Assembly (NCBI RefSeq): GCF_000153725.1
Contig: NZ_DS022276.1
Span: 3,706,243 to 3,745,471 of the forward strand
DNA: 39,229 nt
Source of the DNA: Salipiger bermudensis HTCC2601
Lineage (GTDB): Bacteria; Pseudomonadota; Alphaproteobacteria; Rhodobacterales; Rhodobacteraceae
Direction of reading: 5' to 3'
Shown: positions 1 through 39,229 of the stretch, piece after piece
Layout: each line of letters begins with the position of its first letter
Numbering within the stretch: position 1 is the first letter of the stretch
Translations under genes and position numbers: made by a program
The notes under the pieces: generated by a model
Databases searched by the model: none
What the model saw: the letters and a program-made list of their open reading frames with translations, nothing else
Told to the model about the DNA's origin: nothing

Positions 1-384
1 GACTTCTACGCGCCGATGCTCAATCCAGCGCAGACGCGCAGCCGCCATTGCTGGCGGCAGATGATGGCGCAGGACTACATGCACCCGGTGTTCCACATCT
101 CCTACCTGCACGCACTGGGGCGCCGCACCCGGCGCAGCTATCTCTGGATCATGCTGATCCAGCTGATCGCCTTTCTGGGCAAAATCGCCGTCCACCCCAC
201 GCCGGTCTCCTCGTTTGACGAGGCGCTGCACCGGGCCGATGTCGGGGGCATCCCGGGGGAAGCGATCTTCGCCGGAGGCGCGCTCTACATGACGAGCTTT
301 TGCGCCCTGGCGATATACAGCGCGCTCGAAGACCGGCGAAGTCTTCGCAAGCACAACCTGGCATTGCCGGATGCGGTCTACTGA
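1..384 (+). CDS. DUF2270 membrane protein, 5'-truncated by window edge
   Basis: The reading frame is open from base 1, so the true start lies outside the window. The visible 127 residues match the C-terminal half of the next gene: FYAPML at the start, then a GRR-x-RR-x-Y segment, a hydrophobic helix, the block GKIAVHPTP and a last hydrophobic helix. This is the DUF2270 pattern of predicted integral inner-membrane proteins, whose function is unknown to me. It lies in tandem 40 bp before a full-length paralogue, probably in one transcript. The nucleotide sequences of the two copies have diverged clearly, so the duplication is not recent. The family call is firm; the function is not. Confidence 0.8.
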   Translation, partial: DFYAPMLNPAQTRSRHCWRQMMAQDYMHPVFHISYLHALGRRTRRSYLWIMLIQLIAFLGKIAVHPTPVSSFDEALHRADVGGIPGEAIFAGGALYMTSFCALAIYSALEDRRSLRKHNLALPDAVY

Positions 385-424
385 CCTCGGGTCCCGAGAG
401 GGGGTTTGACCAGCCGGATCACGA

Positions 425-1177
425 GTGCAAAACTCCTCCTCAGGGAGCGGCGCCCAAGCGCCGAGCGGAGCGGAGGACCAACCTATCGACAGCAAGGCCA
501 GCGGCGCGCCCACGCCGCGAAAGGATCTCGACGCCGCCGAGATGGGGGCCATCGCCCACCTCTATCGCGGTGAAGTCTATCGCAGCACCATCTGGCGCAC
601 CCGCCTCGACACGACGACGAACTGGGCGGTGGTCACCCTCGGCGTTGCCCTGTCGATCTCGTTTGCATCGCCCGAGGCCTCGCCGATCCCGCTCGTGCTG
701 GTCGGCATCCTGATCGTGTTCTTCCTGTTCCTCGAAGCGCGCCGCTACCGCTACTTCAACGTCTGGCGCGCCCGGGCGCGCTGGATGGAGACACATTTCT
801 ACGCCCCGATGCTGGCCGAGGGCGACCTTCACCTCGAGGAGGACTGGCAGCGCGTTCTGGCCAACGACTACCTGAGGCCGCGCTACCACGTCCCGCTGAT
901 GGTCGCGATGGGCCGCCGCATCCGTCGCAACTATTTCTGGATCCTGCTGATCCAGACGCTTGCCTTTGCCGGCAAGATCGCCGTGCATCCGACCCCGGCT
1001 GCCTCCGTCGACGAGGCGATCCGCCGCGCCGATATCGGCCCGCTGCCCGGTGAGCTGATCGCCGCCATGGGCGCGCTCTACGTGCTGGCGTTCGGCGCCA
1101 TCGCGCTCTGGAGCAAGCGCGACGACCTCGCGCGATCGCGTCGTCGCGGTCGGGCGAAATCCGACTCCATGGGTTAA
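425..1177 (+). CDS. DUF2270 integral membrane protein
   Basis: This encodes 250 residues from a GTG start. A charged, low-complexity N-terminus of about 40 residues leads into AHLYRGEVYRSTIWRTRLD and then hydrophobic helices near residues 58-75 and 80-100. A soluble block carrying FYAPML follows, then the GRRIRRNYFW segment, a helix ending in GKIAVHPTP, and a final helix. It is a predicted cytoplasmic-membrane protein of the DUF2270 family with no known activity. No clear Shine-Dalgarno precedes the GTG; an internal ATG at 542, just before the conserved block, is a possible alternative start. It follows a paralogue in tandem, and a terminator-like hairpin overlaps its stop codon. Confidence 0.82.
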   Translation: MQNSSSGSGAQAPSGAEDQPIDSKASGAPTPRKDLDAAEMGAIAHLYRGEVYRSTIWRTRLDTTTNWAVVTLGVALSISFASPEASPIPLVLVGILIVFFLFLEARRYRYFNVWRARARWMETHFYAPMLAEGDLHLEEDWQRVLANDYLRPRYHVPLMVAMGRRIRRNYFWILLIQTLAFAGKIAVHPTPAASVDEAIRRADIGPLPGELIAAMGALYVLAFGAIALWSKRDDLARSRRRGRAKSDSMG

Positions 1178-1183
1178 CTCTGT

Positions 1184-1208
1184 GGGTTAACCCTGCGGTT
1201 AACTTTTT
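1184..1208 (+). terminator. Intrinsic terminator-like hairpin after the DUF2270 pair
   Basis: GTTAACC (1186-1192), loop CTGC and GGTTAAC (1197-1203) form a seven-pair stem followed at once by five T residues (1204-1208). A third GGTTAAC copy at 1172-1178 can pair with the same central arm, giving a competing upstream hairpin (1171-1193). The layout fits termination of the DUF2270 transcript. Confidence 0.6.
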
Positions 1209-1314
1209 CTTCCCAGAATCGGTAAAACTGCCTAGAAGCTGCGCCAGATCAAGGTGAGTGTCACAAAATTTTTGCAATCTTGAGTCGCATCACCCCTTTC
1301 CGAGGATCTCAAAA

Positions 1315-1494
1315 ATGGAAGCTTCTACGCAGAACGACCCGCAGCCGGCCCCCCTGTTCGACTTCGTCATGGAAGCGTCGATCGGTTCAGCCATCGCAGC
1401 CTTCGTTCTGACCCAGTCGCTTCCAATCACCGTGGCGGCGCTCTGCGTCGTCTGGCTCGCGGGCATGGTGCTGGTGGATCCGTTCCACGACTGA
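1315..1494 (+). CDS. Small single-pass membrane protein (59 aa), unknown
   Basis: I place the start at the ATG preceded by CGAGGA about eight bases upstream; an in-frame GTG at 1258 has no ribosome-binding site. After a short polar N-terminus (MEASTQNDPQPAP), a hydrophobic stretch covers roughly residues 20-55 and may form one or two membrane helices, ending in DPFHD. I do not recognise the family. It sits alone between the DUF2270 terminator and guaA on the same strand, with a small GC-rich dyad (1507-1521) before guaA. The good ribosome-binding site and protein-like composition support a real gene. Confidence 0.55.
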   Translation: MEASTQNDPQPAPLFDFVMEASIGSAIAAFVLTQSLPITVAALCVVWLAGMVLVDPFHD

Positions 1495-1541
1495 GCCAGT
1501 GGCCTCTTGCGCAATGCGCAAAGCGCTTCTAAAGCGTGGCC

Positions 1542-3107
1542 ATGACCCAGCATGACCGCCTCCTCATCATCGATTTCGGCTCGCAGGTGACGCAGCTGAT
1601 CGCGCGCCGCCTGCGCGAGCTGAACGTCTATTGCGAAATCCATCCCTATCAGAACGTCTCCGACGCCTTCCTGAAGGAGTTCGCCCCGAAGGCGATCATC
1701 TTCTCCGGCGGCCCGGACAGCGTCACCCGCGAAGGCTCGCCGCGGCCGCCCAAGGCGGCCTACGAGCTCGGCGTGCCGATCCTCGGGATCTGCTACGGCC
1801 AGCAGGTGATGATGCAGGACCTCGGTGGTCGCATCGAGGCGGGGGAAAGCCACACCGCCGAGTTCGGCCGCGCCTACGTGACGCCGACCGAGCACAGCAC
1901 CGAGTTCTTCAACGGCTGGTTCCTCGACGCCACCGGGCGCGAGCAGGTCTGGATGAGCCACGGCGACCACGTGGCCGAGATCGCCCCCGGCTTTGACGTC
2001 TACGGCACCTCGCCCGGCGCGCCCTTCGCGATGATCGCCGATCTCGAGCGCCGCTTCTACGCGGTTCAGTTCCACCCCGAGGTGCATCACACCCCGAACG
2101 GCGCGACGCTCTACGAGAACTTCGTCAAGATCGCGGGCTTCACCGGCGACTGGACGATGACCGCCTACCGCGAAGAAATGATCGCCAAGATCCGCGAGCA
2201 GGTCGGCGACAAGCAGGTGATCTGCGCGCTGTCTGGCGGCGTCGACAGCTCGGTCACCGGCATCCTGCTGCACGAGGCCATCGGCGACCAGCTGACCTGC
2301 GTCTTCGTCGATCACGGTCTGCTGCGCCTCAACGAGGCCGAGCAGGTGGTGTCGATGTTCCGCGACAACTACAACCTCAACCTCATCCATGCCGATGAGT
2401 CCGAGCTCTTCCTTGGCGCGCTCGAGGGCGTCTCGGACCCCGAGACCAAGCGCAAAACCATCGGCAAGCTGTTCATCGACGTGTTCCAGAAATACGCCGA
2501 CCAGATCGAGGGCGCCGAGTTCCTCGCGCAGGGCACCCTCTATCCCGACGTGATCGAGAGCGTTTCGTTCTCCGGCGGCCCCTCGGTCACCATCAAGTCG
2601 CACCACAACGTGGGCGGCCTGCCCGAGAAGATGGGCCTCAAGCTGGTCGAACCCCTGCGCGAGCTGTTCAAGGACGAGGTGCGCGCACTGGGGCATGAGC
2701 TGGGCCTGCCCGCAAGCTTCATCGGCCGCCACCCGTTCCCCGGGCCGGGCCTCGCGATCCGCTGCCCCGGCGAGATCACCCGCGACAAGCTCGAGATCCT
2801 GCGCAAGGCGGACGCGGTCTATATCGACCAGATCCGCAAGCACGGGCTTTATGACGAGATCTGGCAGGCCTTCGCAGCCATCCTGCCGATGCGCACCGTG
2901 GGCGTGATGGGCGACGGGCGCACCTATGACTACGCTCTGGCGCTGCGCGCGGTGACCAGCGTCGACGGCATGACGGCGGATTACTACCCGTTCACCCACG
3001 AATTCCTCGGCGAGACCTCGACCCGGATCATCAACGAGGTGAAGGGCATCAACCGGGTGTTCTACGACTGCACCTCGAAGCCGCCGGGCACCATCGAACT
3101 CGAGTGA
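1542..3107 (+). CDS. guaA: GMP synthase (glutamine-hydrolysing)
   Basis: GuaA converts XMP, glutamine and ATP to GMP in the last step of guanine nucleotide synthesis. The 521-residue protein has the full two-part layout. An N-terminal class I glutamine amidotransferase domain carries the nucleophile Cys84 in GICYGQ and the His/Glu pair in FHPEVHH near residue 180. The ATP-pyrophosphatase domain carries the PP-loop SGGVDSS near residue 230, followed by the C-terminal dimerisation domain ending in [10 protein letters not shown] chose the ATG at 1542 because [16 protein letters not shown] is the usual family start; a GTG two codons upstream (1536) is also possible. A strong hairpin follows the gene. 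There is no purine riboswitch upstream. Confidence 0.97.
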
Positions 3108-3149
3108 TCGCACGCCGCGCGTGACCGATTGCACACGAACGATAATCGC

Positions 3150-3177
3150 AAGCCCCGCATTGTCCGATGCGGGGCTT
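3150..3177 (+). terminator. Terminator hairpin after guaA
   Basis: A perfect 11-bp inverted repeat (AAGCCCCGCAT / ATGCGGGGCTT) with a six-base loop starts about 40 bp after the guaA stop. Only a weak T-rich tail (GTGTCTTTC) follows. Confidence 0.75.
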
Positions 3178-3254
3178 GTGTCTTTCCGGGGCGCGGGCCA
3201 ATGTCGCGCCGCCCGCGGGCGGTCGAAAAGGCCGGCCCCGGCCGAGGAGACCCC

Positions 3255-3527
3255 ATGCCCGAGATCCGCCTGACCGGCACCATGACCTGCCCGCCGGAGC
3301 GCGCCCGCGACATTCGCGCCGCGCTGCCCGAGCACATCCGCCTGACCCGCGCCGAGCCCGGTTGCCTCGCCTTCGAGGTCACCGAGACCGCTTCGGGCGT
3401 GTTCTCGGTCGCAGAGCGCTTCATCGACCGGACCGCCTTCGAGGCGCATCAGCTCCGCACGCGGGCGAGCGAGTGGGCCCGCGTCACTGAGGGCTGCCCG
3501 CGCGACTACGAGGTGACCGAGGCATGA
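3255..3527 (+). CDS. ABM-domain protein (putative quinol monooxygenase / YgiN-like)
   Basis: This is a 90-residue protein of the antibiotic-biosynthesis-monooxygenase (dimeric alpha/beta-barrel) fold. It begins with a beta strand (EIRLTGTMTC). It contains the typical LTRAEPGCLAFEVTE and VAERFIDRTAFEAHQ segments seen in small YgiN-like proteins, which act as cofactor-free oxygenases or as stress proteins. The start follows GAGGAGA at 3244-3250; longer in-frame starts upstream would run into the guaA terminator region. Its stop overlaps the next start as ATGA, so it is translationally coupled to the EamA transporter. Substrate unknown. Confidence 0.8.
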   Translation: MPEIRLTGTMTCPPERARDIRAALPEHIRLTRAEPGCLAFEVTETASGVFSVAERFIDRTAFEAHQLRTRASEWARVTEGCPRDYEVTEA

Positions 3528-4378
3528 GCCAGACCCTGCAGGCCGTTCTGTGGATGACCGGTGCGGTCGTCTCCTTCACCTCGATGGCGGTGGCGGGTCG
3601 TGCCGTCAGCCTCGATCTCGACACGTTCGAGATCATGCTCTACCGCTCGATCATCGGCGCCATCATCGTCACCTCGGTGCTCATGGCCACGGGCAAGCTC
3701 TCGCAGATCAACCGCGACCGTTTCGGCCTGCACGTGGCGCGCAACATCAGCCACTTCGCCGGCCAGAACTGCTGGTTCTTCGCCGTGGCCACGATCCCGC
3801 TGGCACAGGTTTTCGCGCTCGAGTTCACCTCGCCGCTCTGGGTCATCCTGCTGTCGCCACTGGTCTTGGGCGAGCGCATCACGCCAAGCCGCGCCATCGC
3901 CGCAGGCATTGGCTTTGTCGGCATCCTTGTGGTCGCACGGCCGACGCCCGAGACCCTCAGCCCCGGTCTAATCGCGGCGCTGCTGGCCGGCGTCGGCTTT
4001 GCCGGCTCGGCGGTGTTCACCCGCAGACTGACCCGCACTGCGTCGACCGCCTGCATCCTGTTCTGGCTGACCGTCATGCAGGCCGTCTTCGGGCTCGTCT
4101 GCGCCGGCATCGACGGCGACATCGCCCTGCCCGCCGCCTCGACCTGGCCCTGGGTGGTGCTGATCGCCATCGCCGGGCTCGTGGCGCATTTCTGTCTCAC
4201 AACGGCACTGGGCCTCGCTCCGGCCCCGGTGGTCATGCCGATCGATTTCGCCCGCCTGCCGCTGGTCGCCGTGGTGGGGATGCTGGTCTATGCCGAAGCG
4301 CTGGATCCCTTCGTCTTCCTTGGCGCCGCGATCATCTTTGGCGCCAACTATTTCAATATCTTGCGTGAAACCCGTTAG
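3524..4378 (+). CDS. DMT superfamily transporter (EamA family)
   Basis: A 284-residue, strongly hydrophobic protein with about ten membrane helices arranged as two EamA repeats. The first repeat includes the helix with LAQVFALEFTSPLWVILLSPLVLGERIT, a hallmark of the drug/metabolite exporters of this superfamily. The second ends in PVVMPIDFARLPLVAVVGMLVYAEALDPFVFLGAAIIFGANYFN. It is an inner-membrane transporter, usually exporting amino acids or other small metabolites; the substrate cannot be read from sequence. The ATG overlaps the preceding ABM gene by four bases, so the two are coupled. No clear terminator follows. Confidence 0.9.
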   Translation: MSQTLQAVLWMTGAVVSFTSMAVAGRAVSLDLDTFEIMLYRSIIGAIIVTSVLMATGKLSQINRDRFGLHVARNISHFAGQNCWFFAVATIPLAQVFALEFTSPLWVILLSPLVLGERITPSRAIAAGIGFVGILVVARPTPETLSPGLIAALLAGVGFAGSAVFTRRLTRTASTACILFWLTVMQAVFGLVCAGIDGDIALPAASTWPWVVLIAIAGLVAHFCLTTALGLAPAPVVMPIDFARLPLVAVVGMLVYAEALDPFVFLGAAIIFGANYFNILRETR

Positions 4379-4392
4379 ACCGCCCGCCCCCT

Positions 4393-4430
4393 CGTCAAAG
4401 TGACGTTACGGCGCGGCGCGTCAACTTACG
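4393..4430. promoter_or_regulatory. Candidate MerR/LiuR-type operator upstream of fadL
   Basis: Two elements lie here: a CGTCA-AAG-TGACG dyad (4393-4405) running into GTGACGTTACG (4400-4410), and GCGTCAACTTACG (4418-4430). They resemble the GTTACGTCAAC elements in front of the MerR2/acyl-CoA dehydrogenase genes at 36.5 kb. ACGTCAACTT there and GCGTCAACTT here differ by one base. A further small dyad, GGGTCA-N5-TGACCC, is at 4433-4449. Function is inferred only from this resemblance. Confidence 0.4.
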
Positions 4431-4508
4431 CTGGGTCATTGATTGACCCTTCAACCACCTCGTCGTTAGCGTCGAAGGTGGAGGAGATACCTTAGGGAGA
4501 GGGAACTC

Positions 4509-5663
4509 ATGAAATTTTTGCTGACCGGCGCTTCGGCGCTGGCCCTGTCTGCGACCGCGCTTCACGCGGGCGGCATTGAGCGGACACAACAATCGGCGAT
4601 GATCCTGTACGAGACCGGCAATGTGCTGGAATTCTCGCTGGGCTACGCCAACCCGTCGCTTTCGGGCAAGAACATCTCGCCGCCGTTCCCGGCGCAGGAC
4701 ATTGACGACGTGGGCGATGGCTTCTGGCTGCCGTCCTTCAGCATCAAGTACGATGTCAACGACCGGCTGGCCCTTGCGCTGATCTACGATCGCCCCTTCG
4801 GCGCCGACATTGCCTATGAGAGCGGCAACATCCCCCTCGGGGGCACCACCGCAGAGGCGAACACCAACACCCTGACCGCGCTTGCCAAATACCAGTTCAA
4901 CCAGAATTGGAGCGCGTTCGGCGGCCTGCGGTTCCAGCAGGCACAGGGCGACATCCACCTTCAGGGGGCCGCCTACGGCGCGGTGAGTGGCTACGAGGTC
5001 AATCTCGACAAGACCAATGGCATCGGCTACGTGCTCGGCGCCGCTTACGAGGTGCCCGAGATCGCGCTGCGCGTGGCGCTGACCTACAACTCGTCGATCA
5101 CCCACGACATGGACACCACCGAGTCCGGGCCGCTGGTCGATCCCGACGGCCCCGGCCCGATCCCGGCCCTGCCGCTGCTCAACGCCAGCGGCGAAACCGA
5201 GGTGAAGACCCCGGAAAGCTGGAACCTCGAGTTCCAGACCGGCATCGCCAAGGACACGCTGCTCTTCGGCGGCGTCCGCTACGTGAAGCACTCTCAATTC
5301 CGCGTCGATCCCGACAGCTTCGAAACCGTGGTCGGCAACGGCCTGATCGATCTCGAGGACAGCACCGCGTACACGCTGGGCGTCGGCCGCCGCTTCAACG
5401 AGAAGTTCTCGGCGGCGATCAGCGCCACGTACGAAGCCTCCGGCGACGAGCTTGTCTCGCCGCTCGCGCCCAAGACCGGCTACACCCAGCTTCGGCTCGC
5501 GGGCTCCTACAACGTGACCGAGGACGTCACTGTCTCTGGCGGTGTCAGCTATTTCTGGCTTGGCGACGCGAAGCCCGAGACCGGCACGCCCGACGTCGCC
5601 CGTGCCGACTTCGAGGACAACTCCGCCTGGGGCGTCGGTCTCAAGGTCGCCTACCGCTTCTGA
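4509..5663 (+). CDS. FadL/OmpP1/TodX-type outer-membrane transport protein
   Basis: A 384-residue secreted beta-barrel. The signal peptide (MKFLLTGASALALSATALHA) is followed by GGIERTQQSAMILYETGN, typical of the N-terminal plug of OmpP1/FadL/TodX proteins. Alternating hydrophobic strands follow, and the last strand ends in an aromatic residue (GVGLKVAYRF), the usual outer-membrane assembly signal. The family takes up long-chain fatty acids or other hydrophobic compounds. It stands alone behind its own promoter region, with a strong AGGGAGAGGG ribosome-binding site. The upstream dyads resemble those at the acyl-CoA dehydrogenase cluster near 36.5 kb, which would fit a lipid-uptake role. The exact ligand is unknown. 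Confidence 0.88.
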   Translation: MKFLLTGASALALSATALHAGGIERTQQSAMILYETGNVLEFSLGYANPSLSGKNISPPFPAQDIDDVGDGFWLPSFSIKYDVNDRLALALIYDRPFGADIAYESGNIPLGGTTAEANTNTLTALAKYQFNQNWSAFGGLRFQQAQGDIHLQGAAYGAVSGYEVNLDKTNGIGYVLGAAYEVPEIALRVALTYNSSITHDMDTTESGPLVDPDGPGPIPALPLLNASGETEVKTPESWNLEFQTGIAKDTLLFGGVRYVKHSQFRVDPDSFETVVGNGLIDLEDSTAYTLGVGRRFNEKFSAAISATYEASGDELVSPLAPKTGYTQLRLAGSYNVTEDVTVSGGVSYFWLGDAKPETGTPDVARADFEDNSAWGVGLKVAYRF

Positions 5664-5691
5664 CGGCACCACAATCAAGCAGCAAGATGGC

Positions 5692-5721
5692 CCGCCCGGG
5701 CGCCGAAAGGCGCTCGGGCGG
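5692..5721 (+). terminator. GC-rich terminator hairpin after fadL
   Basis: CCGCCCGGGCGCC / GGCGCTCGGGCGG pair as a 13-bp stem with one G-U pair around a GAAA tetraloop, 28 bp past the fadL stop. The tail (TCTGCATTC) is only weakly T-rich. Confidence 0.65.
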
Positions 5722-5810
5722 TCTGCATTCAGTCCCATGGAACAGCGGCATTTGACGCCATGCGCGGGCCTCAGTACCTGTGGTCCGAACGACTCGAAGG
5801 ATGCCCGCCC

Positions 5811-6668
5811 ATGTACTACCCGACCGCGAACGACTGGCGCGCCGCGCCGCACAAGCGCGTGGTGCTGTTCGCCATGTCGGGGCTTGGCAAGACCCATGTC
5901 TCGTCGATGCTGCGCCAGACCGGGCACTGGTTCCACTACTCGATCGATTACCGCATCGGCACCCGCTACATGGGCGAATACATCGCCGACAACGCCAAGC
6001 GCGAGGCGATGAAGGTGCCATTCCTGCGCGAACTGTTGATGTCGGATTCGATCTACATCGGGTCGAACATCACCTTCGACAACCTGACTCCGGTCTCGAC
6101 CTATCTCGGCAAGCCAGGCGACACCGCCAAGGGTGGCCTGCCGATGGAGGCATACCAACTTCGGCAGGACCAGTTCCGCCGGGCCGAGGAGCAGGCGCTG
6201 CTCGACACGGGCTACTTCATCGACCGCGCCGAAGAGCTCTACGGCTACCCGCATTTCGTTTGCGATACCGGCGGCTCGATCTGCGAATGGGTGGATGCCG
6301 AAGACCCCAGGGATCCGATCCTGTCGGAGCTCTCGAGCCACGCGCTGATGGTCTGGATCCGCGGCACCGAGGCCCATACCGAGGAACTCATCCAACGCTT
6401 CGACCGCGCGCCGAAGCCGATGGCCTACCAGTCCGAATTCCTCGCCGCCGCCTGGCGCGCCTATCTCGACGAGACCGGGCTTTCCGAAACCTCCGTCGAT
6501 CCCGACGCCTTCATCCGCTGGACCTACGCCCGCGCGCTCGCCCACCGCCAGCCGCGCTACGAGGCGATGGCGAAGAACTGGGGCGTCACCGTCGAGGCCG
6601 CCGACATGGCCACGGTCCGCGACGAGGCGGATTTCGCGCAGGTCATCGCCGCCGCCCTCCCCGGCTGA
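5811..6668 (+). CDS. P-loop NTPase of unknown function
   Basis: A 285-residue soluble protein. A Walker A motif (AMSGLGKT) lies about 20 residues from the start, in a context like nucleoside or shikimate-type kinases (VVLFAMSGLGKTHVSSMLRQTGHWFHYSIDYRIGT written as separate motifs: VVLFAMSGLGKT, then HYSIDYRIGTRYMGEY). Later conserved-looking blocks are DTGGSICEW and the C-terminal FIRWTYARALAHRQPRYEAMA. I chose the ATG at 5811 because of GAAGGA upstream and because the extension from 5760 is poor. I do not recognise the family beyond ATP binding; phosphotransfer to a small molecule is only a guess. It precedes metA by 81 bp on the same strand and may be cotranscribed. Confidence 0.75.
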   Translation: MYYPTANDWRAAPHKRVVLFAMSGLGKTHVSSMLRQTGHWFHYSIDYRIGTRYMGEYIADNAKREAMKVPFLRELLMSDSIYIGSNITFDNLTPVSTYLGKPGDTAKGGLPMEAYQLRQDQFRRAEEQALLDTGYFIDRAEELYGYPHFVCDTGGSICEWVDAEDPRDPILSELSSHALMVWIRGTEAHTEELIQRFDRAPKPMAYQSEFLAAAWRAYLDETGLSETSVDPDAFIRWTYARALAHRQPRYEAMAKNWGVTVEAADMATVRDEADFAQVIAAALPG

Positions 6669-6749
6669 GCCCCGCCCGCCCCTTCAAAGCGGTGCTTGGA
6701 AAACCCGGCGCGCCGCCCTACCTGTCCCATCCGAGAAGAAGTGATCCCG

Positions 6750-7703
6750 ATGCCCATCAAACTGCCCTCCGACCTGCCCGCCTATGACGTCCTCACCAAC
6801 GAGGGCGTCATGGTCATGGACGAGGACAGCGCCGGGCGTCAGGACATCCGACCGCTGCGCATCGCGCTGCTCAACCTGATGCCGAAGAAGATCCAGACCG
6901 AGAACCAGTTCGCCCGCCTGATCGGCGCGACGCCGCTGCAGATCGAGTTCTCGCTGATCCGGATGTCCGAGCACCAGACCAAGAACACCGCCGCCGATCA
7001 CATGGAGAACTTCTACCGCCCCTTCGCCGAGGTCGAGGCGACGGGCGAGAAGTTCGATGGTCTGGTGATCACCGGCGCACCGATCGAGCATCTGCCGTTC
7101 GCGGAAGTCACCTACTGGGACGAACTGACCCGCGTGTTCGACTGGACCCAGACCCATGTGCATTCCACGTTCGGCGTGTGCTGGGGCGGCATGGCGATGA
7201 TCAACTATTTCCACGGCGTGCCCAAGCACATCCTCGATGCCAAGGCCTTTGGCTGCGTGCGGCACCAGAACCTCGCGCCCGCGTCGCCCTATCTGCGCGG
7301 CTTCTCGGACGACATGGTGATGCCGGTGTCACGCTGGACCGAGATGCGCCGCGACGAGGTCGAGGCGGCGGGGCTGCGCGTGCTGATCGACAGCCCCGAG
7401 ACCGGCCCGGCGCTGGTCGAGGATCCGGGCCACCGGGCGCTCTATATCTTCAACCATCTCGAATATGACAGCGGCACGCTGAAGGAAGAGTACGACCGCG
7501 ACGTCGAGGCCGGAAAGCCGATCAACGTGCCCGCCAACTACTATCCCGACGACGATCCGACAAAGACGCCCCAGAACCGCTGGCGCAGCCACGCCCACCT
7601 GCTCTACGGCAACTGGATCAACGAGATCTATCAGACCACCGCATTCGACATGCGCCGCATCGGGCTGGAAAGCACCGACTGGCGCGGACGTAAAGGACCC
7701 TGA
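6750..7703 (+). CDS. metA: MetA-family homoserine O-acyltransferase (probably acetyl-CoA type)
   Basis: A 317-residue MetA-family protein that activates homoserine in methionine synthesis. The catalytic cysteine is Cys144 in FGVCWGG, and the His236/Glu238 pair lies in FNHLEY, matching Cys142, His235 and Glu237 of E. coli MetA. The residue that sets acyl-donor choice, position 111 in E. coli numbering, is Glu113 here (GAPIEHLPF). From published MetA structures, Glu at this site favours acetyl-CoA and Gly succinyl-CoA, so O-acetylhomoserine is the likely product despite the usual succinyltransferase name. The start has a purine-rich GAAGAAG upstream. I see no SAM-II-like riboswitch in the 81-bp leader. 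The lipoprotein hydrolase gene follows after one base. Confidence 0.95.
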
Positions 7704-7704
7704 G

Positions 7705-8655
7705 ATGAAACGACGCGCGCTGCTCTCCCTCCTGTTCCTTGGCGTCGCGGCCTGCACCGCCGGGAACCGGGCCTCCGACAGCAGCAGCGCGGCGGCGCTC
7801 GAGGCCTATCCGCCCGAGGGCCGGTTTCTCGAGGTCTCGGGAGAGCGGGTGCATTACGTCGAGAAAGGCAGCGGCCCGCCGCTTGTGCTGATCCACGGTG
7901 CCAGCGGCAACCTGCGCGACTGGACCTACCGGGCGGTTGACCAGCTGTCGCGGCGCTACCGCGTCATCGCCTTCGACCGGCCCGGCATGGGATACACGCC
8001 GCGCATCGACAGCAACGGCGCCTCGATTCAGCAACAGGCCGCACTGCTCAGCGCTGCGAGCCGCCAGCTCGGGGCCGAGCGCCCGATCGTGCTTGGCCAC
8101 AGCTACGGCGGCGCGGTGGCGCTGGCCTGGGGGGTGGAGCATCCCGAGCGCGCCTCGGGGCTGGTGCTGGTCTCGGCCGCCTCGCAGACCTGGGACACCG
8201 GCGTGCCGTTCTTCTACCGCCTGACCTCCGGGCCGCTGGCCGGCATCGCCAACCCGGCGATCTCGGCGCTGGCCGGAGAGGACCGGGTGCTCGACGCCAT
8301 CGCCGGCGTCTTCGCGCCGCAGCCGGTGCCGCCGGGCTATGCCGAGCATATCGGCGCCCAGCTGTCGCTGCGCCCCGCGAGCCTGCGCGAAAACGCCCTG
8401 CAGCGCGCCTCGCTGAAATCCGAGATCGCGCGGATGCTGCCGCGCTACGGCCAGCTCGATTTGCCGGTCGAGATCCTGCACGGCGATGCCGACACCACCG
8501 TCGGCCTGCAGATCCACTCGGTGCCCACGTCGCGGCAGATCCCAGGCGCCAATCTCGTGGTTCTGCCGGGCATCGGCCACGCGGCGCAACACGCCGCCGC
8601 GCCGCAAATGTATGCCGCCATCGACCGCGTCGCCGCCCGTGCGGGTTTGCGTTAA
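7705..8655 (+). CDS. Alpha/beta hydrolase with lipoprotein signal
   Basis: A 316-residue alpha/beta-hydrolase. The N-terminus is a type II signal (MKRRALLSLLFLGVAAC) with the lipobox VAAC and acceptor Cys17, so it should be membrane-anchored on the periplasmic side. The fold is complete: oxyanion HG-x-x-G at IHGASG (63-68), nucleophile Ser133 in GHSYGG, an acid in HGDADTTV (Asp261 or Asp263) and His292 in GIGHAAQH. It resembles the general serine hydrolase/esterase group; the substrate is unknown. The gene starts one base after the metA stop with AAAGGA inside metA, so the two are very likely one transcript, though the functional link to methionine synthesis is not obvious. Confidence 0.88.
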   Translation: MKRRALLSLLFLGVAACTAGNRASDSSSAAALEAYPPEGRFLEVSGERVHYVEKGSGPPLVLIHGASGNLRDWTYRAVDQLSRRYRVIAFDRPGMGYTPRIDSNGASIQQQAALLSAASRQLGAERPIVLGHSYGGAVALAWGVEHPERASGLVLVSAASQTWDTGVPFFYRLTSGPLAGIANPAISALAGEDRVLDAIAGVFAPQPVPPGYAEHIGAQLSLRPASLRENALQRASLKSEIARMLPRYGQLDLPVEILHGDADTTVGLQIHSVPTSRQIPGANLVVLPGIGHAAQHAAAPQMYAAIDRVAARAGLR

Positions 8656-8706
8656 GGCGATTTACATTCCATATTGCCCCGCACGGCAACCAGCAGGACA
8701 CCCGCC

Positions 8707-9576
8707 TTGACCACTCCCTTCGACGGCGCCATCAGCAGCTACTTCAACGACGATGCCCCCGACGCCATCCGCAAGGCGCTCAAGCGCGCCGACAAGGATG
8801 AGATCCTGTCGAGTTCCTACCCCTATTCCGAGGAAATGAAGGGCAAGGCCTACCAGCGCGAGATGGACGCGCTGCAGATCGAGCTGGTGAAGATGCAGAG
8901 CTGGGCCAAGGCCACCGGCCAGCGCATCGCCTGCGTCTTCGAGGGCCGCGACGCCGCCGGAAAGGGCGGCACGATCAAGCGCTTCCGCGAGAACCTCAAC
9001 CCGCGCGGCGCCCGCGTGGTGGCGCTCTCCAAGCCCTCGGACACCGAGGCGACGCAATGGTATTTCCAGCGCTATATCGAGCACCTTCCAGCCGGCGGCG
9101 AAATCGTGTTCTTCGACCGCTCCTGGTACAATCGCGGCGTGGTCGAGAAGGTCTTCGGCTTTTGCACCGAAGCCGAGCGCGAGCATTTCTTTGCCCAGGT
9201 TCCGGATTTCGAGTCGATGCTGGTCGAGGAAGGCATTCTGGTGTTCAAGTTCTGGCTCAATGTCGGCCGCGCCGAGCAGCTGCGCCGCTTCCTCAAGCGC
9301 GAGGAAGACCCTCTCAAGCAATGGAAGCTGAGCTGGATCGATGTCGAGGGGCTCAAGCGCTGGGATGAGTACAGCGCCGCGATCCAGGAGACGCTGTCGC
9401 GCAGCCACAGCGCCGCCGCGCCCTGGACGGTGATCCGCTCCGACGACAAGAAGCGCGCCCGGCTCGCGGCGATCCGGCACGTGCTGAGCCATCTCGACTA
9501 TGCCCGGAAAGATGCCCGCGCCGTCGGCGCCCCCGATCCGAAGATCGCCGGCGGGCCGGAGATCTGGGACGCCTGA
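8707..9576 (+). CDS. ppk2: Polyphosphate kinase 2 (PPK2)
   Basis: PPK2 transfers phosphate between polyphosphate and nucleotides. The 289-residue protein has the PPK2 Walker A loop GRDAAGKGG (80-88), Walker [11 protein letters not shown] (135-144) and the conserved [15 protein letters not shown] lid region. It is a single-domain form, most like the class I enzymes that favour nucleoside diphosphates, although class cannot be settled by eye. I chose the TTG at 8707 because AGGACA lies about eight bases upstream and the resulting N-terminus ([13 protein letters not shown]) looks natural; a TTG at 8674 would add 11 residues. The stop overlaps the next ATG by one base (TGATG), coupling it to the TetR gene. 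Confidence 0.93.
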
Positions 9577-10190
9577 TGCCTAAGCGCGGCTATCATCACG
9601 GCAACCTGCGTCAGGCCCTCGTCGACGCGGCGCTCGAGCTGATCGAGGAAAAGGGTCCGACCGGCTTCACGCTGTCGGAGGCGGCCAAGCGTGCCGGGGT
9701 GACGCCGGCGGCGGTCTACCGGCATTTCGACGGCCGCGAGGACCTGATCGCCGAGGCCGCCCGCCAGGGCTACGAGATCTTTGCCGACCTGATGGCCTAT
9801 GCCTATGACGATGGCCGTCCCTCGGCGCTGGCCGCCTTCGAGGCCACAGGCCGCGCCTATCTCGCCTTCGCGCGCAAGCATCCCGGGCACTACATCGCGA
9901 TGTTCGAAAGCGGCATCTCGGTCAACCACTCGCCCGAGCTCGCCGCCCTCTCGGCCCGCGCCCGCGGCATCCCCGAGCGCGCCGCCGCCGAACTGTCGCA
10001 GCACATCCCGCCCGAGAAGCGCCCGCCGCCCTCGATGGTCTCGGCCCATGTCTGGGCGTTCTCGCATGGGGTTGTCGAGCTCTTCGCGCGCAACTCTCCG
10101 GGCACCCAGTCGCCCTTCCCGCCCGAGGCGCTGCTCGAGAGCGGCATCGGCATCTACCTGCGCGGGCTCGGACTGATCCCGCCAGATTGA
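9576..10190 (+). CDS. TetR/AcrR-family regulator with WHG-type ligand domain
   Basis: A 204-residue regulator. The N-terminal helix-turn-helix (residues about 6-52) reads HHGNLRQALVDAALELIEEKG followed by FTLSEAAKRAGVTPAAVYRHF, the TetR signature. The C-terminal all-helical part (RAYLAFARKHPGHYIAMFESG) resembles the WHG ligand-binding domain common in proteobacterial TetR proteins. It is translationally coupled to ppk2, so it may control the ppk2 transcript or itself. No obvious palindrome was found in front of ppk2. It converges on the glycosyltransferase gene with only three bases between stops. Confidence 0.88.
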   Translation: MPKRGYHHGNLRQALVDAALELIEEKGPTGFTLSEAAKRAGVTPAAVYRHFDGREDLIAEAARQGYEIFADLMAYAYDDGRPSALAAFEATGRAYLAFARKHPGHYIAMFESGISVNHSPELAALSARARGIPERAAAELSQHIPPEKRPPPSMVSAHVWAFSHGVVELFARNSPGTQSPFPPEALLESGIGIYLRGLGLIPPD

Positions 10191-10193
10191 GGG

Positions 10194-11306
10194 TCAGGTG
10201 ATCTCGTCGTAAATCGCCTCGATGGCGGACACATGGGCGCCAAGCGAGAACAGCCTCTCGCAGCGCGTCTGGGCGGCGGCGCAGCGCGCGGCGGAACTCT
10301 CGGGATCGGACAGCACCTCCAGCACCGCCTGCGCGAACCCCTCGACATCGTCGGGCGCCACAAGGTGGCCCGTCACGCCGTCCTCGACGATCTCGGTGTT
10401 GCCACCCTCGCGGGTGGCGATCAGCGGCACACCAGCAAGCCCTGCCTCGATCAGTGTGCGCCCCAGAGCTTCGTTCCGCGCTGGGGCGACGAGCGCCGAG
10501 AAGCCTGCCATCACCGGGCCGAAGGGCGATTGAGGCCCGACCAACCGCACGGCATCGCCAAGCCCGAGCTTCGCGATGCGCGCTTCGACGCGTTCCAGAA
10601 ACGGCTGGTGCAATGCCCCGTACATCGGAAAGACCAGCGGCCCCGAATGGGCCGCTCGAACCCGCGCGGCGATCTCGACGAACAGCTCAGGGCGCTTGCG
10701 ATCCGAGAAATTTGCGACATAGCCGACCACCGCCGTTCCCGGTGCGACGCCGAGCGCGGCACACAGCGCGGCACGCGCCTCTTCGCTCGCGGGCTGCTGC
10801 GGCAGGAAAGGGTTGTAGATCATCCTGGCATGACCTTGCAGCGCAACGGGGAGGCTCTGCAGCGTGAAGCGGGACACGGCGATGAAGGCCGCGGCACCCA
10901 GACCCCAGCGCGCCATATGCTTGCCGGAGGCAGGCGTCCGCTGATGCCAGACATGGGCGGGACCGTCCGCAGCGCTCCAGATCAGGTGATTGCGCATGTC
11001 GTGGGTGTGGACGATATCGAAGCGATGCGCGCCGAGCCACTCTGCCAGCCCGCGCCGCGTGCGCCGCCGTGCCAGCGCCGAGCGCCAGGCGGCACGCAGC
11101 TTCGGCGCCTCGACGTCCGGCAAGGGCACCCAAGGCTCGTTCTCGGCGGCGAGATGATCGACCAGCGCCCCCGCCCTGCGATGCAGACCCAGCGTCACCT
11201 CGTGCCCGGCCTCGCGTAGCGCGCGCGCCAAGAGCAACGACGAGATATGCGACCCGCCGACACTGTCACCGGTATAGGGAAACAAGATGTTCAGGGGGCG
11301 CGTCAT
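10194..11306 (-). CDS. Glycosyltransferase family 4 (GT-B fold)
   Basis: A 370-residue GT-B glycosyltransferase. The N-terminal domain begins NILFPYTGDSVGGSHISSLLLARALREAGHEV, a typical GT4 acceptor-side glycine-rich loop (split here as NILFPYTGDSVGGS and LLARALREAGHEV). The C-terminal domain carries VGYVANFSDRKRPELFVEIA and the donor-binding E-x7-E motif in NEALGRTLIEAGLAGVPLIA, followed by GGNTEIVEDGVTGHLV. It should transfer a nucleotide-activated sugar to a lipid or polysaccharide acceptor at the inner membrane. It reads away from the next GT gene, with a shared 117-bp promoter region. A GAGGACC ribosome-binding site precedes the ATG. Its pathway (capsule, exopolysaccharide or LPS) is unknown. 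Confidence 0.88.
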   Translation of the reverse strand: MTRPLNILFPYTGDSVGGSHISSLLLARALREAGHEVTLGLHRRAGALVDHLAAENEPWVPLPDVEAPKLRAAWRSALARRRTRRGLAEWLGAHRFDIVHTHDMRNHLIWSAADGPAHVWHQRTPASGKHMARWGLGAAAFIAVSRFTLQSLPVALQGHARMIYNPFLPQQPASEEARAALCAALGVAPGTAVVGYVANFSDRKRPELFVEIAARVRAAHSGPLVFPMYGALHQPFLERVEARIAKLGLGDAVRLVGPQSPFGPVMAGFSALVAPARNEALGRTLIEAGLAGVPLIATREGGNTEIVEDGVTGHLVAPDDVEGFAQAVLEVLSDPESSAARCAAAQTRCERLFSLGAHVSAIEAIYDEIT

Positions 11307-11423
11307 AAGGTCCTCGGATCAAGCGTCGGTCCTCACTACGATATCGGACACCGTGGTGCTAGGGGTTGCCGCCACCGTGCTGCCCGGTACAACGTCCGGT
11401 ACCCGACAGTTGAAGGAGTTCCC

Positions 11424-12446
11424 ATGACCGACCAGTTGCCCGCCCCAGACGTTTCGGTCCGGAACAACGACCTGTCAAACGCGCCCGGCCTGCCATTGAT
11501 CCTCGTTGTGCGCAACGAGCGCCCGTTCCTACCGGATTTCCTGAAACACTACCGCGCGCTCGGGGTGAAGCGCTTCTTCATCCTAGACGATGCCTCAGAT
11601 GATGGAACGCCCGACTACCTGCTGGACCAACCCGACGTCTGCCTGCTGTCCTCGACCAGCCGCTACGGTGACATTCCGCCCGAAGAGCGACGCCCCGGGA
11701 TCGTCCGCAACAAGGGCGATCTGCGCATGATCCATGTCTGGCGAACCGAGCTCATGGACCGCTTCTGCATGAATCAGTGGGCGCTGCAATGCGACATCGA
11801 CGAGTTCCTGCTGCTGCCCGACGGCAAGACCCTGAGTGACGTCATCGCCCGGCTCGAGGCCGAGGGCGCGAACGGGGCATGGGCCGGGATGATCGACCTC
11901 TATCCCCGCAACATCGCCGATCTTGCGATCTATCCCGAAAGCGGCTTCACCTGGCCCGCGGCGGAATGGTTCTTCGACGGGGTGCGGCACTTCTCACTGC
12001 GTGCGGGCAAGCCTCCACGCCATCGCTACGTTGGAGTGCGCCACCGGCTCGACGTGGCCTACGCCGGCAAGGAGGACATCGGTATGAAGAACCGGTTGAA
12101 GCTGCGCCTGCTGGGAGCCCGCAAGGCCCCCTCGGGCACGCTGGTGAAGCCGCTGATCCAGAAATGGCGGTCGGGCCAGGCGTTCTACAGCAGCCACCGC
12201 ACCACCCTCGCCCTGAGTCATCGCATCCTGCTGCCGCTGCTGCACTACCGCTACACGCCCGCGATGCTGCGCAAGCTGGAATGGGCTCCGCAGGCGGGCG
12301 GCTATTCCAAGGGCAACAAGGATTACCTGCGCATAAACGCCATGCTGTCCAAGATGCGCGAGGAGAACGCCAGCTTCCTCGGGCCCCGCTCGGTTCCACT
12401 GACTGGCTGGGACAGCCTCGAGAAGACCGGCAATGCCGTGTGGTGA
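11424..12446 (+). CDS. Glycosyltransferase family 2-like protein (PF13704 type)
   Basis: A 340-residue protein with a GT-A-like N-terminus: LPLILVVRNERPFLPDFLKHY, then GVKRFFILDDASDDGTPDYL, and the metal-binding acidic motif CDIDEFLLLP near residue 130. This is the pattern of the Glyco_tranf_2_4 group, found in many surface-polysaccharide loci of alphaproteobacteria. No membrane helices or signal peptide are seen, so it acts in the cytoplasm. Start: AAGGAG at 11413-11418, six bases before the ATG. It is divergent from the GT4 gene and converges exactly on the next gene (stop codons adjacent at 12446/12447). Donor and acceptor are unknown. Confidence 0.82.
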   Translation: MTDQLPAPDVSVRNNDLSNAPGLPLILVVRNERPFLPDFLKHYRALGVKRFFILDDASDDGTPDYLLDQPDVCLLSSTSRYGDIPPEERRPGIVRNKGDLRMIHVWRTELMDRFCMNQWALQCDIDEFLLLPDGKTLSDVIARLEAEGANGAWAGMIDLYPRNIADLAIYPESGFTWPAAEWFFDGVRHFSLRAGKPPRHRYVGVRHRLDVAYAGKEDIGMKNRLKLRLLGARKAPSGTLVKPLIQKWRSGQAFYSSHRTTLALSHRILLPLLHYRYTPAMLRKLEWAPQAGGYSKGNKDYLRINAMLSKMREENASFLGPRSVPLTGWDSLEKTGNAVW

Positions 12447-13238
12447 TCAGCGCAGGAAAGGCTCGGCCAAACGCCGCAGAAGCGCAAGGAGCGCCCCGTG
12501 CAGACGCGGCGCGCGCTGCATCCGTCCTGCGATGCGCTCCCACTTGAGGCGGCTCTTGCCACCACGGCCGAGCGTCTTGAAATGGATGACCTTGCCGCGA
12601 TAGTGCCGGGTGTCGTTGTAGATCCGGGGCGGCAACTTCACGAGGCGCAGCCCTCCGCGGGCGATGCATGCCCCCAGCGGGTCACCTTTCCAATCCTGCG
12701 TCATCTCCGACAGGATCAGCTGGTCGGACTTGTCGCCGCCCTCGCAGCGGCGCTGCCAGTCCGCTAGAAAGGCATCGGCTTCCGGCGTGGCAGCGGCATA
12801 GAAGAATCCCGCGTTGAGGTAGCCATTGCGATGATCCTCGAACCGCTTCGCTCTGCGGCGCATGCGCGGCGTCACCGCGATATCGGCGCCGCCGCACTCG
12901 CCAGCTTGTAGGCGCGCGGTCAACAGCATGTCCGCATCGAGCGCAAGGCACGGCAGACCGAACCGTCGGATGACCTCACGGATGGCAGCGGGCTTGTGGG
13001 TGGTCAGGATATAGCCAGCCTCACTGGTCTCGCGGAAGCTGCCGTCGCTACGCAGGTCGATCAGCTCCGAACGGAGCGCAGCACGCTGCGCCTCGGTCAG
13101 GCCGAGATCACCGATCACCGGATAACTGCCTTGGACGCGCAGTAGATTGCGTTCGAAGACTTGCGCCAATTCGAAGAAATTCGAGTCGCAGCAAATGAGA
13201 ACGACGAACCCCTGCGCCTCGAAACGTTCCCTCTCCAT
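12447..13238 (-). CDS. Putative nucleotide-diphospho-sugar transferase (GT-A-like)
   Basis: A 263-residue protein that begins with FVVLICCDSNFFELAQVFERNLL and carries a DxD-type motif in LPCLALDADMLLT (near residue 100), then NAGFFYAAATPEADAFLADW and SDQLILSEM. The DADMLL-NAGFF-DQ order is seen in GT77/GT8-like glycosyltransferases and in the nucleotide-diphospho-sugar transferase family. The last 50 residues are basic (GRGGKSRLKWERIAGRMQR). The gene starts 18 bp after the rpsI terminator hairpin on the same strand, so read-through from the ribosomal operon is possible, but it probably has its own signal. Function is assigned by fold only. Confidence 0.7.
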   Translation of the reverse strand: MERERFEAQGFVVLICCDSNFFELAQVFERNLLRVQGSYPVIGDLGLTEAQRAALRSELIDLRSDGSFRETSEAGYILTTHKPAAIREVIRRFGLPCLALDADMLLTARLQAGECGGADIAVTPRMRRRAKRFEDHRNGYLNAGFFYAAATPEADAFLADWQRRCEGGDKSDQLILSEMTQDWKGDPLGACIARGGLRLVKLPPRIYNDTRHYRGKVIHFKTLGRGGKSRLKWERIAGRMQRAPRLHGALLALLRRLAEPFLR

Positions 13239-13256
13239 GCCCTGCCCTTTTACAGC

Positions 13257-13286
13257 AAAAAGGCAGCCGGAGGTGCTCCGGCTGCC
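13257..13286 (-). terminator. Intrinsic terminator of the rplM-rpsI operon
   Basis: A perfect 11-bp stem (GGCAGCCGGAG / CTCCGGCTGCC) with a three-base loop at 13262-13286 is followed on the minus strand by TTTTT (13261-13257). It lies 25 bp past the rpsI stop. Confidence 0.88.
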
Positions 13287-13311
13287 CTTGAAATCTGCGA
13301 GAAGAAGCTGA

Positions 13312-13800
13312 TCAGCGCTTCGAGAACTGGAAGCTGCGGCGTGCCTTGCGCTTACCGAACTTCTTACGCTCGACGACGCGGCTGTCGCGGGTCAGGAAGC
13401 CTGCGGCTTTCAGAGCCGAACGCAGCGACGGATCGTAGAGCTGCAGCGCCTTCGAGATGCCGTGCTTGACCGCGCCGGCCTGACCGGAGAGGCCACCACC
13501 CTTGACGGTGGCATAGACGTCGAACTGGTCTTCGACACCGGCAACCGAGAACGGCTGGCGCAGGATCATCTGCAGCACCGGACGGGCGAAGTAGGTGTTC
13601 AGCTCCTTGCCGTTCACCGACACCTTGCCGGAACCCGGCTTGAGCCAGACACGGGCGACCGCGTCCTTCCGCTTGCCGGTGGCATAGGAGCGGCCGAACT
13701 CGTCACGGACGGGCTCGCGCGGCGCTTCTTCGATTTCCGGGGCTGCGTCCACACCGGCTGCGGCGCCCAGTTCTTCCAGGGAATTGATCTGTTCAGCCAT
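13312..13800 (-). CDS. rpsI: 30S ribosomal protein S9 (uS9)
   Basis: A 162-residue S9. The core runs from [21 protein letters not shown] to the highly basic C-terminal tail [20 protein letters not shown], which reaches the ribosomal P site; both segments are given in part. About 35 acidic residues ([25 protein letters not shown]) precede the core; this N-terminal extension is common in alphaproteobacteria. It lies two bases after the rplM stop and is cotranscribed with it, the usual L13-S9 pair. A strong terminator follows. Confidence 0.98.
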
Positions 13801-13802
13801 GA

Positions 13803-14261
13803 TTACACCCGGGTGTTCTTCTTGTTCATCGACTTGACGTCGAGCGCTTCGGGCGCTTGCGCCTCGTGCGGATGCTCGGCGCCGGCGTAAATGCGCAGGT
13901 TGGTCAGCTGCGCGCGCGACAGGCGGTTGCCCGGCAGCATGCGCTTGACGGCCTGGAACACCACGCGCTCGGGGTGCGCACCCTCGAGGATCTGCGCCTT
14001 GGTGCGCGACTTGATGCCGCCCGGGTGGCCGGTGTGCCAGTAGAAGTTCTCTTCACGCTTCTTGCCGGTCATCTGCACCTTGTCGGCGTTGATGACGATG
14101 ACATTGTCGCCCATATCCATGTGCGGCGTGAAGGTTGCCTTGTGCTTGCCACGAAGGCGCATGGCGACGATCGATGCGAGACGGCCGAGAACGACGCCTT
14201 CCGCGTCGATCACGATCCATTTCTTCTCGATGTCTGCCGGAGTTGCAGAGAAGGTTTTCAT
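13803..14261 (-). CDS. rplM: 50S ribosomal protein L13 (uL13)
   Basis: A 152-residue L13 beginning [20 protein letters not shown] and containing [29 protein letters not shown] and the AVKRMLPGN motif. I chose the ATG at 14261 because the N-terminus matches the family; an upstream extension in frame would run through the leader repeats. It is the first gene of the rplM-rpsI operon, preceded by a leader of about 65 nt with a tandem repeat and a small hairpin, and by a near-consensus promoter. In E. coli, L13 represses its own operon through the leader; whether that applies here is open. Confidence 0.98.
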
Positions 14262-14273
14262 CGTGTTGCCCTT

Positions 14274-14297
14274 GAGCTTGTCTTGGAGCTTGTCTTG
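14274..14297 (-). repeat. Tandem 12-bp direct repeat in the rplM leader
   Basis: Two exact, abutting copies of GAGCTTGTCTTG (plus-strand reading; 14274-14285 and 14286-14297) lie 13-36 bp before the rplM start. A GGACCC-N6-GGGTCC dyad is at 14301-14318, so the 5' leader of the mRNA can fold. Confidence 0.75.
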
Positions 14298-14334
14298 AGA
14301 GGACCCCGTGGAGGGTCCGAATTCCGATTGCCGG

Positions 14335-14362
14335 GTTATACGCGTCCGAAAATCGCAGTCAA
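14335..14362 (-). promoter_or_regulatory. Sigma-70-type promoter of rplM-rpsI
   Basis: On the minus strand TTGACT (14362-14357), 16 bases, then TATAAC (14340-14335). The DNA just upstream (14363-14433) is unusually A+T-rich for this window and could act as an UP element. Initiation would fall near 14328, leaving a leader of about 65 nt. Confidence 0.75.
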
Positions 14363-14403
14363 GCGGACAAAACCCAAATTTACCAAGCAAAAACATGTGC
14401 TTA

Positions 14404-14433
14404 AAATTATGGTATAATAATACCCCATAATTT
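14404..14433 (-). terminator. A+T-rich hairpin after the MocR gene
   Basis: AAATTATGGTA and TACC(CC)ATAATTT can pair as an 11-bp stem with a two-base bulge around a TAATAA loop. It abuts the stop codon of the MocR-type gene and reads into AATTTTAAG on the minus strand. It could be a terminator or part of the rplM upstream region. Confidence 0.45.
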
Positions 14434-15857
14434 CAGACCAGAATCTGCTCCGGCGGATTGTCGAGCAGCTGGCGCAGCCGCGCCAGCGCCGCCTCGAAAT
14501 CCGCCATCGCCACTTGGGCGTTCATGCCGATGCGGACCGCGTGCGGCGCAAAGCCGTTGCGCGGCGCGAAATCCTCCGCCGGGCGCACCTGCACCCCCTG
14601 CTGCTCGGCGGCGAGACAGAAGGCGGCGGCGCGCCACCCCGCAGGCAGTTGCAGCCAGACGAAGGGCGAGTCCTCGTGCCAGCTCAGGTCGAACCCGCCG
14701 AGGGCGTTCACCGTACTGCGCACGTAGACCGCGTTTCGGTTGCGCACCGAGCGCACGATCTCGCGGGTTTCCTCGCGGGTGAGCAGATCCCGCGTCAGAT
14801 CGGCCAGCGGCCGCGCCAGCCCGAAAAAGCCGTTCTCGGCCACCCGGCGCAGCGCCGTGCGGCTGCGCTGCGGCGCGACGGCAAAGCCGATGCGCAGCGC
14901 CGGTGTCAGGGTCTTCGAGATCGAGGACACGTACCAGCCCTGCTCCGGCAGCAGCGCCCGGTAGCTCTCGGCGCGGCTCTCGCCGAGGAAGGTGCTGTCA
15001 TCCTCGAGAATGTCGAAACCGCAGCTTCGCGCCACCGCGGCGATTTCGCGCCGGCGCTCCTGCGGGGTGATCGTGACCGTCGGATTGTGCAGTTCGGGAG
15101 AGGTACAAAGCAGCTGCGCCTCATGCCGTCGCGCCAGATCGGCGAGAGCGGATGGTACAATCCCGTGCTCATCCATCGGGACCGATACAATCTCGGCCCG
15201 CATCAGCTCGGCCGCCCGCCGGAAGCCGGGATAGGCCAGCTCCTCGACCAGAACCACCGGGCGCCGCCCACGCAGCACCGCCTGCATCACCAGAGAGATG
15301 CCGCTCTGGGCACCATGCGACAGCACCACGTCCTCGTGATGCAGCCCGCCCAGCGGAACCCCGGCCAGCCAGTCGACCACCGCCTGCCGCGCCGGGGCAA
15401 AGGAGAGCGCCGAGGGGTAGTCCAGGAGCTCCCGCCCGTCCTGACTGGCAATGCGCTGAAATCCCTCACGGATCAGCGCAAGCTGCCCGAGATCTGGAAG
15501 CCGCGCGGTGAACAGGCTGACCATCTCGGCGCCCTCGGGCGTCGCCTCCTGCGGCAGGCTGATATAGAGCGGCGGGCGCGGTTCCGGCGCGCCGCTGACA
15601 AAGGTGCCGCGCCCCACTTCGGCGACCAGAAGTCCTTCATCGGTGAGCATGGTGTAGGCCCGCGCCACGGTGCCCGGCGTCATGCCGAGCCGCCAGGCGA
15701 GATCGCGCACCGGCGGCAGCTGCGTGCCATTGCCAAGCTGCTTGCCGGCAATGCCCTGCCGGAGCGCGGCAGACAGCGCGCGATATTTCGGCCCACCGGA
15801 CTGTGCTTCAAACAGCCCGGATATTGTATCGGTCACAATGTTTTTCTCGACGCCCAT
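14433..15857 (-). CDS. MocR-family regulator (GntR DNA-binding domain + aminotransferase-like domain)
   Basis: A 474-residue protein. A GntR winged helix occupies residues about 18-85 (GGPKYRALSAALRQGI, LPPVRDLAWRLGMTPGTVARAY, then GLLVAEVGRGTFVSG). A fold-type I aminotransferase domain follows, with the PLP-lysine motif SSISKTLTPALRIGFAVAP. MocR proteins use PLP to sense amino acids or vitamers and usually control a neighbouring divergent gene. Here that neighbour is the DUF1127 gene, and the 70-bp intergenic region holds repeated TTGTATC elements. I chose the ATG at 15857; a TTG six codons upstream is unlikely. It could act as activator or repressor; the effector is unknown. Confidence 0.92.
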   Translation of the reverse strand: MGVEKNIVTDTISGLFEAQSGGPKYRALSAALRQGIAGKQLGNGTQLPPVRDLAWRLGMTPGTVARAYTMLTDEGLLVAEVGRGTFVSGAPEPRPPLYISLPQEATPEGAEMVSLFTARLPDLGQLALIREGFQRIASQDGRELLDYPSALSFAPARQAVVDWLAGVPLGGLHHEDVVLSHGAQSGISLVMQAVLRGRRPVVLVEELAYPGFRRAAELMRAEIVSVPMDEHGIVPSALADLARRHEAQLLCTSPELHNPTVTITPQERRREIAAVARSCGFDILEDDSTFLGESRAESYRALLPEQGWYVSSISKTLTPALRIGFAVAPQRSRTALRRVAENGFFGLARPLADLTRDLLTREETREIVRSVRNRNAVYVRSTVNALGGFDLSWHEDSPFVWLQLPAGWRAAAFCLAAEQQGVQVRPAEDFAPRNGFAPHAVRIGMNAQVAMADFEAALARLRQLLDNPPEQILV

Positions 15858-15911
15858 ATTGGCACAATGTATCAAATATTCACGGAAATCAAGGATATTG
15901 TATCAATACAA
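15821..15911. promoter_or_regulatory. Repeated TTGTATC sites between mocR and the DUF1127 gene
   Basis: ATATTGTATC occurs at 15821-15830 (inside the first mocR codons) and 15896-15904 (GATATTGTATC). A CACAATGTATC variant is at 15863-15873. The last copy is part of a dyad TTGTAT-CA-ATACAA (15898-15911), 16 bp before the DUF1127 start. Repeated, similarly oriented sites are expected for a MocR regulator; binding is inferred. Confidence 0.5.
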
Positions 15912-15927
15912 CTAACGGAGACATCCC

Positions 15928-16155
15928 ATGACCAACATCGCCCACGCCCCGCTCCTTGCCTATCTCGACGCGCAGCGCCCGCTGCCGCTGCTCTCGGCAA
16001 TCGCGCTGCGCACCGCGGTGGTGCTGGCCAAATGGTCCGAGCGCCAGCGCACCCGAAAGGCGCTTGCCCAGCTCGACGATCATTTGCTGCGGGATGTCGG
16101 CCTGGAACGGCACGTCGCCTACAAGGAGGCACGCCGCATGTTCTGGCAGGGCTGA
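15928..16155 (+). CDS. DUF1127 (YjiS-like) small protein
   Basis: A 75-residue protein whose C-terminal half carries the DUF1127 pattern: RQRTRKALAQLDDHLLRDVGLERHVAYKEARRMFW (quoted motifs: RKALAQLDDHLLRDVGL and EARRMFW). In rhizobia and rhodobacters, small DUF1127 proteins bind RNA or influence phosphate and sRNA metabolism; that may or may not hold here. GGAGA lies seven bases before the ATG. It is divergent from the MocR regulator, whose likely sites overlap its promoter, and is closed by a strong terminator, so it is a monocistronic unit. Confidence 0.85.
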   Translation: MTNIAHAPLLAYLDAQRPLPLLSAIALRTAVVLAKWSERQRTRKALAQLDDHLLRDVGLERHVAYKEARRMFWQG

Positions 16156-16185
16156 TCCCCGGACCCGCCAGAACCTCTTCCCCTG

Positions 16186-16213
16186 GGCGCGAGGCATTCC
16201 TCGCGCCTTTTTT
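16186..16213 (+). terminator. Intrinsic terminator after the DUF1127 gene
   Basis: A perfect nine-bp stem (GGCGCGAGG / CCTCGCGCC) with a CATT loop is followed by six T residues (16208-16213). It is the most canonical terminator in the window. Confidence 0.93.
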
Positions 16214-16293
16214 GTTGCGCGATCCCAGCCCTGTTCGAAGACGCAGCCGCGCCATCAGGCCGCACAGATCGTGCATGCGCCTTACCTCGTGAC

Positions 16294-16722
16294 CTACCCC
16301 ACGGGTGCGGGCGGGATCGAATAGGTCAGCGAGGCATGCGCCACCGGCTTGTCCGAGCCTTCCGAGAACAGCAGCACGTCGGTGACGCTCAGGGTCCGAC
16401 CGAGCTTCAGCAGCCGCGCCTCGGCCAGCAGATCCTTGCCTGCCTCGGGCTTGCGCATGAAATCGATCGAGCAGTGGGTCGTCACGGTCAGCGCCTGCCG
16501 GCCGATCCGCGCCAGCGTCGCCACATAGGCCGCGACATCGGCGAGCGAGAACATCGACGGTCCCGACACCGTCCCGCCCGGGCGCAGGTGCGCGTCGGAG
16601 ACATGAAGGCGCATCACCAGGAGATCCTCGTCCAGCCGGTCGATGCCGAACATCCCGTCGACCTGCGGAAACACCTCCGAGAGGTAGCTCTCGACCTCCT
16701 CGATCGTCATTGCCAGCGCCAT
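16294..16722 (-). CDS. PaaI-type hotdog-fold acyl-CoA thioesterase
   Basis: A 142-residue hotdog protein. The segment HLRPGGTVSGPSMFSLADVAAYV carries the central helix and loop of the PaaI/YbgC-like thioesterases (key part RPGGTVSGP and SLADVA), followed by TTHCSIDFMRKPEAGKDLLAE. It likely hydrolyses acyl-CoA or aryl-CoA esters in the cytoplasm. The chosen ATG (16722) has GGGAGG upstream; a longer in-frame form would extend into the divergent promoter. It is divergent from the crotonase-fold gene (starts 58 bp apart), which suggests shared control and a common acyl-CoA substrate pool. Confidence 0.85.
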   Translation of the reverse strand: MALAMTIEEVESYLSEVFPQVDGMFGIDRLDEDLLVMRLHVSDAHLRPGGTVSGPSMFSLADVAAYVATLARIGRQALTVTTHCSIDFMRKPEAGKDLLAEARLLKLGRTLSVTDVLLFSEGSDKPVAHASLTYSIPPAPVG

Positions 16723-16780
16723 GCTTGTCCTCCCTCTCGCAGCAGGGCTAACCTCAGCGCAAACAGAGGGAGAGGACAAG

Positions 16781-17566
16781 ATGGCTCTGCTGGAACGTCA
16801 CGACACCGGGGCGGTCGCGCACCTGCGCATGAGCGCGCCCGAACGGCTGAACGCGCTTTCGGACGAGATGCTCGCCGCGCTCAAGGCGCAGATCGACGCG
16901 CTGGGGGAGGATCGCACGATCCGCGCGGTGGTGATCTCGGGCGAGGGCAAGGCGTTCTGCGCCGGGCATGATCTCAAGCAAATGCAGCAGGGCCGGCAGA
17001 CCGAGGATGGCGGCAAGGCCTACTTTGCCGCCCTCTTCGCCCGCTGCACCGAGGTGATGACCGGGCTGCAGCGCCTGCCCCAGCCAGTCATCGCGCAGGT
17101 CCACGGCATCGCCACCGCCGCGGGCTGCCAGCTCGTCGCCTCCTGCGATCTCGCGGTGGCGGCCGAGGGCACGCGGTTTGGCGTCAATGGCGTGAATATC
17201 GGCCTGTTCTGTTCCACGCCGATGGTGGCCCTGACCCGCAACATCCCCCGCAAGCAGGCCTTCGAAATGCTCTCGACCGGGCGTTTCGTCGAGGCCGAGG
17301 AGGCCCGGCAGATGGGGCTGATCAACCGCGTGGTGCCGGGCGCGCAACTGGCAGACGCCACGGCAGAGCTCGCCGAGACCGTCGCCGGCAAGCTCGGCGC
17401 GGCGGTGAAGATCGGCAAGGAGGCGTTCTACGCGCAGGCGCAGATGGGGATCGACGAGGCCTATGCCCATGCCGGGCAGGTGATGGTCGAAAACATGCTC
17501 TGGCGCGACACCGAGGAAGGCATCGCGGCCTTTCTCGAGAAACGCTCACCGGACTGGACGCAATAG
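16781..17566 (+). CDS. ECHDC3-like crotonase-superfamily protein lacking both catalytic Glu
   Basis: A 261-residue crotonase-fold protein. The oxyanion-hole segments are present (GKAFCAGHDLKQM at 57-69 and the HGIATAAGCQLVASCDLAVAA region). The two glutamates of enoyl-CoA hydratase, Glu144 and Glu164 in rat crotonase, correspond to Gln117 (GCQL) and Gly137 (FGVNGVNIG). The segment GVNIGLFCSTPMVALTRNIP matches the ECHDC3 group (mitochondrial enoyl-CoA hydratase domain-containing protein 3). A simple hydratase role is therefore doubtful; the activity is unknown. AGGGAGAGGA precedes the ATG. It is divergent from a thioesterase. Confidence 0.88.
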   Translation: MALLERHDTGAVAHLRMSAPERLNALSDEMLAALKAQIDALGEDRTIRAVVISGEGKAFCAGHDLKQMQQGRQTEDGGKAYFAALFARCTEVMTGLQRLPQPVIAQVHGIATAAGCQLVASCDLAVAAEGTRFGVNGVNIGLFCSTPMVALTRNIPRKQAFEMLSTGRFVEAEEARQMGLINRVVPGAQLADATAELAETVAGKLGAAVKIGKEAFYAQAQMGIDEAYAHAGQVMVENMLWRDTEEGIAAFLEKRSPDWTQ

Positions 17567-17653
17567 ACGGCGCTTGGTGACCATGTCACAGACAGCCGCC
17601 GCCGGATGCGCGATCACGGGTCAGGACGCCTCTGTCACGAAAGGACATGACCC

Positions 17654-17854
17654 ATGTTTGCCAAGAATGTCGGTGGACTCGACAAGACCCTGCGCATCGT
17701 CGTCGGCGCGCTTCTGGTGCTCGCCTTCTTCCTTACCGATGGTCCCTACAGCCCGCTCTACCTGCTCGGCATCATCCCGCTGGTGACCGGATTGCTCGGG
17801 ACCTGCCCGATCTATTCGCTGATCGGGGTGAACACCTGCCCGATGAAGAAGTGA
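17654..17854 (+). CDS. DUF2892 (YgaP-like) inner-membrane protein
   Basis: A 66-residue protein starting FAKNVGGLDKTLRIVVGALL, with two hydrophobic helices (residues about 14-28 and 36-50) and a C-terminal CPIYSLIGVNTCPMKK. This is the DUF2892 pattern: NxGxxDRxxR near the start and a paired-cysteine tail (GTCPIYSLIGVNTC) facing one side of the membrane. It matches the membrane part of YgaP, which in E. coli is fused to a rhodanese. A separate rhodanese gene lies 3.6 kb away. AAAGGA precedes the ATG. Function unknown, perhaps sulfur-related. Confidence 0.88.
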   Translation: MFAKNVGGLDKTLRIVVGALLVLAFFLTDGPYSPLYLLGIIPLVTGLLGTCPIYSLIGVNTCPMKK

Positions 17855-17864
17855 CGGCGTGCCG

Positions 17865-17884
17865 GTGAGCGGTCCCCCGCTCAC
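17865..17884 (+). terminator. Hairpin after the DUF2892 gene
   Basis: GTGAGCGG-TCCC-CCGCTCAC is a perfect eight-bp stem 10 bp past the stop. There is no T-tract, so it may only protect the 3' end. Confidence 0.4.
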
Positions 17885-17951
17885 GCTGCGGCGAGGGGGA
17901 ACGGATCCTGCTGCGAATTGCGTTATATCCTCAAGAAAAAGGAGATACGCC

Positions 17952-18302
17952 ATGTTCCGCACCCTCGTCCTCGCCGCCATGTCCGCCGGCGCCCTGAGCC
18001 TGCCCATCGCCGCCAGCGCGGCTCCGAAGGGCTGCCCGCCGGGCCTTGCCAAGAAGCACAATGGCTGCAACCCGCCGGGTCAGGTGAAGGGCTATGGCGA
18101 CCGGGACCGCGACGATGATCACCGCTATCGTTACCGCGCCGGCGATCGCATAGACGGCGACGTCATCATACTGCGCAATCCGGATCGCTACGGGCTGCCG
18201 AACGGCACCTATTACCGCAACGACGACGTGGTCTATCGCGTCGACCCCGAAACCCGGAAGGTGCTGAACGTCATCGGGGCGATCGCCGCCTTGGCCGACT
18301 GA
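17952..18302 (+). CDS. Secreted small protein with CPPG-x-AKK-x-CxPPGQ motif (unknown)
   Basis: A 116-residue precursor with a signal peptide (MFRTLVLAAMSAGALSLPIAASA) followed by the motif APKGCPPGLAKKHNGCNPPGQ, then an arginine/aspartate-rich linker (GDRDRDDDHRYRYR) and a folded tail with NGTYYRNDDVVYRVD. Exported proteins with this CPPG...CxPPGQ motif are common in rhodobacters and have often been misnamed 'excinuclease ABC subunit A' because of confusion with the adjacent uvrA; nothing here resembles UvrA. The tail is reminiscent of RcnB/YXWGXW-like periplasmic proteins. AAAAAGGAGA gives a strong ribosome-binding site. Function unknown. Confidence 0.78.
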   Translation: MFRTLVLAAMSAGALSLPIAASAAPKGCPPGLAKKHNGCNPPGQVKGYGDRDRDDDHRYRYRAGDRIDGDVIILRNPDRYGLPNGTYYRNDDVVYRVDPETRKVLNVIGAIAALAD

Positions 18303-18324
18303 CACCGCCCTGCCCCAAACCGCA

Positions 18325-18354
18325 GAAAACCGCACCCACAAAGGCGCGGTTTTC
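18325..18354 (+). terminator. Terminator between the small secreted protein and uvrA
   Basis: GAAAACCGC and GCGGTTTTC pair as a nine-bp stem around a 12-base loop, followed on the plus strand by TATTTTCAT. It lies between the convergent genes and may also stop uvrA transcripts, though with no T-tract in that direction. Confidence 0.65.
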
Positions 18355-18433
18355 TATTTTCATCCAGCTATTTGCAACCCGATCTTACTGTACCACGCCA
18401 AGACAGAAGCCACGCTTCTCACACGCAAAGCAC

Positions 18434-21310
<2,877 letters not shown>

Positions 21311-21376
21311 GAGACCTCCGGGACGGGATTGCCCGTTACATAGGCGAAAGCGCCGGCTTGGCCAATCCCAAAGCGA

Positions 21377-21391
21377 GAACATTTCAGGAAC
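21377..21391 (-). promoter_or_regulatory. SOS box (LexA site) of uvrA
   Basis: GAAC-ATTTCAG-GAAC on the plus strand, i.e. GTTC-CTGAAAT-GTTC towards uvrA. This exact GTTC-N7-GTTC direct repeat is the LexA site described for alphaproteobacteria, including rhodobacter recA and uvrA. Confidence 0.88.
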
Positions 21392-21409
21392 GTTACCGCG
21401 CAACCTTTA

Positions 21410-21427
21410 CATTCACATAAATGAATG
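21410..21427 (+). promoter_or_regulatory. Candidate SqrR/BigR-type operator of the rhodanese gene
   Basis: CATTCA-N6-TGAATG dyad, which contains ATTC-N8-GAAT, the form I recall for the persulfide-responsive ArsR-family regulator SqrR of Rhodobacter. It lies 36 bp before the rhodanese ATG. Assignment rests on memory of the motif and on the sulfur-related gene next to it. Confidence 0.5.
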
Positions 21428-21462
21428 AATATAGCATGGGCAACCAAAGCAGGAGATCCGCG

Positions 21463-21825
21463 ATGTTCGCCTTCCGCAACGCCTTTCGCAGCCGCGAGAT
21501 GACCGCCGCCGAGGCGGTGGCGAAGACCGCCACGGGCGAGCTTGTCCTGATCGACATTCGCGATGGGTCCGAGCTCGCGGCGAGCGGCAAGGCCCGCGGC
21601 GCACTGCACGTTCCGATGGCTGCCTTCGGGATGCGCTGCGACCCGCGCAGCCCCGAACGCCTGCCGGAACTCGGATCCGGCAAGCCCATCGCGGTCTACT
21701 GCGCCAGCGGGGCCCGCTCCGGGATGGCCAAGGGCATGCTGAAACGCTTCGGCTACGAAGACGTGCACAATATCGGGGGCCTGGCCCACTGGCAGCGCGC
21801 CGGTGGCCCCGTCGAGCGCGCCTGA
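21463..21825 (+). CDS. Single-domain rhodanese-like sulfurtransferase
   Basis: A 120-residue single rhodanese domain. The aspartate motif LIDIRDGSEL (29-38) precedes the active loop with Cys80 in VYCASGARSGMA; a six-residue loop C-A-S-G-A-R suits persulfide (not phosphatase) chemistry. The end NIGGLAHWQRAGGPV is typical of PspE/GlpE-like rhodaneses. There is no signal peptide, so it is cytoplasmic. The start at 21463 is preceded by CAGGAGAT; ATGs at 21421 and 21436 lie inside or next to the putative operator. It would move sulfane sulfur to thiols or proteins, which fits control by a persulfide sensor. Confidence 0.88.
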   Translation: MFAFRNAFRSREMTAAEAVAKTATGELVLIDIRDGSELAASGKARGALHVPMAAFGMRCDPRSPERLPELGSGKPIAVYCASGARSGMAKGMLKRFGYEDVHNIGGLAHWQRAGGPVERA

Positions 21826-21850
21826 GCGTTCCGAAATCGTCCCGTATCCG

Positions 21851-21906
21851 GGCCCGGCCGCAGGGGCCGGCCTGCCTCCGGCGGGAGTATTTTCGACGAA
21901 GAGAAG
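21851..21906 (+). repeat. Dispersed intergenic element, copy A (terminator-like)
   Basis: Two GC hairpins, CCGGCC-N5-GGCCGG (21854-21870) and CCTGCC-TCC-GGCGGG (21871-21885), are followed by AGTATTTTCGACGAAGAGAAG. It has the same end (GGGAGTATTTT plus a purine-rich GAAGA tail) as copies B and C and faces copy B, so the pair sits back to back between two convergent genes and can stop both. Confidence 0.65.
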
Positions 21907-21935
21907 ATGCGGGCGCAGCGCTTCTGTCTTCTTCT

Positions 21936-21993
21936 GGCTGAAAATATCCCGGGGGAGTCCGCGCGCCCTGCGCGGACGGGGGCAGCGCCCCCT
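21936..21993 (-). repeat. Dispersed intergenic element, copy B
   Basis: On the minus strand: hairpin GGGGGC-GCT-GCCCCC, hairpin GTCCGCGC-AGGGC-GCGCGGAC, then TCCCCCGGGATATTTTC and a GAAGAAGA tail. Both hairpin arms are identical to those of copy C at 34.8 kb. Confidence 0.75.
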
Positions 21994-22054
21994 ACGGCAC
22001 GGCCATCTCGGGTCGGAGATCGGGCCGGTGCCACGTTTGCCAGCCAGCACCGTT

Positions 22055-22750
22055 TCAGCCCCGCTTGAGCAGCGCGGCGTCGCGAGAGCCAGCCCCCAGC
22101 TCGTCGAGAGACGGGTCGGGATCGAGAATAACAACCTGCCCCTTGGAAACGTCGATGATCCCCTCCGAGCGCAAGCGTCCGAGGGCCTTGTTCACGCTCT
22201 GCCGCGAGCAGCCGAGGATCTCGGCCAACTCCGCCTGGTTGGCGCGGACCCGGTCGCGTCCGTCGCACATGGTGAGCAGCCGCAGGAACAGCCGCTGCTC
22301 GAGCGAGCCGTGCTGATCGAGCGCCTTGACCGCGTTGTCATGTGCCATGCGGCTGCGGAACACCGAGGCGACGTTGCGGATGAAGACCGGCGTACGCAGG
22401 AACTCGTAGACCACTGCCGTCGGGCAGAAGAGCAGCGTGGTGAGCGGCTGGGTGCGGCACCACGCGATGCAGGTCTCGCGCGAGATGCACTCGATCTCGC
22501 CCACCGTTTCGCCGGGGCCGATATGCGCCAGCAGCGTCTGCTCGCCGCGCTCTCCGGTCAGCACCACGTCGACGCGGCCATGCGCCACTAGAAACAGGCC
22601 CGGCGGCACCACGTCCTGCTCGAGCAGCACCTCGGGGAATTCGCAGGTCCGCGCCTCGCACCGGTTCAGGAAGTCCGCCTTGTCCTCCGCCGGCAGGTCC
22701 GAGAGAATCCTGGCTCTCAGCAAATGCGGAAACGCCACTGCATTCTTCAT
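22055..22750 (-). CDS. CRP/FNR-family transcriptional regulator, cysteine-rich
   Basis: A 231-residue regulator. A cyclic-nucleotide-type beta-barrel occupies residues about 15-125 (PPGLFLVAHGRVDVVLTG, HIGPGETVGEIECIS). A dimer helix follows, then a winged helix-turn-helix near 170-205 (AELAEILGCSRQSVNKALGRLRSEGII). It lacks the N-terminal cysteine cluster of FNR but has eight cysteines in all, including Cys88, Cys94 and Cys98 within the barrel. The ATG overlaps the stop of the cytochrome gene (ATGA), so it is the last gene of the molybdenum-hydroxylase operon and may control it. The effector is unknown; a redox or thiol signal is conceivable. Confidence 0.88.
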   Translation of the reverse strand: MKNAVAFPHLLRARILSDLPAEDKADFLNRCEARTCEFPEVLLEQDVVPPGLFLVAHGRVDVVLTGERGEQTLLAHIGPGETVGEIECISRETCIAWCRTQPLTTLLFCPTAVVYEFLRTPVFIRNVASVFRSRMAHDNAVKALDQHGSLEQRLFLRLLTMCDGRDRVRANQAELAEILGCSRQSVNKALGRLRSEGIIDVSKGQVVILDPDPSLDELGAGSRDAALLKRG

Positions 22751-23730
22751 GGATTCGACCGGTCCTCCAGATAAGAGCGGATCTTGCGCATGTTGCAGAC
22801 TGGCTGGGTCGGGTCGGCACAACAAGACTGAACCGCTGCGACAGATGCGCCGTAGATCTCTTCCCACGCCTCCTCCGAGAGCCCGAAATAGGGCGGCATG
22901 GCATGGCTGAGCGGATAGCTCTGCGCCGCCTCGTCGGCGCCGTGCACCGGCGCGCCGGTCATCCAGGAGGCCAGCTGACCGCAGGAGCCGGGCTTTTCCG
23001 CTGACGGGTCCTGCGGGCTGAGGCGCCCGGTGCCGATGCGGTGGCAGCCGAGACAGGTGTTGTCGCGCGGCAGCATCTCGTGGGTCGGCCAGTCGGCAAA
23101 GCCGAAGCCCGCATCGACATGCGCATAGGGCCCGAGCGGATTGGTCGGCACGTGGCCCCAGACCTGCCCGACGAAGGGCGAGTACATGAACGGGTCATTG
23201 TCGTGGCAACTACCGCAGTCATCCGCGACGACGGTCTCGGGCGGCGCCCAGAAGCCTTCGGCACCCGGATCGGTCGGCGACGGCACCGCCGCGCCGCTGA
23301 CCGGCGCGCCCCCGGGGCCCTTGGCCTGAAACCAGCAGGTCGCGCCGGTGGCCGGGTTATGCGCGATCACGTCGATCTCGTCGAACTCCGTGCTGTCGGC
23401 GCTGCGCAAGCGCTTCTGGCGGCACATGACCGAGACCTGCGCGGTCTCGGTCGAGAGGTTCAGGATGCGCGAGAACGGCACGCATTGCCCGTCCGAGCCC
23501 GGCCCGTTGTCGAGCAGCCCCGGCCGGTCACAGGTTTCGGGCGCGCGGTCGGTGATCCGGGCGCCGTCGACGGTGATCGGCACGGTGACGCCCTCGGCGC
23601 AGTCGAAGCCCGGGATCGGCGCGATGGCGGCGGCGCAGGCCGCGCCGTAGACCTCGTGCGGCGATTGGGCGTCTGCCGGCGGAGCGAGCACAGCCAGCGT
23701 TATGGCGGAGGCTATAACGCGGGCTCTCAT
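22747..23730 (-). CDS. Secreted dihaem c-type cytochrome, cysteine-rich
   Basis: A 327-residue exported protein with a signal peptide (MRARVIASAITLAVLAPPADA) and two CxxCH haem-attachment sites, CGSCH (172-176) and CLGCH (226-230). About ten further cysteines (near residues 32, 44, 67, 83, 103, 132, 250, 303, 304, 312) could form disulfides in the periplasm. The N-terminal 160 residues carry no haem motif and may be a separate beta-rich domain. It is linked by ATGA overlaps to the iron-sulfur subunit before it and the regulator after it. It most likely carries electrons from the molybdenum enzyme to the respiratory chain. It does not look like the triple-haem cytochrome usual in such operons. 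Confidence 0.85.
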   Translation of the reverse strand: MRARVIASAITLAVLAPPADAQSPHEVYGAACAAAIAPIPGFDCAEGVTVPITVDGARITDRAPETCDRPGLLDNGPGSDGQCVPFSRILNLSTETAQVSVMCRQKRLRSADSTEFDEIDVIAHNPATGATCWFQAKGPGGAPVSGAAVPSPTDPGAEGFWAPPETVVADDCGSCHDNDPFMYSPFVGQVWGHVPTNPLGPYAHVDAGFGFADWPTHEMLPRDNTCLGCHRIGTGRLSPQDPSAEKPGSCGQLASWMTGAPVHGADEAAQSYPLSHAMPPYFGLSEEAWEEIYGASVAAVQSCCADPTQPVCNMRKIRSYLEDRSNP

Positions 23731-24248
23731 AGCTCGATCGCCTCCCCGGCATTGACCGCCTCGGCCAGCGAGCGCAGCGCCTCGAAGTAGCGCACGTAGC
23801 CGGTGCAGCGGCAGATATGGCTGCCGATGGCCTCCATCATCGCGGCCTCGAGCTGGTCGGGCGGCACCGGCTGCGCCTGCAGCCCGCTCAGGAACATCCG
23901 CGCCGCCATCACGAAGCCCGGTGCGCAATAGCCGCACTGGAAGGCGAACTGGTCGAGGAAGGCCTGTTGCACCGGATCGGGCCGGCCTCCGCGGGCGACG
24001 CTCTCGATTGTCGAGACCTGTGTGCCGTCGAGCGTTGCCAGCGCGGTGGAGCAGCTGATCGTCGGCGAGGGCGCCGGGCTCGGCGGCTTGACCACCTGCA
24101 CGGTGCAGGCACGGCAGACGCCGATACCGCAGCAGAGCTTGGTGCCGGTGAGGTTCAGCTCGTGATGCAGGAAATCGAGCAGCGTTTCCTGGCCGCGGCT
24201 GTCGGGCAACTCGAAGTCCACGCCATTGACTGTAAAGCGGATGGTCAT
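23727..24248 (-). CDS. Molybdenum hydroxylase [2Fe-2S] subunit
   Basis: A 173-residue subunit with the two-domain layout of xanthine-dehydrogenase-family iron-sulfur proteins. The plant-type ferredoxin domain has Cys40, Cys45, Cys48 and Cys66 (CCGIGVCRACTV ... SC). The alpha-helical domain has FQCGYCAPG (Cys105, Cys108) and HICRCTGY (Cys146, Cys148). The usual CGAC is CRAC here. It passes electrons from the molybdenum site to the next carrier. It has no signal of its own and is presumably exported with the Tat-signal-bearing large subunit. ATGA overlaps join it to the genes on both sides. Closest by type to IorA/PaoA-like subunits. Confidence 0.93.
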   Translation of the reverse strand: MTIRFTVNGVDFELPDSRGQETLLDFLHHELNLTGTKLCCGIGVCRACTVQVVKPPSPAPSPTISCSTALATLDGTQVSTIESVARGGRPDPVQQAFLDQFAFQCGYCAPGFVMAARMFLSGLQAQPVPPDQLEAAMMEAIGSHICRCTGYVRYFEALRSLAEAVNAGEAIEL

Positions 24249-27061
24249 GGCGCGAGCCCCCCGAGGATCTTGTCCGGTGTCATCGGCAGCGAGGCGAAGC
24301 GCACGCCGGTGGCATCGCGCAGCGCGTTGGAGATCGCCGGCGGGATCGAGCACATCACCGCCTCGGCGATGCCGCGTCCGACCCGCGGGCTGTCTGGCGG
24401 CGGCGGCAGGGTGATCAACTCCTGCGCCCGTGCACCGGGCACGTAGCGGTCGCCCAGAGGCACGTCGCCGGCGCGCGCCACGTGGTAGCGGTTGAGGTTC
24501 CAGCGCCCGTCGGCGGGGCCCTCCATGCCCGGCGGCATGTCCTCGAGCAGGCTGTAACTGATCGCCATCGCGACGCCGCCCTGACTCTGCCCCGAGACCA
24601 GCTCGGGCACGTGGATGTGCCCGGCATTGAGCACGCTCAGCACATTCTCGACCTGCACGCGTCCGCTCGCGCGGTCGAGCGTCAGCCCGACCACGTTGAC
24701 ACAAGGGGCCCAGACATAGCGCGAATAGCGCGCGGTCTCGGGCGCGGGGTAGCTGCCGTCGCGGCGCGGGATCGGCTGCGGCGCGGTCTTGCTGCCGTGG
24801 TAATAGGCCAGCCCGTCGAGCTGCAGGCGCAGCGCGCCGCCGGGCGTGTCGAAATCGGCCTCGACCCAGACGTTCTGGAAATAGGCATGCCCCAGCGCGC
24901 CGGTGGGCAGGCCCATTTCATGGACCACCTCGGCCAGCGCCGCCAGCGTCAGCGGCGCGCCAATCCCGCCCGCAGGCCGCAGCGCGCCGGCGTCCCAGAC
25001 CACATCCTCGGGCGACAGCGGACCACCGCCCCAGAGCCTTGCCGCCGCGACCAGCAGCGAGCCGCGCAGCAAGGCCTGCGCCGTCTGTTGCACGGTGTTG
25101 ACCTGATGCAGCCCGGTCAGGCAGGCCGAGGACGAGCCGGTGCCCTTCTGGGTCCACATCGGATCGTCCCAGCGGTCTGGGTTGTCGCTGTCGTCGCTCA
25201 GCCCGGTCTGCGGGAAGAGCGTGTAGCCGCCCATCTCGACGCGGGTCGCATTGGCCCCGAGGATCGGCCCGATGGTGACCCCCAGCGTCGTGGCCGAGCC
25301 GTTGCCCATGTCCACCGCATCGGACTGCACTGTCAGCGTGCCGTCGCGCTCGAGATGCACCGCCGCGACCATGCCGTCGCCCGAGGTGCCGTAGGCCTGC
25401 AACGACATGGCGAGCCCGGTGCCGTAGGTCCGCCCCTCGGCCTCGTGCGCGGCCCGGATCTCGGCGCGCTCGGCCCAGAGCGGGTGCGCCGCGGCGATGT
25501 CGAGCATTTCGGGCAGGCTCAGCGATTGCTCGATGGGGCCGCCGGTGACCGTGGTGTCGCCCTCGGCGATCAGGTTGGCCCGGCGCAGCGCCATCGGGTC
25601 CCAACCCTGCGCCGCGGCGAGATCGTCTAGCGCCGTCTCGATGGCGAAATAGGCCTGCGGGCCGCCGAAGCCGCGCTGCGAGCCGCCAGAGATGTTCTCG
25701 GTGTGCAGGGCCTCGGCGTGGATGTCCGCCACCGGCAGGCGATAGCTGCCTCCCGCGCAGAGCGCTCCCAACGAGGCCACGTAGGGCGACAGGTTGCGCC
25801 GCCCGCCGCCATCGAAGCTCATCGAGAGCTGGACCGCCTCGAGCCGCATGTCGTCATGGGCATAGAGCGTGCCCTCTGCCGTCGTGGCGTGGCGCTTGAG
25901 CCCGACGCGGAACTGCTCGAACCGGTCATAGGCGAGGCGGACCGGGTTGCCGTCGGCAAAGGCCACCGCCAGCGCCAGCATCAGCGAAAACGGCGAACTG
26001 TCGCGCCCGCCAAAGCCCCCGCCCGGGTAACAGCTGTGCAGCGTCACATGGCTCAACTCCGGGACCGGAGAGCCGGCGCTGCCGAACATGCTGGCGATGT
26101 TGCGCAGGTCGCCATCGGGCGACTGGGTGCCGAGAACCAGCTGCATCTCCCGGCGTGCCGGGTCGATCCAGGCAAGGCCAGCCTCGGGCTCCATGAACAT
26201 CGGGTCCATCGCCCGCATCTCGGCGCGGATCGGCTGGCGGATCAGCCCGGTCGCCTCGTCCAGCGCCTTGCGGATGCGCGCCTGCACGCCCGGCGCCTCG
26301 CGCGCATAGGTCTCGGCGTCAGTGCCGGCATAATCGAAGCCCGGATCCTTGACGTAGAGCGTGCGCGGATCGAACGGGTGATCCGGCAGCGGCGTGCCGT
26401 CAGGGCCTTCGCCGGGCCCGTAGTGCTGCACGATGCCGTCATCCCCGGCGAGGAAGCGGCGCGCCGCTCGATAGGCTGCGAGGCTGTCGAAAAGCAAAAG
26501 CGCCACAGCCTGCCCGAGGAAGTTCGGCGTCGTGCCCGGCATCACCAGAAGGTCGAAGCTCAGCCCATCCGGCAGGTTGAAGCTGCCGTCCTTGGCCGCC
26601 TTCTCCTGCTCTGCGGCCTTGGCCGACAGGAGGTCATCCACGTGTAGATCGCGCTCGAACTGCACCGGCGCGTCGAAGAGCCTCGGGTCGAGATCGCTGC
26701 CGAGGATCACCCGCGTCGGCGCGGCCTCTGGCGGCAGAGGCGCAAGGTCCAGCCCGAGAAAGGCCTCCTGCGTGGTGCGGGCGCGCAGGTAGAGCGCGTG
26801 CCACTGGTGATCCGGCCAGCCCGCCATGTCGCCGGCTCGAAAATCGCGGGCGTAGATCTTCTGGCCGGTGACCTTGGCCAGCCCCTCAATGCGCTGTGCG
26901 GCCACCCCGGGCACCGGGCCGAGCGGTGTGGAGACACCCGCACCCGCGCCCTGCCCGCGACCCGGCAGTCCCAGCACGCTCAGCCCGATGATCCCGGATG
27001 CGGTTTTCAGAAAGCCGCGGCGCGTCATCGGCGCGGCATTGCTGACTGGCGGGGGTGCCAT
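24245..27061 (-). CDS. Molybdenum hydroxylase large subunit, Tat-exported (IorB-like)
   Basis: A 938-residue molybdopterin-binding subunit of the xanthine dehydrogenase/aldehyde oxidoreductase family. The N-terminus has a twin-arginine signal (MTRRGFLKTASGIIGL, Arg14-Arg15), so it should be folded with its cofactor and exported. Family motifs include CYPGGGFGGRDSSPF, GGSQRGFGGPQAYFAIE and, near the end, GRGIAEAVMCSIPPAISNAL with the presumed catalytic Glu900. Operons of this IorAB type lack the FAD subunit and use a cytochrome c, as here. The substrate (an aldehyde or N-heterocycle) is unknown. The ATG at 27061 has GAGGGAGAGGG upstream; an ATG at 27028 is an alternative start. It is the first gene of the operon. 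Confidence 0.93.
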   Translation of the reverse strand: MAPPPVSNAAPMTRRGFLKTASGIIGLSVLGLPGRGQGAGAGVSTPLGPVPGVAAQRIEGLAKVTGQKIYARDFRAGDMAGWPDHQWHALYLRARTTQEAFLGLDLAPLPPEAAPTRVILGSDLDPRLFDAPVQFERDLHVDDLLSAKAAEQEKAAKDGSFNLPDGLSFDLLVMPGTTPNFLGQAVALLLFDSLAAYRAARRFLAGDDGIVQHYGPGEGPDGTPLPDHPFDPRTLYVKDPGFDYAGTDAETYAREAPGVQARIRKALDEATGLIRQPIRAEMRAMDPMFMEPEAGLAWIDPARREMQLVLGTQSPDGDLRNIASMFGSAGSPVPELSHVTLHSCYPGGGFGGRDSSPFSLMLALAVAFADGNPVRLAYDRFEQFRVGLKRHATTAEGTLYAHDDMRLEAVQLSMSFDGGGRRNLSPYVASLGALCAGGSYRLPVADIHAEALHTENISGGSQRGFGGPQAYFAIETALDDLAAAQGWDPMALRRANLIAEGDTTVTGGPIEQSLSLPEMLDIAAAHPLWAERAEIRAAHEAEGRTYGTGLAMSLQAYGTSGDGMVAAVHLERDGTLTVQSDAVDMGNGSATTLGVTIGPILGANATRVEMGGYTLFPQTGLSDDSDNPDRWDDPMWTQKGTGSSSACLTGLHQVNTVQQTAQALLRGSLLVAAARLWGGGPLSPEDVVWDAGALRPAGGIGAPLTLAALAEVVHEMGLPTGALGHAYFQNVWVEADFDTPGGALRLQLDGLAYYHGSKTAPQPIPRRDGSYPAPETARYSRYVWAPCVNVVGLTLDRASGRVQVENVLSVLNAGHIHVPELVSGQSQGGVAMAISYSLLEDMPPGMEGPADGRWNLNRYHVARAGDVPLGDRYVPGARAQELITLPPPPDSPRVGRGIAEAVMCSIPPAISNALRDATGVRFASLPMTPDKILGGLAP

Positions 27062-27615
27062 GCCCGTCTCCCTCTCCCTCAACGCTCCGTGTCGGAGCTC
27101 GTCCGGGTGGACGATCAAAATTAAATTATGTTTAGATGCTTTGAGGCGAGCGTGACGGCACACGGCACAACCGTCAAGTGCGGCGGCGGGACGACACAAG
27201 GATTTTCTCTGAAAGATCGACGTGAGGCGCCGGACTGGCTCAAGAAGCAGGACCGGCCCGGACGCAGTCCCGAAGACCTGCGCCCGAACCAACGGGCCAC
27301 GACGGCCCAGCACACACCCACACACCTGCACCGGACGCACTTGCGAGCCGATAGATCACGCACCTCCCCTCGCGAGGAAAGAAGGCTGTCCGGATGACAG
27401 GTGCCCGATATGGTTCGGACGCCGGCCCCGGACGTCGGGATGGATGATGGCGGCACTGCAGCCCGAAGCGGGAACAATCTGCAGCACCACCGAGGAAAAC
27501 CTACCTGCAATAAAGCGAAGGGAAAAAAGTCCTTCATATTTCGACAATCAACGTCCTGAGATTGCCATGACCGCGCCAATCCGAGAACGCCGAAAGTCCC
27601 GGACATGTCAGCGGC

Positions 27616-27644
27616 TTGACATATGCCCGTCCGAAGATGTTAGC
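27616..27644 (+). promoter_or_regulatory. Possible promoter in the gene-free region
   Basis: A consensus -35 hexamer TTGACA (27616-27621) is followed after 17 bases by GTTAGC (27639-27644), a weak -10. No coding gene starts within the next 350 bp. Confidence 0.3.
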
Positions 27645-27650
27645 GAAGAG

Positions 27651-27768
27651 AATGCCACCTCCCGAGCCCAACCACGCCTGACCGGCTCCGCCGACGCAAG
27701 AGAACCCGAAGCCTTGCCTCGCACCGACGGCTCGATTCCAGCTCCATCCTTTGGTCAAAAGGCTTTTG
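27651..27768 (+). ncRNA. Candidate small RNA (about 118 nt)
   Basis: If the preceding promoter works, a transcript would start near 27651 and could end at the short hairpin CCTTT-GGTCA-AAAGG (27748-27762) followed by CTTTTGCT. The interval has no protein-like frame and includes CCACCTCCCGAG, a possible anti-Shine-Dalgarno stretch. Both boundaries are guesses, and the hairpin is weak. Confidence 0.2.
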
Positions 27769-28026
27769 CTTCTGGCGCACTTCGGAGCGGTCAGCTGGCA
27801 GGTCTCACACCATGGTCGTCGCCATCGGCAAGCTGCTGCTTGGGGAGCTGGCACAGCGCCTGAGCGGGACCGCGCATCGCGTCGCGGCGGAGAGAAGAGA
27901 GCGACAGGCGGGAAAGCCCTTGCAACCGGGTGATGTTCCCGTTTCAGTCTCGGCAAGAGCGCGCCGCCTCCGCAACGCCCCCCTTTTCCGCGCGGCGCCA
28001 ACGATCCGAAGACCCCGGGAGCCTCG

Positions 28027-29160
28027 ATGACCCTGCGCTTTCTGCACGCCTCCGACCTGCATATCGGCCGGAAGTTCGCCAACATCCCCCAGCCCGCCGA
28101 TGGCAACATCCGCGGCCGGCTGATGGAGGCCCGCCACGGCGCCATTGCCCGCCTCGCGCAGGTCGCCAAAGACAAGGGCGCGGCGCATATCCTCCTCGCC
28201 GGCGACACGTTCGACACCGCCACGCCCTCTCCGGCGGTGGTGCGCCAGGCGCTTGCCGCCATGGGCGAGGCCGAGGGCGTGACCTGGTGGCTGCTGCCGG
28301 GCAACCACGACAATCTGCGCGATGCCGAGCCGCTCTGGGACAGCATCCGCGAGACAGCGCCCGCAAATGTCAAAGCAGTGACCGAAGCCGCGCCCACAGC
28401 CCTCGACGACCATGCCACCCTCCTGCCCTGTCCCGTCGCCTACCGGGCCGGCGGCAGCGATCCCACCGAGGCGATGGTGGGCATGGACAGCCCAGAGGGC
28501 CACCTGCGCATCGGGCTCGCCCATGGCGGCGTCACCGATTTCACCGAGAGCGGCGAGGTCATCGCGCCCGACCGCGACCGCAGCGCGCGGCTCGACTACT
28601 TAGCCCTCGGCGACTGGCACGGCCGCATGGCGGTCTCGCCGCGCGTGCACTATCCCGGCAGCCCCGAACAGGACCGCTTCAAGCACGGCGCCCGCGGCGT
28701 CTGCCTCTGCGTCAGCCTCACCGCCCCCGGTGCGCCGTCGCAGGTCGAGGAGGTCGAGACCGGCCAGTTCCTCTGGACCGAGATCCCGCTGCCGCTTCAC
28801 CCCCGTCAGGACGCCGCCGCCGCCCTCGCCGCCGCGCTGCCGCCTTCGGGGCGGCGCGACGTGCTGGTGCGCGTCAACGCTTCGGGCTGGGCCGGGCTCG
28901 CGGACCGGGCGCAGCTTGACGAAACGATCGCCCGTCTGGGACCGGAATTCGCCCATTTCGAGCTGCGCGCCGAGGCGCTCGGCACCCAGTACGACGCCGC
29001 CGATCTCGACCAGATCGACCATGGCGGCGGCGCCCTGCGCATTGCCGCCGAGGCGCTGATGGCCGATGCCGAAGCCGACACACTCTCCCCGGAGGAGCGC
29101 GCCGCCGCCGCTGATGCGCTGGCCCGGCTCTATGCCTATGTGCGGAAGGGTGCGGAATGA
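28027..29160 (+). CDS. SbcD/YhaO-like metallophosphoesterase (DNA repair exonuclease)
   Basis: A 377-residue nuclease of the SbcD/Mre11 calcineurin-like group. The metal-binding motifs are complete: DLHIG (Asp10, His12), GDTFD (Asp60), GNHDN (Asn93, His94), AHGG (His166) and GDWHG (His198). The C-terminal 150 residues would contact the partner ATPase. The start follows CGGGAG, and the stop overlaps the next ATG (ATGA). Together with the YhaN-like gene it forms a two-gene operon like Bacillus yhaO-yhaN, presumably acting on DNA ends or structured DNA. It is shorter in its C-terminus than classical E. coli SbcD. Confidence 0.9.
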   Translation: MTLRFLHASDLHIGRKFANIPQPADGNIRGRLMEARHGAIARLAQVAKDKGAAHILLAGDTFDTATPSPAVVRQALAAMGEAEGVTWWLLPGNHDNLRDAEPLWDSIRETAPANVKAVTEAAPTALDDHATLLPCPVAYRAGGSDPTEAMVGMDSPEGHLRIGLAHGGVTDFTESGEVIAPDRDRSARLDYLALGDWHGRMAVSPRVHYPGSPEQDRFKHGARGVCLCVSLTAPGAPSQVEEVETGQFLWTEIPLPLHPRQDAAAALAAALPPSGRRDVLVRVNASGWAGLADRAQLDETIARLGPEFAHFELRAEALGTQYDAADLDQIDHGGGALRIAAEALMADAEADTLSPEERAAAADALARLYAYVRKGAE

Positions 29161-31754
29161 AGCTGCGCGCCATCGAGCTGCACAACGTCCGTCAGTTCAC
29201 CTCGCCAGTCCGCATCGACGGCATCGGCGACGGTCTGAACGTGCTGAGCGAACCCAACGAGGCCGGCAAGTCGACGCTGTTCGACGCGCTGCAGGCGCTG
29301 TTCTTCAAGCCCCACGGCAGCGCCGACAAGGAGACCAAGGCGCTCCGCCCCCATGCCGGCGGCGCCCCCGAGATCCGCGTCGATCTGGAGATCCCGGAGG
29401 GCACCTTCACCGTCGCCAAGCGCTGGCTGCAGAAGTCCTCCGCCACGGTGCATCAGGACGGCCGCCTGATCGCGCAGGCCGATGCCGCCGAGGCGTGGAT
29501 CGCCCGCGCCCTCGGTCAGGACGCCGGCGGGCCGTCGGGGCTGATCTGGGTGCGGCAGGGCCTCACCGCGCTGACAGATGGTTCGAAAAAGGAGAAGGAC
29601 GCGGCGCTCGAGGCGCGGCGCGACCTGCTCTCTTCGGTCAGCGAGGAGGTCGAGGCGATGACCGGCGGGCGGCGCATGGACGCGGCGTTGCGGCGCTGCC
29701 GCGAGGAGCTGGGGCTTTACGCCACCGGCACCGGCCGACCGCGCACCGGCGGGCCGTGGAAGGCGGCGCAGGACCGGGTCGAGGCCCTCACGTCGGACCG
29801 CGACAGGCTGGCGGGGCTCACGCAGGACCTTCACGGTGCGCTGGCGGCGCGCAACCGCGCCCGCCGCACGCTGGCCGAGCTCACCGCCAGTGACGCGATC
29901 GAGAGCCGCCGCAGCCGGCTCGAGGCCGCCCGCGCCGCCCATCAGGCCGCCACCCGCCACGCCGAGGAGGCCGAAGCGCTGGCCCGCAAGACCGACATGG
30001 CGCGGCTCACCGCCTCGAACGCGCAGGCGCGGCTCGACGGGCTGCGCAAGGCGCTGGCCGAGCTTGCCGAGGCCACGACCCTCGGCACCGAAACAGAGGC
30101 CGCCGCCACGCAGGCGCGCGCCACCCATGCCGAGGCCGTCGAGGTCCATGCGCAGGCCCAGACCGCCCTGCAGGGCGCCGCCGAGGCGCTCGACCGGTCC
30201 GAGACCGACCGTCGCCGCGCCGAGCGCGCGCAGGCGGCGCGCGACAGCGCCGACCGGCGCAAGGATCTCGAGACCCGCCTCACCGAGGCCGACCGCGCCC
30301 GCACCGAGATGGAGCGCGCCAAGGCGGCGATACAGGGCCCTGATGCCAAGGCCCTGCAGCGCATCGAGGCTCGCGCCGCCGATCTCACCGCCACCGAGGC
30401 CGCCCGCGATGCCCGCGCCACCCAAGTTCTGATGCGCTACGCCGAGGGCGCCACCGCGCAGGTCCGGCTCGAGGGCCGCGCGCTCGAAGAAGGCGGCGCC
30501 CTGCCCCTGACCCGCGCCGCGCAGCTCGAGATCGACGGCATCGGCAGGCTCGAGATCCGCCCGCCCGAGATTGGCGGCAGCGACCCGGTCGAGGCGGCCC
30601 GCGCCGCCCTGCGCGCAGCCCTCGCCGAGATCGGCGCCGAGCGCCTCGACGACGCCCGCAGCATGGCCGCCGCCCGCAGCCGCGCCGAGCAGACCCATGG
30701 CGAGGCGCGCGCGGTTCTGGCCTCGCTCGCGCCCGAGGGGCTCGACGCGCTGCGACAGCAGCTCGCCGCCCTGCCCAAGGCCGAAGAGGCCGAGGACGCC
30801 CCGGATCTCGCCATTGCCATTGCCGCCCATGAGGCCGCGCGCGAGGCCGAGAAGCGCGCGCGCGCGAGCCTCGCCAGCGCCGCCGAACGGCTGTCGCAGG
30901 CGCTGTCCGAGAAGACCCGCACCGAGACGCTGCTCGCGCAGGTCACGGACCGGCTCGCCCGCGCCCGCGCCGCGCTCGAGGGCGCGGAGAGCGACGAGGC
31001 GGCGCTCGCGGCGCAGGCCGAGACCGCGCGGCAGCAGCTGCACCTCGCCGAGGCAGCCCATGCGGAGAAGCTTCAGAGCGCGCCCGATCTCGCCGGCGCC
31101 GAGGCGGCGCTGGCGCGGGCGCAATCGGTCGAGGATCAGGCCCGACAGGAGATCGAGACCCTGCGACCCGAGCTCGCCCGCCTCGAGGAGCGGATCGCCC
31201 GCGCCGCCGGGGACGCGGTCGAGGAGCGTCTCGCAGAGACCGAGGAGATGCTGGCCGGGGCCGAGGCCGACCTCGCGCGCATCAGCCACGAGGTCGCAGC
31301 GCTCACGCGGCTCGAACAGGCGCTTACCGCGGCGCGCACCGAAGCCAGGGAGCGCTATTTTGAACCGGTCGCCAAGGAGTTGCGCCCGCTCCTCAACCTT
31401 CTGTGGCAGGATGCCGAGCTCACCTGGGCCGAGGATTCTCTGCTGCCCGACGGCCTCGTTCGTCACGGCCAGGCCGAGCCGCTGGATATCCTTTCGGGCG
31501 GGACGCAGGAACAGGTGGCGCTGCTGGTGCGGCTGGCCTTCGCGCGGATGCTGCAGGCGGCGGGCCGCGCGGCGCCGGTGATCCTTGACGATGCGCTGGT
31601 GTTCACCGACGACGACCGCATCGAGCGCATGTTCAACGCGCTGCATCGTCAGGCGGCGGACCTGCAGATCCTCGTGCTCACCTGCCGGCAGCGCGCCTTC
31701 CGCGATCTCGGTGGGCGGTCGCTGCGCGTCCTGCCGCTCGACGCGACCGCCTGA
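29157..31754 (+). CDS. YhaN-like SMC-type AAA ATPase
   Basis: An 865-residue Rad50/SbcC-like protein. Walker A SEPNEAGKST (31-40) opens the N-terminal ATPase lobe, and the ABC signature LSGGTQEQ (from 779) and Walker B VILDDA (about 808-813) close the C-terminal one. Between them run two long alanine/arginine/glutamate-rich coiled coils. No zinc-hook CxxC lies at the apex; instead residues about 423-475 form a likely beta-rich insert (QVRLEGRALEEGG, GIGRLEIRPPEIGG). That matches YhaN-type proteins and not classical SbcC. It should form a complex with the coupled SbcD-like nuclease and move or sense DNA ends by ATP-driven opening. It converges on the RpiR gene. Confidence 0.9.
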   Translation: MKLRAIELHNVRQFTSPVRIDGIGDGLNVLSEPNEAGKSTLFDALQALFFKPHGSADKETKALRPHAGGAPEIRVDLEIPEGTFTVAKRWLQKSSATVHQDGRLIAQADAAEAWIARALGQDAGGPSGLIWVRQGLTALTDGSKKEKDAALEARRDLLSSVSEEVEAMTGGRRMDAALRRCREELGLYATGTGRPRTGGPWKAAQDRVEALTSDRDRLAGLTQDLHGALAARNRARRTLAELTASDAIESRRSRLEAARAAHQAATRHAEEAEALARKTDMARLTASNAQARLDGLRKALAELAEATTLGTETEAAATQARATHAEAVEVHAQAQTALQGAAEALDRSETDRRRAERAQAARDSADRRKDLETRLTEADRARTEMERAKAAIQGPDAKALQRIEARAADLTATEAARDARATQVLMRYAEGATAQVRLEGRALEEGGALPLTRAAQLEIDGIGRLEIRPPEIGGSDPVEAARAALRAALAEIGAERLDDARSMAAARSRAEQTHGEARAVLASLAPEGLDALRQQLAALPKAEEAEDAPDLAIAIAAHEAAREAEKRARASLASAAERLSQALSEKTRTETLLAQVTDRLARARAALEGAESDEAALAAQAETARQQLHLAEAAHAEKLQSAPDLAGAEAALARAQSVEDQARQEIETLRPELARLEERIARAAGDAVEERLAETEEMLAGAEADLARISHEVAALTRLEQALTAARTEARERYFEPVAKELRPLLNLLWQDAELTWAEDSLLPDGLVRHGQAEPLDILSGGTQEQVALLVRLAFARMLQAAGRAAPVILDDALVFTDDDRIERMFNALHRQAADLQILVLTCRQRAFRDLGGRSLRVLPLDATA

Positions 31755-31764
31755 GCGCCGCCGG

Positions 31765-32589
31765 TCAGACCTCGCCGAGCCGCGCGTTGACCTCGTCGAT
31801 CCGGCGCAGCCGCGAGCGCGCGATGGCACCGGCGCGCTGGGTCGCGCGCGCCCCGATCTGGCTACACAGCGACAACACCGCCGCGTGGCTTTCCTGTGCC
31901 TCGGAGGTCTCGGTCCGGCAGCGGAACTGCCAGCGCACCCCGGCGGCGAGCCCGGCCTCCTCGTCGCCGATCAGCGCGATCGGCACACCGCTGCGGCGCA
32001 GCTCGTCGAGCAGCGCCTCGGTACGGCCCTCTCGGCGCCCGAGCGCCATGCAGATCACCAGATCATCGGGAGCAATCTCGGTGACGTATTCGCCAAGACT
32101 GACACCGGGCTGCGGAATGCTGGCGCATGTCGGCGCCACCTGTACCAGTTGGGTCTGCAGGTAATCCGCGAACACCCGGCACAGCCGGAAACCCACCAGC
32201 CAGACGCGGCGTGACGACACCACCGCATCCGCAAGGCTCTCTAGGTCGTCGGTATCGACCTGCTGGTAGGTCCAGATCAGGTTGTCGATCTCATCTCGCA
32301 CGGTTTCCGAGATCTCGGTCGTGCCCGTCCGCAGGCGTGGCCGCACGCTGATCTGTCCGTTGCATTGCTGGCGCTCGTCGCGGGCGGCGCGCCGCGCGGC
32401 GTCGTAATTCTCGAACCCCAGCCGCCGCACGAAGCGCGACACCGTCGCCTTGGACACGCCGCAAAGCCGCGCCAACTCCTGCGCGTCATAGGAGGCAAGG
32501 TCGCCTGGAAACTCTAGAAGGAAGCAGCCGAGCTTGTACTCGGCACGATGCAAATCGGGAAGTTGCGCTCGAACGCGGGCAAGAAACAT
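31765..32589 (-). CDS. MurR/RpiR-family regulator with SIS domain
   Basis: A 274-residue regulator. The N-terminal RpiR helix-turn-helix spans residues 1-77 (LPDLHRAEYKLGCFLLEFPGDLASYDAQELARLC, abbreviated; recognition part GVSKATVSRFVRRLGF). A SIS sugar-phosphate-binding domain follows from about residue 120 (SRRVWLVGFRLCRVFADYLQTQL, then SGVPIALIGDEEAG). The family senses phosphosugars or related anions. No sugar-catabolic gene is nearby, so its target is unclear. A TGAAAT-N4-ATTTCA palindrome 15 bp upstream suggests autoregulation. Confidence 0.9.
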   Translation of the reverse strand: MFLARVRAQLPDLHRAEYKLGCFLLEFPGDLASYDAQELARLCGVSKATVSRFVRRLGFENYDAARRAARDERQQCNGQISVRPRLRTGTTEISETVRDEIDNLIWTYQQVDTDDLESLADAVVSSRRVWLVGFRLCRVFADYLQTQLVQVAPTCASIPQPGVSLGEYVTEIAPDDLVICMALGRREGRTEALLDELRRSGVPIALIGDEEAGLAAGVRWQFRCRTETSEAQESHAAVLSLCSQIGARATQRAGAIARSRLRRIDEVNARLGEV

Positions 32590-32603
32590 AAGAATAACCG
32601 TTC

Positions 32604-32619
32604 TGAAATCATAATTTCA
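32604..32619 (-). promoter_or_regulatory. TGAAAT-N4-ATTTCA palindrome before the RpiR gene
   Basis: A six-bp inverted repeat (32604-32609 and 32614-32619) in an A+T-rich stretch 15 bp upstream of the RpiR start. TGAAA...TTTCA-type sites are usual for RpiR-family proteins, so autoregulation is likely. The remaining DNA up to 32846 shows no gene or clear signal. Confidence 0.5.
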
Positions 32620-32846
32620 CACATCATTTTTGTGACGAGCGCTGCCTTCGCGCAAGTCCCGCGATCCAATTTCGCGGCTTTCGCACAAATTTTGCAGATG
32701 ACGGCGCTTGAGGCCGCCGCATGAGCAATAATCCGCCGGCACACACTCAACCATAGCGCGGACCGCGTCGATCCGCGTCGACCTGATGAAACGTGATGAA
32801 ATTTAAGTTTTACCCATTTTCGTCGCGTGAGGGTCGGCGCGGGCCC

Positions 32847-33392
32847 CTAGCCCTTCGCGATCTGCTCCGCGAATCCGCGGACGAAGGTCACCAACCGGTC
32901 CCGTGTGGCCGCGTCGGAGAGCCGGCCCTCGTCATCGAACAGCCCCGCGGCTTTCGAAACAAGCAACCGCCCTTCGAACCATGGCCGGGTGCCGAGGGTT
33001 CGCAGCACCGGCAGCCAGGCGTTCTGCGACAGGATGGTTCCGAAACCTCCGGGAGAGGCCCCGATCAGCGCCACCGACTTGCCCTTGAAGAGCGCCGCGC
33101 CGTCGCCCGAGCTCATCCAGTCGATAGCGTTCTTGAACACGCCGGGAACGCTGTTGTTGTACTCCGGCGTGAACATCAGCAGCCCGTCGGCCTCTGCAAG
33201 TGCGGCGCGCAGGTCGAGCACCGGCTGCGGCGTGCCCTCGGCCTCGAGATCAGCATCGTAGAGCGGCACGCCGTGGATCGTGCGGGCGTCGATTTCGACA
33301 CCGTCCGGCGCGTGTGCCGCGGCGGCGTGCAGCAGCCCTGTGTTGAAGCTCTTGCGGCGCAGGCTGCCCGACAATCCCAGAATGCGTGTCAT
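32847..33392 (-). CDS. NADPH-dependent FMN reductase (flavodoxin-like)
   Basis: A 181-residue flavoprotein of the NADPH-dependent FMN reductase/ChrR-like group. It starts RILGLSGSLRRKSFNTGLL, where SGSLRRKSFN is the FMN-phosphate loop, and has FTPEYNNSVPGVFKNAIDW, the family's central motif. It likely reduces quinones, azo dyes or chromate with NAD(P)H in the cytoplasm. The ATG at 33392 matches the family N-terminus; a frame extension to 33545 overlaps the MATE gene. It follows the MATE transporter by 31 bp on the same strand and is probably cotranscribed with it. Confidence 0.93.
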   Translation of the reverse strand: MTRILGLSGSLRRKSFNTGLLHAAAAHAPDGVEIDARTIHGVPLYDADLEAEGTPQPVLDLRAALAEADGLLMFTPEYNNSVPGVFKNAIDWMSSGDGAALFKGKSVALIGASPGGFGTILSQNAWLPVLRTLGTRPWFEGRLLVSKAAGLFDDEGRLSDAATRDRLVTFVRGFAEQIAKG

Positions 33393-33423
33393 TGCCGTCT
33401 CCTTGCTGTCATCCCGGCTCAAG

Positions 33424-34773
33424 CTAGGCGGCGCGCGGCAGAGGTCCAGCCGCCGCATGGGCGGCACGTTCGAGCGCCGGGTAGCGCAGCGCCAGGGTGA
33501 GCCCGCGCGCCACGAAAGAGATCTGCATCGCCAGCCACAGCCCATGATTTTCCAGCGGCCCGAGGAACACTGCCAGCGCCACGCAATAGAGCGCCGCCGA
33601 GACGATCATCATGTTGCGCATGTCGCGCGACCGGGTGGCACCGATGAAAATGCCGTCGAACATGGTGAGCCCGAGCTGCGTCAGCGGTGCCAGCACCATC
33701 CACGGCAGGTAGCTGCGCGCCTCGGCGCGGACCCCGGGATCGGTGGCCATGATGTCGATGATCACCGGGCCGGCGAGCCAGAAACACAGCGCCATGAGCG
33801 CGGCAGACGCGGTCGCCCAGGCGCTGGTCAGGACCGCGCCGCGCCGCAGGAGATGCACCTGCCCGGCCCCGAAGGCCCGGCCCACCAGCGCCTCGGCGGC
33901 AAAGGCAAAGCCGTCAAGCGCGTGGCCGGTGATCATCAGGAACTGCAGCAGCACCTGGTTGGCGGCGAGCGTGACATCGCCGAACTTGCCGCCGACCAGC
34001 AGGAAGGAAACGAAGATCGCCTCGAGCAGCAGCGAGCGGATCAGGATATCGGTGTTGACCACCGCCATGCGCTTGAGGCGCAGCTTGTCGAAGACCCGGG
34101 ACCAGTCGCGCGCCGAGGGCAGGCCCAGAGTGGCGCGGCACAGCCACAGCCCCATGGCGAGACCGGACCACTCGGCGATGAAGGTGGCAATGGCCACCCC
34201 CTCGACGCCCCAGCCGAAGCCCAGCACGAAGAGCAGATCGAGACCGACATTGATGGCGTTCATCCAAAGCTGAAGGACAAACACCCCGCGCGTGCGCTCC
34301 TGCGCGATCAGCCAGCCGGTGATGCCGTAGATGGCGATGGCCGCCGGTGCCGACCAGATGCGGATCTGCATGTAGCTTCGTGCCATCGCCTCGACCTCGG
34401 GAGAGGCCGGCGAGACCGCGAAGGCGGCGGCGAAGATGCCCCATTGCACCGCGATCAGCAGCACGCCTGCGCCGATGCCGATGAGCAGCGCCCGGGTCAG
34501 GAGCGCGGCAACCTCGGCCCGGTCACCGGCCCCGGCAGCCTGCGCCGCAAGCCCCACGGTGCCCATGCGGAGAAAGCCGAACACCCAGTAGATCGCCGAA
34601 AGCACGATGGCGCCGACGCCGACCGCGGCGATGGGCTCGGGCTGCGGGATCTGGCCCACCACGCCGGTATCGACGGCGCCGAGGATCGGGATCGTCACGT
34701 TCGACAGCAGGATCGGAATGGCGATCCTGAGAACGCGGGAATGGGTGATCGGCGTGGCGGATGTATCGGACAT
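33424..34773 (-). CDS. MATE-family efflux transporter (DinF-like)
   Basis: A 449-residue protein with about 12 hydrophobic helices in two six-helix lobes. The start HSRVLRIAIPILLSNVTIPILGAVDTGVVGQ is the MATE family signature (key part AIPILLSNVTIPILGAVDT). The second lobe has AANQVLLQFLMITGHALDGFAFAAEALVGRAFGAG, typical of the DinF subfamily (key part ALDGFAFAAEALVGRA). It exports cationic or drug-like compounds using Na+ or H+. The dispersed repeat copy C lies directly upstream of its start, separating it from the thioesterase genes. It is upstream of the FMN reductase gene. Confidence 0.93.
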   Translation of the reverse strand: MSDTSATPITHSRVLRIAIPILLSNVTIPILGAVDTGVVGQIPQPEPIAAVGVGAIVLSAIYWVFGFLRMGTVGLAAQAAGAGDRAEVAALLTRALLIGIGAGVLLIAVQWGIFAAAFAVSPASPEVEAMARSYMQIRIWSAPAAIAIYGITGWLIAQERTRGVFVLQLWMNAINVGLDLLFVLGFGWGVEGVAIATFIAEWSGLAMGLWLCRATLGLPSARDWSRVFDKLRLKRMAVVNTDILIRSLLLEAIFVSFLLVGGKFGDVTLAANQVLLQFLMITGHALDGFAFAAEALVGRAFGAGQVHLLRRGAVLTSAWATASAALMALCFWLAGPVIIDIMATDPGVRAEARSYLPWMVLAPLTQLGLTMFDGIFIGATRSRDMRNMMIVSAALYCVALAVFLGPLENHGLWLAMQISFVARGLTLALRYPALERAAHAAAGPLPRAA

Positions 34774-34799
34774 GGCTCGGCTCGGTGTGGGAAGGCCGG

Positions 34800-34851
34800 A
34801 GGGGGCGCTGCCCCCGTCCGCGCAAGCGCGGACTCCCCCGGAGTATTTTTG
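34800..34851 (+). repeat. Dispersed intergenic element, copy C
   Basis: GGGGGC-GCT-GCCCCC (34801-34815), GTCCGCGC-AA-GCGCGGAC (34816-34833), then TCCCCCGGAGTATTTTTGACG and a purine tail. It is the same module as copy B (21936-21993). Its T-tract end points to the plus strand, towards the thioesterase genes that are read on the minus strand, so it would not stop them; it may be a mobile or REP-like element. Confidence 0.75.
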
Positions 34852-34890
34852 ACGTAAAGAAGCCGGGGACGCGGGCTGCGGGCGGTGGGG

Positions 34891-35400
34891 TCAGCCCTCC
34901 TTGCGGGGCATCAGGAAATGCGCGTGGGCCTGGGCGATGGGGCGGTCGTGGTTGTCCTGCCAGGCCTCGGCGCGGACGCTGGCATAGCGACGGCCCGAGC
35001 GGGTGACATGGGCGCGGGCATAGGCATCGCGCGGCAGACCCGAACGCAGGTAGTCGACGGTGAAGTCGATGGTCTTGGGCAGGCGCGGCAGCTCTCCGGC
35101 CTCGAGCGCGTCGAGGGTCAGCACACCGCTCTCCACGTCCTCCCAGAGCAGGCCCCAGCTCAGGGTGATGATGGCGGTGACCTCGAGAAAGGCGGCTGTG
35201 ACGCCGCCATGCAGCGCCGGGAGCTCCGGGTTGCCGATCAGCTTGTCGTCGTAGTTCAGCACACCGGTGAGCTCGTCGCCGCGGCGGTCGAAGGAAATGT
35301 TCAGGAAGCGGATATAGGGCACCCGGCCGGCCAGCGCCGTGAGCGCCGCGTCGCGGCGTTGCTTGACCACCTGCACCGGTTCGGGGGGACGGCGGTTCAT
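34891..35400 (-). CDS. PaaI-family hotdog thioesterase (second of a coupled pair)
   Basis: A 169-residue hotdog protein. The family core is LPALHGGVTAAFLEVTAIITLSW (helix with HGGV), followed by LPKTIDFTVDYLRSGLPRDAYARAHVTRSGRRYASVRAEAWQ (key part DFTVDYLR). It should hydrolyse acyl-CoA esters as a dimer or tetramer; a heteromer with the upstream hotdog protein is possible because the two genes are fused by an ATGA overlap. It differs clearly from its neighbour, so it is not a recent duplicate. It ends just before repeat copy C. Confidence 0.88.
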   Translation of the reverse strand: MNRRPPEPVQVVKQRRDAALTALAGRVPYIRFLNISFDRRGDELTGVLNYDDKLIGNPELPALHGGVTAAFLEVTAIITLSWGLLWEDVESGVLTLDALEAGELPRLPKTIDFTVDYLRSGLPRDAYARAHVTRSGRRYASVRAEAWQDNHDRPIAQAHAHFLMPRKEG

Positions 35401-35822
35401 GTCGCGCCCTCCACGGTGAAGGTGCCGGTGGCGGTCGCCACCGGGTTGTCGGGGTCGTCGTCATGGGCGGTGGCGCGCACGAAGGCCACCGAGCGCGTCA
35501 CGTGGTGGCACTCGGCCCGCGCCACGATGGCCTGGCCGGGGGTCGCGGCGCGCAGGTAGTCGATGCGCAGGCTGATCGTGGCGGTGCCGCCGGGATTGCT
35601 CGGATGCGACATGGTGGCCGCGCCGCCGCAGGTGTCCATCAGCGTCGAAACCGCGCCGCCGTGGATCACCCCGGTGTCGGGATCGCCCACCAGCGCCGGA
35701 TCGTAGGGCATGCGGATCACCGCGATGCCGTCGTGGATCTCGGTGATTTCGAGCTGCAGCGCCCGCGCCTGCGGCACCAGGTTGATGAACTCGCGCGCGA
35801 GCTCGGTCTTGTCGACTTGCAT
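35397..35822 (-). CDS. PaaI-family hotdog thioesterase (first of a coupled pair)
   Basis: A 141-residue hotdog protein with the typical VIHGGAVSTLMDTCGGAATMS segment (helix with HGG-x-x-x-x-x-D; Asp near residue 63 is the common catalytic acid) and ISLRIDYLRAATPGQAIVARAE. It acts on acyl-CoA substrates in the cytoplasm. The ATG is at 35822, divergent from the first MerR gene with 125 bp between starts. Its stop overlaps the next thioesterase start (ATGA). Confidence 0.9.
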   Translation of the reverse strand: MQVDKTELAREFINLVPQARALQLEITEIHDGIAVIRMPYDPALVGDPDTGVIHGGAVSTLMDTCGGAATMSHPSNPGGTATISLRIDYLRAATPGQAIVARAECHHVTRSVAFVRATAHDDDPDNPVATATGTFTVEGAT

Positions 35823-35947
35823 CCGACGCCTCCGTGACTGTCGGCGCCTTTATGCGGGCGCGACAGGGGCTTCGCAAGGCTCTGCCGATCGTGTTGCGCC
35901 GCAGCGTCCGGCGCACTAGGTTCAGCCTCACGATCAAGGAGGAGCAG

Positions 35948-36319
35948 ATGAGCGAGACCCGTCTCAGCTTCAAGGAGATGTGCGAGCGCTTCGAAGTGAC
36001 GCCGCGCACCCTGCGATACTACGAGTATATCGAACTGCTCTCCCCCGACCGGGAGGGCCGCTCGCGCTATTACGGCCCCCGCGAGGTGGCGCGCATGGTG
36101 CTGATCCTGCGCGGCCGCCGCTTCGGCTTCCAGCTCGAGGACATCCGGCAATGGCTGGAGATGCGCGAGCAGCAGGGCAGCCAGGCGCAGATGCAGGCCT
36201 GGCTCGAGATGGCCGACCGGCAGATGCTGGAGCTGGCCGAGCAGAAGCGCCAGCTCGACGAGGCCATGGCCGAGCTCAAAGCGCTTCGGGACGACACCGC
36301 GAAATCGCTGGAGGGCTGA
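35948..36319 (+). CDS. MerR-family regulator 1 (LiuR/acyl-CoA type)
   Basis: A 123-residue MerR protein. The winged helix spans residues about 6-75 (FKEMCERFEVTPRTLRYYEYIELL, then RYYGPREVARMVLILRGRRFGF, LEDIRQWLEM), followed by a short coiled-coil dimer helix. There is no C-terminal metal-binding cysteine pair, which points to organic or CoA-type signals as in the LiuR group. AAGGAGG sits just upstream. It is divergent from the thioesterase pair and is followed by a close paralogue, MerR2. Confidence 0.9.
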   Translation: MSETRLSFKEMCERFEVTPRTLRYYEYIELLSPDREGRSRYYGPREVARMVLILRGRRFGFQLEDIRQWLEMREQQGSQAQMQAWLEMADRQMLELAEQKRQLDEAMAELKALRDDTAKSLEG

Positions 36320-36460
36320 GCCCTTCCGGCCGAATCTCGTCACGGTCTGCCCTGCGTGGCCGCTTTTTCCGCTCCGATGAGGAACGGCCGCAAGCGCTTT
36401 GGCAAATCCCCGGCGCGGCGCCTGAGCACGCTCCGAATTCGGTTTCGCGGAGCGCCTGCT

Positions 36461-36549
36461 TTACGTAACGAAATGTCCCCGAAATGCGGGTGACGCGAAA
36501 GGAAGTTACGTCAACTTGGAAGTGACGTGGCGTCTCGGTTACGTCAACC
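36461..36549. promoter_or_regulatory. Repeated GTTACGTCAAC dyads before MerR2 and the acyl-CoA dehydrogenase
   Basis: TTACGTAACG at 36461-36470; AAGTTACGTCAACTT at 36503-36517 (arms AAGTT/AACTT); GGTTACGTCAACC at 36537-36549 (arms GGTT/AACC); and AGTGACGTGG between them. The two full dyads share GTTACGTCAAC exactly and start 33 bp apart, about three helical turns. The arrangement fits binding of a MerR-type regulator, most simply MerR2 itself. The rest of the 307-bp gap (36320-36626) shows no gene, only a CGCTCCG-N12-CGGAGCG inverted repeat (36429-36454). Confidence 0.6.
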
Positions 36550-36626
36550 AAATTAGCCATTGTAAGACTCGGCTCGAAGGCGCACCTCACCCGGCATCTT
36601 AACGCTACGTGAGGGGAGCAAAACCA

Positions 36627-37025
36627 ATGAGCGACGAGCAGATGATGACGATCCGGGAAATGTGCGACATGTTCGACGTCACCCCCCGGACCCTGCGTTT
36701 CTACGAGCAGAAGGAGCTGCTCTTCCCGGTGCGGGAAGGTCAGAAACGGCTCTTCACCCGGCGCGACCGCGCCCGGCTCAAGCTGATCCTGCGCGGCAAG
36801 CGCTTCGGCTTCAGCCTCGAGGAGATCCGGCAGCTGCTCGACCTGTACGACATGGGCGACCAGCAGCACACGCAGATCGCCCGCACCTACGAGATCGCCC
36901 AGCAGCGGCTCGACGACCTGCACAAGCAGCGCGACGAGCTCGATGCCGCGATCAGCGACCTGAAGGACCAGCTGGCATGGGGCGAGAGGATGCTCCAGCA
37001 GCTGCAGCAGAAAAAGGCCGGCTGA
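36627..37025 (+). CDS. MerR-family regulator 2 (paralogue of MerR1)
   Basis: A 132-residue MerR protein closely similar to MerR1: REMCDMFDVTPRTLRFYEQKELL, then RLFTRRDRARLKLILRGKRFGFSLEEIRQLLDLYD (key part LILRGKRFGFSLEEIRQ). A longer glutamine-rich coiled coil follows (AQQRLDDLHKQRDELDAA). It lacks metal-site cysteines. The ATG at 36627 has GGGGAG upstream. It is followed by the acyl-CoA dehydrogenase after 32 bp, so the two form one transcript with the repeated dyads in front. It probably represses this unit and releases on an acyl-CoA signal. Confidence 0.9.
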   Translation: MSDEQMMTIREMCDMFDVTPRTLRFYEQKELLFPVREGQKRLFTRRDRARLKLILRGKRFGFSLEEIRQLLDLYDMGDQQHTQIARTYEIAQQRLDDLHKQRDELDAAISDLKDQLAWGERMLQQLQQKKAG

Positions 37026-37057
37026 CCTGTCAGCCGGAGGCATGAAGGAGGAGACAT

Positions 37058-38839
<1,782 letters not shown>

Positions 38840-38900
38840 CGCGAGGGTGGCGGCGGGGTCTCGGGCCCCGCCCATCCGCCCTGACCGAAGGAGAGAGACC

Positions 38901-39113
38901 TTGCCGAAACGCTTCCGCCTGACCCGCCGCCTGTCGGTCGCCATGACCGAGGACGGCTATCGCGGCCTGCGGCGCTTTGCCGGGGAGGCCGGGCTCGACG
39001 AGGGCGAGGCGCTGTCCTTCCTCTTCGAGCATTTCGACAGCGTCACCGACAGCGAGACGCTGGCGCACCGGCTGCGGCTGTTCAACGCCGAGCTGGAGGC
39101 GCGCAAGCGCTAG
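38901..39113 (+). CDS. Small helical protein (70 aa), unknown
   Basis: A 70-residue protein from a TTG start preceded by GAAGGAGAG; the longer form from 38847 has a poor N-terminus. It reads PKRFRLTRRLSVAMTEDGYRG then LRRFAGEAGLDEGEALSFLFEHFDSVTDSETLAHRLRLFNAELEARKR (parts). The start resembles ribbon-helix-helix proteins (a basic strand then helices), but this is a weak likeness. It lies 61 bp after the acyl-CoA dehydrogenase on the same strand and is probably in that operon. Confidence 0.6.
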   Translation: MPKRFRLTRRLSVAMTEDGYRGLRRFAGEAGLDEGEALSFLFEHFDSVTDSETLAHRLRLFNAELEARKR

Positions 39114-39155
39114 ACACGAGAGATCTCAGAAGAGCCGCGGCGGCAGGGAGGGCCA

Positions 39156-39229
39156 ATGCGCAGCATGATCGCCACTGATCCGGCCACGGATCCATCCTCT
39201 GCGCCGATCCCGCGCGAAGGACCGGGGGT
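39156..39229 (+). CDS. Possible start of a further gene, cut by the window end
   Basis: An ATG with AGGGAG five bases upstream opens a frame with no stop to the window end (MRSMIATDPATDPSSAPIPR...). Too short to identify; it may be the next gene of the acyl-CoA operon. Confidence 0.3.
   Translation, partial: MRSMIATDPATDPSSAPIPREGPG

Follow-up and report, generated by a model that had tools for sequence, protein, structure and literature searches.

A secreted dihaem cytochrome as the putative exchanged electron-acceptor subunit of a predicted periplasmic molybdenum hydroxylase in Salipiger bermudensis

Periplasmic molybdenum hydroxylases pass electrons to respiration via a cytochrome subunit, and to our knowledge the determinants of acceptor choice in these enzymes are poorly known. 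Isoquinoline 1-oxidoreductase (IorAB) provides a two-subunit core of Mo and 2Fe-2S proteins, PaoABC includes an FAD subunit, and AldFGH of acetic acid bacteria is a PaoEFG-like complex, the cytochrome of the PaoEFG/AldFGH type being triple-haem. PaoEFG of Pseudomonas is reported to be a periplasmic complex of a 2Fe-2S protein, a Mo subunit and a cytochrome c that oxidizes HMF (PMC12064950).

The DNA analyzed here, referred to as the window, is a stretch of 39,229 nucleotides from Salipiger bermudensis HTCC2601. Four genes on its minus strand follow one another in the order Mo subunit (24245..27061; 938 aa, with the twin-arginine signal RRGFLK), [2Fe-2S] subunit (23727..24248; 173 aa), secreted dihaem cytochrome (22747..23730; 327 aa), and CRP/FNR-family regulator (22055..22750; 231 aa, HTH_Crp_2 and cNMP_binding in Pfam), with an ATGA overlap at each of the three junctions. 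Re-reading of the sequence bears out the gene content and the overlaps of the original prediction. Four-base overlaps among the first three genes are also present in two annotated relatives, on plasmids of Salipiger abyssi and Burkholderia pyrrocinia. Moreover, a genome-contig scan, which favors close relatives because its query was two conserved cytochrome peptides, found the Mo, FeS, and cytochrome genes in the same order in 54 of the 57 loci reached through the cytochrome, some of them truncated by contig ends. The arrangement is not due to chance, since the order is repeated in these loci and the overlaps recur in the annotated relatives. Among close relatives, then, the cytochrome is not found mainly apart from molybdenum hydroxylases, 54 of 57 loci having Mo and FeS genes upstream. 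At this locus, a Pfam scan found no FAD subunit among the operon genes or the scanned neighbors, the nearest of which are a rhodanese, UvrA, a metallophosphatase, and an SMC-like ATPase. Based on the comparisons below, the operon likely encodes a periplasmic three-subunit hydroxylase of the xanthine-oxidase family in which the electron-acceptor subunit would have been exchanged.

The cytochrome has a hydrophobic N terminus ending in ...PPADA-QS, judged by eye to be a signal peptide. CxxCH occurs only twice, as CGSCH at haem site 1 (residues 172-176; 23203..23217, minus strand) and as CLGCH at haem site 2 (residues 226-230; 23041..23055, minus strand), and 10 of the 14 cysteines lie outside these motifs. 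The N-terminal domain (residues 22-166; 23233..23667, minus strand) is haem-free, contains six conserved cysteines, and is modeled by AlphaFold with a mean pLDDT of 95, the value for the whole cytochrome being 88. The two sites at 172 and 226, the roughly ten additional cysteines, and the N-terminal part devoid of haem are thus as originally described. For this protein, Pfam gives no match at E<=1e-3, NCBIfam none, and the PDB no matching sequence; neither the complete model, built without haem, nor residues 22-166 alone find a Foldseek match in the PDB at E<=0.001. The Pfam model Cytochrom_C reaches E=0.014, below the cut-off, over residues 223-288. Membership in the cytochrome P460 family was considered and finds no support in profile comparisons, PF16694 being absent among matches up to E=10 for the dihaem cytochrome and 11 relatives, and hhalign giving a probability of 4% over a 22-column stretch at CxxCH; also, no PF16694 protein was found in the host genome at E<=1e-6. 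Among the literature matches listed, the titles and abstract openings contain no description of the cytochrome. It belongs to a family without description in Pfam, NCBIfam, or the sequences of the PDB, and the possibility that it is a well-described partner family did not hold.

A comparison with the sister group of Mo subunits reveals what usually occupies this position. In 11 of its 13 distinct opened loci, the third gene encodes an ordinary triple-haem cytochrome c, and the sister comparison is based on these 11 distinct loci, for which no characterized member was found. When the dihaem protein is aligned by hhalign with six of the triple-haem cytochromes, the probability is about 4%, for a single 47-column stretch around CxxCH, and Cytochrom_C is detected in all three triple-haem proteins scanned. 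The expected departure from the usual triple-haem partner is therefore confirmed, both by the two CxxCH sites and by a homology that is undetectable. A diverged triple-haem cytochrome c that had lost one haem domain would account for the shared operon position and the shared export. Nonetheless, the hhalign value, the detection by Cytochrom_C of the three partners and not, at its cut-off, of the dihaem protein, the additional domain of 145 residues, and the presence of relatives in Myxococcota outside Mo operons make such an origin very improbable. Taken from the sequences, the comparison supports a replacement of the triple-haem partner by the dihaem cytochrome within one coherent group of Mo subunits.

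The pairing of the cytochrome with this Mo group is tight. Mo and cytochrome identities correlate with r=0.955 in 52 rows (the window and 51 loci), the maximum in 500 permutations being 0.157. In plasmid records entered through the Mo subunit, a Mo identity of at least 39.6% is found in exactly the five that hold the dihaem cytochrome. Among 295 genomes of the host's family, 12 contain a Mo subunit at E<=1e-60, nine of which are exactly the nine with the dihaem cytochrome, and the remaining three combine a Mo subunit of 34-38% identity with a cytochrome bearing three CxxCH. The 13 loci fetched through the Mo subunit comprise nine with a triple-CxxCH cytochrome, two of the dihaem type, one with a FeS/ferritin-like fusion, and one with none of these, L092 and L095 being the same record and one dihaem-type locus a copy of L067. 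In the Mo trees, obtained by quick searching and showing long branches, the dihaem-type rows form one group (SH-aLRT 95, and 86 after adding L154) and the triple-haem-type rows a separate one (SH-aLRT 100 in both). The trees omit locus L061 and three Mo rows that fall short of 700 aa, namely L027, L035, and the paralogue L077; the later tree, with L154, was also built without 13 near-copies, L073, L074, and L089. Identity of the Mo subunit alone fails to separate the two kinds, as the Mo subunit of the myxococcotal locus L154 is 34% identical and is accompanied by a dihaem cytochrome.

The Mo subunit matches MoCoBD_1 (PF02738; 3e-41) and MoCoBD_2 (PF20256; 4e-19), and the [2Fe-2S] subunit matches Fer2_2 (4e-22) and Fer2 (8e-8), with two clusters expected. 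The latter shows no signal peptide by eye and would presumably be exported together with the Mo subunit. Judged from these domains and the C-terminal glutamate of the G-x-x-E motif, the enzyme is a member of the xanthine-oxidase family. This residue, Glu900, is the putative catalytic glutamate; it is kept in 59 of 59 Mo rows, and its motif aligns with that of DgMOP and PaoC, whose corresponding glutamate we take to be catalytic. In this way, of the earlier assignment to IorAB/Pao-type enzymes, the family stands, by Pfam and catalytic motif, and membership in IorAB or PaoABC would go further than the comparison allows, the Mo subunit being remote from the characterized enzymes compared. The best solved chain is DgMOP, an aldehyde oxidoreductase (2e-28), followed by nicotinate dehydrogenase (1e-24) and PaoC (5e-21). 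This ranking, along with the composition and HMF oxidation of PaoEFG, would agree with a periplasmic oxidoreductase that detoxifies aldehydes in the manner of PaoABC or PaoEFG, where the variation of the cytochrome is cosmetic and the respiratory acceptor unchanged. However, the matches to solved chains are confined mainly to the MoCoBD part, the sister triple-haem cytochromes lack homology to the dihaem protein, and two sister operons are located among purine genes. Also, the residue after the GGGFGGR loop is an invariant aspartate in the dihaem-type group (Asp354; 57 of the 57 Mo rows having a letter at the position), a position presumably hydrophobic in aldehyde oxidases; it does not set this group apart, since the sisters carry Asp (five) or Glu (three) there in eight of eight rows. 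An aldehyde oxidoreductase of that kind is a real possibility, albeit not the one that we favor.

Regarding the substrate, the two sister operons, both from Methylobacterium, sit among genes for a nucleobase symporter, an 8-oxoguanine deaminase, and uraD, and a nucleoside hydrolase gene precedes the operon in five loci of the Kiloniella group (Pfam on one). These neighbors would weakly favor an N-heteroaromatic, purine-like compound over an aldehyde, a hint limited to two lineages because the scanned neighbors elsewhere are mostly unrelated. Thirty flanking ORFs analyzed with Pfam are mostly unrelated genes. Clusters of flanking ORFs present in at least four of the seven host groups number seven, six of them being the three core genes or ORFs overlapping them and the seventh (10 loci) including a short-chain dehydrogenase. 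Single redox enzymes, namely a GMC oxidoreductase (L031), an animal-type haem peroxidase (L065), and a styrene-monooxygenase-like protein (L012), flank individual loci. Deducing the function from gene neighbors was abandoned, the flanks being mostly unrelated and sharing few clusters.

Within the cytochrome, C250 and C304 are jointly lost in nine loci and four Myxococcota proteins, and C44 and C103 in L061; for both pairs, no row covering the two members retains just one. As the losses are coupled, the extra cysteines are most likely structural disulfides rather than additional redox sites, the pairs C250-C304 and C44-C103 being indicated by the alignment. The label of cysteine-rich is accurate in number. 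The nine C250/C304 losses belong to the Kiloniella group and may be one event. All 55 core rows keep Met278 and the two haem motifs, and the ligands of haem 2 would probably be His230 and, at the distal side, Met278. At the distal side of haem 1, neither His124 nor Met182 is conserved among distant members. The alignment left out 10 of the 57 loci (L019, L021, L025, L031, L041, L042, L057, L059, L064, and L070); for the cysteine and core-row counts, L025 and L031 were retained with a few residues past the stop, and L070 with its second half only. No part of the protein is modeled with more confidence than the haem-free N-terminal domain, where many residues are invariant, and some distant relatives are parts of secreted proteins of about 1000 residues. 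These points would suit a secreted partner with another job (for example substrate capture by this domain, assembly, or surface attachment) instead of an electron acceptor. Such a role is unlikely given the invariance of both haem motifs and Met278, an operon slot that is the cytochrome slot of the sister enzymes, and the lack of an FAD subunit among the scanned neighbors.

The distant relatives in Myxococcota possess two CxxCH and most of the conserved cysteines, with Met278 in 12 of 13 rows, and are either stand-alone or within the large secreted proteins, in which a third CxxCH is added and the C-terminal parts are long. A Mo hydroxylase is absent from 11 of the 12 regions fetched. Thus, the proposed association with molybdenum hydroxylases is valid for close relatives and mostly does not extend to the wider family in Myxococcota. 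A more speculative reading, which we advance tentatively, sees in the cytochrome a secreted dihaem electron-transfer module of a structural class not seen before. Large surface proteins of Myxococcota would use this module, and a Mo hydroxylase lineage would have acquired it a single time in replacement of the triple-haem cytochrome, which would link periplasmic oxidation to another acceptor, perhaps one that is extracellular or bound to a surface. Equally tentative, as part of the same reading, is the architecture of the module, a disulfide-locked domain of 145 residues joined to a two-haem domain.

The regulator would have been expected to be the operon's own, and its gene does overlap that of the cytochrome; as a general part of the operon it fails, a downstream homologue having been found in the S. 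abyssi plasmid and in 18 of the 57 loci, each of them labeled Rhodobacterales. It is a lineage-specific neighbor, in which Cys31, Cys94, Cys98, and Cys181 are conserved in 18-20 of 20 rows. Upstream of the operon, a conserved two-hairpin element (27245..27322, minus strand), a candidate leader RNA, lies 183 nt ahead of the start codon of the Mo gene and is also found in six relatives; it consists of a near-invariant GGGCC-GTCGT-GGCCC and a long stem of changing sequence. Rfam gives no match for it. In the plain alignment, where L018 is out of register, RNAalifold assigns just -0.3 kcal/mol to covariation and 4 of 22 pairs are changed on both sides; hairpin arms picked sequence by sequence pair well, a procedure that itself favors pairing. 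The RNA model scores 81-85 bits at two genuine sites, and its weak matches of 20-29 bits in 19 further genomes of 198 are probably chance GC-rich hairpins. The element is inside a putative ORF (27121-27606, minus strand) with no Pfam match.

For the exchanged-subunit hydroxylase that we prefer, the Tat system would export the Mo subunit along with the [2Fe-2S] subunit, and the three subunits would form a complex; the ten extra cysteines of the cytochrome would form structural disulfides. The Mo subunit would hydroxylate a small organic substrate, and electrons would flow from Mo through two [2Fe-2S] clusters to the dihaem cytochrome and then to a periplasmic or membrane acceptor. The subunit exchange suggests a different electron route, and because a non-homologous cytochrome occupies the operon position of the sisters' triple-haem protein, the enzyme probably has another final electron acceptor, or another docking partner, than its sisters. 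Sister groups of one enzyme with a cleanly exchanged cytochrome subunit show, in the manner of a natural experiment, how an oxidase can be re-plumbed. Moreover, as neither Pfam nor NCBIfam has a model of the dihaem family, and as no solved relative was found by sequence or Foldseek, a single structure would define the family and what it does in the large Myxococcota proteins.

Finally, the closest systems are the sister operons, for example those of Methylobacterium radiotolerans (WP_234742351) and Paracoccus seriniphilus (WP_218822595), which share the gene order, a cytochrome as third gene, a homologous FeS subunit, and a Mo subunit 29-38% identical across most of its length, whereas their cytochrome has about 420-442 aa, three CxxCH, and Cytochrom_C domains. 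The Myxococcota secreted proteins share the dihaem module but occur mostly away from Mo hydroxylases. IorAB resembles the enzyme, by description, in its Mo and 2Fe-2S core. PaoABC of Escherichia coli is likewise a periplasmic enzyme of the xanthine-oxidase family, with PaoC matched by the Mo subunit, and differs in having an FAD subunit where the present operon has a dihaem cytochrome and no FAD gene beside it. PaoEFG, compared by its published description, is alike in the kinds of subunits (2Fe-2S, Mo, and cytochrome c) and differs in having a known substrate, HMF. The PaoEFG/AldFGH type has a triple-haem cytochrome, in contrast to the two CxxCH and the below-cut-off Cytochrom_C score found here.

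The operon in the window comprises four minus-strand genes joined by three ATGA overlaps: a Mo subunit with the Pfam domains MoCoBD_1 and MoCoBD_2 and a twin-arginine motif (27061-24245), a [2Fe-2S] subunit with Fer2 and Fer2_2 (24248-23727), a cytochrome (23730-22747), and a CRP/FNR regulator with HTH_Crp_2 and cNMP_binding (22750-22055). The cytochrome has CxxCH motifs at residues 172 and 226 only, along with ten further cysteines, and the original prediction was accurate, from the gene arrangement to the haem sites and extra cysteines. The nearest scanned neighbors of the operon encode a rhodanese, UvrA, a metallophosphatase, and an SMC-like ATPase. The remaining Mo-type proteins of the host genome share at most 35% identity with the operon Mo subunit, over part of its length. 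In enzymes of the xanthine oxidase family, the Mo center hydroxylates the substrate with water-derived oxygen, and the electrons pass to two [2Fe-2S] clusters; from these, they would be transferred to the third subunit as acceptor.

This third subunit, the dihaem cytochrome, is single-copy in the 5.48 Mb host genome, and named close relatives belong to Salipiger and Roseivivax. No match was found in Pfam or NCBIfam at 1e-3, nor any PDB sequence match at E ≤ 1, and the protein may represent a new structural class. Haem 2 probably has Met278 as its distal ligand, a residue kept in all 55 core rows and in 12 of the 13 distant Myxococcota rows. Also, the protein may be a lipoprotein in Kiloniella and Shewanella because a lipobox-like cysteine is seen by eye in its N-terminus.

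Since locus finding via the cytochrome is biased, the Mo subunit was also used as the query. Among plasmids, a Mo identity of 39.6% or more singles out five records, and exactly these carry the dihaem cytochrome. For the next 14 records (H11-H24, 29 to 34% identity), nine were opened, and the third gene encodes three CxxCH motifs in seven of them; the others correspond to a Mycolicibacterium record with an FeS/ferritin-like fusion in place of the cytochrome and a Methylocella record without a cytochrome. In the class sample, the Mo subunit was found at E ≤ 1e-60 in five of 289 genomes, host included, the other four being two with the dihaem cytochrome (one locus is a copy of L067, already in the set) and two with the triple-CxxCH type (one equals in length a Tistrella plasmid already opened). 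Moreover, 12 of 295 family genomes have the Mo subunit, and nine of these are exactly the carriers of the dihaem cytochrome, the other three having a Mo subunit 34 to 38% identical and a triple-CxxCH cytochrome of 420 to 431 residues. Taken over plasmids, class sample, and family genomes, the triple-CxxCH cytochrome is present in 11 of the 13 distinct sister loci opened. Pfam finds Cytochrom_C in all three triple-haem proteins scanned, and when the dihaem family is compared with the triple-haem family by hhalign, the probability is about 4%, for a stretch of 47 columns that surrounds one CxxCH.

In the Mycolicibacterium arabiense plasmid L081 (3980-8364), the Mo subunit is followed by a [2Fe-2S] subunit fused to a ferritin-like domain (PF12902), and no cytochrome gene was found behind this fusion.

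In the Mo tree, the rows with a dihaem cytochrome form one group (57 rows, SH-aLRT 95; 44 rows in a second tree, 86), and those with a triple-haem cytochrome form a separate group in both trees (six and nine rows, SH-aLRT 100). Because most rows of the dihaem group were found via their cytochrome, the tree is evidence of coherence and not of frequency. A single subunit exchange, in either direction, would explain this pattern of Mo subunits and cytochromes.

Among 188 genomes from the same phylum as the Myxococcales MAG, the cytochrome profile matches 18, of which three had turned up in the first scan. Mo and FeS genes are present in one of the 12 Myxococcota regions fetched (L154), and no Mo hydroxylase lies within the fetched stretch of the other 11, although several of these stretches are only short pieces at the end of a contig. 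The L154 Mo subunit branches at the base of the dihaem group and is 34% identical, yet it is accompanied by a dihaem cytochrome, so that Mo identity alone fails to divide the two kinds. In four Myxococcota loci (L160-L163), the dihaem module lies inside secreted proteins that are roughly 1000 residues long and contain a third CxxCH; their C-terminal repeats resemble, by eye, a beta-propeller, and Pfam recognizes almost nothing in the seven proteins scanned. A contig titled MAG Klebsiella pneumoniae (L068) encodes a module like the Myxococcota ones, and the Myxococcales MAG's phylum sample includes its genome; this organism label is probably wrong.

A CRP/FNR homologue is found downstream in 18 of 57 loci and in the S. 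abyssi plasmid. Cys31, Cys94, Cys98, and Cys181 of the window protein (22055-22750, minus strand) are kept in 18 to 20 of 20 rows, and because of this high conservation, the regulator may sense redox state or a metal. In Litoreibacter roseus (L028:12130-13179), an AIR-synthase-type protein (AIRS, AIRS_C), possibly SelD, is encoded behind the operon.

Upstream of the Mo gene, a two-hairpin element (27322-27245, minus strand) is common to the window and five relatives (L014:6360-6437, L015:5984-6061, L016:6442-6519, L018:6400-6477, and L021:6346-6423), and is a candidate leader RNA. It begins with a near-invariant hairpin, GGGCC-GTCGT-GGCCC, a 15-mer found at a single place in the genome; behind it comes a long stem whose sequence varies between species. 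The folding z-scores range from -2.0 to -4.0. When 53 sources were searched with a covariance model of the six sequences, these six alone scored above 64 bits; the one other match, at 20 bits, corresponds to the second stem read from the other strand. In 198 family genomes, strong matches occur only in the host and a close relative (G088), both upstream of the operon, with weak matches in 19 others. No Rfam match was found for the element, and the covariation seen across the aligned sequences is suggestive only.

The glutamate of the C-terminal motif (E900) is kept in 59 of 59 Mo rows. Behind the GGGFGGR loop stands Asp354, present in each of the 57 rows that have a residue at this position; in the sister group, the position is occupied by Asp or Glu in eight of eight rows. 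We take this position to be that of Glu802 in bovine xanthine oxidase, occupied by hydrophobic residues in aldehyde oxidases. In two Methylobacterium plasmids (L080 and L094), the triple-haem sister operon lies among genes for a nucleobase symporter, 8-oxoguanine deaminase, a LysR regulator, and uraD, making a periplasmic purine hydroxylase possible for this sister enzyme. Also, five Kiloniella-group loci (L044, L045, L047, L048, and L067) have a PfkB kinase and an inosine-uridine nucleoside hydrolase directly upstream and a sulfatase downstream, these families being named by Pfam on L044 only; the kinase and the sulfatase match no single pathway. Asp354, the Methylobacterium purine neighborhood, and the Kiloniella nucleoside hydrolase together weakly favor a purine-like or other N-heteroaromatic substrate.

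Finally, no description of the dihaem cytochrome exchange was found in the literature searched, and it is a real, conserved exchange of a subunit within a known kind of enzyme.
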